Below, one piece after another: positions 1-60,190 of a stretch of 60,190 bases of DNA (position 1 is the stretch's first letter; each line of letters begins with the position of its first letter). The notes beneath the pieces are model-generated. The model was given only the letters and a program-made list of their open reading frames with translations. It was not told where the DNA came from and searched no databases. Made by a program: the position numbers and the translations under genes. This DNA is from an uncultured Lachnospiraceae bacterium. GTDB taxonomy: Bacteria; Bacillota; Clostridia; Lachnospirales; Lachnospiraceae. Location: the NCBI GenBank assembly GCA_902775555.1, contig CACYMQ010000012.1, forward strand, positions 1 to 60,190. The letters run 5' to 3'.

Positions 1-333
1 CTCGGAAAGGACGGAGATCTGTTCTTCCTGGAACACACGGGACTTTACTATATGACCTACGGACGTCAGGGAGTATACAGCGACGAGGTCTGCAGGCTTG
101 AAAAAGGAAAGTCGACCACGATCCATGAGGGATCCCGTATCGCAAAGGATATGACGTTTACAGAATATGATTATACCTGGGATGAAAAGACCGTCACAAA
201 GGAGCAGTATGAGGAGCTGGTAAAGACCTCCTTTGATCACGATCATGCGCAGAATGCGGATTATCAGTCCTATTATGCCTATGATGATATGATGAGCCTG
301 CTTCAGTCCTTCAATCCGGAAATAATCCCTTGA
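1..333 (+). CDS. C-terminal fragment of a protein of unknown function (5' end outside window)
   Basis: The frame is open from the first base of the window to a TGA at 331-333, so this is the 3' end of a longer gene; the ATG at 52 is internal to the open frame and need not be the start. The visible 110 residues are acidic and rich in Tyr and Asp, with no motif I recognise, no membrane segment and no signal peptide. The stop codon overlaps the -35 box of the rpsU promoter, so this gene is immediately upstream of, but not needed for, rpsU transcription. Function unknown. Confidence 0.6.
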   Translation, partial: LGKDGDLFFLEHTGLYYMTYGRQGVYSDEVCRLEKGKSTTIHEGSRIAKDMTFTEYDYTWDEKTVTKEQYEELVKTSFDHDHAQNADYQSYYAYDDMMSLLQSFNPEIIP

Positions 334-357
334 CAAAAAGGGGAGTTATGATATAAT
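330..357 (+). promoter_or_regulatory. Strong vegetative promoter of rpsU
   Basis: A perfect TTGACA (330-335) and a perfect TATAAT (352-357) are separated by 16 bp. It lies about 50 bp upstream of the rpsU start and is the best consensus promoter in the window, as expected for a highly expressed ribosomal protein gene. The -35 box overlaps the stop codon of the preceding gene. Confidence 0.85.
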
Positions 358-408
358 GTCAAATGTGTTTTCGCACGTTTATTCCACGACTGGAGGGAGG
401 GATAAAGA

Positions 409-588
409 TTGTCAAGCGTAGAAGTTAAGGAGAATGAGACTCTGGATAGCGCACTTCGCCGTTTCAAGAGAAACTGTGCAAAGGCCGGCATCCAGCAGGA
501 GATTCGTAAGAGAGAACATTACGAGAAGCCTTCAGTTCGTCGTAAGAAGAAGTCTGAGGCTGCTAGAAAGCGTAAGTTCAACAAATAA
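409..588 (+). CDS. rpsU: 30S ribosomal protein S21
   Basis: The frame encodes a 59-residue, very basic protein: N-terminal [20 protein letters not shown], then the [18 protein letters not shown] stretch typical of S21, and a Lys/Arg-rich tail. S21 is a small-subunit protein that helps mRNA engagement during initiation. I chose the TTG at 409 because a doubled GGAGGGAGGG (392-401) ends 7 bases before it and no ATG fits the conserved N-terminus. It has its own consensus promoter and a downstream hairpin terminator, so it looks monocistronic. phoH and ybeY follow. Confidence 0.95.
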
Positions 589-600
589 TCAGAATTAACC

Positions 601-634
601 ACAGGCACCTCATTTATGAGGTGTCTGTTTTTTT
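601..634 (+). terminator. Rho-independent terminator of rpsU
   Basis: Thirteen-base arms (601-613 and 616-628) pair with one G-U, around a minimal loop, and are followed by a run of seven T (628-634). It sits 12 bases after the rpsU stop. Confidence 0.9.
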
Positions 635-635
635 A

Positions 636-684
636 CTTCCGTCGGACCGGGGAGGACCATGGTTCCTGTCCGGCGGGACGGAAG
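636..684 (+). promoter_or_regulatory. Structured leader between rpsU terminator and phoH
   Basis: CTTCCGT (636-642) pairs with ACGGAAG (678-684) and CGGAC (643-647) with GTCCG (668-672); an ACCATGGT palindrome lies at the tip. The structure ends just before the phoH Shine-Dalgarno sequence and has no T-run, so it is not a terminator. It could be an mRNA leader element or a processing site on read-through transcripts. I see no consensus promoter for phoH in this gap. Confidence 0.4.
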
Positions 685-698
685 ACGCGAGGTGTAAT

Positions 699-1673
699 AT
701 GGGGTATACGGAAAAGGAAATATCGCTTCCCTCAGGAAGCATGCAAACGGTATTCGGTCAGTTTGACCGGAATATGAGAAAACTGGAACGGGCATTTGAC
801 ATCAGTTATGTGGTACGGGAGGACAGACTTCTTGTGTCCGGCGAGGAGACAAGGGTCGATCAGGCGTGCAGGGTACTGCAGGATCTGGGACATATGGCAG
901 TCTCCCAGTCGGAGATCACGGAACAGTCGGTAGACTATGCCATTTCGCTTGTTATGGACGAACGATCGGAAAGAGTCAGTGATCTGGACCGGGATGTGAT
1001 CTGCCACAGCATCAACGGCCGCCCGGTAAAGCCGAAAACCTACGGACAGCGCCGTTATGTGGAAGCGATCGATAAAAACATGATCGTCTTCGGTACCGGG
1101 CCTGCCGGAACCGGCAAGACCTATCTGGCCATGGCCAAAGCCATCACCGCATTTAAAAAGAACGAAGTGGAACGGATCATCCTTACCCGGCCGGCCATCG
1201 AGGCAGGGGAACGTCTCGGGTTTCTTCCGGGAGATCTGCAGTCGAAGATAGATCCCTATCTTCGGCCCCTTTATGATGCTCTTTATGATATCATGGGCGG
1301 TGAGCAGTTCACAAAGAATATGGAGAAGGGGCTGATCGAAGTGGCACCTCTTGCCTATATGAGAGGAAGGACGCTGGATAATGCATTTATCGTGCTGGAT
1401 GAAGCACAGAATACAACCCCTGCCCAGATGAAAATGTTCCTGACCAGGATCGGCTTCGGTTCCAAGGCGATCATCACGGGGGATGCGAGCCAGAAGGATC
1501 TGGCGGCAGGAATGACCAGCGGTCTCGATATGGCGCTCAGGGTTGTAAAAGGGATCGAAGGGATCGAGATCTGTGAGCTGACATCCAAGGATGTGGTCCG
1601 TCATCCGCTGGTGCAGAAGATCGTGGAAGCCTATGAGGCATATGATAAAAAACATGCTTCGGGAAAAAGATAG
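699..1673 (+). CDS. PhoH family ATPase
   Basis: A 324-residue PhoH-like P-loop protein. Walker A is GPAGTGKT at residues 134-141 and Walker B is the FIVLDEAQNTTP stretch that defines the family. The N-terminal 100 residues are a KH-like region usual for the PhoH/PhoL group. The start at 699 has GAGGTG five bases upstream; a longer frame from 621 would begin inside the rpsU terminator and is rejected. PhoH proteins are cytoplasmic ATPases linked to RNA metabolism, and in many bacteria the gene lies directly before ybeY, as here. The biochemical role is not established. Confidence 0.92.
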   Translation: MGYTEKEISLPSGSMQTVFGQFDRNMRKLERAFDISYVVREDRLLVSGEETRVDQACRVLQDLGHMAVSQSEITEQSVDYAISLVMDERSERVSDLDRDVICHSINGRPVKPKTYGQRRYVEAIDKNMIVFGTGPAGTGKTYLAMAKAITAFKKNEVERIILTRPAIEAGERLGFLPGDLQSKIDPYLRPLYDALYDIMGGEQFTKNMEKGLIEVAPLAYMRGRTLDNAFIVLDEAQNTTPAQMKMFLTRIGFGSKAIITGDASQKDLAAGMTSGLDMALRVVKGIEGIEICELTSKDVVRHPLVQKIVEAYEAYDKKHASGKR

Positions 1674-1692
1674 CGAAATCTTGTGGAAATAC

Positions 1693-1721
1693 TTCACAAA
1701 TCACACTAAATGTAGTAAAAT
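1693..1721 (+). promoter_or_regulatory. Probable promoter of ybeY
   Basis: TTCACA (1693-1698) and TAAAAT (1716-1721) are separated by 17 bp, 32 bp upstream of the ybeY ATG. It could give ybeY and the genes behind it a transcript independent of phoH. Confidence 0.6.
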
Positions 1722-1752
1722 AGACGGGTAATCTGCAGGAAAGAGGGCTGTT

Positions 1753-2271
1753 ATGTCTGTATTTATATCAGATGAATATGAAAAAGGCATTTTGCATACC
1801 CGGAAGGAGGAATTATATTCCATCATCCGGGATGTTATTGATGCTTCGGAAGCCTTCCTTAACTGTTCCTATGCCTGTACGGTCGAGGTGACACTGACCG
1901 ATGACGCTTCCATTCACGAGATCAACCTGGAGCAGAGAGGGATCGACGCCGCAACGGATGTTCTGTCCTTCCCCATGCTGGAATTTCCGGCTCCCGGAGA
2001 TCTTTCCTTTTTGGAGCAGGCGGGTGTGGATGCCTTTGATCCCGATAGCGGAGAGCTTCTCCTCGGGGACATCGTGATATCTCTGGATCGGGCCATGGAG
2101 CAGGCAGAAGAGTATGGACACAGTCTGAAAAGAGAGATCGCATTTCTTACAGCTCACAGCATGCTTCACCTTTTCGGTTATGATCATGTAGAAGCATCCG
2201 AGCGCGAACGTATGGAAGAGATGCAGGAACAAATTCTTGAAAAGAAAGGATATACCAGAGATTATGAGTAA
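1753..2271 (+). CDS. ybeY: Endoribonuclease YbeY (rRNA maturation factor)
   Basis: A 172-residue YbeY protein. The metal-binding signature H-x3-H-x5-H is intact at His135, His139 and His145 (HSMLHLFGYDH). YbeY is a single-strand endoribonuclease that works in 16S rRNA 3' end maturation and ribosome quality control. The ATG at 1753 is preceded by AGAGGG. The end of the gene overlaps the next start (ATGAGTAA), so the lipoprotein gene behind it is translationally coupled. The phoH-ybeY order is the common one. Confidence 0.95.
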   Translation: MSVFISDEYEKGILHTRKEELYSIIRDVIDASEAFLNCSYACTVEVTLTDDASIHEINLEQRGIDAATDVLSFPMLEFPAPGDLSFLEQAGVDAFDPDSGELLLGDIVISLDRAMEQAEEYGHSLKREIAFLTAHSMLHLFGYDHVEASERERMEEMQEQILEKKGYTRDYE

Positions 2272-3367
2272 GAGACGTATCTACAAGCTGGCGGCCATCG
2301 CCCTGACCATGGGTATGCTGCTTTCCGGCTGCGGAAAGAAGGATGAGGGTTCCACCGGGACCACAGAGGCAGCCACACAGGCAAAGGCAGCATCCCTTAC
2401 CGTCGGAGAGACTTCCATGATCAAAGGGACAGATGCAGTAACCCTTTCCAGAGACGGCCAGGTACTGAATCCTCTGACCGGTCAGTGGATCGATGCATAT
2501 TATGATAATAAACGTCCCATCTCCATACAGATCGAGAATACTTCGGCTGCGATCCCGCAGTATGGTATATCCAAAGCGGATATCATATTTGAAATGTATG
2601 TTGAGGGCGGTATCACCCGGCTCATGTGTATCATCACCGAGTTTGAAGATATCGAACGCCTGGAACCCATCCGTTCCAACCGTCATTATTATGACCGGAA
2701 GGCAACGGAATATGATACGGTACATGTATTCTGGGGTGCATCCAGTTTTGCGAATTATTATGATCTGTACGATAATCATTTCCCGAATCTTGAGTTTATC
2801 GATCTGATCCGGGAGCCCGGCGGATTCCGTGATGACACCAGAAAGATGCCGCACAATGCCTATACTACCGGTGAGGCGCTCCTCAGCCGTATGGAGTCCA
2901 AGGGATTCAGCAGAACACACAGGGAGTATTATACAAGAGCGCACAGCTTTAATAATGAGTTTACGCCCATCGAGGGAAATCCCGCAAATAAGATCACGAT
3001 CAATTTCCGGAACAACAAACCGTGGTTTGAGTATAATGAAGCTACCAAGACCTATGACCGTTTCCAGTTCGAGGACAAGCAGATCGACGGGACGACCGGT
3101 GAACAGCTCACATTTACAAATGTGCTGATCCAGATAAATTCCTATTGGGATCTGGCAGGATACGAATCTGCAGGAAGTCAGGATATGGATTGGGAAGGCT
3201 CCGGCGACGGCTTCTACTGCACCGGCGGTAAGGTGATCCCCGTTACCTGGAAGAAGGGCAAATCGGCCACCAAATGGTATACTTCCGATGGACAGGAACT
3301 GAAGTTGAATCCCGGAAAGACATGGATCTCAGTTTATAATAATAAGGATGGAGTGTCATTTGAGTAG
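2264..3367 (+). CDS. DUF3048 (YerB-like) lipoprotein
   Basis: A 367-residue exported lipoprotein: a short basic N-terminus, a hydrophobic stretch and a lipobox LLSGC with Cys at residue 23, then an acidic Thr-rich linker. The body matches the DUF3048 family (B. subtilis YerB), with the region RPISIQIENT, the FEMYVEGGITRL segment and the RSNRHYY segment. Function of the family is unknown; it is a cell-surface protein. I chose the ATG at 2264, which overlaps the ybeY stop, over an upstream in-frame TTG at 2237. It overlaps the next gene by a few bases. Confidence 0.85.
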   Translation: MSKRRIYKLAAIALTMGMLLSGCGKKDEGSTGTTEAATQAKAASLTVGETSMIKGTDAVTLSRDGQVLNPLTGQWIDAYYDNKRPISIQIENTSAAIPQYGISKADIIFEMYVEGGITRLMCIITEFEDIERLEPIRSNRHYYDRKATEYDTVHVFWGASSFANYYDLYDNHFPNLEFIDLIREPGGFRDDTRKMPHNAYTTGEALLSRMESKGFSRTHREYYTRAHSFNNEFTPIEGNPANKITINFRNNKPWFEYNEATKTYDRFQFEDKQIDGTTGEQLTFTNVLIQINSYWDLAGYESAGSQDMDWEGSGDGFYCTGGKVIPVTWKKGKSATKWYTSDGQELKLNPGKTWISVYNNKDGVSFE

Positions 3368-4574
3368 CAATCAATCATCATGCTATGACGCAGTTGTGAT
3401 CGGGGCCGGTGCATCCGGCCTCGTTTGTGCTGCAGAACTCGGAAAGCGGGGACTTCATACCCTGCTGGTGGAACAGAATAAAAAAAGCGGGCGAAAGCTT
3501 TACGCAACGGGAAACGGCAGATGCAATATTGCAAATGCCGTTCTTTCTGATTCGGCTTATTATCAGAACGGCTTTGCCGCATCTGTGGTTACGGAGGAGT
3601 CCGTATCGGAACTGAAGGACTATCTGAAGGAGATCGGGATCCCTCTTACTTCACGCGAGCCATACCTCTATCCGGTCAGTCAGCAGGCTTCTGCCGTGGT
3701 GTGGGCACTTACGGATGCTGCAAGGTTATCCGGGGTCGTATTTCTTTATGATACAAGGGTGGAACGGATCCGAAGAGAGAAGAGAGGCGGATATGTCCTT
3801 TACACCGGTGACGGGAAGGAGATCCGTACCGGGCGGCTGGTCCTGTCCATGGGGAGTCCCGCTGCACCGAAGCTCGGAGCGGCAGGCGCAGCTTCTCTTT
3901 ACGGACTTTTATATGACCTGGGGCTTCCCTACCGGGAGTTTCAGGCGGCTCTCTGCCCTCTGGAGACGGAAGAGGATCTGAGTGAACTTGCAGGCGTACG
4001 TGTGGCTGCACGGCTGACGGTGGGAGATGAATCGGAAGAAGGAGAGCTTCAGCTGACGGATTATGGCCTCTCGGGTATCGTTACATTTAATCTGTCTACC
4101 CTGACCGGAGTAGGTGATACGGTAACGGTGGATCTTCTGCCGGATCATGATGAGGCCGGGCTGATGGATCATTTCCTGCATCAGAACAAAGAGCGGCGCC
4201 TGTTTGCCGTCCTGAACGGACTTCTTCCGGAGAAGCTCTGCGGATATTTCCTTCGACGGGTATGGGATGAGGGAGCCCTGAAGATGCCCCTTTCCGCTTT
4301 TTCCGGGGAAGAGCTGAAGAAGCTTATCAGAGCCGTGAAGCATTTTCAACTGAAGATAAGCGGGAAAAGAGGCGATATGGGACAGGCATGTCAGGGCGGT
4401 GTACGGCCTGACATCATCAGTCCTTCGGATCTGTCGGTGATCGGGTCGAAAGAGATCCCGGCTCAGCCGGGTCTTGCCGTGACCGGTGAATTACTTGACG
4501 TTGTGGGACGGTGCGGCGGTTATAATCTGATGTTTGCACTGATCAGCGGAAGAAAGGCAGGACGTCTCCTATGA
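3360..4574 (+). CDS. BaiN/HI0933-type flavoprotein (NAD(P)/FAD-dependent oxidoreductase)
   Basis: A 404-residue flavoprotein with the N-terminal dinucleotide-binding motif GAGASGL, the family stretch SGRKLYATGNGRCNIAN, and a C-terminal GGYNLMFALISGRKAG that closes the FAD site. This is the HI0933-like family (YhiN/BaiN). Its physiological substrate is unknown in most bacteria; BaiN members reduce bile-acid intermediates, but that cannot be inferred from sequence alone. I prefer the TTG at 3360 (GGATGGAG 6-8 bases upstream); an ATG at 3348 in the same frame is the alternative but lacks a spaced ribosome site. The 3' end overlaps the next gene by ATGA. Confidence 0.85.
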   Translation: MSSNQSSCYDAVVIGAGASGLVCAAELGKRGLHTLLVEQNKKSGRKLYATGNGRCNIANAVLSDSAYYQNGFAASVVTEESVSELKDYLKEIGIPLTSREPYLYPVSQQASAVVWALTDAARLSGVVFLYDTRVERIRREKRGGYVLYTGDGKEIRTGRLVLSMGSPAAPKLGAAGAASLYGLLYDLGLPYREFQAALCPLETEEDLSELAGVRVAARLTVGDESEEGELQLTDYGLSGIVTFNLSTLTGVGDTVTVDLLPDHDEAGLMDHFLHQNKERRLFAVLNGLLPEKLCGYFLRRVWDEGALKMPLSAFSGEELKKLIRAVKHFQLKISGKRGDMGQACQGGVRPDIISPSDLSVIGSKEIPAQPGLAVTGELLDVVGRCGGYNLMFALISGRKAGRLL

Positions 4575-6187
4575 TACGGATAAATGGTTTAAAACTGCCG
4601 CCGGATTATACACCGGATCAGCTGACGAGGGCGTGCGAAAAGGAACTTCGAAGGAAAGGACTTCCGAAGATCCGGATCCTGAAACGATCCCTGGATTCCA
4701 GAGATCATGAAAGGATCCGTTATGTGCTTTCAGTTGGGATCGAAGGCTATACGGAGCAGGAAGAAAAAAAGATCTGCCAGTCAGTTAACCATAATAATAT
4801 TATGTTGACTAAAGAGAAGATTTACCGTTTTCCCTATTCCCGGCAGAAGGGTGGAGAGGAGCCGGATCGACCGGTGATCATCGGAACGGGACCTGCAGGA
4901 TATTTCGCAGGATATCTGCTTGCCTCTGCCGGTTTTCGACCTATCCTTCTGGAGAGAGGAAAGGCTGTGGAAGACCGGGCCCGGGATGTGGAGTCCTTCT
5001 GGGAAGGCGGAACACTGGATCCCGAGAGTAATGTTTCCTTTGGTGAAGGCGGTGCAGGAACCTTCTCGGACGGTAAGCTTTATACCGGAAATAAGGATAA
5101 GGACGGTTCCCAGCAATTTGTGCTCCGGACCTTTCATCAGTTCGGTGCGCCCGTTGAGATCACTTATGATGCAAAACCGCATATCGGTACGGATGTGCTC
5201 CATACCATCATGCAGAATATGCGGGGATCCATACGGGATGCCGGAGGAGAGATCCTTTTTTCCCACAGGCTGAACGGACTGAAGCGTACGGCAGACGGAT
5301 ATGTTCTTTCGGTTCAGACGCCGGACGGAGAAAAGACGTACAAAACCTCTGCCCTGATCCTTGCGATGGGTCACAGCGCCAGGGATACCTTCGCCATGCT
5401 GTATCAGCAGGGGCTCCGTATGGAGAAGAAGCCCTTCGCCATCGGTCTCAGGATCGAACATCCGAGAGAACTCATCGACCGGATCCGCTATGGGGATATG
5501 GCAGGGAAGCTTCCGGCTGCGGATTATAAACTTGTGGCGCATACCGCATCGGACCGGGCGGTCTTTTCCTTCTGCATGTGCCCCGGCGGTTATGTTGTAA
5601 ATGCTTCGACAGAACCGGAGGGAATGGTGGTAAACGGCATGAGCTACAGCGGACGTTCCGGAAAGAATTCCAACAGTGCCATTGTTGTAAATGTGCTTCC
5701 GGAGGACATCCCCGGCGAAGATCCGCTGGCGGCGGTACATTTCCAAAGAGAACTGGAACAGGCTTTCTACCGGGCAGGGGAGGGAGCCGTGCCGATCCAG
5801 AGATATGAAGATTTCGAAGAGGACAGAGTGACGGAACAGCTTGGTTCTGTGACGCCCTGTATCAAGGGGAAAGTTCATCTCTCAAATCTCAGGCAATGTT
5901 TGCCCCGGGACCTGTCCCGTGCTATAATAGAAGCGATGCCCGTTTTTGACAGGGAGCTTCCGGGCTTTGCCATGAAGGATGCTGTACTTTCCGGTATAGA
6001 AAGCAGGACATCCTCGCCGGTCCGTATCCTCAGGGAACCGGACGGAAGTGCTGCAGGCTATCCGGGATTATTCCCCTGCGGCGAGGGCGCCGGCTATGCA
6101 GGAGGTATCATGTCCGCTGCTGTGGATGGGATCCGTATGGCGGAGAAAACGGCAGAATATTTATTACATCTACAAGGAAGGTTATAA
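4571..6187 (+). CDS. FAD-dependent dehydrogenase (COG2509 type)
   Basis: A 538-residue protein with an N-terminal 90-residue domain, then a GTGPAGYFAGYLLA dinucleotide-binding motif near residue 98, the SFGEGGAGTFSDGKL segment and a C-terminal PCGEGAGYAGGIMSAAVDG motif. This layout is typical of the uncharacterised FAD-dependent dehydrogenases of Clostridia. It starts within the stop of the previous flavoprotein gene (ATGA), so the two are coupled and may work together. The segment at 4793-4809 is unusually A+T-rich with rare Leu and Thr codons (see findings). Substrate unknown. Confidence 0.85.
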   Translation: MIRINGLKLPPDYTPDQLTRACEKELRRKGLPKIRILKRSLDSRDHERIRYVLSVGIEGYTEQEEKKICQSVNHNNIMLTKEKIYRFPYSRQKGGEEPDRPVIIGTGPAGYFAGYLLASAGFRPILLERGKAVEDRARDVESFWEGGTLDPESNVSFGEGGAGTFSDGKLYTGNKDKDGSQQFVLRTFHQFGAPVEITYDAKPHIGTDVLHTIMQNMRGSIRDAGGEILFSHRLNGLKRTADGYVLSVQTPDGEKTYKTSALILAMGHSARDTFAMLYQQGLRMEKKPFAIGLRIEHPRELIDRIRYGDMAGKLPAADYKLVAHTASDRAVFSFCMCPGGYVVNASTEPEGMVVNGMSYSGRSGKNSNSAIVVNVLPEDIPGEDPLAAVHFQRELEQAFYRAGEGAVPIQRYEDFEEDRVTEQLGSVTPCIKGKVHLSNLRQCLPRDLSRAIIEAMPVFDRELPGFAMKDAVLSGIESRTSSPVRILREPDGSAAGYPGLFPCGEGAGYAGGIMSAAVDGIRMAEKTAEYLLHLQGRL

Positions 6188-6188
6188 A

Positions 6189-7043
6189 ATGAATCCCCGC
6201 GAGTTTTTGAAGGATAAGAAACGTATCGTGATCAAGATCGGCTCCAGTTCCCTGGTCCATAAAGAAACCGGTGAACTGGATCTTATGAGAATAGAGAAAC
6301 TGATCCGGATCCTCAGTGATCTTAAGAATCAGGGTAAGGATGTGGTGCTGGTGTCCTCCGGTGCCATCGTTGTAGGATGCAAGGCACTCGGGCTGAAGAA
6401 ACGGCCGGAGGTCCTTTCCATGACGCAGGCCTGTGCGGCCCTCGGACAGCTGGAGCTTATGATGCTGTATCAGAAGCTGTTTCTGGAATACAATCACCGT
6501 GCAGCGCAGGTCCTTCTGACATTTGATGTTATCACCTCTCAGGAGAGGAGGATCAATGCTACAAATACACTGAAGCAGCTTCTGGATCTGGACGTGATCC
6601 CGGTTGTAAATGAAAATGATACGGTGGCTACGGAAGAGATCGAGTTTGGTGACAATGATACACTTTCCGCCATCGTGGCATCCCTGATCGGTGCGGATCT
6701 GCTGGTGCTGCTTACGGACATCGACGGATTGTATACCGACGATCCGCGGAAGAATCCGGATGCCAAGAAGTTGTCCGTGGTAGAGAAGATCGATGCCCGG
6801 ATGCTGGATATGGCAAAGGGAACCGGAAGCGGTTACGGGACCGGAGGCATGTTTACCAAGCTTTCCGCCGGACGGATCGCTACGGATGTGGGAGCGGATA
6901 TGGCGATCTGCGACTCCTCGGATCTGAATATCATCAATCAGCTTCTGGAGGGGGAAGATGTGGGTACGCTGTTCCTTGCCCATAATGATGACAGCTTCGA
7001 TGTGACGGAATTCATTGTAAACAAGAAATACCTGGAGCGGTAA
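6189..7043 (+). CDS. proB: Glutamate 5-kinase
   Basis: A 284-residue amino-acid kinase: N-terminal KRIVIKIGSSSLV, the VSSGAIVVG phosphate loop, the NENDTVATEEIEFGDND substrate region and the GTGGMFTKL segment. It phosphorylates glutamate, the first step of proline synthesis. It ends without the C-terminal PUA domain of longer (about 367-residue) ProB proteins, which is normal for many Clostridia. The ATG at 6189 has AAGGAAGG before it; a frame from 6048 runs inside the previous gene and is rejected. Its stop overlaps the next start (TAATG). Confidence 0.95.
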   Translation: MNPREFLKDKKRIVIKIGSSSLVHKETGELDLMRIEKLIRILSDLKNQGKDVVLVSSGAIVVGCKALGLKKRPEVLSMTQACAALGQLELMMLYQKLFLEYNHRAAQVLLTFDVITSQERRINATNTLKQLLDLDVIPVVNENDTVATEEIEFGDNDTLSAIVASLIGADLLVLLTDIDGLYTDDPRKNPDAKKLSVVEKIDARMLDMAKGTGSGYGTGGMFTKLSAGRIATDVGADMAICDSSDLNIINQLLEGEDVGTLFLAHNDDSFDVTEFIVNKKYLER

Positions 7044-7708
7044 TGGATACGGAGATCATTCAAAGAAAAAAAGAGATCCGGCGCAGCGTAAGGAGGAAGA
7101 GGGATGCACTTTCCGATACAGAGGTGCAGAACCTTTCCGAACGGATCGCCGGACATGTGGTCCGGCTTCCTGAGTTTCAGAGAGCGGACTATCTCATGTG
7201 CTATATGGCCTTCCGGAATGAAGTTGACTGTAATGATATTATGTTAACAGGAGTACGGGAAGGAAAGCAGATCTATCTCCCGAAGGTGGAAGGAGAGGAG
7301 ATGAACTTCTATCCACTGGATCTGTCGGAAGAGGAACGGACCGTTCTTACGACCGTGGATCTACAGGAAGCCAAAGCGGTATTACGTGATCTGCTGAAGA
7401 AGATGACCGGTACACGGCTGGCCCTCAGTTCCTATAGGATCCCCGAACCGGTTTCGGGAAGAGCATTTCAACGGGAACAGCAGGACAGGAGCTTTATGGT
7501 CCTTCCGGGGCTGGTATATGACCGCATGGGGAATCGGCTGGGCTACGGCGGCGGATACTATGACAGATTTCTGGCTGTGTGTCATCCGGCCCATGTGGCA
7601 GTTGCTTATTCATTTCAGATATACGATGAGATACTTCCCTGTCTGGAGACAGACATACGACCGGACAGGATCATTACAGAACAAGGAGAGTTAAGGAGGT
7701 TTGTATGA
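7043..7708 (+). CDS. 5-formyltetrahydrofolate cyclo-ligase
   Basis: A 221-residue MTHFS family protein: an N-terminal helical KKEIRRSVRRKRDAL segment that starts the fold, the KQIYLPKVEGEEMNFYPL region and the glycine-rich ATP/folate motif GNRLGYGGGYYDRFL. It converts 5-formyl-THF to 5,10-methenyl-THF using ATP. The gene is wedged between proB and proA with overlaps on both sides (TAATG and ATGA), so the three are one translational unit. A short A+T-rich segment at 7232-7248 stands out from the surrounding coding sequence. Confidence 0.92.
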   Translation: MDTEIIQRKKEIRRSVRRKRDALSDTEVQNLSERIAGHVVRLPEFQRADYLMCYMAFRNEVDCNDIMLTGVREGKQIYLPKVEGEEMNFYPLDLSEEERTVLTTVDLQEAKAVLRDLLKKMTGTRLALSSYRIPEPVSGRAFQREQQDRSFMVLPGLVYDRMGNRLGYGGGYYDRFLAVCHPAHVAVAYSFQIYDEILPCLETDIRPDRIITEQGELRRFV

Positions 7709-8952
7709 GCGGGATATTGGAATTATGTAAAAAAGCCAAGGTGGCTTCGGCGGCGATGGGTCGACTTGGGACCACCGAGAAGAATAAGGCACTTCTTGCG
7801 GTTGCCGATGCACTGATGGAAGAGCATTCCGATATCATAAAAGGAAACCACATCGATATGGAGAATGCGGATGCCAACGGAATGTCAGATGCCTTAAAGG
7901 ACCGTCTGCTCCTTACGGAGGAGCGGATCGCCGGGATCGCAGAGGGTGTGAGACAGGTTGCCGCTCTGGACGATCCCATCGGGGAGATCCTTTCCATGAA
8001 GAAGCGCCCCAATGGATTGGCAATCGGACAGATGCGGGTTCCCATGGGTGTGATCGGTATCATCTATGAATCCCGGCCGAACGTGACAGTGGATTCCTTT
8101 GCGCTCACATTTAAAACCGGAAATGCAACGATCCTGCGAGGCGGCAGCGATTGTATCCATTCCAACCTTGCGCTGGTCAAGGTGATCCGGAAGGCGCTTT
8201 CCGATTGTAATGTTCCCGTGGACAGTGTACAGCTGGTAGAGAATACAGACCGTGCGCTTGTAACGGAACTGATGCAGCAAAGAGACTATGTGGATCTTCT
8301 GATCCCCCGCGGCGGAGCCGGACTGATCCGTTCCGTTGTGGAGAATGCCAAAGTCCCCGTGATCGAAACCGGAACAGGAAACTGTCATATCTACATCGAT
8401 GCCACGGCGGATCTGGATCAGGCAGTGAAGATCGTCAGGAATGCGAAGCTTCAGCGCCTGGGTGTGTGCAATGCCGCAGAGTCCCTTGTGATCCATAAGG
8501 ATATCGCCGAACAGGCGCTTCCTCTGATAGCTGCCGATCTCGCCAGCGAGAACTGTGAGATCCGTGGAGATGAGAAGGCACAGGCGATCAGCAATCTGGT
8601 AGTACCTGCGTCCGAAGAGGATTACGGAACGGAATATCTGGCGAAGATCATTTCCGCCAAGATCGTTTCATCCCTGGATGAGGCCATTGAACATATCAAC
8701 CGGTACAGTACCGGACATTCCGAGTCGATCCTGACGAAGGATTATGCATCCGCACAGCGGTTCCTCAGAGAAGTGGATTCTGCCTGTGTATATGTCAATG
8801 CCTCCACACGTTTTACGGACGGGTTCGAATTCGGATTCGGAGCGGAGATCGGTATCTCCACGCAGAAGCTGCATGCAAGAGGACCTATGGGTCTGCTTGC
8901 ACTTACCTCGACAAAGTATGTGATCTACGGAGACGGACAGATCCGTCCGTAG
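7705..8952 (+). CDS. proA: Glutamate-5-semialdehyde dehydrogenase (gamma-glutamyl phosphate reductase)
   Basis: A 415-residue aldehyde-dehydrogenase-fold enzyme with family motifs PMGVIGIIYESRPNVT, the VDLLIPRGGAGLI region and the catalytic Cys255 in RLGVCNAAESL. It reduces gamma-glutamyl phosphate to the semialdehyde, the second step of proline synthesis, and takes its substrate from ProB. Its ATG overlaps the stop of the MTHFS gene and has AAGGAGG-like sequence upstream. Length is normal for the family (about 415). Confidence 0.95.
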   Translation: MSGILELCKKAKVASAAMGRLGTTEKNKALLAVADALMEEHSDIIKGNHIDMENADANGMSDALKDRLLLTEERIAGIAEGVRQVAALDDPIGEILSMKKRPNGLAIGQMRVPMGVIGIIYESRPNVTVDSFALTFKTGNATILRGGSDCIHSNLALVKVIRKALSDCNVPVDSVQLVENTDRALVTELMQQRDYVDLLIPRGGAGLIRSVVENAKVPVIETGTGNCHIYIDATADLDQAVKIVRNAKLQRLGVCNAAESLVIHKDIAEQALPLIAADLASENCEIRGDEKAQAISNLVVPASEEDYGTEYLAKIISAKIVSSLDEAIEHINRYSTGHSESILTKDYASAQRFLREVDSACVYVNASTRFTDGFEFGFGAEIGISTQKLHARGPMGLLALTSTKYVIYGDGQIRP

Positions 8953-8969
8953 TTTATGGGGGAATGCTT

Positions 8970-10157
8970 ATGGAGAATGCGGAGAACTATACGGAAGACT
9001 ATAATGAAGCAGGGAGTGCAGGAGTGAGCGATTACTCGGAAGTCCCTTCGGTAAATCCGGCTGAGAGCGTATATTCGGAAGTCCCTTCGGTAAATCCGGC
9101 TGAGAGCATATATTCGGAAGTCCCTTCGGTAAATCCGGCTGAGAGAGTATATTCGGAGGTCCCTTCGGTAAATCCGGCTGAGAGCGTATATTCGGAGGTT
9201 CCTTCGGTAAAGGCAGGAGAGAGCGGTTCCCCGGAAGGAAAGCAGTACGGCCCGGACGATGTAGGACTGGTCCTTTCCGGCGGCGGAGGAAAGGGTGCCT
9301 ATCAGATCGGTGTCCTGCGGGCACTGAAGGAGGAAGGGAAGCTGGATGCGGTCTCGGCGGTCGCCGGTACCTCCATCGGTGCGGTAAATGCCGTTCTTTT
9401 CGCACAGGATGATTATGACAGGGCCTATCAGACCTGGGATGATATCAATATGGGTGTCCTTTTTGATCTGGACCCGGCCATGATCGCCCAGGGGAAGATC
9501 TATTTCTCCAGGGATGAAATGAATAAGCTGATGAATCAGTATATCGATTATGATAAGATCACAGCCTGTCCCATGGATATCTATTGCGGAGTGGCCGAAG
9601 AACTGGGCAGTGGTAATTATCGAGCAGAATATATGAGGCTGAACGGGCGCAGTCTCAGTGAGATACAGAGCATCCTGATGGCATCTACGGCGATGCCCGT
9701 CGTATATGATACCGTGACGATCAACGGAAGACATTACCGGGACGGAGGCGTGGTGGATAATGAGCCCATCCGTCCGCTCTATGACGCCGGGATCCGGAAG
9801 TTCATCGTGATCGGGCTCACGTCAGGGCGTGTCTTCTCCGATTCGGCTTTTCCGGATGCGGAGTTCATCGTGATCGACCCCACCCATGATCTCGGAGATG
9901 TATTCACAGGAACGCTGAATTTCTCTGAGGGTGATAAAGCCATCAAAAGGACATTGGGTTATAAAGACGGGAAGAGAGCGATCAAAACCCATTTTGAGAA
10001 GGATGAGGCATATCTTTGCATGGCTTCTGCACTGGCTGCCAGAGATTATGAAGAGACGGTCCGGGAATATGAGCGTCAGAAGAGGATATCCGCACTGGAA
10101 AGCAGTGTCAGCAGCAGTCTGGATTATATAGCGGAGCTGGAGAAGAAGTATCAGTAA
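8970..10157 (+). CDS. Patatin-like phospholipase with N-terminal tandem repeats
   Basis: A 395-residue protein with no signal peptide. Residues 22-86 are five near-identical 13-residue units (consensus YSEVPSVNPAESV). The patatin domain follows: oxyanion-hole GGGGKG at 104-109, nucleophile Ser135 in GTSIG, and the partner Asp258 in DGG, so the catalytic Ser-Asp dyad is complete. The family hydrolyses acyl esters of lipids. The C-terminus is a charged helix. I chose the ATG at 8970 because GGGGGA ends 6-7 bases before it; an ATG at 8964 is a two-codon-longer alternative. A run of eight G lies after the stop, before the next gene. Confidence 0.85.
   Translation: MENAENYTEDYNEAGSAGVSDYSEVPSVNPAESVYSEVPSVNPAESIYSEVPSVNPAERVYSEVPSVNPAESVYSEVPSVKAGESGSPEGKQYGPDDVGLVLSGGGGKGAYQIGVLRALKEEGKLDAVSAVAGTSIGAVNAVLFAQDDYDRAYQTWDDINMGVLFDLDPAMIAQGKIYFSRDEMNKLMNQYIDYDKITACPMDIYCGVAEELGSGNYRAEYMRLNGRSLSEIQSILMASTAMPVVYDTVTINGRHYRDGGVVDNEPIRPLYDAGIRKFIVIGLTSGRVFSDSAFPDAEFIVIDPTHDLGDVFTGTLNFSEGDKAIKRTLGYKDGKRAIKTHFEKDEAYLCMASALAARDYEETVREYERQKRISALESSVSSSLDYIAELEKKYQ
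9033..9227 (+). repeat. Five tandem 39-bp repeats inside the patatin gene
   Basis: Five in-frame 39-bp units encode YSEVPSVNPAES plus one variable residue. The first four are almost identical at DNA level; the fifth diverges at its end (VKAGES). Near identity at synonymous sites points to recent duplication or copy-number change. Confidence 0.9.
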
Positions 10158-10177
10158 CTGAGGGGGGGGAGAAGACT

Positions 10178-10795
10178 ATGGAGAAGTTTCTTATCACCAT
10201 CGGCCGTCAGTTCGGCAGTAACGGACGGATCATAGGGGAGACGGTTGCGGAAAAACTCGGGATCTCGTGCTATGATAAGCAGTTGATCAAACAGGTTGCC
10301 AAGGAAACCGGACTCTGGGAGAATCTGCTGGATGAAATGGATGAAAAGCATTCCAACAGTTTCCTTTATTCCGTTGTCATGGATCCTTATGCATTTGCCT
10401 ATTCCTTTGACAATCAGGGGTATGGTATGAGCCTGAACCAGAAAGCCTTTATGGCGACATACAATACCATCGAGAAGATCGCAAAGGAAGGCCCCGGTGT
10501 ATTCATCGGGCGTTGTTCCAATTATGTCCTCCGGAATATGGGACCGGTATTAAATGTGTTCATTTATGCGCCTCTGGAGGAACGGATCCAAACGGTCATG
10601 CAGCGCTTTTCGCTTTCGGAGAAGCAGGCCAAAGATCAGATCCAAAAGGAAGACAAGGCCAGGGCATCTTATTACAACTATTATACATCCGGTAAATGGG
10701 GAAGGATGGATGGCTACGACCTTTGCATTAACAGCGCACTCCTGGGCCCGGAGAAGACGGCAGACCGGATCATTGAATTTGCAAAATCCATGTAG
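10178..10795 (+). CDS. Cytidylate kinase-like family protein
   Basis: A 205-residue P-loop protein that begins EKFLITIGRQFGSNGR, the modified nucleotide loop of the cytidylate-kinase-like family (PF13189) common in Lachnospiraceae. An Arg-rich segment (GVFIGRCSNYVLR) and the KEDKARASYYNYYTSGKWG motif also fit. True Cmk activity is unproven; the family may phosphorylate another nucleotide or substrate. The start has GGGGGGGGAGA about seven bases upstream, an unusual homopolymeric ribosome site. Confidence 0.8.
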   Translation: MEKFLITIGRQFGSNGRIIGETVAEKLGISCYDKQLIKQVAKETGLWENLLDEMDEKHSNSFLYSVVMDPYAFAYSFDNQGYGMSLNQKAFMATYNTIEKIAKEGPGVFIGRCSNYVLRNMGPVLNVFIYAPLEERIQTVMQRFSLSEKQAKDQIQKEDKARASYYNYYTSGKWGRMDGYDLCINSALLGPEKTADRIIEFAKSM

Positions 10796-10808
10796 GGTAC
10801 CTGATAAA

Positions 10809-12692
10809 ATGGGAAAGATCAAGAATTTTTTTTACACACAAAGGACAAAGATCGGCGAGGTAGGAAGAAAATACCTGGTCACTCTTTGTTTGTTTTTTAT
10901 TCTTTGCATCTATTGGGATTTTCTTGAGATTGCAAAGATCACGGTCGCAAGAAATGAAGAATATATCCTGATCTTTCTTGTTATGGCCATCGTCGGAACA
11001 TTTTTTACGGAAAGTGTTTTACGCGGCCGGAAGAGTAAAGAGGCCGCCATCACGGGATATGTATTTTCGGGGTTGGGTGCCTTTCTCTGGGTGATCCTGT
11101 ATGTGATCAGTCAGACGGAGATCTCCGATATTTCCAGGTATTATATCTATGCCTGCGCCGGTATGTATATCCTTACACTTCCGGGACTTTCCCTTCTGGC
11201 GCTTGTAAAGGACAGCAATCTTACATTTGAGCAGTATGTCCTTCGGGTGGTGATCTCCTTAATGAGACTTCTTCTGATCTTCGCTGTTCTGAATATCGGT
11301 ATCCTGCTGATCCTTTGGCTGTTCGATACCCTGATCACAAAGATATTCATATTTACCTGGCTGGGCTATGTGGAGATCTTCCTTTTGTCGGTGATCTATG
11401 TTCCCTATTTCTTCAGCTGCCTGATCAATCAGTCCGAACCGGAACAGAATCGTTTTTCCAGGGGTATGGTTCTTTATGCCCTGATGCCGATGCTGATCGC
11501 GGCGATGGTGATCATCTATATCTATATTATCAGACTGCTTTTCACCTGGGATTTTCCTTCTAACCAGCTGTTCATGATCTGTGCATCCGTTTTCCTCATT
11601 GGATGGCTGATCTGGACCATGGCATATGCATATACGCGCAGGGACAGAACGCCTATATACAACAAGCTGATCCGTTATATGAAATACTTTTACGCCCCAT
11701 TGGTCCTTCTGGAGTGTTACGCGGTGGGGATCCGGATCAGTGACTACGGACTGACCTTCAGTCGTATGCTTGGGATTGCTTTTATTACACTTCAGGTGAT
11801 CTACATTGCCTGGGAACCCATCATCAATCTGATCCGGCTTATAGCACGGAAGGATAAGGTGCATTATGCGGAGCACTATGAATGGATCTTATTTGCCGTT
11901 TTCGGGATCTATTTCATTTCCGCACTGGTCCCATGGACAAGCTTTGAATATCTGGAAGCCAGTTCACAGGAGGCACGGTTTGATGAAACCTGGGAAGGTA
12001 TGCAGAAGATGAGAAGCCTGGACCGGCAATGGACTCCGGAGGAGTATCAGGAGGTGGCAAGACTTCAGTACTCCGGCAAAAGCATCCGAAGCGTCCTTAG
12101 TCGTAATCTGTATGGTAATCAGTATCTGAAAATGAACTATTCCGATGCGGAAATGGAAGAAGTGCTGAATATGGATGATACATGGTGGACATCCGAGAAG
12201 GTCGTGGTACCCGAACAGGAACCCATCGTGGATGAATGGAGCGTCAGCCAGTACCTCAGCGGAGGTATGGATATCCTGAGCGATGGTCTGAAGATCGATG
12301 CCTATAGCAGGCTTTATGAAGCAACTATGTACTCGGCTTATGATCAGCCGATGGAATGGTCTGAGCTAAAGACGATCGAGATTCAGTACGGTGTGGAACA
12401 GACAACAAAAGTAGATCTCACAAACTGTGTGGAACAGATGATACACCTGTATGAAGAGGCGGTGGCAAAGCAGCTGATGCCGGAGAATAACACGGAAGAA
12501 GAAAAAGGCCGGCATCCTGATGAAAATTCGGCAGACAGACCCAAAGAGGTTTCTGTAGAAGAGATGGAAGCCATCTACCAGATCCCTGTAGGAGATGGGG
12601 TGTACACCATCACGCAGATCTCTTTCCGTTATAATCCGGCTACGAATCAGATCCGGAATCTGACGTTGGCGGGGTATCTGCTGTTTCCCTAA
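10809..12692 (+). CDS. DUF4153-type multi-pass membrane protein
   Basis: A 627-residue protein. The first roughly 400 residues hold about ten hydrophobic helices (for example YLVTLCLFFILCIYW near residue 20), and the last roughly 220 are soluble, acidic and predicted extracytoplasmic. This matches the DUF4153 family, whose function is unknown. The ATG at 10809 is the first that gives the membrane domain without running inside the previous gene; its ribosome site is weak. Its last 53 bases overlap, antisense, the 3' end of the xer-type recombinase gene, and it is the last + strand protein gene in the window. Confidence 0.65.
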   Translation: MGKIKNFFYTQRTKIGEVGRKYLVTLCLFFILCIYWDFLEIAKITVARNEEYILIFLVMAIVGTFFTESVLRGRKSKEAAITGYVFSGLGAFLWVILYVISQTEISDISRYYIYACAGMYILTLPGLSLLALVKDSNLTFEQYVLRVVISLMRLLLIFAVLNIGILLILWLFDTLITKIFIFTWLGYVEIFLLSVIYVPYFFSCLINQSEPEQNRFSRGMVLYALMPMLIAAMVIIYIYIIRLLFTWDFPSNQLFMICASVFLIGWLIWTMAYAYTRRDRTPIYNKLIRYMKYFYAPLVLLECYAVGIRISDYGLTFSRMLGIAFITLQVIYIAWEPIINLIRLIARKDKVHYAEHYEWILFAVFGIYFISALVPWTSFEYLEASSQEARFDETWEGMQKMRSLDRQWTPEEYQEVARLQYSGKSIRSVLSRNLYGNQYLKMNYSDAEMEEVLNMDDTWWTSEKVVVPEQEPIVDEWSVSQYLSGGMDILSDGLKIDAYSRLYEATMYSAYDQPMEWSELKTIEIQYGVEQTTKVDLTNCVEQMIHLYEEAVAKQLMPENNTEEEKGRHPDENSADRPKEVSVEEMEAIYQIPVGDGVYTITQISFRYNPATNQIRNLTLAGYLLFP

Positions 12693-13725
12693 GCCGAACC
12701 TCATTTCTTGACTGCCATTTCTTATGGTCATCCATGGCGGCATAATGCTTTCTTGTGGTATTTACATCTTTATGACCGAGGACCGATGCCACCAGATAAA
12801 TGTCGCCGGTTTCCTGATACAGCGCCGTGCCGTAGGTGCTTCGAAGCTTATGGGGTGTGATCTTTTTCAACGGAGTAGTGACTCTGGCATATTTTTTTAC
12901 CAGGTATTCCACGTTTCGCTGGGTCATTCTTGATCTGTGAGAGGAGAGGAACAGGGCATCCTCGGAACCCGGTTCCGCATCGATCTTTTTTCGTTCCTCC
13001 AGATATTCCTTCAGTACATCTGCGGCTTCATCGGAGAAGTAGACCAGATCCTCATTTCCGCCTTTTCGGACGACGCGGACGGAGGTTCTGTTAAAATCCA
13101 CATCTGAGATATTGATCCCCACACATTCGGACACTCGGATCCCCGTGGAAAGCATCAATGTCAGCATTGCCAGATCCCGCAGTTTGTTTTTTTCGTGAAA
13201 CCTTAACTGATTTTTCGTAAGGTGATTCCCGTACTCGACAGTATCAAGAAAATCAGCCACTTCATTTGATTCCATTCGAACGATGTTCTTATCGTGGATC
13301 TTGGGTGTTTTTACCTTCTCGGTAACATTCTGTTCGATCCGTTCACTCCGGTACAGGTATTTAAAGAAACTCCGAAGGGCAATCAGCTTTCTTTTTTTTG
13401 CGGAAGCACTGTTGGAATATTCCCTGCCGTTTTTCGTATATAGAGACAGATATTCCAGGTATTCCTCGAAATCCGAGGCAGAAAGATGGTTTAAGACGTC
13501 CAGCTCGATATCGGCAGGAGTTTTCCCACGAAGTGCCGGATTGCTCTCAATCAGAAACTCAAAGAAAAGTTTGATATCATATGCATAGGCTGTACGGGTC
13601 CTTGGCTGTGTGGTCTCGGATATGCTGCGGAAAAAGTCCTTCACATACGGAGGAAGCTCTGCAGTGATTTCCCTTAGACGGACCGTTTCATCGCGTTCCA
13701 CTTGTTTATGATAATCATTGATCAT
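12640..13725 (-). CDS. XerS-like single tyrosine recombinase (probable chromosome dimer resolvase)
   Basis: A 361-residue tyrosine recombinase with an N-terminal SAM-like core-binding domain and a complete catalytic set: Arg197 (TGIRVSE), Lys221 (VRKGG), His292-x2-Arg295 (HKLR), His318 (GHKD) and Tyr328. Length and the extra segment before the first Arg (FHEKNKLRDLAML) are closer, in my reading, to the lone XerS of streptococci and lactococci than to the roughly 300-residue XerC/XerD. It has its own promoter (13793-13822), a good ribosome site GGAGG, and a dif-like inverted repeat 100 bp upstream. I see no excisionase, transposon ends or cargo, so I read it as a housekeeping Xer protein. Its 3' end overlaps the convergent DUF4153 gene by 53 bp. 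Confidence 0.85.
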   Translation of the reverse strand: MINDYHKQVERDETVRLREITAELPPYVKDFFRSISETTQPRTRTAYAYDIKLFFEFLIESNPALRGKTPADIELDVLNHLSASDFEEYLEYLSLYTKNGREYSNSASAKKRKLIALRSFFKYLYRSERIEQNVTEKVKTPKIHDKNIVRMESNEVADFLDTVEYGNHLTKNQLRFHEKNKLRDLAMLTLMLSTGIRVSECVGINISDVDFNRTSVRVVRKGGNEDLVYFSDEAADVLKEYLEERKKIDAEPGSEDALFLSSHRSRMTQRNVEYLVKKYARVTTPLKKITPHKLRSTYGTALYQETGDIYLVASVLGHKDVNTTRKHYAAMDDHKKWQSRNEVRLRETADTPPTSDSGSDS

Positions 13726-13754
13726 GGATCAACCTCCGGATCTTCAATAATCAT

Positions 13755-13786
13755 TGCCGGCCCGGAATCTACCCGGTGTACCGGCA
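13755..13786 (-). promoter_or_regulatory. Leader hairpin of the recombinase mRNA
   Basis: TGCCGG and CCGGCA (13755-13760 and 13781-13786) pair, with a second CCGG/CCGG pairing inside. It lies between the predicted transcription start and the ribosome site of the recombinase gene and may hold back translation. Confidence 0.4.
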
Positions 13787-13792
13787 TAATTC

Positions 13793-13822
13793 AGTATACC
13801 ACTCTCACGTATGGTTTTTCAA
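13793..13822 (-). promoter_or_regulatory. Promoter of the XerS-like recombinase
   Basis: On the - strand, TTGAAA (13817-13822) and TATACT (13793-13798) are separated by 18 bp, about 70 bp upstream of the start codon. The -35 box overlaps the inverted half-site at 13811-13820, so recombinase binding could repress its own gene. Confidence 0.65.
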
Positions 13823-13825
13823 TAC

Positions 13826-13859
13826 ATTATTTCGAAAAACTATGGTTTCACGAAATAAT
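13826..13859. other. Candidate dif site (dif_SL-like) next to the recombinase gene
   Basis: Perfect 9-bp arms ATTATTTCG (13826-13834) and CGAAATAAT (13851-13859) flank 16 bp. The left part reads CGAAAAACTAT, which from memory matches the conserved core of the streptococcal/lactococcal dif_SL site, also found just upstream of xerS. The size (about 31-34 bp) and position fit a Xer target. It has no T-run and lies between two - strand genes, so it is not a terminator. Confidence 0.7.
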
Positions 13860-13886
13860 TGATATCGAAGACCATACACTTCTCCT

Positions 13887-14699
13887 TCATCTTCCCTTGA
13901 TCTCTATTCGATCCAGGATTCCCTGAACGCCCACATTCCGATGCGTCAGATACATGCGGTTCACATCTTCAATGAAGCATGCGTCCGCTGAGGTTTTCTT
14001 TTTTATTTTCTCTATGGAATAACCTTTATCAATGTAATGCATGATCCTTTGGACCAGTTCATACAGATCCCGGTTTTTTGTATCTGCGTTATGATCTGAG
14101 TTTTGATCCGGATTTTGATGCATTATTCCTGTCTTTGCGTGGCCGTAATATATGGTATGCGGATCATGTTTCAGAAGCATATTCCAGCTCTTTTCGATTT
14201 CGGTTCCTTTATGCAGCTCCAGTTCATACAGCGGATTCAGATCTCCCACAAAAAGAAAACCTTCATCCAGATACAGTGATATGCTGTCATCACTGTGTCC
14301 GGGTGTAGCCAGTACTTCCCCGTTTAATCCGATCTCCTTTATCAGTCTTCGGCTGTCATTCATTGAAACCGTCATCACATTTTCTTCTCTGATCGGTTTG
14401 AAATATCGGTTATTTTCTTTTTCAAATACGGGATCTGCTGCATGAATAAAAGACTTCTGCACATCAAAAACCACGATCTTAGGACCGCATTCCGCGATCT
14501 CCTCTGCGATCCCCATATGATCCGGATGGAAATGGGAAATCAGGATATAACGAATTTCCGGTATCGTTATACCCGCTTCTTTGATCGCCTTGCAGAATAA
14601 TGGAAAGGTCCCCGCCCAGCCGGTGTCAAAAAGAATGCAGTCGGCGGAGCCCCTGATCAGATAAGTGTTGGTATTTGAATATTTTAGTTCAACGATCAT
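13887..14699 (-). CDS. MBL-fold metallo-hydrolase
   Basis: A roughly 270-residue metallo-beta-lactamase-fold protein with the metal motif HFHPDH, a downstream GHSDDS and the GDLNPL segment that supply further metal ligands. A C-terminal helical domain of about 60 residues follows. The fold covers glyoxalases, RNases and lactonases; I cannot tell the substrate. Two starts are possible, ATG 14717 and ATG 14699. The -10 box of the only visible promoter overlaps the first, so I prefer 14699, which would leave almost no leader and no ribosome site. DNA here is more A+T-rich than the neighbours. Confidence 0.75.
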   Translation of the reverse strand: MIVELKYSNTNTYLIRGSADCILFDTGWAGTFPLFCKAIKEAGITIPEIRYILISHFHPDHMGIAEEIAECGPKIVVFDVQKSFIHAADPVFEKENNRYFKPIREENVMTVSMNDSRRLIKEIGLNGEVLATPGHSDDSISLYLDEGFLFVGDLNPLYELELHKGTEIEKSWNMLLKHDPHTIYYGHAKTGIMHQNPDQNSDHNADTKNRDLYELVQRIMHYIDKGYSIEKIKKKTSADACFIEDVNRMYLTHRNVGVQGILDRIEIKGR

Positions 14700-14708
14700 C
14701 TCATGTTT

Positions 14709-14737
14709 AGTATACATAATATTATTATGTAAATCAA
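14709..14737 (-). promoter_or_regulatory. Promoter with palindromic operator for the MBL-fold gene
   Basis: On the - strand TTGATT (14732-14737) and TATACT (14709-14714) are 17 bp apart. The spacer is almost filled by an inverted repeat, TACATAAT and ATTATGTA with 3 bp between (14713-14731). A repressor bound there would cover both boxes. Confidence 0.65.
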
Positions 14738-14756
14738 GTGTTTTTTTACCACTGGC

Positions 14757-15476
14757 TTAGTTTGAATTTCTGGCCATGGCTACGGCAGTATCCAACGCAA
14801 TGATCATCATTTCATTGAAGGTATTAACCCGCGCATCGGAATCCAGTGCTTCACCGGTAACGGTATTATCTGAGATGGAACAGATGGCAAGCGCACGTTT
14901 TCTGCATCTGGCTGCTTCGATGTACAGTCCCGCAGCCTCCATTTCCACTGCAAGAACACCGAGTTTTGCCATACGTGCTGCCCGTCCTGCCGGGTCATAG
15001 AAAAGATCACTGGAATAAAGATTTCCGACCATCATATCCACATTCATGGCCTTTGCCTGCTCCACTGCTGTGCTCAGAAGCTGATAATCCGCTATGGGAG
15101 CAAAGCTCGCACCAAGCTCCAGGGACGAAGCTACATTGGAATCAGTACATGCACCCATTCCCGCTACAACACTGCCCAGCTTCATGTCACGGCGGAGTGC
15201 TCCGGCAGAGCCCACCCGGATGATATTTTCCACATCATATTCCGTATATAATTCGTGGGCATAGATCGATATGGACGGGATCCCCATGCCGCTGGCCATG
15301 ACAGATACAGGGATACATTTATAATACCCGCTGTAGCCCTGCACACCCCGCACATCGTTGATGAGATGGGAAGCTTCCAGATAATGCTCCGCAATGTATT
15401 TGGACCGGAGAGGATCTCCGGGCATCAGAACCGTCTTTGCAAAATCACCCTTGGCAGCTGAAATATGAGGTGTCAT
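14757..15476 (-). CDS. deoD: Purine-nucleoside phosphorylase, DeoD type
   Basis: A 239-residue enzyme with the N-terminal MTPHISAAKGDFAKTVLMPGDP, phosphate-binding RVGSAGA, and the VEMEAAGLY and SDN motifs of the hexameric DeoD group. It splits purine (deoxy)nucleosides with phosphate in salvage. GAAGGTAATTT precedes the ATG. It is the first gene upstream of the MBL-fold gene, with a 39-bp gap that holds the latter's promoter. Confidence 0.95.
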   Translation of the reverse strand: MTPHISAAKGDFAKTVLMPGDPLRSKYIAEHYLEASHLINDVRGVQGYSGYYKCIPVSVMASGMGIPSISIYAHELYTEYDVENIIRVGSAGALRRDMKLGSVVAGMGACTDSNVASSLELGASFAPIADYQLLSTAVEQAKAMNVDMMVGNLYSSDLFYDPAGRAARMAKLGVLAVEMEAAGLYIEAARCRKRALAICSISDNTVTGEALDSDARVNTFNEMMIIALDTAVAMARNSN

Positions 15477-15539
15477 AAATTACCTTCTTTCTATAGAGTT
15501 CCTATCCTCTATCCTTCCCGGGAGTGTCCGGCATCACAT

Positions 15540-16271
15540 TTATCCTCTGGTGATCGCGCGGATGATCTCCTCTCCCATATTTGCAAAATAATAGCAGTCA
15601 TCCATTTCCTTGTCGACCCGGTAACGATCCCTCATGCTGATGGGCGGGAAATAATCCAAAAACCGCTGGAGGTCCTCCAGGGCGTCCAGGCGGTAACTGC
15701 GATCCATCTTCGGCCCGGCGGTATGAACCTTCAGGCTGCCGCTGTTGAGCGGGCATCGATGCTCATGTGCATAGGGATGGCTGGTCTTTATCACCAGATA
15801 AAAATTGAAGGTATGTTCGTATCTGGGCGGCTCATAGGAAACCCTCTGGCCGTCACGCATGATCTTCTCTTCCGTGGAACTGTAGGAGATATCCAGTTTC
15901 ATTTCTTCGACCTGATCGAAGGAGATGATATCCGGATTCAGTTGGGCGATGTCGGCATTCTTCCTCGGAAGCACGATGAAACGGCGTCCGGGCTCATCCA
16001 GGATGAACTGGGACTGCTGGTCACCATAGACACAGGTACCCTTGAAGGATTCAAGTTCCTTCAGATTCTGTTCCCTGTATGCGAGCTGTTCTTCAATCTC
16101 GGCTACGGTACTGTGCTTCCGGTCCGTGAACCAGGGGGAAAGCAAAGCAACACAATCCTTGCACATCACGCCGTCCTCCAGCTTCTTCTTGCCGAGTATA
16201 CCGATCTCCTTTCCACAGAAGACACATTCTTTTTTTTCAAACTTCTCGGAAATCTTGTCAAATAATCCCAT
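15540..16271 (-). CDS. DUF4428-type zinc-ribbon protein
   Basis: A 243-residue cytoplasmic protein. A four-cysteine zinc site (CVFCGKE at about residue 16 and CKDC near residue 37) starts it, followed by an Ala/Glu-rich helix and a beta-rich body of unknown function. The N-terminal zinc region matches DUF4428. It is the first of four adjacent - strand genes of unknown role (15540-18466) that share zinc ribbons or single membrane helices. AGGGGGAG precedes the ATG. Confidence 0.7.
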   Translation of the reverse strand: MGLFDKISEKFEKKECVFCGKEIGILGKKKLEDGVMCKDCVALLSPWFTDRKHSTVAEIEEQLAYREQNLKELESFKGTCVYGDQQSQFILDEPGRRFIVLPRKNADIAQLNPDIISFDQVEEMKLDISYSSTEEKIMRDGQRVSYEPPRYEHTFNFYLVIKTSHPYAHEHRCPLNSGSLKVHTAGPKMDRSYRLDALEDLQRFLDYFPPISMRDRYRVDKEMDDCYYFANMGEEIIRAITRG

Positions 16272-16325
16272 AACTCCCCCTTTTTCCCAAGTGACTATTA
16301 CAAAGGATCCCTGTCTTTTACTTCC

Positions 16326-17609
16326 TTAATAGGTCAGATCTCCGTATTCCCTGGATAGCTTATCCAGGGATACAGCGCCTTTTGACCGGTCAGAGTCATA
16401 ATAGTTCATCTCATATACCATCTCGAAACGATTCCTTTCCGCCTTATATTCGGTTGCGGAGACGTTTCGTTCATTTACGGTATAGGTCATATCTTCCTCT
16501 GACCCGTAGGTACCATTGGCCTTCAGCCGATAGGTCGGTGCCTGATCCGGAGCCTTGGACTGTTTCTGCCAGCAGGTATATTCGATACTGTCATTTACTT
16601 TATCTTCTGTCGGAGAAGATACACTGAGCATTACATAGGCCTTTCCGTCCCGCTTTGCGATCCCGACGGAACCCTGATTACCGCCGACTTCTGCAAAGAG
16701 CGGTCCGCCGACGATCATATTTGCTCCGTTCTCATCGAATTCCCAGATCTCATAGCGAACGGATGCATCCGAACTCGTCCGGAGACAATACAGGATAAAG
16801 AGTTCCTTATATCCGTCACCGTTGAAGTCCCCGATGACCCCCTTCGCTCCGCCGTCATTGGCAAAGCCCTTTTTGGATGAAACATTCTTTACGATCTTAT
16901 CGATATCCTTCTTCAGGGTCTTTTGGGGCGCTTCCGTTACTTCCTCGGTCTTCTTCTCGGATGTTGCGGTTGCGGTTTCCTTCGGTTCAGTGGAGGCCTC
17001 GGTCTTTTTCTCGGTTTTTGCGGAAGTGGCCGCGTCGGTTTTCTCTTCGGTTACGGCCGCAGTCGTGGCTTCCGTCTTCTTCTTTGTACTCTCGTCCGTC
17101 TTTTTCTCTGTATTGATCATACTTCCGGAGGGCGTGCCGCTGCCTCCGTTCTTGCTGTCATTATTGTTCTTCGCTACCAGAACAACGATCAGAACGATCA
17201 CAAGGATCACGAGAACGGACAGGATCGGGATCAGAACCTTCAGGGTCGTATTGACCTTCTTCGCAGATTTCTCCCTGTTCGGATCGGAATGACCGCCCTT
17301 CCCCGGCTGACCGGGCTGACGATGAGACTGACTGCCCTGTCCCTGTTGTCCCGGCTGACGGTAAGGCTGTCCGCCCTGCACCGGCTGTCCCGGCTGACGG
17401 TAAGGCTGTCCGCCCTGCACCGGCTGTCCCGGCTGACGGTAAGGCTGACGGTAAGGCTGACTGCCCTGTCCCGGCTGTCCCGGCTGACGGTAAGGCTGAC
17501 TGCCCTGTCCCGCCTGCCTCGGATCCTGCCCGACGGGTATCAGTCTTGCTCCGCAGGACATACAGACATTTCCCTGTCTGGTATCTGTTCCGCATCTTTG
17601 ACAAATCAT
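16326..17609 (-). CDS. Zinc-ribbon, repeat-rich, membrane-anchored protein with C-terminal FG-GAP-like region
   Basis: A 427-residue protein in five parts: an N-terminal zinc ribbon (CQRCG and CMSCG), a Gln/Pro/Gly tandem-repeat region (about residues 29-112, unit YRQPGQPVQGGQP), one membrane helix (about 123-145), a long Thr/Lys/Glu-rich linker, and a C-terminal folded domain containing GDFNGDGYKELF, a calcium-loop motif seen in FG-GAP/VCBS repeats. The ribbon and repeats would be cytoplasmic and the linker and last domain outside. Function unknown. Repeat number may vary between strains. Confidence 0.65.
   Translation of the reverse strand: MICQRCGTDTRQGNVCMSCGARLIPVGQDPRQAGQGSQPYRQPGQPGQGSQPYRQPYRQPGQPVQGGQPYRQPGQPVQGGQPYRQPGQQGQGSQSHRQPGQPGKGGHSDPNREKSAKKVNTTLKVLIPILSVLVILVIVLIVVLVAKNNNDSKNGGSGTPSGSMINTEKKTDESTKKKTEATTAAVTEEKTDAATSAKTEKKTEASTEPKETATATSEKKTEEVTEAPQKTLKKDIDKIVKNVSSKKGFANDGGAKGVIGDFNGDGYKELFILYCLRTSSDASVRYEIWEFDENGANMIVGGPLFAEVGGNQGSVGIAKRDGKAYVMLSVSSPTEDKVNDSIEYTCWQKQSKAPDQAPTYRLKANGTYGSEEDMTYTVNERNVSATEYKAERNRFEMVYEMNYYDSDRSKGAVSLDKLSREYGDLTY
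17300..17515 (-). repeat. Tandem repeats encoding PYRQPGQP units
   Basis: Approximate bounds. Units of about 36-39 bp, each holding a GGCTGTCCCGGCTGACGGTA-type core on the + strand, are repeated about six times with one short duplication of the PYRQ segment. They encode the Gln/Pro/Gly stretch of the zinc-ribbon protein. Confidence 0.8.
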
Positions 17610-17633
17610 ATCTGTTTCCTCTTTACGTATAGG

Positions 17634-18059
17634 TTAATAATGGATCTTTCGTTCGATCCGGTAACTGTCTCCGTATTCATTCGTTGCGATGAATGCATTT
17701 CCCGCAAAATGAGCCACATTTTCTGCGGTATATGCCAGGAGTCCCTGCACCTCGGTTGCGGAATGATCCCTGCCGGGGATCTCCTTATCGAAATGAATGG
17801 GTGGTTCTCCCGAAGATGATACTTCGATACGGATCCCCGTAAAACCACGCGATACACGGCATAAGGCGGAACGCTCCTGCTCCTTCAGGCTCTTCAGGAT
17901 ATTGCCTGCAGTCTGTGCGGCCAGTGCGATCTCGGCATAGATCGGATCCGTAACTCTTCCGTCTTTTCGGGCAATGACCGAAATATAAAGGAAGCTGATC
18001 AAAATGATTGCGACCAGCACGATACCGATAATGATTAAGACTTTCCAGACCGTATCCAT
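17634..18059 (-). CDS. Small single-pass membrane protein of unknown function
   Basis: A 141-residue protein with one N-terminal hydrophobic helix (about residues 6-28, VLIIIGIVLVAIILISFLY) and a soluble remainder with no motif I recognise. It lies in the four-gene cluster with the zinc-ribbon proteins, 24 bp upstream of one and 14 bp downstream of the other membrane protein, so co-transcription is likely. Confidence 0.6.
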   Translation of the reverse strand: MDTVWKVLIIIGIVLVAIILISFLYISVIARKDGRVTDPIYAEIALAAQTAGNILKSLKEQERSALCRVSRGFTGIRIEVSSSGEPPIHFDKEIPGRDHSATEVQGLLAYTAENVAHFAGNAFIATNEYGDSYRIERKIHY

Positions 18060-18073
18060 AATGTTATAACCTC

Positions 18074-18466
18074 TTATTTTGAACTGTCTGTTTTCCCGGC
18101 TTCCGCTTCATCGTATTTCTTTGCCAGCGCATCTATCTCCGGATTCCCGAGGGTTTCAAGCGGTGTGGAAAGGACGATGTCCAGTCTGGCATCCTCGATC
18201 TGCTTCTTCTGCTGTCTGTACCCGAGGATCCCCCATGCGATCAGCGCAATCCCGATGACAAGCCCCGTCAGAAATACGGTGAGATTAAAGCCTTCATCCC
18301 CACCGGTGGCCCCGACTACGATAAAGAGAGCGCCGATGGCAACCTTAAGGATCAGTGCGCCCGTACTCGGCGTCTGGGCTGCTGTCTGCTTCGCTCTTTC
18401 CAAACGCATTCTCCGTGCATAATCCGTACCCGCTCCCGGGTTCTGCTGCCCCTGATTCTCTCCCAT
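18074..18466 (-). CDS. Small two-helix membrane protein of unknown function
   Basis: A 130-residue protein: a polar N-terminus, two hydrophobic helices (about residues 41-55 and 64-82) and an acidic C-terminal tail. I start it at the ATG at 18466, which has AAGAGGTG seven bases upstream; the longer frame to 18532 adds unsupported residues. It is the promoter-proximal member of the four-gene cluster 15540-18466, whose members I cannot assign to a pathway. Confidence 0.6.
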   Translation of the reverse strand: MGENQGQQNPGAGTDYARRMRLERAKQTAAQTPSTGALILKVAIGALFIVVGATGGDEGFNLTVFLTGLVIGIALIAWGILGYRQQKKQIEDARLDIVLSTPLETLGNPEIDALAKKYDEAEAGKTDSSK

Positions 18467-18541
18467 GGTTACACCTCTTTTCTTATTCAGGATCACTATG
18501 GATATTTTAAGATAGAATACCCGTTTTTGCAAGATTTGAGA

Positions 18542-19936
18542 CTACTCTTTTACAATGTTTCTGATCCATACACCCTTCTTCAGAAGAACATATCCGATGA
18601 CACATTTGATGAGGTCCGCTACGTGGACCAGTGCGAAGATCCAGATGACGGACAGGTTCGTATACCGACTCAGAAAAAATGCAAGCGGAACACTGACCAC
18701 CATCATGAAGACACTGTCGAAAAGAAATGTGATAACGGTCTTTCCGCCGGAACGAAGTGCAAAATAGGAACAGTGAAGGAAGGAATCCTTCAACATGGCG
18801 ACTGCCTGGATCATAAGAAATGCAGTTGCGATCTCCCTGGCCTGATCATTCGTGTTGTACATCTGCGGAAAGAGTCCCGATGTGGCAAACATGATGCTTC
18901 CTGTAAGGATCGCACTCATGATGCCCGTCACGATCAGCTTCCTCGTCCAGTCCTTAGCCCGCTCCAGATCGCCGGCACCAAGCGCCTGCCCCACCAGGAT
19001 CGCCACAGCATCTCCCATGGCGATAAAGACGATATTGAAGATATTATTGATGGTATTTGCGATATTCTGTCCGGCTACGACATTCATGCCTCGTGTGCTG
19101 TATGCCTGGGCAAGAAGGGCAATTCCCACCGACCACAGACCTTCGTTGACCAGAATGGGCATACCGGTCCGGAAGAACTTGAATACCAGTTCCTTCGGTA
19201 CCCGCATTGTACGGAATAATCCGCTGAAGTACGTATGACTCTTTCTGTGTTTCGTACACCAGAAGACAACGATGGTCATTTCCACATAACGTGAGATCAC
19301 GGTGGCAATGGCCGCACCGACAACACCCAGCTTTGGGAAACCGAATTTACCGAAGATCAAAAGGTAGTTAAAGAACAGGTTGACTACCACAGCCGTAACA
19401 CTTGCAAACATCGGAACCTTCGTTTCGCCGCATTCCCTGAGTGTACTGGCATACAGCTGTGTGATATAAATGCCGGGAAGCGAAAGAAGGATCACCTTCA
19501 GATAATCTTCTCCGTAATGAAGGGCCGCGACAGGATCTCCTCCGTCCTCCGTACCGTTCAGGTAACTCTGGATCAGTGGTGTGCCGAAGATCAAAAAGAT
19601 CGTGGCTGCGATGATCACAATAATAAGACCCAGCCAGAATTTATATCGGAATGTATGCCGGATCCCTTCATCATCCTTATAACCGTAATACTGCGCGGTA
19701 AAGATACCGACACCGGACAGTCCTCCGAACATGCAGAGGAAGAAAATGAACATCAGCTGGTTCACGATGGCGACGCCGGACATTTGTTCCGTTCCGATCT
19801 GTCCGACCATAACATTGTCCAGCAGACTGACAAAATTCGTGATACCGTTCTGTATCATGATCGGGATGGCAATCCCGAATACGGTTTTATAAAATGCTTT
19901 ATTTCCGAAATATTTACTTTCTCGTTTCGTTTTCAT
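18542..19936 (-). CDS. MATE family efflux transporter
   Basis: A 464-residue protein with about twelve membrane helices arranged as two six-helix halves. The N-terminal half has the MIQNGITNFVSLLDNVMVG segment and QYYG typical of MATE (DinF-like branch) proteins; family members export cationic drugs or metabolites using Na+ or H+. Length is normal. The substrate cannot be inferred. It ends 75 bp upstream of the small membrane protein gene and begins 27 bp after the CDF transporter gene. Confidence 0.9.
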   Translation of the reverse strand: MKTKRESKYFGNKAFYKTVFGIAIPIMIQNGITNFVSLLDNVMVGQIGTEQMSGVAIVNQLMFIFFLCMFGGLSGVGIFTAQYYGYKDDEGIRHTFRYKFWLGLIIVIIAATIFLIFGTPLIQSYLNGTEDGGDPVAALHYGEDYLKVILLSLPGIYITQLYASTLRECGETKVPMFASVTAVVVNLFFNYLLIFGKFGFPKLGVVGAAIATVISRYVEMTIVVFWCTKHRKSHTYFSGLFRTMRVPKELVFKFFRTGMPILVNEGLWSVGIALLAQAYSTRGMNVVAGQNIANTINNIFNIVFIAMGDAVAILVGQALGAGDLERAKDWTRKLIVTGIMSAILTGSIMFATSGLFPQMYNTNDQAREIATAFLMIQAVAMLKDSFLHCSYFALRSGGKTVITFLFDSVFMMVVSVPLAFFLSRYTNLSVIWIFALVHVADLIKCVIGYVLLKKGVWIRNIVKE

Positions 19937-19963
19937 AGTCTCGTATTTACAGAATCAATAAGT

Positions 19964-20884
19964 CTAAGCGGGATTTACATGAACCATTACATGCTTCACC
20001 CGCGGAAATTCAAGTTCTATCGCATCATGTACATTTTCGGCGATCTCATGTGCCTCTGAGAGACGCAGTTCACCATCCACACGGATCTCAAGATCCACGT
20101 AGATACGGGATCCGAACATACGTGTCTGCAGCATATCGATACCGAGTACGCCCTCCTGCTTTGCTGCACAGGCCATGAGTTCATCCTCCGTTTTCTCATC
20201 ACAGCGCCGGTCCACCATCTGGTCGATGGCATTACGGAAAATGTCCACTGCCACCTTGAAAATGAAGAGGCAGATAATGATGCTTGCAATGGGCTCCAGG
20301 ATCGGCAGTCCCATTCTGGCACCGGCGATACCGATCAGGGCTCCGATGGAAGAAAGTGCATCGCTTCGGTGATGCCATGCCTCGGCCTTCAGGGCTGTGG
20401 ACCGGATCTTTACCGCTGAACGGTGCGTATACCAGAACATGGCTTCTTTGCTGATGATCGAAACGACAGCTGCAACCAGGGCAAGAGTCCCGGGGACCGT
20501 GATGGAGCTCTCTCCAGCCTTTATGGAACGGACTGCGGATAGCCCGATCCCGCCACCGACTACAGCCAGGATCATGGACAGCAGCAAGGCCGCCACACAT
20601 TCAAAGCGTTCATGGCCGTAAGGATGGTCCCTGTCCGGGTCATGACCGGAGATCCGGACGCCGATGATCACGATGAAGCTGCTGATCACATCGGATGCGG
20701 AATGAACGGCATCACTGATCATGGCACCTGAATTTGCCAGGATCCCGGCCAACAGCTTAAAGCAGGTAAGTGCAAGATTTCCGATGATGCTGACGATGGA
20801 AACTCTGGTGGCGATGCGGCTGTGCTCATGCGTGATCCGGTCACCTTCCTGAATATGGAATTCCTCTGTATTGATGGTCTTCAT
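19964..20884 (-). CDS. Cation diffusion facilitator (CDF) transporter
   Basis: A 306-residue CDF protein: six membrane helices, the metal site motifs HSASD near residue 62 and HRSDALSS near residue 170, and a soluble C-terminal domain (about 210-306) with the GIDMLQTRMFGSRIYVDLEI beta-alpha-beta fold. Family members export divalent metals such as Zn, Mn or Fe. A His-rich loop is absent, so the metal is open. It lies between the division-gene block and the MATE transporter. Confidence 0.9.
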   Translation of the reverse strand: MKTINTEEFHIQEGDRITHEHSRIATRVSIVSIIGNLALTCFKLLAGILANSGAMISDAVHSASDVISSFIVIIGVRISGHDPDRDHPYGHERFECVAALLLSMILAVVGGGIGLSAVRSIKAGESSITVPGTLALVAAVVSIISKEAMFWYTHRSAVKIRSTALKAEAWHHRSDALSSIGALIGIAGARMGLPILEPIASIIICLFIFKVAVDIFRNAIDQMVDRRCDEKTEDELMACAAKQEGVLGIDMLQTRMFGSRIYVDLEIRVDGELRLSEAHEIAENVHDAIELEFPRVKHVMVHVNPA

Positions 20885-20911
20885 GATGGTTTCCTGCTTT
20901 TTTGATCTGTC

Positions 20912-21844
20912 TTATGCTTCGCTGAGGTGTTCCAGGATCCTCCTGAAATGTGCCGGAAGATCACAGGTAAAATACAGCTCTTCTCCGGTTACAGGATGAA
21001 TAAATCCCAGTGTTCCCGCATGGAGCAGCTGCCCGTTCAGATGGAAGGGACATCTCTTCGGCCCGTATACCGGATCTCCCAGGATCGGATGGTGAAGGGA
21101 AGCCATGTGTACTCGGATCTGATGGGTACGGCCGGTCTCCAGCCTGCATTCCACCAATGAAAAATCCTGCTTCAGTGCCCGGATCGGCTGATAATGCGTC
21201 ACTGCTCTTCTGCCACCCTCAAGTATTGTTACCTTCTTTCGGTCTTTCGGATCTCTGGCAAGGGGAAGGTCCACGGTTCCCGGCCCCCTGACAGTCCCGT
21301 AGCATATGGCAGTGTAAACCCTTTTTATGGAATGCTCGGCAAACTGCAGAGCAAGGCCTCTGTGGGCACGGTCCGATTTACATACTACAAGGAGCCCGCT
21401 GGTATCCTTGTCGATCCGGTGCACGATGCCCGGCCTCTCCACACCGTTAATGGATGAAAGGGAGTCGCCTGCATGATACATCAGGGCATTTACCAGGGTT
21501 CCGGATGTGTGTCCGGCAGACGGATGTACCACCATTCCCTGGGGTTTATTTACTATGATCAGATCGGCGTCTTCAAAAAGGATATCAAGAGGGATGTTCT
21601 CGGCTTTGATATCGACGGATTTCGGTTCGGGTATGGAGATATGGATAAAATCGCCGCACTTTGCCTTATAGGAAGACTTGACGGGCTTTTCATTTACGGA
21701 CACCATCCCGCTGCGGATCAGCTGTTGCAGAAAACTTCTGGAATAGTCCGGAAGGCTTTCCGTCAGATATTTATCCAGTCGAAGCCCTTCCTGCTCCGTT
21801 TCGGGTGTCAGTTCGATTTGATTGTAAACCGGTCCCTCACTCAT
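20912..21844 (-). CDS. RluA/RluD-family 23S rRNA pseudouridine synthase
   Basis: A 310-residue enzyme with an N-terminal S4 RNA-binding domain and the catalytic HRIDKDTSGLLVV motif with its Asp. It corresponds by position to B. subtilis ylyB, directly after lspA. I start at ATG 21844, which overlaps the lspA stop (ATGAGTGA) and has GAGG upstream; 32 upstream residues of the open frame lie inside lspA and do not resemble the family. Large-subunit rRNA is the likely target. Confidence 0.9.
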   Translation of the reverse strand: MSEGPVYNQIELTPETEQEGLRLDKYLTESLPDYSRSFLQQLIRSGMVSVNEKPVKSSYKAKCGDFIHISIPEPKSVDIKAENIPLDILFEDADLIIVNKPQGMVVHPSAGHTSGTLVNALMYHAGDSLSSINGVERPGIVHRIDKDTSGLLVVCKSDRAHRGLALQFAEHSIKRVYTAICYGTVRGPGTVDLPLARDPKDRKKVTILEGGRRAVTHYQPIRALKQDFSLVECRLETGRTHQIRVHMASLHHPILGDPVYGPKRCPFHLNGQLLHAGTLGFIHPVTGEELYFTCDLPAHFRRILEHLSEA

Positions 21845-22406
21845 TTTCCTCTTCCTTTTTTTTGTTCCGACGGGATTTCTTCTCCTCGTAGGTTCCATCC
21901 TCCAGCCGGAGCTTCTCTCCCAGCATGACATCCAGATCATTCCCTTTGTATTTAAAGATCATCAGGATCACCAAAAGGATGACGCTCAGAGTGACAAAGA
22001 TATCCGCCACATTAAATACGGGGAAATCGATCAGCTTAAAATAAAGAAAATCCACAACATAACCCAGACGGATGCGGTCCAGCAGATTTCCGTATGCCCC
22101 TCCCACGATACAGATCAGCAGGATCCGGATCGGACGATAGTATCTGTCTTCAGCGATGTTATGATAGACATATAGAAGGGCTACCAGCATGATCCCGCTG
22201 ATCAGGGCAAGAAGCCAGGTTTTGCCCGACATCATTCCCCATGCCATCCCGGTATTCCGTATATAATGCAGTTCGAATACATCACCGATCAGAGGGATAC
22301 TGTCATTCAGTTCCATATTCCGCACGACCAGAAGCTTCGTCAGCTGATCGATGATAATGATCAGGATAAACAGGCCCAGGGCAATGAGGTGGTTTTTTTT
22401 CTTCAT
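21837..22406 (-). CDS. lspA: Signal peptidase II (lipoprotein signal peptidase)
   Basis: A 189-residue membrane protein with four hydrophobic helices and both catalytic aspartates in conserved blocks (GNLLDRIRLGYVVDF and FNVADIFV). It cleaves the signal peptide of lipoproteins such as the two encoded at 2264 and 52004. The C-terminal 25 residues are an unusual Lys/Glu-rich tail (EEKKSRRNKKKEEENE). It is followed by the pseudouridine synthase in a coupled pair. Confidence 0.95.
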   Translation of the reverse strand: MKKKNHLIALGLFILIIIIDQLTKLLVVRNMELNDSIPLIGDVFELHYIRNTGMAWGMMSGKTWLLALISGIMLVALLYVYHNIAEDRYYRPIRILLICIVGGAYGNLLDRIRLGYVVDFLYFKLIDFPVFNVADIFVTLSVILLVILMIFKYKGNDLDVMLGEKLRLEDGTYEEKKSRRNKKKEEENE

Positions 22407-22457
22407 TTGTTTCCTCCCGTGGGATACCGGTGTCAGATCCCATAGATTTATATATCA

Positions 22458-22504
22458 CGGGGACAGTTCCTGCAATTCGGTGTGAATCGCTGAAACTGTC
22501 CCCG
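22458..22504. repeat. REP-like extragenic palindrome
   Basis: Perfect 11-bp arms CGGGGACAGTT (22458-22468) and AACTGTCCCCG (22494-22504) surround 25 bases that hold a weaker inner hairpin (ATTC/GAAT). The GGGGACAGTT start resembles interspersed palindromes I recall from Clostridia. It lies 23 bp after the divIVA stop and could also end that transcript, though the T-run is on the wrong side. Confidence 0.6.
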
Positions 22505-22526
22505 CGGAAAAAAGTCTTGAGAATAT

Positions 22527-23225
22527 TTACATGCCGGCAAAGGGATCGATGCCTTCACCGCCGAGTACGGAACCATATACATTCGAAGCGTTGCTTCTGC
22601 GTTCATCCCTGGATGATCCGACAGAACCCGCTCCGCCGAGACCGGAGGAATCCGAATCCCGGGAAGGACTGTCGGAGAACTGGAAGCCAAAATCTCCGTC
22701 CATGCCACCGAGACCGCCGCCCATTCCGGTTCCAAAGGAATCATCCGGTTTCTTCTGCTCCCTCTCCCGGACTTTCGCACTTTCGTCGAAATCCCATTCG
22801 CCGATGGAACGAAGATTCTCTCTCATCAGATCGGCGAATCTCTGCTTATATTCGGCGTACTGGTCACGTAATTCTTCCATACGTTTTTCCATATATTCCA
22901 GCTGGGCCTGAGCATCCTTAACGATCTCATTTGCGCGGCTGCGGGCTTCCGCCTCGATATTCCGTGCTTCCCGCTGTGCATTTGTCTTTTGTTCTTCCGT
23001 GTTCTTCTCCGCAAGCAGAAGGGACTTCTGAAGATTATCCTCCGTGGCCTTATAATGCTGCAGGGTATCGGTCATGGTGATGACCTTCTCCTTCAGATCG
23101 GCATTCGAACGATACAATTCCTCATAGCTGACCGAAACTTCATGAAAAAACTGATTCACGTCGTCTTTATTAAAACCAATCCCTGTTTTAAACTTCTTTT
23201 GTTGAATATCAACCGGTGTCAGCAT
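22527..23225 (-). CDS. divIVA: DivIVA-domain protein
   Basis: A 232-residue protein with the conserved N-terminal DivIVA segment (LTPVDIQQKKFKTGIGFNKDDVNQFFHEV), a long coiled coil (about residues 35-140) and a Gly/Ser/Asp-rich tail of about 85 residues. DivIVA binds curved membrane at septa and poles and recruits division and wall proteins. The order yggS-sepF-divIVA-lspA-rluD mirrors the B. subtilis ylm cluster without ylmG, ylmH and ileS. The long tail is lineage-specific. Confidence 0.92.
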   Translation of the reverse strand: MLTPVDIQQKKFKTGIGFNKDDVNQFFHEVSVSYEELYRSNADLKEKVITMTDTLQHYKATEDNLQKSLLLAEKNTEEQKTNAQREARNIEAEARSRANEIVKDAQAQLEYMEKRMEELRDQYAEYKQRFADLMRENLRSIGEWDFDESAKVREREQKKPDDSFGTGMGGGLGGMDGDFGFQFSDSPSRDSDSSGLGGAGSVGSSRDERRSNASNVYGSVLGGEGIDPFAGM

Positions 23226-23265
23226 CTATACCTATCCCTCCAAGAACATTTATTCTTCTTCTCCC

Positions 23266-23919
23266 CTAAAATGAACCAAGCTGCGGTGAAAGTGTGGACT
23301 CGTTCAGGATCTCATCCCTGAGATCCCCGGAGACTTCGATATTATGCGGTGCTGCGATGAAGATGTTTGACGAAATGGCACGAAGGTCACCGCCCAGTCC
23401 ATAGCAGGCTCCGCCGATAAAATCGATGATCCGCTGAGCGGGATCCAGCTGAACACCTTCCATGTTGATCACGATGGTCTTGCCGGCCTTCAGGAAATCG
23501 GATACGGTCTGCGCATCATCAAACTCCTGGGGCTTGATAACATATACTTCGCTGGAAGGCTTATAATTCTGTTTTCTCTGATTATCGAAGGACACGACTT
23601 TTTCCTCCCTTTGTTTCCGACGATTGGAGCCGGCTGCGGCGGATGTATAGGAAGCTGCTGACGGCTGATAAGAAGCCGTCTGTCTCGGCTGAGGTGCCGG
23701 CTGAGAATACTGTGTATACTGCGGACGGGGGGCCGGCTGGGGGGCCGGAGCCTCGGCAGCAGCCGCTGCACGCTTTTCTTTCCTCTTTCTGCCAAATGAG
23801 AATCCTTCTTCATCCTCATCCTCTTCATCGAAGAGATCATCGGTATCCTCGTCGTAATCCTCATCCTCTGCGTCATTTACACGGAAGTAATCCAGAAAGC
23901 TCTTTTTTCCCTTTGCCAT
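23266..23919 (-). CDS. sepF: Cell division protein SepF
   Basis: A 217-residue protein: N-terminal KGKKSFLDYF amphipathic helix (membrane anchor), an acidic Asp/Glu stretch, a Pro/Gln/Ala-rich linker, and the SepF core (about 125-205) with VISFDNQRK-like start and the IDFIGGACYGLGGDLRAIS block. SepF bundles FtsZ and links it to the membrane. I start at ATG 23919 (GGGGAGAAG upstream), not the longer frame to 23940. The linker is longer than in B. subtilis. Confidence 0.92.
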   Translation of the reverse strand: MAKGKKSFLDYFRVNDAEDEDYDEDTDDLFDEEDEDEEGFSFGRKRKEKRAAAAAEAPAPQPAPRPQYTQYSQPAPQPRQTASYQPSAASYTSAAAGSNRRKQREEKVVSFDNQRKQNYKPSSEVYVIKPQEFDDAQTVSDFLKAGKTIVINMEGVQLDPAQRIIDFIGGACYGLGGDLRAISSNIFIAAPHNIEVSGDLRDEILNESTLSPQLGSF

Positions 23920-23945
23920 TTTCTTCTCCCCTTTGATCATTGCTG

Positions 23946-24638
23946 TTAAATGCTGTAATCACGTGCTCCGAAGATCGCGGTTCCGACCCTGACCATGGTG
24001 GCGCCTTCTTCGATCGCAACTTCAAAATCATTTGTCATCCCCATCGATAGCACATTCATATCTACATTATCTATATTTTGAGATTTTATGTCAAGTAATA
24101 ATTGCTTCATCCTGCGGAATACCGGACGATTCTCTTCCGGATCATCCACAAAGGGAGCAATGGTCATGAGTCCGCGGATCTTTATGTTGGGAAGCGTGCT
24201 GATCTCACGTACCAGGGAAGGGGCTTCCTCAACCGTAACTCCGAACTTTGTTTCCTCTTCCGCAGCGTTGACTTCGATCAGGACCTCGGCTGTCAGGCCT
24301 CTTTTTTCAGCTTCCTTTTGGATCTGTTCTGCCAGATGCATGGAATCCACCGAATGGATCAGTACAGCCTTGTCGATGATGTACTTCACCTTGTTGGTCT
24401 GCAGATGTCCGATCTGATGAAAATGTACCGGCTGCGACACCTGCTCGAATTTGTCCCGCAGCTCCTGCGGTTTGTTTTCTCCGAATTCCGTAACACCGAT
24501 CCGGATCAGTTCTTCGATATCCGAAAGCGGCTTGGTCTTGGATACGGCGATCAGGGTGATCTCCTCCGGATCCCTTCCCGCACGTTCCGCAGCCTGCCGG
24601 ACCTTTGCTTCTACTTCCCTGTAGTTCTCCTGTAACAT
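23946..24638 (-). CDS. YggS/YlmE-family pyridoxal phosphate homeostasis protein
   Basis: A 230-residue alanine-racemase-fold protein with the PLP lysine Lys34 in AVSKTKP, the HFHQIGHLQTNKVKY block and the SMGMTNDFEVAIEEGATMVRVGTAIFG C-terminal phosphate-binding loop. These proteins bind PLP and keep its level in balance; no catalytic activity is established. Its place directly before sepF is conserved in Firmicutes (B. subtilis ylmE). Confidence 0.95.
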   Translation of the reverse strand: MLQENYREVEAKVRQAAERAGRDPEEITLIAVSKTKPLSDIEELIRIGVTEFGENKPQELRDKFEQVSQPVHFHQIGHLQTNKVKYIIDKAVLIHSVDSMHLAEQIQKEAEKRGLTAEVLIEVNAAEEETKFGVTVEEAPSLVREISTLPNIKIRGLMTIAPFVDDPEENRPVFRRMKQLLLDIKSQNIDNVDMNVLSMGMTNDFEVAIEEGATMVRVGTAIFGARDYSI

Positions 24639-24673
24639 GGTTCCTTCCTCGCTTATCAGTTTCTGTAAGAGGA

Positions 24674-26065
24674 TCAGTACAACACCTGGTTTTCCAGTAC
24701 GGTGCCTGCATCCATAACAATATTATCAAATTCGCGAAGCCGGTCCTTGGTACCGACGATCGTAAACTCATCCCCCGCCCTGACGATGGACACGGGCGAG
24801 AAATCCGCAACGCCCTTATTGGCGATATAGACGCCCTTCAGAGTGGTATGCTCCAAAGTGGAAACCGCAAGGGTCTCCTGGGAGTCCTGCTTGATCAGAA
24901 TATCCGAGTCCTGGAACTGATTCGGATCCACATAATAGAACTTCTCTTCCGTCACATAGATATCGGGAGAGATCTGTTCCACGGAACTGTTTCCTTCATC
25001 GTCTGTCCGGCGTACATATAATTTGTTCTCGCCGGTTTCATTTCCGCCTGCGGCAAAATACTCAATGGGCACCTTATAGATCTGCTTATCAAGGATCGCC
25101 GAATTCGGGATCTTAAGGCCTTCGTAACGGTCGAGAATGATCTCCACCGACAGGAAACGCTCATTGATATAGTCGATCATATACTTCTCCATGGGAAGTA
25201 CAAGGATAAATCCGGTATTGGTACGGATGAGTGAAAAATTGGCAGCCATTTCCGTATCGGAATTGTTGACCGTGAAATAGAGACGTGTCTCATTTGTAAG
25301 ACGCTCTGCCTGCTCATATGAGATGAAGCAGCAGATGTTCCAGGATTCATTTGCCGTGATCTTGAACAGCGTCTTTCCGGATTCGACGATATCACCGCTC
25401 TTCAGCCCAGTGCGGTTATATTTTGATCGGTCAAAATCCGCTTCCTGCAGGGTCTCCGGTGTAAGTGTTTCGTAACCATCCGTATAGTAGGTGATGATAC
25501 CGCTTTCGGGAGCCACCATATTTCTTACGGTGGTCTTTGCAAGAGAGCCCTGTGCCGAGTACTCCTTCATCAGAAGCTGGTTGGACATCTCCATGACCTT
25601 GCTTTCTATGGTGTCACGGAATGTATATACCTGAAAGAAACGATTGTCGGAATAACTTGTCTTATAGACATCGATGGCGCTTCGGATCTCCAGATAGTCG
25701 GAGCTGCTGAACTTTGCATCGGTGGCATCCTTACGTTCTACGGTCTGGATCAGGTTACCGGTTTCATCTACCGTACAAACAGGTGCATTCTTGGCTACCT
25801 TATCTCCGTCCCGTACAAAATAACAGACATATCCCGACTTGTCCGACTTGATCTCCCTTTCCTGTCTCAGGGCCAGTCCGTCACAGATGATATTGTTATT
25901 GATATTGCTGGCATTGACCTTGTAAGTCGTAATGGGCTGTTTTCTGAGCGCAAGAAAAGCACTCACCACTACATATATCAGGATGATCCCGAATATGATA
26001 AGTGCTGAGTTGATCTGAAACGTTTTGTTCATTCGAACGACTTTTCCGTTCCCCCGCTTAGCCAT
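24674..26065 (-). CDS. HlyD-like membrane-anchored periplasmic-adaptor protein
   Basis: A 463-residue protein with one N-terminal membrane helix (about 18-40), then a beta-barrel/lipoyl-like region with a short helical insert, and no partner ABC transporter nearby. It fits the HlyD-family adaptor group of Clostridia found beside yggS-sepF. In this family the partner and role are unclear; the genomic neighbours are all division and wall genes. AGAGG lies upstream of the ATG, just after the carboxypeptidase stop. Confidence 0.7.
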   Translation of the reverse strand: MAKRGNGKVVRMNKTFQINSALIIFGIILIYVVVSAFLALRKQPITTYKVNASNINNNIICDGLALRQEREIKSDKSGYVCYFVRDGDKVAKNAPVCTVDETGNLIQTVERKDATDAKFSSSDYLEIRSAIDVYKTSYSDNRFFQVYTFRDTIESKVMEMSNQLLMKEYSAQGSLAKTTVRNMVAPESGIITYYTDGYETLTPETLQEADFDRSKYNRTGLKSGDIVESGKTLFKITANESWNICCFISYEQAERLTNETRLYFTVNNSDTEMAANFSLIRTNTGFILVLPMEKYMIDYINERFLSVEIILDRYEGLKIPNSAILDKQIYKVPIEYFAAGGNETGENKLYVRRTDDEGNSSVEQISPDIYVTEEKFYYVDPNQFQDSDILIKQDSQETLAVSTLEHTTLKGVYIANKGVADFSPVSIVRAGDEFTIVGTKDRLREFDNIVMDAGTVLENQVLY

Positions 26066-26074
26066 ATCATGCCT

Positions 26075-27064
26075 CTAATTCGCAAGATTAAACAGGATAC
26101 TGTATTTCGCATACAGATCTGTTTTCGATACACTGTCCGCCACCATCATGGTATAGGTGGAATCATTGATCTTCACCTTCATCGCCAGGCAGTTACCCGC
26201 ACCGGTGGTGGTTCCCGTTTTCCATGCAAGAATGGAAATGTTGGAAGGCAGTGTTGCCTCATCATTCAGATAATAATTCGTCGCTGTCGCCGTGTCATCC
26301 CAGGATTCTCCGTTTGCATCCGTCCAGGAGTATGTATAGGATCTGTACTGGTCTATCTCATGGAGGATCTCGTGATTTGACGCCTCATTTACGATGAGGT
26401 ACATATCATATGCCGTGGTATAGTGGTCCAGATCATCCAGTCCGTGGGGATTGGCAAAATGCGTGCCTGTCGCTCCGATCTCCTTCGCCTTGGCATTCAT
26501 AAGATCCGCAAAGCCTTCCACACTTCCGCCGATCCGTTCCGCCAGTATAATGGCATAGTCATTATAGGAACTCAGCATGAGCGCAGTCAGAAGGTTCCTT
26601 ACACTGATCTTACAGCCCTTGGACAGATTACTCTGGACAACCGACAGATTCGCGTCAAAACTGATATTGTGGTCCAGTTCGATCACTTCGTCGAGGCTGA
26701 GCTTCCCCTGCTCTATCGCATCGCAGACCACGATCCCGGTCATCAGTTTTGTCATGCTGGCCGGATAGATACGCTTATGAACATTGTGTGCGGCAAGACA
26801 TTCCTTTGTGTCATTATTCACCATGATGACCGCATAGGTATCCGCTTCGAATTGTTCGGCATTGATCTCCTCACCGTCCGCGACTACCGCATATTTGGAA
26901 GAATATCCCGGCAGCGGGGATGTGGTAAGCCCCGAAAGTTCACCGGAGATGTCCACTTCCTGGCCGTATGCGGAATCGAAGGAGCGGTTTTTCATGAAGA
27001 TCCAGAAAAACAGCCCCAGGGATACGATAAGTAAGAATATAAAATAAAAAACACCTTTTTTCAT
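26075..27064 (-). CDS. D-alanyl-D-alanine carboxypeptidase (serine-type, DacA/DacB-like)
   Basis: A 329-residue low-molecular-weight PBP: N-terminal hydrophobic anchor, SxxK (Ser103-Met-Thr-Lys106), SxN (Ser166-Tyr-Asn168) and KTG (Lys282). It trims the last D-alanine from peptidoglycan stem peptides outside the membrane. It is shorter than dacA-type enzymes at the C-terminus. The start is the ATG at 27064, one base after the mgsA stop, with only a weak ribosome site; a GTG at 27100 in the same frame is possible. Confidence 0.88.
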   Translation of the reverse strand: MKKGVFYFIFLLIVSLGLFFWIFMKNRSFDSAYGQEVDISGELSGLTTSPLPGYSSKYAVVADGEEINAEQFEADTYAVIMVNNDTKECLAAHNVHKRIYPASMTKLMTGIVVCDAIEQGKLSLDEVIELDHNISFDANLSVVQSNLSKGCKISVRNLLTALMLSSYNDYAIILAERIGGSVEGFADLMNAKAKEIGATGTHFANPHGLDDLDHYTTAYDMYLIVNEASNHEILHEIDQYRSYTYSWTDANGESWDDTATATNYYLNDEATLPSNISILAWKTGTTTGAGNCLAMKVKINDSTYTMMVADSVSKTDLYAKYSILFNLAN

Positions 27065-27065
27065 G

Positions 27066-27464
27066 TTAATGCTTATACAGATCACGCCAGTCAAGATCAC
27101 CGCGTTCCAGAGACTTGATCAGAAGCTCAGCGGAAGCGAGATTCGTGGCAATGGGAATATTGTGAACATCACAGAGAGTACAGATGTTCACAAAGTCGCT
27201 GGTTGCTGTCATGTGCATCATCGGATCCCGCATAAAGATCACCAAATCCATCTGGTTGCTTTCGATCTGCGTTCCGATCTGCTGTACACCGCCCAGATGA
27301 CCCGCCAAAAACTTGTGAACAGACAGCCCTGAAGCCTCTTCCACAAGTCGTCCGGTAGTCTCTGTCGCATACAGCGTGTGATGACTCAGGATCCCCCGAT
27401 AAGCGATACACAGGTTCTGCATCAGCTTCTTCTTGGGATCGTGTGCGATAAGAACTACATTCAT
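27066..27464 (-). CDS. mgsA: Methylglyoxal synthase
   Basis: A 132-residue enzyme of typical length with the family blocks VVLIAHDPKK, SGLSVHKFLAGHLGG and DLVIFMRDP. It converts dihydroxyacetone phosphate to methylglyoxal, a bypass of glycolysis. Its place between rodA and the carboxypeptidase gene is common in Lachnospiraceae. Confidence 0.95.
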   Translation of the reverse strand: MNVVLIAHDPKKKLMQNLCIAYRGILSHHTLYATETTGRLVEEASGLSVHKFLAGHLGGVQQIGTQIESNQMDLVIFMRDPMMHMTATSDFVNICTLCDVHNIPIATNLASAELLIKSLERGDLDWRDLYKH

Positions 27465-27491
27465 ACAGTTATAACCCCCAACTCCAAGTAA

Positions 27492-28598
27492 CTAATACCT
27501 CTCCGGCTGCAAACCGACATTCAGGACGACTCCGATCATGATGGCGGAGCTGATCAGTGAAGTCAGTCCGTAACTGATGAAGGGAAGCGGTATTCCCGTA
27601 TTCGGAAGGACAGCCGTGGCTACGCCGATATTCAGAAAGGACTGTATCGCAAAAAGGCATGCAGCACCTCCTGCCAACAGCATACCACCAGGGTCCTTCG
27701 CCCTTCTTGACACCCTTATACATTGTAACACTATGAGCAGAATGATTGCAATAACAATTATGCTTCCGACGAACCCGAAGGACTCTCCGATCACGGAGAA
27801 AATGAAGTCCGTCTGCTGCTCTGAGATCAGTCTGGATGAACTGACCGTGACTACATCCGGACCCGGTTCCAGTCCCTTGCCCCATAACTGGCCAGAACCT
27901 ATGGCCATAACGGAATTCGCCTGCTGTGCATCCAGATAATCCGAAGGATAGATAAAGGACAGGATACGGTCGACCTGATACTGGTTCAGCAGCTTCTGAT
28001 CCGGCTTCTGGATATACCACATGAAGGTCCCGGCGATGGGAATGGCGACCAGAAGAACGATGAATACGATCTTATAGCTGATCCCGGCCAGGAACAGCAT
28101 GAGAAGCATGACGACTACGATACAGATCGTAGTGGACAGGTCGGGCTGGCGGTAGATCAGGAAGGTCGGTATCGCCACACTTCCGATGAAAAGAAGCAGT
28201 CCCTTCAACCGTGAGACCTGTTCCTCTTCTATCATTTTCTCGAGAAATGCGGCCATGAAAATGATCATCAGGGTTTTCATCAGCTCCGAAGGCTGGAAGG
28301 TGATCCCTCCGAAGGTAAACCATCTCGTTGCATTATTTACGGTATTTCCGAACAGAAGTACCGCGATCAGGAACAGGATCCCCACAGCGTACACCAGCGG
28401 GAACAGCTTCAGCCACAAATGATAATCCACAAGGGATACAACGATGATGATCACGACTGCTCCGGCTACGCCGAAGGCCTGTTTCGAGGTGAAGGAGGAA
28501 TCGGCGCTGTTGATCACAAAAACACCCAGGACCATAAGACCGATCACCATGATCAGAAGTATGAAATTGTAGTCTCTCAGCTTATAGCGTTTCAGCAT
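27492..28598 (-). CDS. rodA: RodA-type SEDS peptidoglycan glycosyltransferase
   Basis: A 368-residue SEDS protein with about ten membrane helices and the family blocks GNTVNNATRWFTFGGITFQPSELMK, GIGQGQLWG-like GSGQLWGKG and PNTGIPLPFISYG. It polymerises glycan strands with the adjacent class B PBP2 as partner. I use the ATG at 28598 (AAAGG nine bases upstream) rather than a GTG at 28607. The gene follows PBP2 directly; minCDE, which often lie between them in relatives, are absent here. Confidence 0.93.
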   Translation of the reverse strand: MLKRYKLRDYNFILLIMVIGLMVLGVFVINSADSSFTSKQAFGVAGAVVIIIVVSLVDYHLWLKLFPLVYAVGILFLIAVLLFGNTVNNATRWFTFGGITFQPSELMKTLMIIFMAAFLEKMIEEEQVSRLKGLLLFIGSVAIPTFLIYRQPDLSTTICIVVVMLLMLFLAGISYKIVFIVLLVAIPIAGTFMWYIQKPDQKLLNQYQVDRILSFIYPSDYLDAQQANSVMAIGSGQLWGKGLEPGPDVVTVSSSRLISEQQTDFIFSVIGESFGFVGSIIVIAIILLIVLQCIRVSRRAKDPGGMLLAGGAACLFAIQSFLNIGVATAVLPNTGIPLPFISYGLTSLISSAIMIGVVLNVGLQPERY

Positions 28599-28640
28599 AA
28601 AGAGCACCTTTCCAAGTCAGGATGTTTTGCTTTTGGTGTA

Positions 28641-31490
28641 TCAGTCGGAAAGCGATCCGGCACCGGTAAGCTGTGAATCCGTCAGCGCTTCCTTATCATA
28701 CAGATATGCATAGATAAAGCCCGTAAGCTCCGCTGCATTTGATGACGCATATCCGTACTGGATGACAGTGGTAACGGAGGTTTCCGGTGAATCATAGGGT
28801 GCATACGACACAAAAAGTCCGTGGGACGGATCATTCTTATTCTCCTGCGCAGTACCGGTCTTTCCTGCCACTGCCACTTTGATGCCGTTCAGCATCTTGT
28901 CGGAATCCAGGTCGTCCGTAACAACCAGACGCATACCGGAATGAACCCTTTCCCATAGCGACGATGAGATATCGACTCTGGAATGAACCTTATGCTCACC
29001 GCTCTGTACGATCTTACCGGAACTGTCGGCAATATGATCCAGCAGTGTATAATCATAACAGGTACCGTTATTGGCAATGGTGGATACATATCTGGACAAC
29101 TGGATCGGAGCAAAGGAGTTCTTACCCTGTCCGATGGCGGAAGTAACCGCGTCATTATCGGAAATGTGGGGCGAGATCTCGTCCAGCTCGATCCCGGTCT
29201 TGGAGTCCAGACCGAATTTGGATGCATATTTGGAAAGCGCCTTGATCCCGTCGGAATCCACGTAGGTTCCGGTCTTTGTGGCAAGACGATACCCCACCAC
29301 GTAGTAGAAATAGTTACAGGACACATCCAGCGCCTTGGAGATATCCACACTGCCGTGGTTGCCACCGTTCAGGTTGTACAGCCAGCAGGCGGGCTTGGTA
29401 TATACCTCTTCGAACTCGCCCTTGTCAAGGATCTCCTCGTCCAGTCCGAGAACCCCCTCTTCCACACCGGCGATAGAGGATATCATCTTAAATGTGGAAC
29501 CCGGAGCCGTACGGGCGGTAACCGTCCGGTTGATCAGCGGAGTCGAGCGGTCTTCGAGCAGCTGGGTATAATAATCGCTGTCGATGTAATTCGTCAGTTT
29601 ATTATTATCATAGCTTGGATAACTGACCATGGCCCGGATCTCACCGGTCCTGACATCCGACACGATCACGGATCCCGAACACGGTTTCAAAGCCAGCATG
29701 GCAGGCGTGATATCCAGCTTCTGGATCTTCATACGCATGAATTCATAGGAACTGTAGGCACCTGCGGAGTAATCCTTATACTCCTGATCCGTATCCGGAT
29801 TCAGGACGCCCTGTTCATAGATGAGATCGATCACATCCCGCCCGGAGATGATGTCCCGCTGGATCATCACCCGGATCATCATTTTATCAAATGCATGATC
29901 ATCATCCAGGTATTCCAGGATATATTTCTTCAGGAGCTGATAGATCTCCTCGGAATCATAATACGTGTCAGGCTGTTCGATGGAGGATACGTCGATCGAT
30001 TCGATACTGATCAGATATCTCAGGAAATTCTGAAGACTGATCCTGCCCGATACATAACTGATAAAGGTCGGATCCGTATCTTCGATCTTTCCCCGATCAT
30101 AGAGTCCTTCCGTTGCCAGCATCTCACAGATATACTCCATGTAATCCTGATATTCCCTGGACAGGGAGGATACGATGGTCGGATCATCCTCCAGTTCTGC
30201 CCGGATCCCGGAGATCACGGAGGATTTATACCTTTTGTAAGCTGCATATACGGTCTTCTCATGAGCGGTCGCAGTCGGTTCCTGCATCAGGTCCAGCTTG
30301 ATCTGGTTATTGCCGAAAAGTGCGGCATAGACATCCGTAATGGGAATGATATTTGTCTCATTAAATTCCGGAGCTTCGGAATAATCATTGATATGCGCCA
30401 GCAGAATGGATGCGATCTCCTTCTCAAGCATGTCATAGCAGTATTTCGTCAGATCCGCGTCGATGGTAAGATATACATCCTCACCGGCTTCGGCCGGCCG
30501 TGTGTCGGTGATCTCCATCACCTTTCCGAGGTTATCCACTACCATCGTCTCACTTCCGTCCCGTCCGTGAAGGGACGATTCATAGATCTGTTCCACACCT
30601 GTCTTGCCCACCACATCCTCATTGGTATAGGTGATGGCACTGCCGTCCTTGTTGAGACGTTCCAGATCATCTTCGGAAGCTTTTCCCACATAACCGATAA
30701 TGTGCGCAAAGTATTTCGCATCATAATAGATCCGTTCCGAATCCACACTGATATCCATACCGAAGAGACGATCCTGATTTTCCAGGATCGTAGCCCGGCT
30801 TTTCTCGGAAATGTCCCTTGCGATCTCAACCGGAACATACTGCTTGAACCGGTTCAGCCAGAGGAGATACCTGCAGCCGAGGATCTGCAGCGCCCGCTGT
30901 CCCACATAACTGTCGGACAACTCGAACCGGTCTTTCAGTTCTTCTATGACTGTTGTTGCCGAACTGCTCTTTTCTTCCACGGTAAGCTCATCGTAAGAGC
31001 TGGCGCCGAACACATCCCGGAGGAAATTGTTCTTTGAGGTTCCGGCGACGGTATAACTGTATGTGTTGTTCTTGTATGCTATGGGGAAATCCAGCATAAG
31101 GGAGTCCCCTTCGGCATTCAGGATATCTATGGTATCCGAGATCACCTGGTTTTTCAGGGTATTATCGGACACTCCCATCTCCTCGGCACGGGTGGATAAC
31201 TGGGTATCATTTCCGAATGTCAGATTATACGTCAGCTTGCTGCCGGCCAGGAGACGTCCGTTCTTATCATAGATATTTCCCCGGATGGACGGGATCGTCA
31301 GGGTTTTCTCCGTTCGTACCACCAGGTCATCGGTGTAGCTTTCCCCCTGCTTGATCTGGAGGGTGAAAAGCCGGTGCACAAGTACAAAGGTAAGTACGAA
31401 AAAGAGAATGGTAACCGGGAAGATACGGCTCTTGATATATTCGACAAAACGTTCCTTTAGATAAATGAGTAATTCCTTAAAAAGTTTCAT
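28641..31490 (-). CDS. mrdA: Class B penicillin-binding protein 2 with a large central insertion
   Basis: A 949-residue transpeptidase; usual PBP2 proteins are about 600-720. One N-terminal membrane helix, the PBP dimerisation domain (about 60-350), an extra helical, acidic segment of about 240 residues (about 360-600), then the transpeptidase domain with SxxK at Ser665-Lys668, SxN at Ser724-Asn726 and KTG at Lys877. All catalytic motifs are intact. It cross-links wall with RodA. It overlaps mreD by four bases (ATGA), so the wall genes are coupled. Confidence 0.9.
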   Translation of the reverse strand: MKLFKELLIYLKERFVEYIKSRIFPVTILFFVLTFVLVHRLFTLQIKQGESYTDDLVVRTEKTLTIPSIRGNIYDKNGRLLAGSKLTYNLTFGNDTQLSTRAEEMGVSDNTLKNQVISDTIDILNAEGDSLMLDFPIAYKNNTYSYTVAGTSKNNFLRDVFGASSYDELTVEEKSSSATTVIEELKDRFELSDSYVGQRALQILGCRYLLWLNRFKQYVPVEIARDISEKSRATILENQDRLFGMDISVDSERIYYDAKYFAHIIGYVGKASEDDLERLNKDGSAITYTNEDVVGKTGVEQIYESSLHGRDGSETMVVDNLGKVMEITDTRPAEAGEDVYLTIDADLTKYCYDMLEKEIASILLAHINDYSEAPEFNETNIIPITDVYAALFGNNQIKLDLMQEPTATAHEKTVYAAYKRYKSSVISGIRAELEDDPTIVSSLSREYQDYMEYICEMLATEGLYDRGKIEDTDPTFISYVSGRISLQNFLRYLISIESIDVSSIEQPDTYYDSEEIYQLLKKYILEYLDDDHAFDKMMIRVMIQRDIISGRDVIDLIYEQGVLNPDTDQEYKDYSAGAYSSYEFMRMKIQKLDITPAMLALKPCSGSVIVSDVRTGEIRAMVSYPSYDNNKLTNYIDSDYYTQLLEDRSTPLINRTVTARTAPGSTFKMISSIAGVEEGVLGLDEEILDKGEFEEVYTKPACWLYNLNGGNHGSVDISKALDVSCNYFYYVVGYRLATKTGTYVDSDGIKALSKYASKFGLDSKTGIELDEISPHISDNDAVTSAIGQGKNSFAPIQLSRYVSTIANNGTCYDYTLLDHIADSSGKIVQSGEHKVHSRVDISSSLWERVHSGMRLVVTDDLDSDKMLNGIKVAVAGKTGTAQENKNDPSHGLFVSYAPYDSPETSVTTVIQYGYASSNAAELTGFIYAYLYDKEALTDSQLTGAGSLSD

Positions 31491-31990
31491 TCCTGCGCCG
31501 CCTTTCTCCTGAGATACCGGTTAATGCGCAGAAGCACACGATATATGATCACCGTGATCAGGACATCATAAAGCAGCTGGGGGATCATCCGGTGAAGGAA
31601 GAAATACCCCAGATCCGTTCTGTTTCTCAGCAGGAAATTCCCGATGAAGATCACCAGGTCGAGGAACAGCTGATCCACGATGATGATAAACACGGGCAGA
31701 CTGATGTCTTCCATCAGATATTTCTGATGGAACAGACCGTTCAGATAACCGATCGTCATATAGATAAAAGCATAAATCCCGAGATAGGACCCGAAAAACA
31801 GGTCATAAAGAAGACCGGAGAAAAAGCCGGTCAGCATGCCCTCTCTTCTGCCCCGCATGATGCCGAAGGACATGGTCAGGATCAGTGTAAGATTCGGAGC
31901 ACTGCCTGTTACATCATGAAGGGAAAAAACAGTCGTCTGCAGGAGAAAGGACAAAATGAGTAAAACTGAGATCACAAGAAATCTTCGCAT
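31487..31990 (-). CDS. mreD: Rod shape-determining protein MreD
   Basis: A 167-residue protein with about five hydrophobic helices, starting MRRFLVISVLLILSFLLQTTVF, with the GRREGMLTGFFSGLLYDLFFG block typical of MreD. It is a membrane partner of MreC in wall growth. It begins one base after the mreC stop and ends inside the PBP2 start. Confidence 0.88.
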   Translation of the reverse strand: MRRFLVISVLLILSFLLQTTVFSLHDVTGSAPNLTLILTMSFGIMRGRREGMLTGFFSGLLYDLFFGSYLGIYAFIYMTIGYLNGLFHQKYLMEDISLPVFIIIVDQLFLDLVIFIGNFLLRNRTDLGYFFLHRMIPQLLYDVLITVIIYRVLLRINRYLRRKAAQE

Positions 31991-31991
31991 A

Positions 31992-32843
31992 TCAGTATGT
32001 CACTTCCTGTTTTCGGTCGGTGATCACAAGTACATCCCGTACGGAACTGAAGTCCACAGCCGGTTTTACACGGGCGGTGACTGTCAGGTTGTTGGGATCC
32101 TGTATGATCTCCGTCACATAGCCGATGGTAAGTCCGTACAGAAAACGGTCGGATACATTTGATGTGATCACTCTGTCCCCGACGCTTACCTTCGACTCTT
32201 TGTCAATATCCACCGCTACAAGGTATCCGTCCTTATAGGTAGAAAGACTTCCCTCGACGGTACAGAGCGCATTGTTCTGTCCGATGGAAGCGGTGACCTT
32301 GGAACGGTCGTCTATGATGGCCCGTACTCTGGAATAGCTGTCATAGGATTCCACTACGATCCCGAGAAGCCCGCCGTCATACAGTACATTGCAGTCCTCA
32401 TATACGCCGTCATTCATGCCTTTATTGATATAGAATTCGTTAAACCAGCCGGAGTTCTCGACGGAGAAGATCCGGGCAGCGGTTTTATGATAGTCCGGAT
32501 ACATCTGATCCAGCGCATACAGCTGCCGAAGCTCGGCCAGCTCCGTAAGCTCGGCCTGATTCCTCGAGATCTGATCCTCCAGCTCATCATTTTTCTTCTT
32601 CAGTGTTTCATTTTCCTGACGAAGCTCCTTCACATCGCCGAATACGAGAAAACGATCCTCTACCCATTCTCCGATATTGCTGACACCCTCCTGCATGGGA
32701 GTGATCACCTTGCCGAAAAGTCCGCGTACGGAAGAAAGAAAGGATTCCGAAAAAAGCGACAGTACCAGCATCAGGATGCAGATGATGGACAGCGCAAGAA
32801 ACAGATATTTGGGTGATATATCTTTTTTAGGGTTAAACTTCAT
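31992..32843 (-). CDS. mreC: Rod shape-determining protein MreC
   Basis: A 283-residue protein: one membrane helix (about 14-34), a coiled coil (about 72-110, rich in Leu/Glu/Lys/Asn) and the beta-rich MreC domain with the GLLGIVVESYDSYSRVRAIIDDRSKV block. It links wall enzymes in the elongation complex. The ATG at 32843 has GAGAGG eight bases upstream and overlaps the radC end by 11 bases; a longer frame to 33023 lies inside radC and is rejected. No mreB lies between radC and mreC. Confidence 0.92.
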   Translation of the reverse strand: MKFNPKKDISPKYLFLALSIICILMLVLSLFSESFLSSVRGLFGKVITPMQEGVSNIGEWVEDRFLVFGDVKELRQENETLKKKNDELEDQISRNQAELTELAELRQLYALDQMYPDYHKTAARIFSVENSGWFNEFYINKGMNDGVYEDCNVLYDGGLLGIVVESYDSYSRVRAIIDDRSKVTASIGQNNALCTVEGSLSTYKDGYLVAVDIDKESKVSVGDRVITSNVSDRFLYGLTIGYVTEIIQDPNNLTVTARVKPAVDFSSVRDVLVITDRKQEVTY

Positions 32844-33534
32844 GTAATAATCCTCTCTCGGCGAAGCTGAAATGGGAGCTTCCTCCGATGATGATATGGT
32901 CCAGCAGACGGATCCCGATGATCCGGCCGGCCCGTTCGATCTGATCCGTGATCTCAAGATCGGTCGTACTTGGCTCGCAGTCTCCGGAAGGATGATTATG
33001 CAGCAGAACGACGCCGGTGGCACCGGTCTTCAGTGCCTCCAGGTAGATCTCTCTGGGGGAAGCCAGGGATCTGTCCACGGTTCCTTCGGAGATCATAAGA
33101 TCCTTTAATAAAATGCCCGCATGGTTAAAGAACAGGGCATATACCCGTTCCTTCTGCAGATAACGTACTTCTTCCCGAAAATAATCCGCTATGGAATCCG
33201 GATCGAACATCCGCACGCCGCATCGGGTATTCTCCCGTGCAATCCGCCTGGACAGCTCGGATACGGCTCGGATCTGGACGGCTTTGACCCGCCCCACCCC
33301 GGGAAGCTGCATCAGTTCCTCTTCGGAAAGAAATGAGATGCCGGTCAGCCCCTTATGAACCGGATGCATATTCAGGATCTGTTCGGCAAGATGGATCACA
33401 TTTGCATCGCGGTTGCCGCTTCTAAGGATCACTGCCAGCAGCTCTGCATCACTCAGGGAACCGATTCCATAAAGTATCGCTTTTTCACATGGTTTGCTTT
33501 GCTCTGCCATGTCAGAGATTCGTAAATGTGCCAT
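32833..33534 (-). CDS. radC: RadC-family JAB/MPN domain protein
   Basis: A 233-residue protein with a helix-hairpin-helix segment (QLPGVGRVKAVQIRAV) and the JAMM metal motif LLHNHPSGDCEPSTTD. Despite the name a role in DNA repair is unproven; the fold is that of metal-dependent deubiquitinase-like proteins. I start at ATG 33534 (AAAGGA upstream). It precedes mreC as in Bacillus, where mreB lies between them. Confidence 0.92.
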   Translation of the reverse strand: MAHLRISDMAEQSKPCEKAILYGIGSLSDAELLAVILRSGNRDANVIHLAEQILNMHPVHKGLTGISFLSEEELMQLPGVGRVKAVQIRAVSELSRRIARENTRCGVRMFDPDSIADYFREEVRYLQKERVYALFFNHAGILLKDLMISEGTVDRSLASPREIYLEALKTGATGVVLLHNHPSGDCEPSTTDLEITDQIERAGRIIGIRLLDHIIIGGSSHFSFAERGLLHEV

Positions 33535-33586
33535 ATGTGTGTTCCTTTCGCCTCTTCGGGAGCCACACAAAGGACAATTTATTATT

Positions 33587-34870
33587 TTACCATTTTATGA
33601 GATTCTTTTCTACTATTTTCTGCAAAGATGATAAGATCCCAAACTTGGCATGCGGGTAGGTCAGTCCTCCCTGGAAGTATACTGCATAGGGTTCCTTCAT
33701 GGGAGCATCGGCGGAAAGCTCAATGGAGGCACCGGATACGAACGCACCGGCTGCCATGATGACCTGGCTGTCATACCCCGGCATATCCCATGGGATGGGC
33801 GTTACGAAGCTGTCTACCGGAGCCGCGGACTGGATCCCTTCACAGAAGGCCTGTATCAGTTCCGGAGAACCGAATTCCACAGCCTCTATGATATCGTAAC
33901 GTTCCTCCGTACTGTCCGGAATGGCTTTAAATCCAAGGCTTTCATATATATTGGCTGCCAGGATCGCCCCCTTCAGTGCCGCTGCCGTTACGGTAGGTGC
34001 CAGGAACAGCCCCTGGGCGAACTGTCGTGTCACACCGAGTGAGGCGCCTACCTCCTTTTCCAGACCGGGTGTCGTAAGACGCGCTGCCGCCTGACGGACA
34101 CACTCCTTCGTGCCGCAGATATATCCTCCGATGGGGGCAAGACCACCACCGGGATTCTTGATCAGGGATCCGACGACCATATCCGCCCCAAGATCCGAGG
34201 GCTCGATGGTTTCAACGAATTCTCCGTAACAGTTATCCACCATACAGATGAGATCCGGACGAAGGCTTTTCACATAGGAGATCACATCACCGATCTGCTC
34301 TACGGACAGGGATGGTCTGGTGTCATAGCCCTTGGATCTCTGGATATGTACGATACGGGTCTTCTCATTCAGGGCTTCCCGGATCCCTTCCAGATCCCAG
34401 CTGCCATCCTCCTTCAGAGAAACCTCCCGATACGTGATGCCATACTCGGAAAGTGCTCCCGGCTCCGGACGGATACCGATGACACCCTGAAGGGTATCAT
34501 AAACCTTTCCGGCAACCGAAAGGATCTCGTCACCGGGCCTCAGATTTCCGGCCAGGGCGATGCCAAGAGCGTGGGTACCGCAGGTGATCTGCTGACGTAC
34601 CAGTGCATCCTCCGTATGAAAGACCTCTGCGTAGATCTCCTCCAACGCGGTCCTTCCGCTGTCATTATATCCATAACCGGTGGTTCCGTAGAGATGAGCC
34701 TCTTCCAGACGGGCCTTCTGCATCGCACGAAGCACCTTGATCTGGTTCTGTTCGGCGATCCGGTCGATCCTCCGAAACCGGTCGGTCAGACGGTTTTCGA
34801 TCTGTTCCACATATTCATATACTTTTTCGTCGATACCGAGACTTAAATAGTATTCCTTTAACTGTTCCAT
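33587..34870 (-). CDS. YnbB-type PLP protein (methionine gamma-lyase family, 'aluminium resistance')
   Basis: A 427-residue fold-type I PLP enzyme with the motif GSLIKNPGGGLAPIGGY that holds the PLP lysine, and the N-terminal YGTTGYGYNDSGR segment of the YnbB group. Related to Cys/Met metabolism PLP enzymes; its substrate is not known. It overlaps the end of miaA by 13 bases, matching the conserved miaA-ynbB neighbourhood of Firmicutes. Confidence 0.88.
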   Translation of the reverse strand: MEQLKEYYLSLGIDEKVYEYVEQIENRLTDRFRRIDRIAEQNQIKVLRAMQKARLEEAHLYGTTGYGYNDSGRTALEEIYAEVFHTEDALVRQQITCGTHALGIALAGNLRPGDEILSVAGKVYDTLQGVIGIRPEPGALSEYGITYREVSLKEDGSWDLEGIREALNEKTRIVHIQRSKGYDTRPSLSVEQIGDVISYVKSLRPDLICMVDNCYGEFVETIEPSDLGADMVVGSLIKNPGGGLAPIGGYICGTKECVRQAAARLTTPGLEKEVGASLGVTRQFAQGLFLAPTVTAAALKGAILAANIYESLGFKAIPDSTEERYDIIEAVEFGSPELIQAFCEGIQSAAPVDSFVTPIPWDMPGYDSQVIMAAGAFVSGASIELSADAPMKEPYAVYFQGGLTYPHAKFGILSSLQKIVEKNLIKW

Positions 34871-35877
34871 GTCTGTTCGTCCTTTATGATCCCTTTTTCT
34901 TTTGCTTTCCTGAGTATGATCCCGAGTAATTCATCGTCTGTCGGATGTTCCTGACGATCCAGCCAGATCACCTCTTTTTCTCTGCGGAACCAGGTGATCT
35001 GTCTTTTTGCAAAATGCCTCGTATTCTGTTTCAGATTCCGGATGGCTGTCTCATAGTCCGCGTTTCCGTCCAGATATTCCAGGAGTTCCTTATAGCCGAT
35101 CCCCTGCATGGAAATGTGCTGTGCTCCGAGGCCTTCCGCTTTCAGGCGTTTTACCTCATCCAGCAGGCCGTCGGATATCATTTCGTCAACTCTTGCTTCG
35201 ATCCGCTGATACAGCTTCTCCCTGTCATCTGTCAGGACGAAGTAGAGACTCCGGTATGCGGACTCCTTCTTCCGCTCCGCTTCATTATGTTCGGAAATGG
35301 GTGCATGATGAAGCCGGAAGTATTCCACCGCACGGATCACGCGCTTCGTATTGTTCGGATGAATGGTGCGGAGCGATGCGGGATCCACCCTCTGCAGCTC
35401 CTCTACCAGGGCGGCTCTTCCTTCTTCTGTCCGTGCCTGTTCCTCCAGGCTCTGCCGCAGCGAAGAATCCTCTTCTTCACTGAAATCGATATCATAAAGA
35501 AGCGCCTGGATATAGAACCCCGTTCCTCCTACAACGATGGGAAGATGCTCCCTTTTCAGGATCTGTTTCACGGCCTCTTTGGCCAGCTGTTGGAACCGGG
35601 TCACATTAAATGCTTCCCGGGGATCCAGGATATCGATCAGGTGATGCGGTATGCCCTGCATTTCCTCAGGGAAGATCTTTGCTGTTCCGATGTCCATACC
35701 CCGATAGACCTGCATGGAATCGGCGGAGATCACTTCTCCGTTCAGCTTTTTGGCCAGTTTGATGGAAAGCCCTGTCTTTCCGACGGCTGTCGGACCGGTG
35801 AGAATGATCAGGGGCTTTTTCTCATCCGGGTCGTTCGCTCTGCCGGGTATTCGGTTATCTTTGTTGAAAGTATCCAT
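34858..35877 (-). CDS. miaA: tRNA dimethylallyltransferase
   Basis: A 339-residue enzyme with P-loop GPTAVGKTGLS, the SADSMQVYRGMDIGTAK block and the GGTGFYIQALLYDIDF segment. It adds a dimethylallyl group to A37 of tRNAs reading UNN codons; the product is the substrate of MiaB at 40715, whose gene lies about 5 kb away behind mutSL. The start is 14 bases after the mutL stop, with a weak ribosome site. Confidence 0.95.
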   Translation of the reverse strand: MDTFNKDNRIPGRANDPDEKKPLIILTGPTAVGKTGLSIKLAKKLNGEVISADSMQVYRGMDIGTAKIFPEEMQGIPHHLIDILDPREAFNVTRFQQLAKEAVKQILKREHLPIVVGGTGFYIQALLYDIDFSEEEDSSLRQSLEEQARTEEGRAALVEELQRVDPASLRTIHPNNTKRVIRAVEYFRLHHAPISEHNEAERKKESAYRSLYFVLTDDREKLYQRIEARVDEMISDGLLDEVKRLKAEGLGAQHISMQGIGYKELLEYLDGNADYETAIRNLKQNTRHFAKRQITWFRREKEVIWLDRQEHPTDDELLGIILRKAKEKGIIKDEQTWNS

Positions 35878-35891
35878 ACGTCGATCCGTTC

Positions 35892-37910
35892 TTATTCCAC
35901 GATCCTTTTAAAACGTTTATCCAGTTCTTCCCTGGTGAGGCGGATGATGGTAGGACGGCCGTGGGGACAGGTGTAGGGGTTGTCCAGCGTCATCAGGTCC
36001 CTTAGCAGCTGTTCGGCCTCCTGAACAGAGATCCGCTGATTTCCCTTGATAGCGCTTTTACAGCCCATGGTGGCGAGCTTATGGATGAAGATGTCCTCTG
36101 TCACACCGGATACACCTGCAGACAGATAGGCTGCAAATTCCAGGAATACATCTTCTCCTGACAGTCCGAGGAGATTTGCGGGCAGGGCCGAGATCCTGAC
36201 ATCATTTCCGCCGAAATCCGACAGTTCAAATCCTGCCTTTTCAAAAAGCTCCAGGTTGTCCATGACCGCTGCTTTATCCGCTCCGGGAAGGGTGATGATC
36301 TTCGGAGGGAAGATCCTCTGGCTGTGAATGCTGCGTTTCCGGAACTCCTTTAAAAAGCGTTCGTAATTCACCTTCTCGTGAGCGGCATGCTGATCCATAT
36401 AATAGAGATGGTCTCCGTACTGGGTGATCCAGTAGGTATTGAATACCTGTCCGATAATGCGGATATCCGGTCCGGCTTCTGCAGAAAGGTAGGTTTCATC
36501 TGTAAGGGATGCCTGTCTGGACTTCTCATCCTCAGCCGAACGGAGCTGTTCTCCGGCACGGAGCTCTTCTTCCGCTGCCACCTGCTGTTCGTCTTCTTTT
36601 GCCTTCAGGCGGTCCCGAAAATCCTTCGGCATCAGGGCTTCAAGGATACTGTAGGAGCTTCCGGCGGAAGTGCTCTGTGCGCTTTCCTTCGCGGAATGTG
36701 GCACATTTGAGCTCCGGCTGCCCATATATTTCGGTTTCTCACCGACCATCGGAGCCGGTGAGACCGTAATGGAGGATGCAGGCTCCGTGGTCCGCCCGGA
36801 AACGGAGGATGCAGGCTCCGTGGTCCGCGTCGAAGCGGGGACTGCCTGCTGTGCCGGCCGCCCGGAAGCGGGGGCACTGTAATTCTTCTCTCTGGTCCCG
36901 TAATCCTCCGCAACATCCGGGATCATGGTCTTTTTTGCCAGCGCCGCTTCCACTGCATGATATACAACGGAGAAAAGCGCTTTTTCATTTTGATATTTAA
37001 ATTCCCGCTTCATCGGATGTACATTTACATCACAATCCTCCTTCGGAAGATCGAGGAAAAGAACCGTGAATGGGAACCGATGCTGCATGATATAGGTCTT
37101 ATATGCCTCTTCCACCGCACGGTTGATCACAGGGGATTTGATATATCTTCCGTTTACGAAATAATTCTCAAAACCCCGGTTCCCCCTGGCCAGGAAAGGC
37201 TTTCCGATAAAGCCGGTCACCCGGAGATCCCCCTCGGTATACTCCACCGGGAGCAGGGCGCCGGTCACATCTCTTCCGTACAGCGTATAGATCGTGTCCC
37301 TGAGGTTCCCGTTTCCGTTAGTATCCACAATGGTTTTTCCGTTGCTGATGAGTGTTACGGAGACCTCGGGATGCGACAGCGCGATCCGCGACATCAGGTC
37401 ATTGATATAGGAGCCTTCCGTCATGGAGGTTTTCAGAAATTTCAGACGGGCCGGCGTATTATAGAAAATGTTCCGGCATATGATGGTTGTTCCGTCCGGT
37501 GCACCGATCTCGGTGCATTCCTTCTCTTCTCCCCCGTGGATCACATATTTGATCCCTGTCAGCGCCATAGGTGTCTTTGTGATCATCTCGGCCTGGGTGA
37601 CTGCGGAGATCGTGGAAAGCGCCTCACCGCGGAATCCCAGGGTACCCACACCCACCAGTTCCTCGGCACTCTGCAGTTTGGATGTTGCATGGCGGAGAAA
37701 TGCAGTCCTTACCTCATCGGATGAGATCCCGTTTCCGTTGTCCGTTACGCGGATCATGCTGATCCCGCCGTCCCGGATCTCCACGGTGATCCTTCCCGCG
37801 CCTGCATCGATGGAATTCTCCACCAGTTCCTTTACGATGGACGCCGGCCGTTCGATCACTTCACCTGCAGCAATCTTATCTATCGTCTTTTGATCAAGAA
37901 CATGTATCAT
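35892..37910 (-). CDS. mutL: DNA mismatch repair protein MutL
   Basis: A 672-residue GHKL ATPase with N-terminal motifs ENSIDAGA, DNGNGI and GFRGEAL, a low-complexity linker (about 345-470) and a C-terminal domain with the metal endonuclease motif DQHAAHEKVNYE (about residue 505) and CPHGRPT near 650. The endonuclease motif marks the nicking MutL type used by bacteria without MutH. It shares one base with the mutS stop (TAATG). Confidence 0.95.
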   Translation of the reverse strand: MIHVLDQKTIDKIAAGEVIERPASIVKELVENSIDAGAGRITVEIRDGGISMIRVTDNGNGISSDEVRTAFLRHATSKLQSAEELVGVGTLGFRGEALSTISAVTQAEMITKTPMALTGIKYVIHGGEEKECTEIGAPDGTTIICRNIFYNTPARLKFLKTSMTEGSYINDLMSRIALSHPEVSVTLISNGKTIVDTNGNGNLRDTIYTLYGRDVTGALLPVEYTEGDLRVTGFIGKPFLARGNRGFENYFVNGRYIKSPVINRAVEEAYKTYIMQHRFPFTVLFLDLPKEDCDVNVHPMKREFKYQNEKALFSVVYHAVEAALAKKTMIPDVAEDYGTREKNYSAPASGRPAQQAVPASTRTTEPASSVSGRTTEPASSITVSPAPMVGEKPKYMGSRSSNVPHSAKESAQSTSAGSSYSILEALMPKDFRDRLKAKEDEQQVAAEEELRAGEQLRSAEDEKSRQASLTDETYLSAEAGPDIRIIGQVFNTYWITQYGDHLYYMDQHAAHEKVNYERFLKEFRKRSIHSQRIFPPKIITLPGADKAAVMDNLELFEKAGFELSDFGGNDVRISALPANLLGLSGEDVFLEFAAYLSAGVSGVTEDIFIHKLATMGCKSAIKGNQRISVQEAEQLLRDLMTLDNPYTCPHGRPTIIRLTREELDKRFKRIVE

Positions 37911-40663
37911 TACTGAAGCTTCTCCTTTAATTGAAGCAATGTGAGCAGTGCCGCTATGGGTGTCATGGCATTCGGATCCACATTGCGCAGTTCTTCAAGA
38001 ACTTCCCGTTCTTTCCGGGAGGGCAGATCACGGCCCTTTTTCGAAGACGGTTCGTCTGCGGGTTCTCCGGTGATACTGCAGGATCCTGCATCCCCGGCTT
38101 CTTCCGAAGGACCGGAGGCTATATCTTTCTTTATACCGTCCTTTACATGCAGGAAACGGATATTCCCGGTGAGGTCCTCTTCCTCCAGAAGCTCTGCGAT
38201 CACCCGGGCACGATTCGTCACCTTTGCGGGCACACCTGCCAGCTGTGCAACTTCGATACCATAGGACCGGTCCGTGCCTCCGGGAATGATCTTCCTAAGA
38301 AAGGCGATCCCGTCGGATGTCTGTTTGATGGCGATACAGAAATTCTGTACACCCGAAAGCTTTCCCTCCAGCTGGGACAGTTCATGATAATGAGTTGCAA
38401 AGAGGGTCTTTGCCCCCAGGGTTTCGGGATCGGCGATGTATTCCACTACCGACCAGGCAATGGACAGACCGTCAAAGGTTGAGGTCCCTCTTCCGATCTC
38501 ATCCAGAATGATCAGAGAATCCTTTGTAGCATTTCGGAGGATCGATGCGACCTCGCTCATTTCCACCATAAATGTGGATTGTCCCTGTGCAAGATCATCA
38601 CTCGCACCTACACGGGTAAAGATCCTGTCGCTGATGCAGATATCCGCACTGTCTGCAGGAACGAAGCTTCCGATCTGTGCCATCAGAGCGATCAGGGCCA
38701 CCTGACGCATATAGGTGGATTTTCCGGCCATATTCGGACCGGTTATGATGGCGATCCGGTTATTGTCGGGATCCAAATGGGTATCATTCGGAACGAAGGA
38801 ATCATCCCCCAGCATTTTTTCCACGACCGGATGCCGTCCGCCGGTGATGGATATGGTATGATCCGTATTGATGGCGGGTCGTACATAGTGATTCTTTGCT
38901 GCAGCGACGGAAAGGGATGCCAGGGCGTCCAGCATGGCAATGACCCCTGCCATATGCTGAACTCTCTGAACATTGTCCGAGAGCTTCTCCCTTAGTTCCA
39001 CATACAGCTCATATTCCAGGGCATAGAGACGGTCCTCTGCATTCAGGATCAGATCCGAGAGCTCATTCAGTTCATTTGTCGTAAAACGTTCCGCATTCGT
39101 AAGCGTCTGCTTCCGGATGAAATAATCCGGAACCTGATCCTTGAAGGAATTTGTCACCTCGAGATAATAGCCGAAAACCTTATTATACTTGATCCTGAGG
39201 TTACGGATCCCGGTTGCGTCTCTTTCCTTCTCCTCCATCTCGGCCAGTAGCTGTTTGGAATTCGCCTTCCGGCTCTTGAATTCGTCGATCTTCTGGCTGT
39301 ATCCCGGTCGGAAGATCCCGCCTTCCTTGATCGTGATGGGCGCATCCTCATCGATGGATTCTTCCAGAAGCCGGTAGATATCCGAAAGATCATCGAAGCC
39401 GTCCAGCATTTTGCGGAAGATCCTGTGATCCGGAAGCTCCCTCAGGCCATTCCTTATATACGGAAGATAGGAAATGGACTGTCGGAATGCCAGAAGATCT
39501 CTTGGATTTGCAGTTCTGAGCGAGATCCTGGTCATAAGCCGTTCCAGATCATAAATGGCATTCAGGTATTCCCGCATTTCATCCCGGGTGATCATATTCT
39601 CGGAAAGCGCCTGGACCGCATCCAGCCGGTCTTCAATATCTTCCTTCTGAAGCAGGGGCTGTTCGACCCAGTTCCGTAGTTTTCGCGCTCCCATGGCTGT
39701 TTTGGTGTGATCAAGTACCCAGAGCAGAGAGCCGCGCTTCTGCTTCTCACGCATGGTAGAACAAAGCTCCAGATTCCTTCTGGTGGAGGAATCCAGTACC
39801 ATATAATGATCCGTAAAATAGAGGTTCAGATGATTGATCTGCTCCGTCTTTGTCATCTGTGTATCGTTGATATAACAAAGGAGTGCGCCGGACGCCAGAA
39901 CGATCTCCGGAAAATCATGAAGACCGAGACCATCCACGGAGCTTACGGAAAACTGTTTTCTGAGACAGTCCTCACAAATGGAAGGATCAAAATAATGCCT
40001 GGGCGCCCTGGTCTCCGTGATATGCAGACGAAGCGCGATCTCATCCATGGCCTGGAGGCCTTCCACCGGTACACTGTCGGGATGGAGAACGGTCTCATCC
40101 GCTTCTCTGGGCGGATACAGACTGTCCGGAAGGATCAGCTCCACAGGTTCATATTTGATGATCTCATCACATACCTGATTCCAGCGTTCCACTCTTGTAC
40201 AAAGGAAAACACCCGTGGAAATGTCCGTGATGGCGATCCCGTATGTGCCGCGGATCTCGGACAGGCACATCATGTAATTGTTCTTTCCTTCTTCCAGTGA
40301 CTGTTCCGCAAGATTGGTACCGGGCGTAACGATCCGGATCACCTTTCTTTCCACCAGCCCTTTGGCCTGCTTGGGATCCTCCACCTGCTCACAGATGGCC
40401 ACCTTGTACCCTTTGTCGATCAGCCGCGTGATATAGGTGTCGGCTGCATGAAATGGTACACCGCACATGGGAGCGCGTTCCTCAAGTCCGCAGTCCTTGC
40501 CTGTCAGCGTGAGCTCCAGTTCCCTTGCCACCAGTTCGGCATCACTGAAAAACATCTCATAGAAATCCCCCAGACGATAGAACAGGATCGCCTCGCCCAC
40601 CTCTTCCTTGGTGGTAAGGTAATGCCGCATCATGGGGGACAGTTTTTCTTTATCGATTTCCAA
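37910..40663 (-). CDS. mutS: DNA mismatch repair protein MutS
   Basis: A 917-residue protein in the standard order: mismatch-binding domain starting FYRLGDFYEMFF with the Phe-x-Glu motif, connector, lever/clamp and a C-terminal ABC-type ATPase with Walker A GPNMAGKST (about residue 643) and DEIGRGTSTFDG. A Ser/Glu-rich insert and a tail with the MutL-linked helix follow. The start is a TTG (40663) because the conserved MEIDKEKLSPMMRHY beginning needs it; the ribosome site is poor. Confidence 0.94.
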   Translation of the reverse strand: MEIDKEKLSPMMRHYLTTKEEVGEAILFYRLGDFYEMFFSDAELVARELELTLTGKDCGLEERAPMCGVPFHAADTYITRLIDKGYKVAICEQVEDPKQAKGLVERKVIRIVTPGTNLAEQSLEEGKNNYMMCLSEIRGTYGIAITDISTGVFLCTRVERWNQVCDEIIKYEPVELILPDSLYPPREADETVLHPDSVPVEGLQAMDEIALRLHITETRAPRHYFDPSICEDCLRKQFSVSSVDGLGLHDFPEIVLASGALLCYINDTQMTKTEQINHLNLYFTDHYMVLDSSTRRNLELCSTMREKQKRGSLLWVLDHTKTAMGARKLRNWVEQPLLQKEDIEDRLDAVQALSENMITRDEMREYLNAIYDLERLMTRISLRTANPRDLLAFRQSISYLPYIRNGLRELPDHRIFRKMLDGFDDLSDIYRLLEESIDEDAPITIKEGGIFRPGYSQKIDEFKSRKANSKQLLAEMEEKERDATGIRNLRIKYNKVFGYYLEVTNSFKDQVPDYFIRKQTLTNAERFTTNELNELSDLILNAEDRLYALEYELYVELREKLSDNVQRVQHMAGVIAMLDALASLSVAAAKNHYVRPAINTDHTISITGGRHPVVEKMLGDDSFVPNDTHLDPDNNRIAIITGPNMAGKSTYMRQVALIALMAQIGSFVPADSADICISDRIFTRVGASDDLAQGQSTFMVEMSEVASILRNATKDSLIILDEIGRGTSTFDGLSIAWSVVEYIADPETLGAKTLFATHYHELSQLEGKLSGVQNFCIAIKQTSDGIAFLRKIIPGGTDRSYGIEVAQLAGVPAKVTNRARVIAELLEEEDLTGNIRFLHVKDGIKKDIASGPSEEAGDAGSCSITGEPADEPSSKKGRDLPSRKEREVLEELRNVDPNAMTPIAALLTLLQLKEKLQ

Positions 40664-40714
40664 TTTCCAACTACTCGCTTTCTATAATGTGGTTCCCTGT
40701 CAATGGTCGGGGGT

Positions 40715-42193
40715 TCAGGACGGGATCTCACCGGTATAGTAGAATCCGTGGGCCTTTGTCAGCTTTACCTGCACAAACTGTCCGATCAGGGAATCTTCTC
40801 CCGAAAAATGGACCAGAAGATTGTTCTCCAGCCTTCCGGTCAGGAGGTTCGGATCCTGGGCATTTCGCTCCTCCACAAGAACCTCCACGGTCTGCCCTTC
40901 GAATCTTCCGCAGCGTGTGTGGGCGATCTCACTCACTACCTTCAGTAAGCGGTCGAACCGGTCTTTTACCACATCTTCGGGGACCTGCTCCATAACTGCA
41001 GCGGGGGTTCCGGTTCTTCGACTGTAGATGAAGGTATATGCCTGGTCATACTGAGCCTGTCTGACCACATCCAGAGTTTCCTGAAAATCCGCTTCCGTTT
41101 CGCCCGGGAAGCCGATCATGATATCCGTAGTCAGGGAAACATCCGGTAGAGCCTCCCGTATCTTTTGGACCAGTGTAAGATAATGCTCCTTGGTATAGCG
41201 TCGGTTCATTTTTCTCAGAACTTCTGTGGATCCGGACTGTACCGGCAGGTGGATATGTCTGCAGACCTTCGGATTCCTTCGGATCACATCGATCAGTTCA
41301 TCGGAAAGATCCTTGGGATGCGGGGTCATGAAACGGACTCTTTGCAGTCCGGGAATCTGACATACGGCATCCAGAAGCTTCGGAAATCCGAAATCCGGAT
41401 CTGCATCGATGATTGCGCTCGGCTCCATGAAATTGGTCCCGTAGGAGTTGACATTCTGCCCCAGCAGCATGATCTCACATACACCATCCTGCACCAGATC
41501 CCGAACATCCTGCAGGATATCCTCGGGAGTCCGGCTTCGTTCCCGTCCGCGAACATAGGGAACGATACAGTATGTACAGAAATTGTTGCATCCATACATG
41601 ATATTGACCCCGGATTTAAAGGGATATTTTCGTTTTGCTCCGCGGATCTCCACATGCTCCCGGGGTTCCGGCAGGATCTCTATGGCGTGTTTATCCTCAT
41701 AAAGCCTGAGGTAGATCAGCTCCGGCAGCCGGTGCAGATTATAGGTCCCGAAGAGAATGTCCACAAAAGGATAGGACTTTCTGATATGTTCCACGACCTC
41801 GGGTTGCTGCATCATACAGCCGCAGATCCCGATCAGAAGATCCTTATTCTCTCTCTTCAGTGCCTTCAGCTGTCCCAGATGTCCGTACAGCTTCTGATTC
41901 GCATTCTCTCTTACGGTACAGGTGTTATAGATCACAAGATCCGCCTCTTTTTCAGGCGCCTCCACATAACCGATCTGCTCCAGTAGACCACGCATCCGGT
42001 CGGAATCATGTGCATTCATCTGGCATCCGAAGGTAACGATCGCATACCGCAGGATACGTCCCTCTTCCCGGTTTGCCTTGATCATGTTTCGACAGAGCGA
42101 AACAAAGAACTCCTGCCGTTCCGGTTCCTGTTCCGGTACAGGCTCATTTACGTGATAAGCCTCGGGTATATTACTGATGACTCTTTCGTCCAT
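40715..42193 (-). CDS. miaB: tRNA-2-methylthio-N6-dimethylallyladenosine synthase
   Basis: A 492-residue methylthiotransferase: N-terminal domain with cysteines 57, 92 and 126 for the second Fe-S cluster, the radical-SAM motif CNNFCTYC (about residue 200) and a C-terminal TRAM domain. It adds the methylthio group to i6A37 made by MiaA. AAGGAAGC precedes the ATG. The 35-residue Glu/Pro-rich N-terminal extension is usual in Firmicutes. It has an extended -10 promoter at 42240. Confidence 0.95.
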   Translation of the reverse strand: MDERVISNIPEAYHVNEPVPEQEPERQEFFVSLCRNMIKANREEGRILRYAIVTFGCQMNAHDSDRMRGLLEQIGYVEAPEKEADLVIYNTCTVRENANQKLYGHLGQLKALKRENKDLLIGICGCMMQQPEVVEHIRKSYPFVDILFGTYNLHRLPELIYLRLYEDKHAIEILPEPREHVEIRGAKRKYPFKSGVNIMYGCNNFCTYCIVPYVRGRERSRTPEDILQDVRDLVQDGVCEIMLLGQNVNSYGTNFMEPSAIIDADPDFGFPKLLDAVCQIPGLQRVRFMTPHPKDLSDELIDVIRRNPKVCRHIHLPVQSGSTEVLRKMNRRYTKEHYLTLVQKIREALPDVSLTTDIMIGFPGETEADFQETLDVVRQAQYDQAYTFIYSRRTGTPAAVMEQVPEDVVKDRFDRLLKVVSEIAHTRCGRFEGQTVEVLVEERNAQDPNLLTGRLENNLLVHFSGEDSLIGQFVQVKLTKAHGFYYTGEIPS

Positions 42194-42239
42194 AAACGCT
42201 TCCTTAATTCACAAAGTTTTACATAACAAACCACAGTAG

Positions 42240-42248
42240 ATTATAGCA
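42240..42248 (-). promoter_or_regulatory. Extended -10 promoter of miaB
   Basis: On the - strand, TG followed by one base and TATAAT (42240-42245) lies 47 bp before the miaB ATG. The -35 region is poor (TTTTTA), which is tolerable with an extended -10. It starts right after the terminator of the LysM gene. Confidence 0.5.
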
Positions 42249-42260
42249 CAAAACCCTGAT

Positions 42261-42304
42261 AATAAAAAGAGAATCCTGAGAGCTCGGGATGCTCACAGGA
42301 TTCT
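42261..42304 (-). terminator. Terminator of the LysM gene
   Basis: AGAATCCTG (42270-42278) pairs with CAGGATTCT (42296-42304), with an inner GAGC/GCTC pairing. On the - strand it is followed by a T-rich run (42261-42269). It separates the SOS-type LysM transcript from miaB. Confidence 0.8.
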
Positions 42305-42333
42305 GAAAGTGAGAAAAAGAAAATAAGTAAAAG

Positions 42334-42744
42334 TCAACGATAAACCGGGATCATAAGATTTGCACCTGCCGTGATATGATCACCTTTCAACTGATTGATG
42401 GAACGTACCTCCGTAATAAACTCTCTCGGATCGGCATAACGCTTTCCGTACTCTTCCGCCAGCGTCCAAAGACTGTCACCGTCTTTAATCTCGATGCTGG
42501 TATAATACTTCTGCTTAATGGTGGATGCCTCAACCTCCGGGGTCTTGGAATTCTGTCCGAAGAAAAGAATGGCGACTCCTATTGCGATCAGAAGAATGCC
42601 GACGATGATGGCTGAGATCCTGCTTCTGTCATATCTGACACTTCCTGCTCTTTTGCTTCTTTTCTCTTGATCATAGCCATCATATCTGTCATAACCATCA
42701 TAACTGTTATATTCATCATAGCCATTATATACATGTTCGTACAT
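42334..42744 (-). CDS. YneA-like membrane LysM protein under SOS-type control
   Basis: A 136-residue protein: a Tyr/Asp-rich cytoplasmic N-terminus (about residues 6-27, repeating YDGYD), a basic stretch, one membrane helix (about 43-60), and a C-terminal LysM domain (about 80-133, IEIKDGDSLWTLAEEYGK). Membrane helix plus LysM under LexA control is the layout of YneA, the Bacillus SOS cell-division inhibitor. I start at ATG 42744, which has AGAGGTGA upstream; the longer frame begins upstream of the -10 box. Its own promoter and terminator make it a single-gene unit. Confidence 0.8.
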   Translation of the reverse strand: MYEHVYNGYDEYNSYDGYDRYDGYDQEKRSKRAGSVRYDRSRISAIIVGILLIAIGVAILFFGQNSKTPEVEASTIKQKYYTSIEIKDGDSLWTLAEEYGKRYADPREFITEVRSINQLKGDHITAGANLMIPVYR

Positions 42745-42758
42745 ATCATCACCTCTTA

Positions 42759-42817
42759 AAAACATACGTTCGGTTTCGCTGTGATATAAATATAGCAAAC
42801 AACCGTTCGAATGTCAA
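42759..42817 (-). promoter_or_regulatory. LexA-controlled promoter with two SOS boxes
   Basis: On the - strand TTGACA (42812-42817) and TATATT (42789-42794) are 17 bp apart. A LexA box CGAAC-N4-GTTTG (42796-42809) fills the spacer, and a second box CGAAC-N4-GTTTT (42759-42772) lies just before the ribosome site. Both match the Gram-positive CGAAC-N4-GTTCG pattern with one or two changes in the right half. Confidence 0.85.
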
Positions 42818-42839
42818 GAGGTTTTTTCGAACATTTTAT

Positions 42840-44228
42840 TCAGTTAGCTACAATGACCTGTGCAGTCCGGAGTACTTTCCCCTGATACATATAGCCGGCC
42901 TGCATGACCTGCTTCACTGTATTCTCGGGAAGATCTCCGTCCGCAACATGTGCAACCGCATTCTGCAGATTAAAATCAAACGGTCTGCCTTCCCCCGTGA
43001 TCCTGGTAACACCGTTTTGTTCGAGGATCTCCACGGCCTTCTCATAGGATTGCAGGATCCCCTTTGCATATGGATTGGACTGGTCCTCCGCGTATTTGGC
43101 GGCGTATTCCAGATTGTCGATGATGGGCAGGATATTTGTGATGAATCCGCCGAGATCCTCTTCCCGGGAGGCCGGAGCAGCGCTGTCCTCCGAGAGATCG
43201 ACCGTGAATGTAAGTTCCTCACCGGAACCGGTCTTCAGTAACAGTTCGATCGTTCCTTTGCCAAGCCCTTTGATAAGTGCGGATATTTCCTTCCTTCGGA
43301 GCGACCCCGTCTCTTCTTCTCCGGGATACAGCAAAGTTACGGGGATCAGTTTCCTCTTTCTCTCTTCATAGATCGTGATCCGGTCTCCTTCGGATCCGGG
43401 ATCCGTAAACCGGAATCCGGGGGTCCTGCAGGTTTTCCCCTGAAGCAGGGGGCCCTCTGTTCCGACGATCTCCTTATTCACTGAGATATACAGGGGATAT
43501 GGAGTTATTTCATCTTCGAGGATGGTCATACCGGCCACTGCCCGGTTCTCCAGGATCCCGCAGAAGTATCCGAGACCTTCGATGATACAGGCTTCGTCCA
43601 GCATCTTGATCTCAATCCCGCTTTTCCCCAGCGCCTTGGATGCGGCCTGTTCAAATGTCATGCATGCATTGAAGCTTCCTGTAAAAAAGACGGCATCCGC
43701 ATCCTGCAGGAACAGCAGCTGCGGTCCCTTCTTCTGCAGGAAAGCCAGAACGGACATACCCTCTGTCTGCTCGGTGACCAGCACGGTCTTAAGACGCTTC
43801 ACCGCAGTACCCATTTCATAGACGGCAATGCCGGTTCGTTCATCTGTGGCAAATGCAGACAGGATCGTGACTCCGTCCTCTACCCGGAATTCCTGATTGA
43901 CATAGAGTGCCAGAGCGGCGGATTCATGACAGGTCCCTACAAGGTTCACTTCACAGGACTTAGCTCTTTTCCTGAGTTCTTTTTCCTCGGTGAGACCGTA
44001 ATCATCCGGTATGGCAAGCACCACATCAAAATCACTGATCTCCATATTCTCCTGCATATGGGAACGGATCTTTTCGAAGGCCAGACGAAAGGCCCTGTCA
44101 TCCTTCAGTACATCCGTGTTTCGGATCGACATGGGAAGTTCCATGGTATCCGTATAGATATTATAGTCATCACAGATACAGATCCGGGCATTATGCTCCC
44201 GGAAATGTACGCCTACTGTATTCTTCAT
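42840..44228 (-). CDS. Fusion of degenerate Hsp70-like domain and GrpE domain
   Basis: A 462-residue protein. Residues about 1-215 resemble the Hsp70/actin nucleotide domain: a DnaK-like block (LVGTCHESAALALYV at 96-110 against INEPTAAALAYG) and a GSFNACM segment. The first phosphate loop (VGVHFREHNARIC) lacks the usual DLGTT, so ATP hydrolysis is doubtful. Residues about 240-345 may be a reduced substrate-binding part. Residues about 358-462 match GrpE: ILPIIDNLEYAA, ILEQNGVTRI, GRPFDFNLQNAVAHV, PENTVKQVMQAGYMYQGKVLRTAQVIVA. The gene is 18 bp after nadE, with GGGGAGG before the ATG. Confidence 0.75.
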   Translation of the reverse strand: MKNTVGVHFREHNARICICDDYNIYTDTMELPMSIRNTDVLKDDRAFRLAFEKIRSHMQENMEISDFDVVLAIPDDYGLTEEKELRKRAKSCEVNLVGTCHESAALALYVNQEFRVEDGVTILSAFATDERTGIAVYEMGTAVKRLKTVLVTEQTEGMSVLAFLQKKGPQLLFLQDADAVFFTGSFNACMTFEQAASKALGKSGIEIKMLDEACIIEGLGYFCGILENRAVAGMTILEDEITPYPLYISVNKEIVGTEGPLLQGKTCRTPGFRFTDPGSEGDRITIYEERKRKLIPVTLLYPGEEETGSLRRKEISALIKGLGKGTIELLLKTGSGEELTFTVDLSEDSAAPASREEDLGGFITNILPIIDNLEYAAKYAEDQSNPYAKGILQSYEKAVEILEQNGVTRITGEGRPFDFNLQNAVAHVADGDLPENTVKQVMQAGYMYQGKVLRTAQVIVAN

Positions 44229-44246
44229 TGTGCCTCCCCGGATATT

Positions 44247-46232
44247 TTATTCCTCTGCAGCCGCGATACCGTCCAGTTCGGCCATCCATTCGGAAACGGA
44301 GGCATCACTGGGCATTCTCCAGTCTCCTCTCGGAGACATTGCCACCGAACCTACCTTTACGCCATCCGGCATGCAGCTCCTCTTAAACTGCTGGGAGAAG
44401 AACCGTCTGAGGAACATTTTCTGCCATTTCAGTATGGTTTCCGGATCATAGTCATCCTTAAATGCACGATTCGCCAGGAAATTGATCTTCTTCGGTGTAT
44501 ATCCGTATCGCAGCGTATAGTACAGGAAGAAGTCATGCAGTTCGTAAGGACCTACGCTGTCTTCCGTCTTCTGTGTGATCTGCCCGTTCTCGTCCGGAGG
44601 AAGAAGCTCGGGACTGATGGGCGTATCCAGGATGTCACGGAGCACGACCGTACTGTCGGGGAAGATCCCGGTCTCCGCCACGGTATCGATCATCCATCTG
44701 ACCAGTGTCTTGGGTATGCTGGCATTTACACCGTACATACACATCTGATCTCCGTTATAGGTACACCAGCCAAGAGCCAGTTCGGACAGATCACCGGTTC
44801 CCACTACCAGACCTCCGTGCATATTTGCATAATCCATGAGGATCTGGGTCCGTTCGCGGGCCTGGGTGTTCTCATATGTGATATCCTTGGTCTCCCTGTC
44901 ATGCCCCAGATCCGAAAGATGCTGGATACATGCATTCTTGATGTCGATGATCCTGGGTTCTGCACCGAGGCTTCTTATCAGGATCAGAGAATTCTGATAG
45001 GTGCGGTCCGATGTGCCGAAAGCAGGCATGGTGATGGCGATCAGATCATCTGCCGGCCGTCCCAGTTTCCGGAGGGCCTTGGCAGCAACCAGGATGGCCA
45101 GGGTGGAATCCATACCGCCGGATACACCGACGACCGGTCTGGCTCCTGTGATCTCGAGACGTCTTGCGAGTCCGCCGACCTGCATGTCAAAGATATCGGA
45201 GCATCGTTTTGCAAGCCGTGTTTTGGTGGATGGGATAAAGGGATGCTTTTGAAGGATATAATAGCTTCCGTCGCTTTCCGGCAGCTGCGGAACGGATTCC
45301 GTTACAAAACGGCAGCCGGAGGCAAGAGCACGATAATGTGCCGCTGCATCCCCGAAGGACTTCAGCCGGATCCGTTCGCTTCGGATCTTACCGAGATCGG
45401 TATCGGCGATGAGCAGATAATCATCTGCGATATAATCCCTGTTTTCATTGAGGAGCGCCCCGTTCTCCGCTACAAGACTGTGTCCGGAGAAGATCACATC
45501 CTGTGTGGATTCTCCGGAACCAGCAGATACATACAGATAGGTGCAGAAATGGGATGCCGAGCTCTGCTTTACCAGATTTCTCCGGTATTCTCTCTTGGCG
45601 ATCAGTTCATTGGACGCGGAGATGTTCACGATCAGTTCGGCTCCGGCCAGCGCCATTACAGCAGAAGGAGCAATGGGTGCCCAGAGATCCTCGCAGATCT
45701 CGACGCCGAATTTTATTTTCCCGTCCAGATCATAAATGATCCGGCTTCCGACAGGCACCGGATAATCCTCAACCTCCTCCGGGTCATAACTGATCCCGAG
45801 CTCGCTCAGATAGATCTCCTTAACCGGCAGTTCGTCGGCACTGTTAAACCAGCGCTTTTCATAAAACTCGCTGTAATTGGGAAGGAAGGTCTTCACGGTC
45901 ACACCGAGAAGCTTACCGTCCAGCATCACATATGCCGCATTATACAGCTGTCCGCGCAGCTCCAGGGGAGCACCTACGATCACAGCGGATTCATGTCCGG
46001 AGGTGGCGGCCAGGATACGGGACAGACCCTGACAGGACTCACGGAGAAGTGTCTTCTGGAAGAACAGATCCTGACAACTGTAGCCGGTCACGGCCAGTTC
46101 GGGAAATGCGATCACGGCAGACTGATAGCTGTAGGCTTCTTCCATTTTCTCCAGGATCCGGTTGGTATTCCAGGCGATATCCGCAACCTTCACGGACGGA
46201 ACCGCTGCTGCTATTCGGTAAAGATCATACAT
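44247..46232 (-). CDS. nadE: Glutamine-dependent NAD+ synthetase
   Basis: A 661-residue fusion enzyme. The N-terminal nitrilase-like glutaminase domain has Glu45 (FPELAVTGY), the FYEKRWF lysine and VEICEDLW cysteine; the C-terminal synthetase domain has the ATP motif SGGMDS and downstream loops. It makes NAD+ from nicotinic acid adenine dinucleotide, with ammonia from glutamine. The start is ATG 46232 (AGGAGG upstream); the frame to 46295 lies in recU sequence. It is followed closely by the Hsp70-GrpE fusion gene, likely co-transcribed. Confidence 0.95.
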   Translation of the reverse strand: MYDLYRIAAAVPSVKVADIAWNTNRILEKMEEAYSYQSAVIAFPELAVTGYSCQDLFFQKTLLRESCQGLSRILAATSGHESAVIVGAPLELRGQLYNAAYVMLDGKLLGVTVKTFLPNYSEFYEKRWFNSADELPVKEIYLSELGISYDPEEVEDYPVPVGSRIIYDLDGKIKFGVEICEDLWAPIAPSAVMALAGAELIVNISASNELIAKREYRRNLVKQSSASHFCTYLYVSAGSGESTQDVIFSGHSLVAENGALLNENRDYIADDYLLIADTDLGKIRSERIRLKSFGDAAAHYRALASGCRFVTESVPQLPESDGSYYILQKHPFIPSTKTRLAKRCSDIFDMQVGGLARRLEITGARPVVGVSGGMDSTLAILVAAKALRKLGRPADDLIAITMPAFGTSDRTYQNSLILIRSLGAEPRIIDIKNACIQHLSDLGHDRETKDITYENTQARERTQILMDYANMHGGLVVGTGDLSELALGWCTYNGDQMCMYGVNASIPKTLVRWMIDTVAETGIFPDSTVVLRDILDTPISPELLPPDENGQITQKTEDSVGPYELHDFFLYYTLRYGYTPKKINFLANRAFKDDYDPETILKWQKMFLRRFFSQQFKRSCMPDGVKVGSVAMSPRGDWRMPSDASVSEWMAELDGIAAAEE

Positions 46233-46257
46233 AAATAAGCCTCCTGTTCTTTCACCA

Positions 46258-46800
46258 TCATTTTTCTTCATCACGCATCCGAAGATCGGTCTCAAGTCCC
46301 TTCAGATAGGGGACCAGCGCACCGCTTTTCGGCTGCAGGAAGAATTCATCCTCAAGCTCCGGATATTTCACATGGTTGGGATGTCCGTCCTTTACACGGT
46401 CCAGAAAGGCCGTCAGTTGCCGGAACGGCATATAATACAGATCATTTCGCATGGTAAAATGAAGAACGATAAAGGAGATCCCTCCCTGTTCTTCAAAATT
46501 CTTCATAAACCGGTACTGATGATCGTGGATATTCCGAAGGGAAAAGGTGTCGGTTTTGCTTTCCTTTGCATCAAAGCATACCGGGATCCCCTGTACCACA
46601 CCGATATAATCCACGGTGGAGTCCTTTTCAAAATAAGCATCCGTGATCCTGCGGTTGACCTTGTCGAAGCGAACCGGTGTAATGGGGGTCGGGATCTTCT
46701 GCACCAGGGCCAGTCCATGCTGTCTGTAATATTCATTTGTGGCATTGATCAGATCCTCCAGGCCGCTGCCCCTAAGACCTCTGGAATTCCATGTAGCCAC
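46258..46800 (-). CDS. recU: Holliday junction resolvase RecU
   Basis: A 180-residue protein with N-terminal RGLRGSGLEDLINATN, the VDYIGVVQGIPVCFDAKES catalytic block (Asp and Lys of a PD-(D/E)xK-type nuclease) and the FEEQGGISFIVLHF segment. RecU resolves recombination intermediates in Firmicutes, where it takes the place of RuvC. It sits directly before nadE. Confidence 0.93.
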   Translation of the reverse strand: MATWNSRGLRGSGLEDLINATNEYYRQHGLALVQKIPTPITPVRFDKVNRRITDAYFEKDSTVDYIGVVQGIPVCFDAKESKTDTFSLRNIHDHQYRFMKNFEEQGGISFIVLHFTMRNDLYYMPFRQLTAFLDRVKDGHPNHVKYPELEDEFFLQPKSGALVPYLKGLETDLRMRDEEK

Positions 46801-46819
46801 ATTTTCCTCCTGTCACCGA

Positions 46820-47860
46820 TCACCCCTGCGTGATCTTTCGTATCATCAGATCGGCCTGTTCCTCCGCATTGGGGAAATACTGACGGATCCGTTCCGGAAG
46901 TGCAGTCCGGACCACGGTCCCGTTCTCCAGACGAAGCTGATAAGAATGAAGGATCTGCCCGGTGAGTTCCGGATCCAGTTTTTCGTTCTTCTGCCCGTCT
47001 CCGTATTTCGGATCACCGGCTACGGGATATCCGTAATGCTGCATGGTGACACGGATCTGATGGGATTTTCCGGTATGCAGCCTGCAAAGCATCAGGCTGA
47101 TATCTTTGTCCCTGTTGTAATCAAGCGGATAGATCTCCGTCCAGATCTGTACCGGTTCCCCGTACTTCAAAGTCTCCTTGGGTCGGCGTGCTCCGTGCAT
47201 CCATACATAGGCCTGATTTCCGTTTCTGGATTTCACGTAATCCAGGCGGTCGAAGTGTCCTTTCAGGTTACATTTCCCATGTACCACCGCAAGATAGATC
47301 TTTTGGGCTGTCCGTCCGTCCGTATTTCGGAACAGACGGGTCAGATCCCGTGCACCCGCCTTGGACTTGGATGCGGCAACGATCCCGCTGGTATTCCGGT
47401 CCAGCCGGTTACATACGGAGGGCTTGAAGGTATCCAGGCTTTCGGGGGTAATGGCGCCGCTCTCCAAAAGATAGGCGATAACACATTCGTTTACTGAATG
47501 ATCCTTTGCCGTGGCCTTCTGGGTAAGGACACCCGCAGGTTTATCCAGCAGCAGGATCTCCGGATCCTCATACAGGATCCTTTCTTTCGTGAACCAGGGA
47601 TGATCGGAAAGCTTCGGGAGTTTCCTTAAGGTTTCACTCTCCTTCCGAAGGTCTTCCAACGTCTCTTCCGCAAAATAAAGCTGTACCCGGTCTCCTTCCG
47701 AAAGGAGTTCCTCTCCGCTTGCCTTCTTTTCATTCAGAAGGATATTCTTCTTCCGAAGCATTTTATAAGTGAAGCTCTGAGGTATGCCCTTGAAATAATA
47801 AAAACAGAATTTTTTCAGTTTCTGACCTGCTTCATTTTTACCGATCGTTATCTCTCTCAT
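46820..47860 (-). CDS. RluA-family pseudouridine synthase (second copy)
   Basis: A 346-residue protein: N-terminal S4-like domain, then the catalytic motif NRLDRNTSGIVAASKS with its Asp, and the HTGKSHQIRVTM and GDPKYGDG segments. It is clearly related to, but distinct from, the enzyme at 20912. The rRNA position it modifies cannot be assigned. It lies one base after the end of the neighbouring membrane protein gene. Confidence 0.88.
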   Translation of the reverse strand: MREITIGKNEAGQKLKKFCFYYFKGIPQSFTYKMLRKKNILLNEKKASGEELLSEGDRVQLYFAEETLEDLRKESETLRKLPKLSDHPWFTKERILYEDPEILLLDKPAGVLTQKATAKDHSVNECVIAYLLESGAITPESLDTFKPSVCNRLDRNTSGIVAASKSKAGARDLTRLFRNTDGRTAQKIYLAVVHGKCNLKGHFDRLDYVKSRNGNQAYVWMHGARRPKETLKYGEPVQIWTEIYPLDYNRDKDISLMLCRLHTGKSHQIRVTMQHYGYPVAGDPKYGDGQKNEKLDPELTGQILHSYQLRLENGTVVRTALPERIRQYFPNAEEQADLMIRKITQG

Positions 47861-47861
47861 A

Positions 47862-48428
47862 TCAGAACCCCAATTCCAGTAATCGCTCTGCGATCTTTAC
47901 GTCAGCGTCGACCTGATCCTCTTTGGGAGGATTCAGCCGGTCCAGTTCTCTCTTTAATTCCTTCAGGGAATCCACGACCACCACGCGTGGTTTTGTGGGG
48001 ACGCCTTCCTGTACCTTCTTCAGGAAGGTGACGGCATCCTTCTTCTTGAAATTCTGATCCTTTTGGACCAGACCGATGACATTGTTATTATATACGGCTA
48101 CGCAGGGATAGAATAACGCTCCCTCCGTATCCGTAACGGAGATATCATAGGCAAATACGGTCTCACGTTCCCCGGCGATCTCCTCGGCCTTTTCGTGATC
48201 CTCCTCGGACAGAGGCTCACACCGGATCACCATCAGATATCCGATCAGATTTTTTGCAAACGGGATCGACATGATGCAGGCCAGCACAACGAAGAGAGTT
48301 TTCTTCGTCTGGAAGAACACCAGACTGGATACCACATCCGCTACGATAAACAGGAAACAGAGAAGCATCAGGAGCAGTCTCCTTCGCTTCAGACTCTTTG
48401 CATATCCGTAATTTCCTTTTGACATCAT
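47862..48428 (-). CDS. Two-helix membrane protein of unknown function
   Basis: A 188-residue protein with a basic N-terminus, two hydrophobic helices (about residues 18-36 and 43-65) and a soluble cytoplasmic domain. I do not recognise it. The start overlaps the rsmF stop (TCATGATG), so it is coupled to the methyltransferase gene upstream and precedes the pseudouridine synthase; both neighbours modify RNA. Confidence 0.65.
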   Translation of the reverse strand: MMSKGNYGYAKSLKRRRLLLMLLCFLFIVADVVSSLVFFQTKKTLFVVLACIMSIPFAKNLIGYLMVIRCEPLSEEDHEKAEEIAGERETVFAYDISVTDTEGALFYPCVAVYNNNVIGLVQKDQNFKKKDAVTFLKKVQEGVPTKPRVVVVDSLKELKRELDRLNPPKEDQVDADVKIAERLLELGF

Positions 48429-49855
48429 GATGTCATCCTCCAGCCGGGAAGATAATTGTTCTTTATTCTCCCGTTATTGGCCTTGCCGAAGCCCAGCGGT
48501 AATCCGCAGCAGGTGACAAGGACTCTTCCGTTCTTTACTTCTCCGTCCTCGTATTCGATGGTTTCTCCCCGAAGGTAACGAAGGACCCTGGGGTCTTCCG
48601 CAGTCAGCAGCAGGCAGTTCGTATATGTCTTCGGAGAAAGGGTCATGGCAAGGGCCTGGGAAGGCTCAAACCGGTTCTTCTTACATTCTCCGAGATACAG
48701 ACCTCTTCGCATGATCCGTAGTCCGGTCAGTCGCGGAAGATCCGACACGGGCGGGAGCTGGGATATATATCCCTGCTGCTCCGAGAGTCCGGAAGGATCA
48801 GGATCAAGCAGCATTTCCCTGCAGAAATCATGAAACTCCGTCGGCAGTTTTCGGGCCGCCATGGAACCGGCGGTTTTTCTTCCCGTATGATCTGTCCCGG
48901 CAGGCAGCTGCCTAACGGTGCTTTGGAACAGGGCGGCATAATGTCCCTCTCCACGAAGCAGATGCGGGAACATATGCACTGTTTTTTTTAGCTCCGGAAT
49001 CCCCTCCGGGATCCACTCCGGATTCCCCGGCAGAAATCCGGGACATTCCGGGATAGCTGTCAGTTCAAGCCCCAGTTCCCGGGCTTCCGGGAGATTCAGA
49101 AGGTACTGTACTGATCCTTCATCCTCTTCGGGGGCATAGGTACAGGTGGAATAAAGCAGCATACCTCCCGGACGAAGCATCCGTATGGCACGGACCAGTA
49201 TTTCCTTTTGAAGCGCTGCATATTCCGCCGGTTTCTCCGGTGTCCAGTCATGGATCATGGCAGCGGATTTCCGGAACATCCCTTCCCCGGAACAGGGTGC
49301 GTCGATCAGGATCTTATCAAAATATCCATGAAAGACCCCGGCAAGACGTTCCGGAGTTTCTGCCGTAACGATGGCATTTGTTACTCCGAACAGTTCCAGG
49401 TTCTTGATCAGGGCCTTTGCACGGGTTGCGGATATATCATTGCATACCAGAACTCCTTCGCCCTGCAGTTTCTCAGCAAGGGCTGTGGATTTGCCACCCG
49501 GTGCCGCGCATAGATCCAAGACCCGTTCACCCGGCCGGACCGGAAGGGCTGCCGCAGGAAGCATGGCACTGGGTTCCTGCAGATAGTAGGCTCCGGCATA
49601 ATAAAGAGGATGCTTTGACGGTGGAGCTTCGATCGCATCCTCATCCAGATAAAACCCGGAAGGACACCATGGGATCGGCGTCAGTTTCCAGGGGGACAGT
49701 TCTTCAAATTCACGGACAGATATTCGTCCCGTATTGATACGAAGTCCGTGCTGCATACCGTTGGTAAGACAGGCTTCGTAGGAAGCAAGTCCTTCTTCTC
49801 CCAGTTGTCCTGCAAGTCTCTTCTTCAATTGTTCGGGAAGGGATTTTTTCAACAT
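48425..49855 (-). CDS. rsmF: RsmF/RsmB-family 16S rRNA m5C methyltransferase
   Basis: A 476-residue SAM-dependent enzyme: an N-terminal RNA-binding region, the SAM motif DLCAAPGGKST (about residue 113), catalytic cysteines in DAPCSGEGMFR and STCTYAPEEDEG, and a C-terminal PUA-like domain typical of the RsmF branch. It methylates cytosine in rRNA. The start ATG at 49855 has GAAGAG upstream. The stop overlaps the next gene. Confidence 0.88.
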   Translation of the reverse strand: MLKKSLPEQLKKRLAGQLGEEGLASYEACLTNGMQHGLRINTGRISVREFEELSPWKLTPIPWCPSGFYLDEDAIEAPPSKHPLYYAGAYYLQEPSAMLPAAALPVRPGERVLDLCAAPGGKSTALAEKLQGEGVLVCNDISATRAKALIKNLELFGVTNAIVTAETPERLAGVFHGYFDKILIDAPCSGEGMFRKSAAMIHDWTPEKPAEYAALQKEILVRAIRMLRPGGMLLYSTCTYAPEEDEGSVQYLLNLPEARELGLELTAIPECPGFLPGNPEWIPEGIPELKKTVHMFPHLLRGEGHYAALFQSTVRQLPAGTDHTGRKTAGSMAARKLPTEFHDFCREMLLDPDPSGLSEQQGYISQLPPVSDLPRLTGLRIMRRGLYLGECKKNRFEPSQALAMTLSPKTYTNCLLLTAEDPRVLRYLRGETIEYEDGEVKNGRVLVTCCGLPLGFGKANNGRIKNNYLPGWRMTS

Positions 49856-49910
49856 TTTTTATATCTCTTCAACATTAAGATCAGGAAATGCCCCATGCTT
49901 CGAAATGATG

Positions 49911-50939
49911 CTACTGCTCGTCGGTCTGTTCCTGCTCGTCGGTCTGTTCCTGTTCTTCAGTCTGTTCCTGACCGTCGGTCTGTTCCTGTCCGTCGGTCTG
50001 TTCCTGCCCGTCGGTCTGCTCCTGTGTGGCTGCTTCCGCAGCTGCCTGCTTAGCCCGGGCGATCTCTTCCTCCGTCATGACATCCGTATAGGGATTGACC
50101 GGTACCTCATCCACATGCAGACGTGAATAAAGGAAATCATATTCCTTCTTGATACTTGCGTTATCCGGATATTGTTTGTACAGGCTTTCCAACATGGAAA
50201 AAGCGGTTTCAAAATCACCATCCATTTCCTTAAGTACGGCCTGATCATATTTCAGCAGATCGGTAAAGCTTCCGTCGGTAGCGGCAAGCCCTTTATCGAT
50301 CATGTCGGCAGCCTCCGCTGTCCGGTTCTGATTGATATAGGCGGTTGCAAGCTCATATGCCACATAGGTATTGACCGGACGTACGGAAAGATAGCTTTCC
50401 AGTGCCTTCCCGGCGTTCTCCGCATCTCCTCTGTCATTGTAAACAGAAGCGATGCAAAGATAGAGATACGGCTGGCTCGCTGCCACCTCGGTCAGCTGTT
50501 GGATCTTATTGTCATCCGGCGGTACCAGCTTCACATTTTCCATTTCACTCATGGCTTCGGCCGTATCCTTCATCGAATGAAGAAGATCCTCATTCACGGA
50601 ACCGTTGTTCTTCTCTTCAATCTCCTTGTAAAGGGTCACGGCATCCTCATAACGGCTCTGACGCAGATAACAGGCTCCAAGATACATACGTGTATCCAGG
50701 TCCATACTCTTTGTGAACCACTGATTTTCATCCAGACTTCGTTTAAAGGAAGCCTCTGCGGCTGCGTAATCTCCCTTTTCAAAGGCAGCCAGACCTTCCT
50801 CACGCAGTTTCTTCTTATCGGAGAAAGCGTTCATCAGAAGGATGGTAAGGAAGATCCCGAAGATCAGCGTGATCACAAAGTAGAGAAGGATCAGCTGACG
50901 CATTCTTTTTTTGTATCGTTCTTTGTTTCTGTCGATCAT
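49911..50939 (-). CDS. Membrane-anchored tetratricopeptide-repeat protein with Gln/Thr/Asp-rich tail
   Basis: A 342-residue protein: basic N-terminus, one membrane helix (about 16-36), TPR-like helical repeats (for example AFEKGDYAAAEASFKRSLDEN and ACYLRQSRYEDAVTLYKEI), and a C-terminal tail of six EQTDGQ/EQTDEQ units (residues 307-342). TPR domains bind partner proteins; the partner is unknown. The tail repeats look recently duplicated. It lies 26 bp after galE. Confidence 0.75.
   Translation of the reverse strand: MIDRNKERYKKRMRQLILLYFVITLIFGIFLTILLMNAFSDKKKLREEGLAAFEKGDYAAAEASFKRSLDENQWFTKSMDLDTRMYLGACYLRQSRYEDAVTLYKEIEEKNNGSVNEDLLHSMKDTAEAMSEMENVKLVPPDDNKIQQLTEVAASQPYLYLCIASVYNDRGDAENAGKALESYLSVRPVNTYVAYELATAYINQNRTAEAADMIDKGLAATDGSFTDLLKYDQAVLKEMDGDFETAFSMLESLYKQYPDNASIKKEYDFLYSRLHVDEVPVNPYTDVMTEEEIARAKQAAAEAATQEQTDGQEQTDGQEQTDGQEQTEEQEQTDEQEQTDEQ
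49914..50021 (-). repeat. Six 18-bp tandem repeats at the end of the TPR gene
   Basis: Six in-frame 18-bp units (GTCGGTCTGTTCCTGTCC-type on the + strand) encode EQT(D/E)(G/E)Q and run up to the stop codon. Variation is confined to a few positions. Confidence 0.85.
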
Positions 50940-50965
50940 ATCAAAATCCTATATAACTACAATGA

Positions 50966-51976
50966 TCACCGGTTCTCTTCTTCATAGGCTTTGGCAAAGT
51001 TCCAGGAATCCTTGCACATCCGTTCCAGATCATATTTTGCTTCCCAGCCCAGTTCCTCTTTTGCCTTCTTCGGATCCGCATAGCAGACAGGCACATCCCC
51101 CGGACGGCGGGGCTTGATCTGATAGGGAATGGTAAGATCATTTGCTTTTTCAAAGGCATGTACGATATCCAGAACGCTGTAGCCGGTTCCGGTTCCCAGG
51201 TTATAGATGTTGGTACCTTCCGTGGACATGACCTTGTCTACTGCACAGACATGCCCCTTTGCAAGATCCACCACATGGATGTAGTCCCGGACGCCGGTTC
51301 CGTCATGCGTATCATAATCATTTCCGAAAACACCCAGCTCCGGCAGTTTGCCAACGGCCACCTGCATGATATACGGCATCAGGTTATTGGGGATCCCGTT
51401 GGGCACCTCACCCAGCATTCCGCTCTCATGCGCGCCGATGGGATTAAAGTAACGGAGCAGTACCACGGACCACTCCGGATCCGCCACGGTAAAGTCTGTC
51501 AGAATCTGCTCCAGCATCAGCTTCGTGGAGCCATAGGGATTCGTGGTGGAAAGCGGGAAATCCTCGGTGATGGGAACTGTTTTGGGATTGCCGTAGACGG
51601 TTGCCGAGGATGAGAAAATGATCCGCTTGCAGCCAAATTCATTCATCAGCTTGCACAGGTTCAGGGTGCCTGCAATATTGTTCTCATAATACATAAGCGG
51701 CTTGGCCACGGACTCTCCCACTGCCTTAAGCCCGGCAAAATGGATGACACAGTCGAAGGTATGCTCTTCAAAGATAGGACGCATGGAATCCGGATCCAGC
51801 ATATCAGCCTTGTAGAAGGTCAGATCCTTTCCCGTGATCTTTTTGATCCGGTCCACAACTTCTTCCTTTGAGTTGTACAGGTTATCGAAAACCACGACCT
51901 CATGGCCGCTCTGTAACAGTTCAACACAGGTATGGGATCCGATATAACCGGTTCCTCCACTGACTAAGATTTTCAT
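50966..51976 (-). CDS. galE: UDP-glucose 4-epimerase
   Basis: A 336-residue SDR enzyme with the NAD motif GGTGYIGSH, the FSSSATVYG serine and the catalytic YGSTK Tyr/Lys pair. It interconverts UDP-galactose and UDP-glucose in the Leloir pathway. It is downstream of galT, with a lipoprotein gene between them. AGAGAGGAG precedes the ATG. No galK is visible in the window. Confidence 0.95.
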
Positions 51977-52003
51977 ATGAATTCTCCTCTCTGATCGCGT
52001 AAA

Positions 52004-53575
52004 TTATGGTATCGGAACATTGGTTGTCAGTTTATATATATCCCAGGTCTGTGTATCGTTCTTATAGCCATATATCATTTGTCCATCATATGTAAAAGAA
52101 TCATAGAGATCTTCAAGGATCATATTGCCGTTAAATACATCATATAACCCCTTCTTATACTCAGCATTTGCACTTTCGACAAGTCCGATGGGATAGGTTC
52201 CTGTGTTAGTTGCATTCGGATCAAGCTCCAATGAGTAGGATTGAGTATTCCATACAAAGAATTTCCCTGATTCATCCTTAGCAAGCAGTTTGTACCTTTC
52301 AGTACAATTATCACATACCTTTCCTTTCGCAGTATATACCGTATATTGTCCGTCAGGGTTTTCAACATGAAAATATCCGGGTATATGTGACGAGTAACCT
52401 TCTCCGGCTATGGAAGCAATCACATTTCCTTCCCGATCGATCAGAGCCAATTCACCACTTTGCTGTTTAACACAAAGAACCCCTGCGGAATCTGTATAAA
52501 CGAGATCATATTCATCCTTCGTTAATCGGTTGCCGGCATAATCAATTATGTAATATTTTTGGGTTTCACCATCAAAACATTGAAGCACACCTTCTCCGGT
52601 TAACGCGCTTATTATTTTGTCCGATTTATTTAGGATTTCCCCGGCATCGTTATAAACCGTATAAGTTCCGGTATCATCCTTTACAATAAATACATGACCA
52701 TCGGTTTCTCCGTTGTATGTATCGCAGGATACAATCGCCTTGCCGTTTTCATCATAAAGAGTCTTGGTCCTTGTTTCATCTACATAAGTGAAAGCGTTAC
52801 CAACTGCTTCCAACGCTGTTCGGTCAGCATATGTAATCTGAACATCCGGTACAAACCTTTTTTTAACCGTATCATACACCTTTGCATAACCTTTATATAA
52901 AGTATCGCCTGCCTCATATGCCATTGAAAAACTGTTGTCTGTACTGTAAATAAATGCCTCATCTTTATTATCTGTTTTTCCCGTTGTATAAATTACTTCA
53001 AGATATCTCCTGGCACTCTTATCAAGACAGTCAATCCAACAGATCACCGCTGCCTCATGTGGGATCAAAGTCTCTCCTGAGCCATTCATCAGACATGTTG
53101 TATTTATATCATCACCATCAGTTTTCCTGAAAGTATACAGATCTGCACCCAGGTATTCACTGTTGGAAAGAGTACCATCCGAAGGGTATAAATCCCCATT
53201 AGGAAGATAAACCTTAAATTGATTATTGGCGATGGTTTTTATTGCAAGTCCACCATATGTGTTAAGAATACTGCCGGCATCCGATATAGTCCCTGTTTTA
53301 GTTGCCGTATAATAATAGGCGGGCACTTCCGTTTTTACACTGGATGGATCAGTCGGTCCCGACTGTGTCTCACTTGTAGTTTCCTTTATATCATTTTCCG
53401 TTGTTTTGGCTTCAGTTGCCCCCTCAGCCGTGGTGCTTTCTGTTTTGAAAACTCCCGTAGTCGAAACTTCAAGTGAAGAAGCTGCACTGTTTGTTCCCTT
53501 TTCAGAGGAAGCCCCACAACCGGTGATGATAAATGCCATTGCTGTTATAATTGCAAGTCCGGTTCTTTTTTTCAT
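52004..53575 (-). CDS. Lipoprotein with propeller-like repeats, unknown function
   Basis: A 523-residue lipoprotein: signal peptide ending in the lipobox IITGC (Cys20), a Ser/Thr/Glu-rich linker (about 25-85), then a body of repeating beta-strand units (DLYTF, YTVYNDAGEIL, LALIDREGNVI, YTVYTAKGKV) like WG/KWG-type propellers. By eye the DNA is richer in A+T than the flanking galE and galT genes. AAAGGAGA lies upstream of the ATG. It may be a recent insertion into a galT-galE pair, or a sugar-related surface protein. Confidence 0.65.
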   Translation of the reverse strand: MKKRTGLAIITAMAFIITGCGASSEKGTNSAASSLEVSTTGVFKTESTTAEGATEAKTTENDIKETTSETQSGPTDPSSVKTEVPAYYYTATKTGTISDAGSILNTYGGLAIKTIANNQFKVYLPNGDLYPSDGTLSNSEYLGADLYTFRKTDGDDINTTCLMNGSGETLIPHEAAVICWIDCLDKSARRYLEVIYTTGKTDNKDEAFIYSTDNSFSMAYEAGDTLYKGYAKVYDTVKKRFVPDVQITYADRTALEAVGNAFTYVDETRTKTLYDENGKAIVSCDTYNGETDGHVFIVKDDTGTYTVYNDAGEILNKSDKIISALTGEGVLQCFDGETQKYYIIDYAGNRLTKDEYDLVYTDSAGVLCVKQQSGELALIDREGNVIASIAGEGYSSHIPGYFHVENPDGQYTVYTAKGKVCDNCTERYKLLAKDESGKFFVWNTQSYSLELDPNATNTGTYPIGLVESANAEYKKGLYDVFNGNMILEDLYDSFTYDGQMIYGYKNDTQTWDIYKLTTNVPIP

Positions 53576-53608
53576 TCATTTTCTCCTTTAGTTATGTATT
53601 TTGAAATG

Positions 53609-55114
53609 TTAAAGTGTTTCTGCAAATCTTAAGAATGCTTCCCGTCCTTCGGGAGAACGCTTATAGACACCGGCGTCTTCGAGAACTCCTACAAATACGT
53701 ATCCGACTTCCCTCATCAGGAGGGAATCTATCGTCTTCTCATCAAAATCTCCGTATTTTAAGCGAAGTCCCTCTGCCCAGCGGGCATGTGATTCCAATGT
53801 GGGTGTGGCATGCAGATCTCCTCCGGTCAGAAGAGCCTCTCTTAATTCCTGAAAGATCTCCGTCTTCAGTCTTGCCGGAAGGACCGCCAGCCCCATGACC
53901 TCGATCAGTCCGATATTCTCTTTCTTGATATGATGATAGGCAGGTCCGGGATGGAACAGCCCCAGGGGACGTTCTTCCGTCGTCCGGTTGTTTCGAAGGA
54001 CAAGATCCAGCTCGTAGACTGTGTTCCTGCAACGCGCGATAGGCGTGATGGTATTATGCGGAACTCCGGCCGTCTCAGACAGGATATTTGCTGAGGGATC
54101 GCTGTAGCTCCTCCAGTTCTGAAGGATATGATCCGCAAGCTCCACCAGTCTTGGGATATTCTTTGAACAGATACGGATCACTGACATGGGCCAGCGAAGT
54201 ATCCCGGCTTCCACATCCTCATATCCGGGGATCACGGTCCCGGTTTCGATGGGTGCCTCCGCCATGGGGAAGGTATAATGTCCGCCCTGATAATGATCAT
54301 GGGACAGGATGGAACCTCCCACAATGGGAAGATCCGCATTTGAACCCAGGATATAATGCGGGAACTGCTGCACGAAATCAAGCAGTTTCCGGAAGGTGTC
54401 CTTTTCGATCTTCATGGGGACATGCTGTTGATTCAGCAGGATACAGTGTTCGTTATAGTAGACATACGGAGAATACTGGAGTCCCCAGGAGGTTCCGTTT
54501 ACGGTAAGGGGGATGATCCTGTGATTCCCGCGTCCGGGATGGTCTGCACGTCCGGCATAGCCTTCATTTTCGGCACAGAGCAGGCATTTGGGATATCCGG
54601 TGCTCTTCGTTTTTCCGGCAGCTGCTATGGCCTTCGGATCCTTCTCCGGTTTGGACAGATTGATGGAAATGTCGATCTTTCCATATTCACAGTCCACCTT
54701 CCATCGAAGGTCCTTCTTTACCCGATAGGTTCGGATATAATCGGAAGCCCGGCTAAGGTCATAGTAATAATCCGTAGCTTCCTTCGGTGACTTCGCATAT
54801 TTCTCACGGAAGGTCTTTATCACCTCTGACGGTCTGGGAAGGAGGAGGTTCATGATCTCCGAATCGAAAAGATCGCGGAAGGTGACCGAGTCAACGCAAA
54901 GTCCCCGTTCCACCGCGATATCCAGAAGTTCCTTCAGGATCTTCTCCAGGTCTTCCCCGCAGTTTTCGTCATCTGTATCCGTTTGAAGGTATTCATCCTC
55001 TTTGAAGAGATGCAGCAACCGGTTTCTTATATAGATCCGGTCCTCTTTCTCAAATAATCCTTTATTTTCCCCGTAGTTTAACAGTTCCCGGATCCGGAAG
55101 CTGAGTTTATCCAT
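53609..55114 (-). CDS. galT: UDP-glucose-hexose-1-phosphate uridylyltransferase (Firmicutes type)
   Basis: A 501-residue GalT of the long Firmicutes class with the SHDHYQGG active-site motif (HxHxQ) near residue 273 and the KCLLCAENEGYAGR block. It exchanges UMP between UDP-glucose and galactose-1-phosphate. It is the Leloir partner of galE downstream, separated by the lipoprotein gene. AGGTGG precedes the ATG. Confidence 0.93.
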   Translation of the reverse strand: MDKLSFRIRELLNYGENKGLFEKEDRIYIRNRLLHLFKEDEYLQTDTDDENCGEDLEKILKELLDIAVERGLCVDSVTFRDLFDSEIMNLLLPRPSEVIKTFREKYAKSPKEATDYYYDLSRASDYIRTYRVKKDLRWKVDCEYGKIDISINLSKPEKDPKAIAAAGKTKSTGYPKCLLCAENEGYAGRADHPGRGNHRIIPLTVNGTSWGLQYSPYVYYNEHCILLNQQHVPMKIEKDTFRKLLDFVQQFPHYILGSNADLPIVGGSILSHDHYQGGHYTFPMAEAPIETGTVIPGYEDVEAGILRWPMSVIRICSKNIPRLVELADHILQNWRSYSDPSANILSETAGVPHNTITPIARCRNTVYELDLVLRNNRTTEERPLGLFHPGPAYHHIKKENIGLIEVMGLAVLPARLKTEIFQELREALLTGGDLHATPTLESHARWAEGLRLKYGDFDEKTIDSLLMREVGYVFVGVLEDAGVYKRSPEGREAFLRFAETL

Positions 55115-55133
55115 ATGCCACCTGCCTTTTCTC

Positions 55134-55361
55134 TCAATAAGTACGCTTGAAGTTCTTTATATCGGTTTCAAAATGTTCGATGAGTGAACGAAGTTCCGCC
55201 ATCTCCTTCGGTTTCAGTTCCCCGGAGGCATTGGCAGCTTCCGTCTCCTGTCTCAGCCGGTTCAGATTCTCGATGGCATTATCCTTATAATTATTGGCCA
55301 GATCCACCCGGATCTGACGTATCACAGATTCCAGTGACTTACGTTTCCTGCTTTGAAACAA
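55134..55361 (-). CDS. Small coiled-coil protein, unknown function
   Basis: A 75-residue, mostly helical, charged protein with no motif I recognise. The start is TTG at 55361, supported by GGAGGG eight bases upstream; an out-of-frame ATG there ends within ten codons. Its start overlaps the -35 box of the divergent tRNA promoter by none, but the two regulatory regions share the same bases. It precedes galT by 19 bp. Confidence 0.6.
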   Translation of the reverse strand: MFQSRKRKSLESVIRQIRVDLANNYKDNAIENLNRLRQETEAANASGELKPKEMAELRSLIEHFETDIKNFKRTY

Positions 55362-55390
55362 TTGACATTCCCTCCCGCCTATGATAAAAT
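55362..55390 (+). promoter_or_regulatory. Promoter of tRNA-Leu
   Basis: TTGACA (55362-55367) and TAAAAT (55385-55390) are 17 bp apart, ending 14 bp before the tRNA. It starts one base after the divergent small gene's start codon. Confidence 0.85.
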
Positions 55391-55404
55391 CCCTCGTGTG
55401 TCAG

Positions 55405-55488
55405 GCCGGCATGTCGGAACTGGCAGACGAGACAGACTCAAAATCTGTTACGGGCAACCGTGTGTGGGTTCGATTCCCACTGCCGGCA
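55405..55488 (+). tRNA. tRNA-Leu (anticodon CAA)
   Basis: An 84-base class II tRNA. Acceptor arms GCCGGCA and TGCCGGC pair fully, the anticodon stem is ACAGA/TCTGT with loop CTCAAAA (anticodon CAA), there is a long variable arm (ACGGGCAACCGT) and a T arm GTGGG-TTCGATT-CCCAC. CCA is not encoded after the discriminator A. It reads UUG leucine codons. It is the only + strand gene right of 12.7 kb. Confidence 0.95.
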
Positions 55489-55498
55489 CATATCCAAG

Positions 55499-55529
55499 GA
55501 GCATCCTATCAACATGGATGCTCTTTTTT
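55499..55529 (+). terminator. Terminator of tRNA-Leu
   Basis: GAGCATCC (55499-55506) and GGATGCTC (55516-55523) form an 8-bp stem with a 9-base loop, followed by six T. The T-run overlaps the sortase gene's stop region from the other strand. Confidence 0.85.
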
Positions 55530-56823
55530 ATTCCACTTTCCTTGCGACAACAACATAGCGTTTTCCTTCACTTGCTCCGCTGTCTTCGCAGGTTGACAGG
55601 GTGATCAGTTCATTGCCGTAGGAAGCAGTTGCAGGAATATTGTAAGTAGTAAGGGACTTTACATTATTCACAAAACTGTCGAATTCCTCCGCAGAATAAG
55701 CTTCAAAGAATTCATAATACCGGAAACCTTCCTCTCCCACATTCAGGACCTGCCCCGGAAATGCGGCGATCACCTCATAGACGGCATCCTTGTAGATCGT
55801 ATTAAAATGTATCAGTTTATGTGCCTGATAGAATTCTTCGTCCTTATATTTCAGAAGATCGGAGAACATGCTTCCGTCCTTCATATTATGCCCATAGATG
55901 ATCACATTGGTAGTGGGCTTCTCAGGATCGGATCTTGAAGCGATGAAAGGCGTTCCGGCAAGGGCATAATCTCCGTCGAAATTCTTTCTCAGGTACTTCT
56001 GCTCCTGATCAGGAGTGTACATGACGGGCAGATCCACATTTGTCCCTTCAATGGTGAGCCATCCCACGAAATCAGGATTCTTTTCGTAAAGATTCCGGAA
56101 TTTTCTCTGGATCTTCTTATCACCGACGGTGACATATTCCGGGACCTTCGCTCCGGAGGATGAGCCGGGTGAACTTCCGCCTCCCGTTTCACCGCCGGTC
56201 TCGCCGTTTTCCTCTATCATTTCCTTCAGACTGTGCACCAGTTCCTTGTTCTGCTTTGATTCGATGTAATACTTAATGAGATAGAATCCCGAACCCAGAA
56301 AGATCAGTACAAAAACCACAAGAAGAATATTCAGGATAAGATTCTTCTTCCTGCTTTTATCACCGCCGCGTCTTTGGGCGCCGGTCTTTTTCCGGACGTG
56401 GGGTGCGGTACGTACGTCGGGTGCGGTACGCACGCCGGATGCAGTACGGACGTCAGATGCAGTACGCACGTCGGATGCAGTACGGACGTCAGATGCAGTA
56501 CGCACGTCGGATGCAGTACGGACGTCGGATGCGGTGTGTGTTTCTGCGTTTTTTGATCCCCGGACAGAATCGTTTTCTGTCTTCCCGGAACTTTGCATGG
56601 CAGTTTTCCTGGCAATGATGCTTCCGGCAGAGACCCGGGAAGAACGGCTTGCTGATCCCGTCGGACGAAGCCCCATCGCCCCCTGCTCCGGTTCCTTTGG
56701 CGCGATTGGTTCCTTTGGCTCCCTGTACGTATGCCCGGAGGGTGGCGCCTTCTTCGCAGCTTCCTCTTCCTTTATGGCCCGGACACTTTCCAGGAGTTTG
56801 TCAATTTCCTCATCACTTAGCAT
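55528..56823 (-). CDS. Class B sortase with a long repeat-bearing cytoplasmic N-terminus
   Basis: A 431-residue sortase. Residues 1-160 are polar, cytoplasmic and include eight TASDVR-type 6-residue repeats (97-144). One membrane helix (about 161-185) follows, then a linker and the sortase domain with His312 (YGHNM), Cys412 (TLSTC) and Arg422. The catalytic triad is complete. Class B enzymes join sorting-signal proteins to the wall. I see no clear sorting-signal substrate in this window. AGGA lies upstream of the ATG. Confidence 0.88.
   Translation of the reverse strand: MLSDEEIDKLLESVRAIKEEEAAKKAPPSGHTYREPKEPIAPKEPEQGAMGLRPTGSASRSSRVSAGSIIARKTAMQSSGKTENDSVRGSKNAETHTASDVRTASDVRTASDVRTASDVRTASDVRTASGVRTAPDVRTAPHVRKKTGAQRRGGDKSRKKNLILNILLVVFVLIFLGSGFYLIKYYIESKQNKELVHSLKEMIEENGETGGETGGGSSPGSSSGAKVPEYVTVGDKKIQRKFRNLYEKNPDFVGWLTIEGTNVDLPVMYTPDQEQKYLRKNFDGDYALAGTPFIASRSDPEKPTTNVIIYGHNMKDGSMFSDLLKYKDEEFYQAHKLIHFNTIYKDAVYEVIAAFPGQVLNVGEEGFRYYEFFEAYSAEEFDSFVNNVKSLTTYNIPATASYGNELITLSTCEDSGASEGKRYVVVARKVE
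56392..56535 (-). repeat. Eight 18-bp tandem repeats in the sortase gene
   Basis: Eight contiguous 18-bp units encode TASDVR five times, then TASGVR, TAPDVR and TAPHVR. The near-identical units alternate at synonymous sites in pairs (GCAGTACGGACGTCAGAT and GCAGTACGCACGTCGGAT on +), so duplication probably took place in 36-bp steps. Confidence 0.9.
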
Positions 56824-56845
56824 GAATTTATCCTAACCTTTTTAT

Positions 56846-56861
56846 CGGATGATATCATCCG
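56846..56861. promoter_or_regulatory. 16-bp perfect palindrome upstream of the sortase gene
   Basis: CGGATGATATCATCCG is identical to its reverse complement and lies 22 bp before the sortase ATG. It may be an operator for a dimeric regulator. No promoter hexamers overlap it cleanly. Confidence 0.5.
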
Positions 56862-56874
56862 TACTATTCACATG

Positions 56875-56900
56875 GAAAGAGCCCGGAGATCCCGGGCTCT
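56875..56900 (-). terminator. Probable terminator of the NUDIX gene
   Basis: AGAGCCCGG (56878-56886) and CCGGGCTCT (56892-56900) form a 9-bp stem with a 5-base loop, two bases after the NUDIX stop. The T-run on the - strand is short (TTTCC), so efficiency is uncertain. Confidence 0.65.
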
Positions 56901-56902
56901 GA

Positions 56903-57355
56903 CTAAAAATACTTTTTGCTTCCCCAGAGATTTGCATTTCTAAGTGTAAGATACTCACTGTATGCCTGCTCCAGGATCTGCTTCTCATTCGGGAACTTTA
57001 ATAGGTGGTATGCTTCATGGTACTTGTAATAACCGGAATCACAGAAGTACTCTTCTCGCTGCGGCTTACTGAAATAACTGTCAGCCATCATCAGGTACCA
57101 ATGGACTTCCTTGTTGATCAGATCATTTGCGGCACTGAAGGAGTAATTGGTGCGTCCCACATATTTCATGATCTGCGCCGCTACTCCGGATTCCTCCTTG
57201 ACTTCACGAAGTGCCGTCTGATTATAATCCTCGCCCTCTTCAACGGTGCCCTTCGGTAATACCCAGCCTTCATACTTGTTTCTGTAATTCTTATACAGTA
57301 ACAGAATCTTCCCACGGAAGATGACCACACCACCACAGCTCGTTGCTTTTGTCAC
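56903..57355 (-). CDS. NUDIX hydrolase
   Basis: A 150-residue protein with a complete Nudix box, G-x5-E-x7-RE-x2-EE-x-G (GTVEEGEDYNQTALREVKEESG). The fold hydrolyses nucleoside diphosphates linked to another group; substrate unknown. Starts with GTG at 57355, with GGGAGG eight bases upstream, and has its own promoter (57400-57428). The C-terminal half is aromatic-rich (YFCDSGYYKYHEAYH), as in a Lachnospiraceae-type branch. Confidence 0.88.
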   Translation of the reverse strand: MTKATSCGGVVIFRGKILLLYKNYRNKYEGWVLPKGTVEEGEDYNQTALREVKEESGVAAQIMKYVGRTNYSFSAANDLINKEVHWYLMMADSYFSKPQREEYFCDSGYYKYHEAYHLLKFPNEKQILEQAYSEYLTLRNANLWGSKKYF

Positions 57356-57399
57356 GGCCGTGTCCTCCCTATTCGTATGGTGTGAATATACTTAAGAAA

Positions 57400-57428
57400 A
57401 TTATAGCAATACCGGGGCTTCAAATCAA
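57400..57428 (-). promoter_or_regulatory. Promoter of the NUDIX gene
   Basis: On the - strand TTGATT (57423-57428) and TATAAT (57400-57405) are 17 bp apart with TG one base before the -10. It lies between the PBP stop and the NUDIX start. Confidence 0.75.
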
Positions 57429-57435
57429 GGATTAT

Positions 57436-58980
57436 TTACGGATAATATGCCTCAAATACCGCACCTGCCACTTCGACTCCGGTGAGGCCGTCTTTATCGG
57501 AATCTTCGATCACGACACTGACTACGATGTCCGGATCCTCAGGATTGGAATATCCGACGAACCAGGAATTACAGTGCCCGGCCGAATCATACTCTGCCGT
57601 ACCGGTCTTCCCCACGATCTTGTGACGATAATTCGAGAATTTCCAGGAAGAGGTTCCATACTCCGCCGGTGCTTTAAGCAGTTCGGACAGCTTCCGGGCC
57701 TCATCCGCCGACATGATGGAAGACACGGTGGAACTGTCATATTTACGGATCTCGGAACCCGCCGTATTCTTGATGGAATCCACCAGATAAGGCTTCATAA
57801 GTACACCGCCGTTGGCGATAGCCGACATGATCATGGCATTATGCATCGGCGTGATCTGGGTATCACCCTGTCCGATCACCGTCTGGGGGATCTTCTCACG
57901 GCTTGAGGTGCCGTCCAGTACAAAACTGGACTTTGAACATCCTCCGTCGTAAGGGATCTCCTTGTTGAATAAAAGATCCTCTGTGGTTTTTCTGAGACCT
58001 GCCATATTGATCTCATTCATACCGATATTTGCGAAGCTTGTATTACAGGAATAACCGATGGAATGCTCCAGATCCACATTTCCGTGGCTCTTGTGGTTAT
58101 AGCAGATGATCTTTACATTTGCAAAGGAGTCCTCGCCGTCGCAGTCATAGTGATATTCGGAAATGTTCTTATGCTCCCGGATATATTCCAGAGCAGTGAC
58201 CACCTTAAATGTGGAGCCCGGGGCATAGAGACCATTGGTCGCCCGGTTCAGCAGAACCGTACTCTTCTCCCCTTCTTCCGTATGGATCTCTTCCCAGACC
58301 TGATCGATCTCGTTCGGATCGAACCCCGGTTTTGATACCATGGCCAGGATCCGGCCCGTATCCGGCTCAAGCACCACTACCGCTCCGTTATGCTTTTTCA
58401 TCGCCTTATATGCAGCGGTCTGCAGTTTGGAGTTCAGGGTCGTTACGATCGTGTCGCCATCCTTCTTCCTTCCTGCCAGATCATCCTTCACCTGGGTCAT
58501 GATATTCTCATGGGAAGTAAGAAGCTGGAAATTCATGGAAAGCTCGATCCCGGACCGTCCGTATTCATTATATCCGATCACATGGGCGAAGGTTTCGCCG
58601 TAAGGATACTGTCGGACTTCCTTCCCGTCCTTCATTACGGACTCAGCCAGGACAGCCCCGTCCGAACTGACGATGCTCCCCCGCTTTACCAGATCTGCCA
58701 TGGCATCCTGCCTGCGGTTTGCGGTATTCGCCACCACCTTTTCCGACTCGGCTGCAACGAAATAAATGATATATCCGAACATACAGAGGAAAAGCAGAAC
58801 GAAGGAATAGGTCAGGATCACGATCGGCCTGTTTTTTCTCTTATTCTTCTGTTCTCTTTTTTCTTTATGGTCCAGGAACTCTTGGAGTTCCGCCTCCGGA
58901 GTACCCGGCAGGGGCTGCATAGGCTGCGGCTGCATGGACTGCGGCTCGTAATTCTCTTTCCTCTGCTTCAATCGTTTCAC
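57436..58980 (-). CDS. Class B penicillin-binding protein (PbpA/FtsI-like)
   Basis: A 514-residue transpeptidase: a basic, Gln/Pro-rich cytoplasmic N-terminus (about 50 residues, with repeated MQPQP), one membrane helix (52-76), a small N-terminal domain and the transpeptidase core with SxxK (Ser256-Lys259), SxN (Ser311-Asn313) and KTG (Lys458). It follows the FtsW-like gene, the normal pairing of a SEDS protein with its PBP. The GTG start at 58980 (GGAAAAGAAGG upstream) makes it overlap the FtsW-like gene by 116 bp in another frame. Confidence 0.88.
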   Translation of the reverse strand: MKRLKQRKENYEPQSMQPQPMQPLPGTPEAELQEFLDHKEKREQKNKRKNRPIVILTYSFVLLFLCMFGYIIYFVAAESEKVVANTANRRQDAMADLVKRGSIVSSDGAVLAESVMKDGKEVRQYPYGETFAHVIGYNEYGRSGIELSMNFQLLTSHENIMTQVKDDLAGRKKDGDTIVTTLNSKLQTAAYKAMKKHNGAVVVLEPDTGRILAMVSKPGFDPNEIDQVWEEIHTEEGEKSTVLLNRATNGLYAPGSTFKVVTALEYIREHKNISEYHYDCDGEDSFANVKIICYNHKSHGNVDLEHSIGYSCNTSFANIGMNEINMAGLRKTTEDLLFNKEIPYDGGCSKSSFVLDGTSSREKIPQTVIGQGDTQITPMHNAMIMSAIANGGVLMKPYLVDSIKNTAGSEIRKYDSSTVSSIMSADEARKLSELLKAPAEYGTSSWKFSNYRHKIVGKTGTAEYDSAGHCNSWFVGYSNPEDPDIVVSVVIEDSDKDGLTGVEVAGAVFEAYYP

Positions 58981-60190
58981 CTTCTTTTCCTACAAGGATG
59001 TAAACAAACTGTACCATCGAGAACATGATCAGGGTGCTGAACACACTGCTGATCCCATAGCTTACCAGTGGCAGGGTCACTCCCGTGGAGGGAATGAACT
59101 TTGTAACACCTCCGATATTCAGAAAGACCTGTATGATATAACTGATGGCAAATCCGAAGGTCATGTATTTGTAGAATGGATTCTTACATTTCATGGCGAT
59201 ATTTGCCATGGCGATAAATCCGCTGACGTAAATGAGGATCAGGCACAGCCCGAAGATCACTCCCAGTTCCTCACAGATCGCGGAGAATATGAAGTCACTC
59301 TCATTTACGGGGATATAATAGGGCATGCCCTTTCCGAGTCCCAGGCCGGTGAAGCCTCCCGTACCTATGGCAAAGAGGGATTCACTTAACTGATAACCGC
59401 CGGTCTCCCGATAGGCCCACGGATCCTTCCATGCCTCCACACGTACCGAGATATGATAGAACAGGCTGTCCTTGAACAGGATGTACCCCAGAACCACCAC
59501 GCCCACCACCAGTAGGATGCCTCCGATCAGGAAGATCGGCCGGGAAGTGGCCAGATAAACCATGGAAATGTAAGCCAGATAGAAAATGGCGATCGCGCCG
59601 AAATCCTTCTCCACAGCCAGAACCGCCATAAATGCGGCGGCGATCACGGCATTGATGACCACGTCCTTCAGTGTCGCGGCTTTTACAAGTCCGCTGGCGA
59701 CAAAAAGTACGAACAGTATCTTGACAAATTCCATGGGCTGCAGGGAGATCCCCGCAATACTGATCCAGTTTCTGGAGCCGTTGATATTCATGCCCACATG
59801 AGGTATGAAGACCGTAAACAGGAACATCAGTCCCGCGACTCCGTACAGGATCGTCCAGTTCCTCATGTTGGACAGCTTCCCCATGATAAAGGGAAGGAAG
59901 CTGGCAAGGAACAGGCAGACCGTTGCCAGTATGAACTGTCTCACGGCCAGGTCATGATCCAGCCGCGTCAGCATGGTATATCCGATCAGCATAAGAAATG
60001 TGATATTGTTGATGAGCAGACGGGATGCTTTCGGATAGACAGCATGAAAGATCGCCAGATAGAGGATCGCGATCAGGATCTGTATGGGATAATATGCGAG
60101 GATCGTTTTGTCGTCCGTATTAAAATACAGCATGACATGGCACAGAAAATGGATCGCAAAGATATAAAAGACCTGAGAGTTCAGGTTCCA
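58865..60190 (-). CDS. FtsW/RodA/SpoVE-family SEDS protein (5' end outside window)
   Basis: The frame is open beyond the right edge: 19 residues precede the ATG at 60133 and read as membrane-protein sequence, so the gene is cut. About eleven hydrophobic helices are visible with the SEDS blocks GSRNWISIAGISLQPMEFVKI, NESDFIFSAICEELG and PSTGVTLPLVSYG. SEDS proteins polymerise glycan strands with a class B PBP, here the next gene. The last 45 residues are an Ala/Gly/Pro-rich tail that overlaps the PBP gene. Confidence 0.9.
   Translation of the reverse strand, partial: WNLNSQVFYIFAIHFLCHVMLYFNTDDKTILAYYPIQILIAILYLAIFHAVYPKASRLLINNITFLMLIGYTMLTRLDHDLAVRQFILATVCLFLASFLPFIMGKLSNMRNWTILYGVAGLMFLFTVFIPHVGMNINGSRNWISIAGISLQPMEFVKILFVLFVASGLVKAATLKDVVINAVIAAAFMAVLAVEKDFGAIAIFYLAYISMVYLATSRPIFLIGGILLVVGVVVLGYILFKDSLFYHISVRVEAWKDPWAYRETGGYQLSESLFAIGTGGFTGLGLGKGMPYYIPVNESDFIFSAICEELGVIFGLCLILIYVSGFIAMANIAMKCKNPFYKYMTFGFAISYIIQVFLNIGGVTKFIPSTGVTLPLVSYGISSVFSTLIMFSMVQFVYILVGKEGETIEAEERELRAAVHAAAAYAAPAGYSGGGTPRVPGP

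Follow-up and report, generated by a model that had tools for sequence, protein, structure and literature searches.

Ssz1 of the yeast ribosome-associated complex is an atypical, eukaryotic Hsp70 that consists of a nucleotide-binding domain (NBD) and a lidless substrate-binding beta-sandwich (SBD-beta), has a J-protein partner and carries no GrpE. According to the available excerpts of PMC12305717, GrpE is the ubiquitous exchange factor of bacteria and Hsp110, itself an Hsp70 relative, is its eukaryotic replacement; the accessible part of PMC12987570 describes promotion of ADP release by Hsp110 through an NBD–NBD interface. Hsp70 and GrpE are also deployed jointly in dedicated loci, the GAP1-N2 GTPase conflict loci, a subset of which has a second Hsp70 without the peptide-binding domain (PMC7159879, in excerpt). 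Here we describe a protein in which an Hsp70-derived part and a GrpE body are joined in one chain. The parts are known, and the joined protein was not found: a search of the open-access literature returned no such Hsp70–GrpE fusion and no role for one, in keeping with the initial annotation of this DNA, and a 2025 review of GrpE-like factors uses neither 'fusion' nor 'fused' in its main text.

The fusion gene lies in a stretch of 60,190 nucleotides from an uncultured Lachnospiraceae bacterium (contig CACYMQ010000012.1; hereafter the window). An open frame of 462 codons runs on the minus strand from 44228 down to 42840 and encodes 462 amino acids (protein P0001; CDS 42840..44228, stop included), and the plus strand at 42840–44228 is interrupted by stops. 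The initial annotation had read this protein as a 462-residue Hsp70 relative fused to GrpE, an observation that our analysis confirmed, with the frame on the minus strand. Four parts were delimited, all on the minus strand: residues 1–233 (43530..44228, boundary approximate), the actin-fold core of an Hsp70 NBD; residues 234–345 (43194..43529, boundaries likewise approximate), an Hsp70 SBD-beta; residues 346–356 (43161..43193), a short linker at the place where Hsp70 goes on into its lid, set by the family alignment and the limits of the flanking domains; and residues 357–462 (42843..43160), a GrpE body of short helices and beta-wing. There are 36 full-length homologues of 461–515 amino acids.

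The Pfam HSP70 profile (PF00012) matched neither P0001 nor any of the 21 fusion members scanned, and a profile of the N-terminal part retrieved no Hsp70 from the PDB sequences, so the Hsp70 reading rests on the family profile, a paralogue and fold comparison. When the profile built from 37 N-terminal parts was run over 893 stop-to-stop frames, the first match beyond its own members was a GrpE-fused paralogue (L088, E 8e-38), followed by a pseudo-Hsp70 (L089, E 1.5e-9) and then by Hsp70s (E 9e-4 to 0.027), with no unrelated frame among the 40 matches listed. Both L088 (25.0 bits) and L089 (29.6 bits) exceed the PF00012 cut-off of 20.6 bits. Fold searches with the predicted models retrieved Hsp70: residues ~1–230 of the model superposed on Hsp70 NBDs with Z to 14.3 and on actins with Z to 13.4, and the comparison of residues ~234–345 recovered the SBD-beta of Hsp70. 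Mean pLDDT by block was 70–90 for residues 1–100 and mostly below 50 for 111–210; a second structure model left the NBD part not folded, and the GrpE region was of low confidence in whole-chain prediction. Taken to the letter, the refuting criterion set in the initial annotation (a lack of profile matches to Hsp70 within residues 1–345) speaks against the relation at the level of Pfam; the more sensitive family profile, L088/L089 and the fold searches reveal it. Together, the family profile, the Pfam-passing paralogue L088 and the folds of models of modest quality confirm a reading of the N-terminal part as a degenerate Hsp70 comprising an NBD core and an SBD-beta.

What this degenerate Hsp70 has lost is consistent across the family. 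The sequences LGTT and GGGT occur in 0/37 members and the letters DLG in 2/37, and H8 stands in all 37 where the IDLGTT of Hsp70 has Asp; the degenerate first phosphate loop noted earlier is therefore borne out, and by their motifs the ATP phosphate loops (IDLGTT, DLGGGT) are lost in 37/37 members. Binding of ATP in the usual mode is not expected from such a sequence. H8, D75 and E102 are among the invariant residues still present, E102 corresponding in position to the Glu of NEPTAAA, and the old nucleotide cleft may take another ligand. In a profile alignment with the DnaK of the same genome, in which domain scores were weak, two stretches had no counterpart: ~45 residues ahead of the 'VxAVPDD' strand and ~83 residues between model positions 147 and 178. 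By position we take these gaps to be subdomains IB and IIB. The structure model shows no IB or IIB elements, and the pseudo-NBD apparently lacks both. The SBD-alpha helical lid is absent as well: the final SBD strand ends at 344, GrpE begins at 357, and the GrpE body stands in place of the lid. By its ATP loops and lid the fusion is not an Hsp70; it is a GrpE that has diverged and lacks the long helix. The initial annotation had suggested a regulator or a self-contained client-holding module. The protein may hold clients; self-containment, understood as an Hsp70 that has its exchange factor in cis, has the presence of both domain types on one chain in its favour. Such an arrangement is highly improbable and disfavoured by sequence, as the ATP loops are absent and the subdomains that GrpE wedges apart in DnaK (PMC10803776, in excerpt) are apparently missing; the GrpE part, too, is without its long helix. 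With IB and IIB apparently missing from the fusion's own NBD, any Hsp70 on which the GrpE part acts would have to be a different one.

The C-terminal part had been taken for GrpE, and judged by sequence this is unambiguous. Residues 357–461 match Pfam GrpE (PF01025) with E 3.8e-27 and 95.4 bits against a cut-off of 25.8, the match covers profile positions 58–164 of 165, and 21 of 21 fusion members scanned have it. Profile positions 1–57, the long-helix region, are unmatched, and the pseudo-Hsp70 occupies that place. Solved GrpE structures were also matched (4ani, E 9.7e-11; E. coli 1dkg, E 3.3e-9), and residues 362–462 are 43% identical to the stand-alone GrpE of the same genome. The fusion misses the NCBIfam equivalog cut-off (best 66.5 bits versus 176); 26 models were matched, and it reaches the cut-off of none of the 25 shown. 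Within the body, the wing residues M442, G445, Y446, K451, R454 and V460 are invariant in 37/37. Tyr is found at position 375 in all 37 fusions, where at least 90% of stand-alone GrpEs (21 of the genus and 29 others) have Arg, and position 455 is T, P or A, where at least 90% of the 21 genus stand-alone GrpEs have His; by these two positions, the interface or the partner of the GrpE part may have changed. Such partial rebuilding of the interface region would fit a GrpE body that now merely dimerises the pseudo-Hsp70 and binds no Hsp70. We consider this quite improbable, as few stretches of the protein are as well conserved as the wing, through which GrpE touches the Hsp70 NBD and which a mere dimeriser could do without. 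As side observations, one homologue (L067:2723-4270, in G314) carries a ~50-residue Gly/Ser/Thr-rich insert between the short helices of its GrpE part, and in another genome an EPSP-synthase-like frame, recognised by eye, ends in 25 residues of GrpE wing (L094:344-1585, in G335), a joining that represents either a rare domain fusion or an assembly error of a draft contig.

The N-terminal part was found in 37 of the 61 genomes of the window's Lachnospiraceae genus, including 20 of the 31 with at least 90% completeness and at most 5% contamination, and a GrpE body ends all 37 proteins (36 fetched plus that of the window). Of 397 genomes sampled from the family, the remaining 396 gave no match to it (G160 among them belongs to the genus), and of 392 from the order, the remaining 391 gave no full-length one; the fusion family was thus found confined to one genus within the genomes sampled. 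Over 666 pairs, median identity was 33% (minimum 22) for the N-terminal part and 68% (minimum 50) for the GrpE part; within the same 21 genomes, fusion GrpE had a median of 68% versus 75% for stand-alone GrpE. In the nine closest of the 15 pairs listed, six of which are drawn from four near relatives (L081, L083, L085 and L086), dN/dS was 0.03–0.07 for the N-terminal part and 0.00–0.08 for the GrpE part. The N-terminal maximum among the 15 was 0.27, in pairs with dS near 1.5, and the sole listed pair with the window protein (P0001–L056) gave 0.27 and 0.04 for the two parts. These ratios indicate that purifying selection maintains both halves while the N-terminal part diverges faster. They also bear on whether the protein is a decaying relic or an assembly artefact: the degenerate motifs and the draft state of most sampled genomes would suit such an origin, which is contradicted by the low N-terminal dN/dS of the nine closest pairs and by the same architecture in 37/37 matching genomes, including the single-contig G302 and G304, and is left with a negligible probability.

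Related genes were seen beside the main family. Two genomes without a main-type match encode proteins of 685 amino acids (L090:714-2768, in G334) and 674 amino acids (L091:2437-4458, in G309), each with a more divergent pseudo-Hsp70-like N-terminal part, a long acidic Glu-rich linker and a C-terminal GrpE. G304 has three pseudo-Hsp70 genes: the main fusion, a further GrpE fusion whose wing motif has decayed (L088) and a gene that lacks GrpE (L089). The three possibly form a series from Hsp70 to fusion.

The fusion is additional to the normal GrpE and lies outside the dnaK operon, as first supposed. The window genome has a separate grpE–dnaK locus between hrcA- and dnaJ-like frames (those two recognised by eye), and a perfect CIRCE precedes hrcA. 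Among the 20 good-quality fusion genomes, a full stand-alone GrpE frame is present in 18, a fragment in G335 and none in G352; for all 37 the figures are 23 with a full frame, two with a partial one (G344, G335) and 12, of 58–91% completeness, with none. One draft genome, G348, holds two stand-alone GrpE frames of 225 and 247 amino acids (on C186 and C195), which may come from contamination (7%). Besides DnaK, the window genome encodes two Hsp70s of 565–566 amino acids (L007:1498-3189 and L008:1380-3077) with ATP motifs present and a C-terminal end shorter than that of DnaK; each directly adjoins a TPR-protein-like gene (by eye). The GrpE body might serve such a short Hsp70 rather than DnaK, and genus relatives do have Hsp70s similar to these paralogues. 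In a FastTree tree of 101 GrpE columns, moreover, one split sets 40 fusion domains (the 37 plus L088, L090 and L091) opposite 50 stand-alone GrpEs, with support of 0.974 or 0.782 depending on rooting, a short alignment and a long branch, and the fusion domains have their own invariant residues. We regard service to another Hsp70 as improbable, however; a frame for such a short Hsp70, interrupted by one stop, also appears in G349, a genome with no detected fusion that is only 73% complete.

In the window, the genes named beside the fusion gene are nadE, a LysM gene and recU. nadE lies upstream and ends 18 bp away, and this gap contains a ribosome-binding-site-like GGGGAGG (44233..44239, minus strand), which suggests that the two genes are co-transcribed. 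Downstream follows the LysM gene (Pfam match; 42334–42798), with an SOS-box-like site, CGAACGGTTGTTTG, in front of it at 42796–42809 on the minus strand; 0.12 such sites would be expected by chance, and 8 of 100 shuffles contain one. We presume this gene to be a YneA-type SOS division inhibitor, and the position between nadE and an SOS gene given initially holds in this form. An arrangement with nadE, LysM and miaB is seen in 5 of the 40 loci examined, the others having different neighbours. Immediately upstream of the fusion gene, three genomes (L061, L065, L080) carry an Hsp33-like gene, recognised by eye, in the opposite orientation.

How such a protein might work can be approached from GrpE itself. 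As described in the available excerpts of PMC10803776, the wing and short helices of GrpE in the M. tuberculosis complex contact DnaK IB and IIB, and the long helix contacts IA/IIA and the SBD; GrpE with a mutated long-helix patch (Mut-1) supports no viability, whereas wing and short-helix patch mutants do, and the Mut-1 residues are needed for DnaK affinity, their mutation abolishing support of refolding. In E. coli, GrpE tails visit the substrate site of DnaK (PMC12915176, in excerpt). We tentatively suggest, at a confidence somewhat short of even, that the fusion is an auxiliary Hsp70 cochaperone, the GrpE body of which docks on an Hsp70 while its lidless SBD-beta meets the client. The GrpE body would pair through its short-helix bundle, and the beta-wing would dock on an ordinary Hsp70, in the simplest case DnaK, at its NBD. 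Because the long helix and tail of normal GrpE reach the DnaK SBD in these excerpted accounts, their replacement would put the pseudo-Hsp70 there, with the lidless SBD-beta beside DnaK's client, which it could bind, hold or hand over without ATP, offering a second, ATP-free client site next to DnaK's own. The conserved GrpE body with its wing invariants in 37/37, the low dN/dS of both halves in the closest pairs, the SBD-beta fold kept in the models, the missing ATP motifs, the apparent loss of IB and IIB and the retained stand-alone grpE argue for such a cochaperone. Against it, Y375 in place of Arg hints at a changed interface, and the divergence of the N-terminal part (median 33%) may point to one specific partner and not to client binding in general; with the long helix and its Mut-1 residues missing, docking on DnaK may also be weak or altered, going by the M. 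tuberculosis excerpts.

A rival reading is a DnaK-targeting or DnaK-restraining adaptor. Its GrpE body would bind DnaK but fall short of full exchange, and its pseudo-Hsp70 would be a protein–protein module that guides DnaK towards one specific partner or competes with normal GrpE. In the excerpts of PMC10803776, mutating the helix that the fusion has lost abolishes both support of refolding and viability; the N-terminal part diverges fast (33% versus 68% median identity) yet has low dN/dS in close pairs, fitting a partner-specific module, and the window contains no CIRCE site. We nevertheless judge an adaptor rather unlikely, as the retained SBD-beta goes beyond what an adaptor needs and no neighbouring gene that could be the partner is common to the whole family in the 40 loci examined.

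The fusion can be set beside several described systems. It shares with GrpE the body of short helices and beta-wing and differs in lacking the N-terminal tail and long helix, in being joined to an Hsp70 remnant and in lying outside the dnaK locus; from Hsp70/DnaK it differs by the missing phosphate loops and lid, apparently also IB and IIB, and by going unrecognised by Pfam. The excerpts of PMC7159879 describe Hsp70 and GrpE of the GAP1-N2 loci as genes that stand with GTPases, and around the window gene nothing of this kind was recognised. Eukaryotic Hsp110/Sse1 is, like the fusion, an Hsp70-derived protein carrying exchange-factor machinery, and its structure 2qxl was among the fold matches; the exchange part of the fusion would, however, be its fused GrpE and not an ATP-binding NBD, since the ATP loops are absent. 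In principle, by analogy, its logic would be that of Hsp110, an Hsp70-derived holdase plus an exchange factor, built from other parts. Hsp110 is thus nearest in logic, and lidless atypical Hsp70s such as Ssz1, of which 7x3k and 6sr6 were among the fold matches of the fusion models, are nearest in shape. It is possible, if doubtful, that the fusion is a bacterial Hsp110 counterpart: an Hsp70 stripped of ATP binding, of the lid and of the subdomains that exchange factors engage, and given a GrpE body, that would dock on DnaK as exchange factor and offer the released client an ATP-free peptide-binding domain, the SBD replacing the tail-and-helix release device of GrpE.

Overall, the observation of a pseudo-Hsp70 fused to GrpE was confirmed, and the interpretation first given to it was partly supported. 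If our reading is true, a conserved bacterial protein that unites an Hsp70-derived part with an exchange factor, using different pieces, would be a case of convergent evolution, and the coupling of exchange and client release would become testable, because the stretch of GrpE implicated in client release is here swapped for a substrate-binding domain. The protein also shows that purifying selection can preserve an Hsp70 remnant devoid of nucleotide loops.
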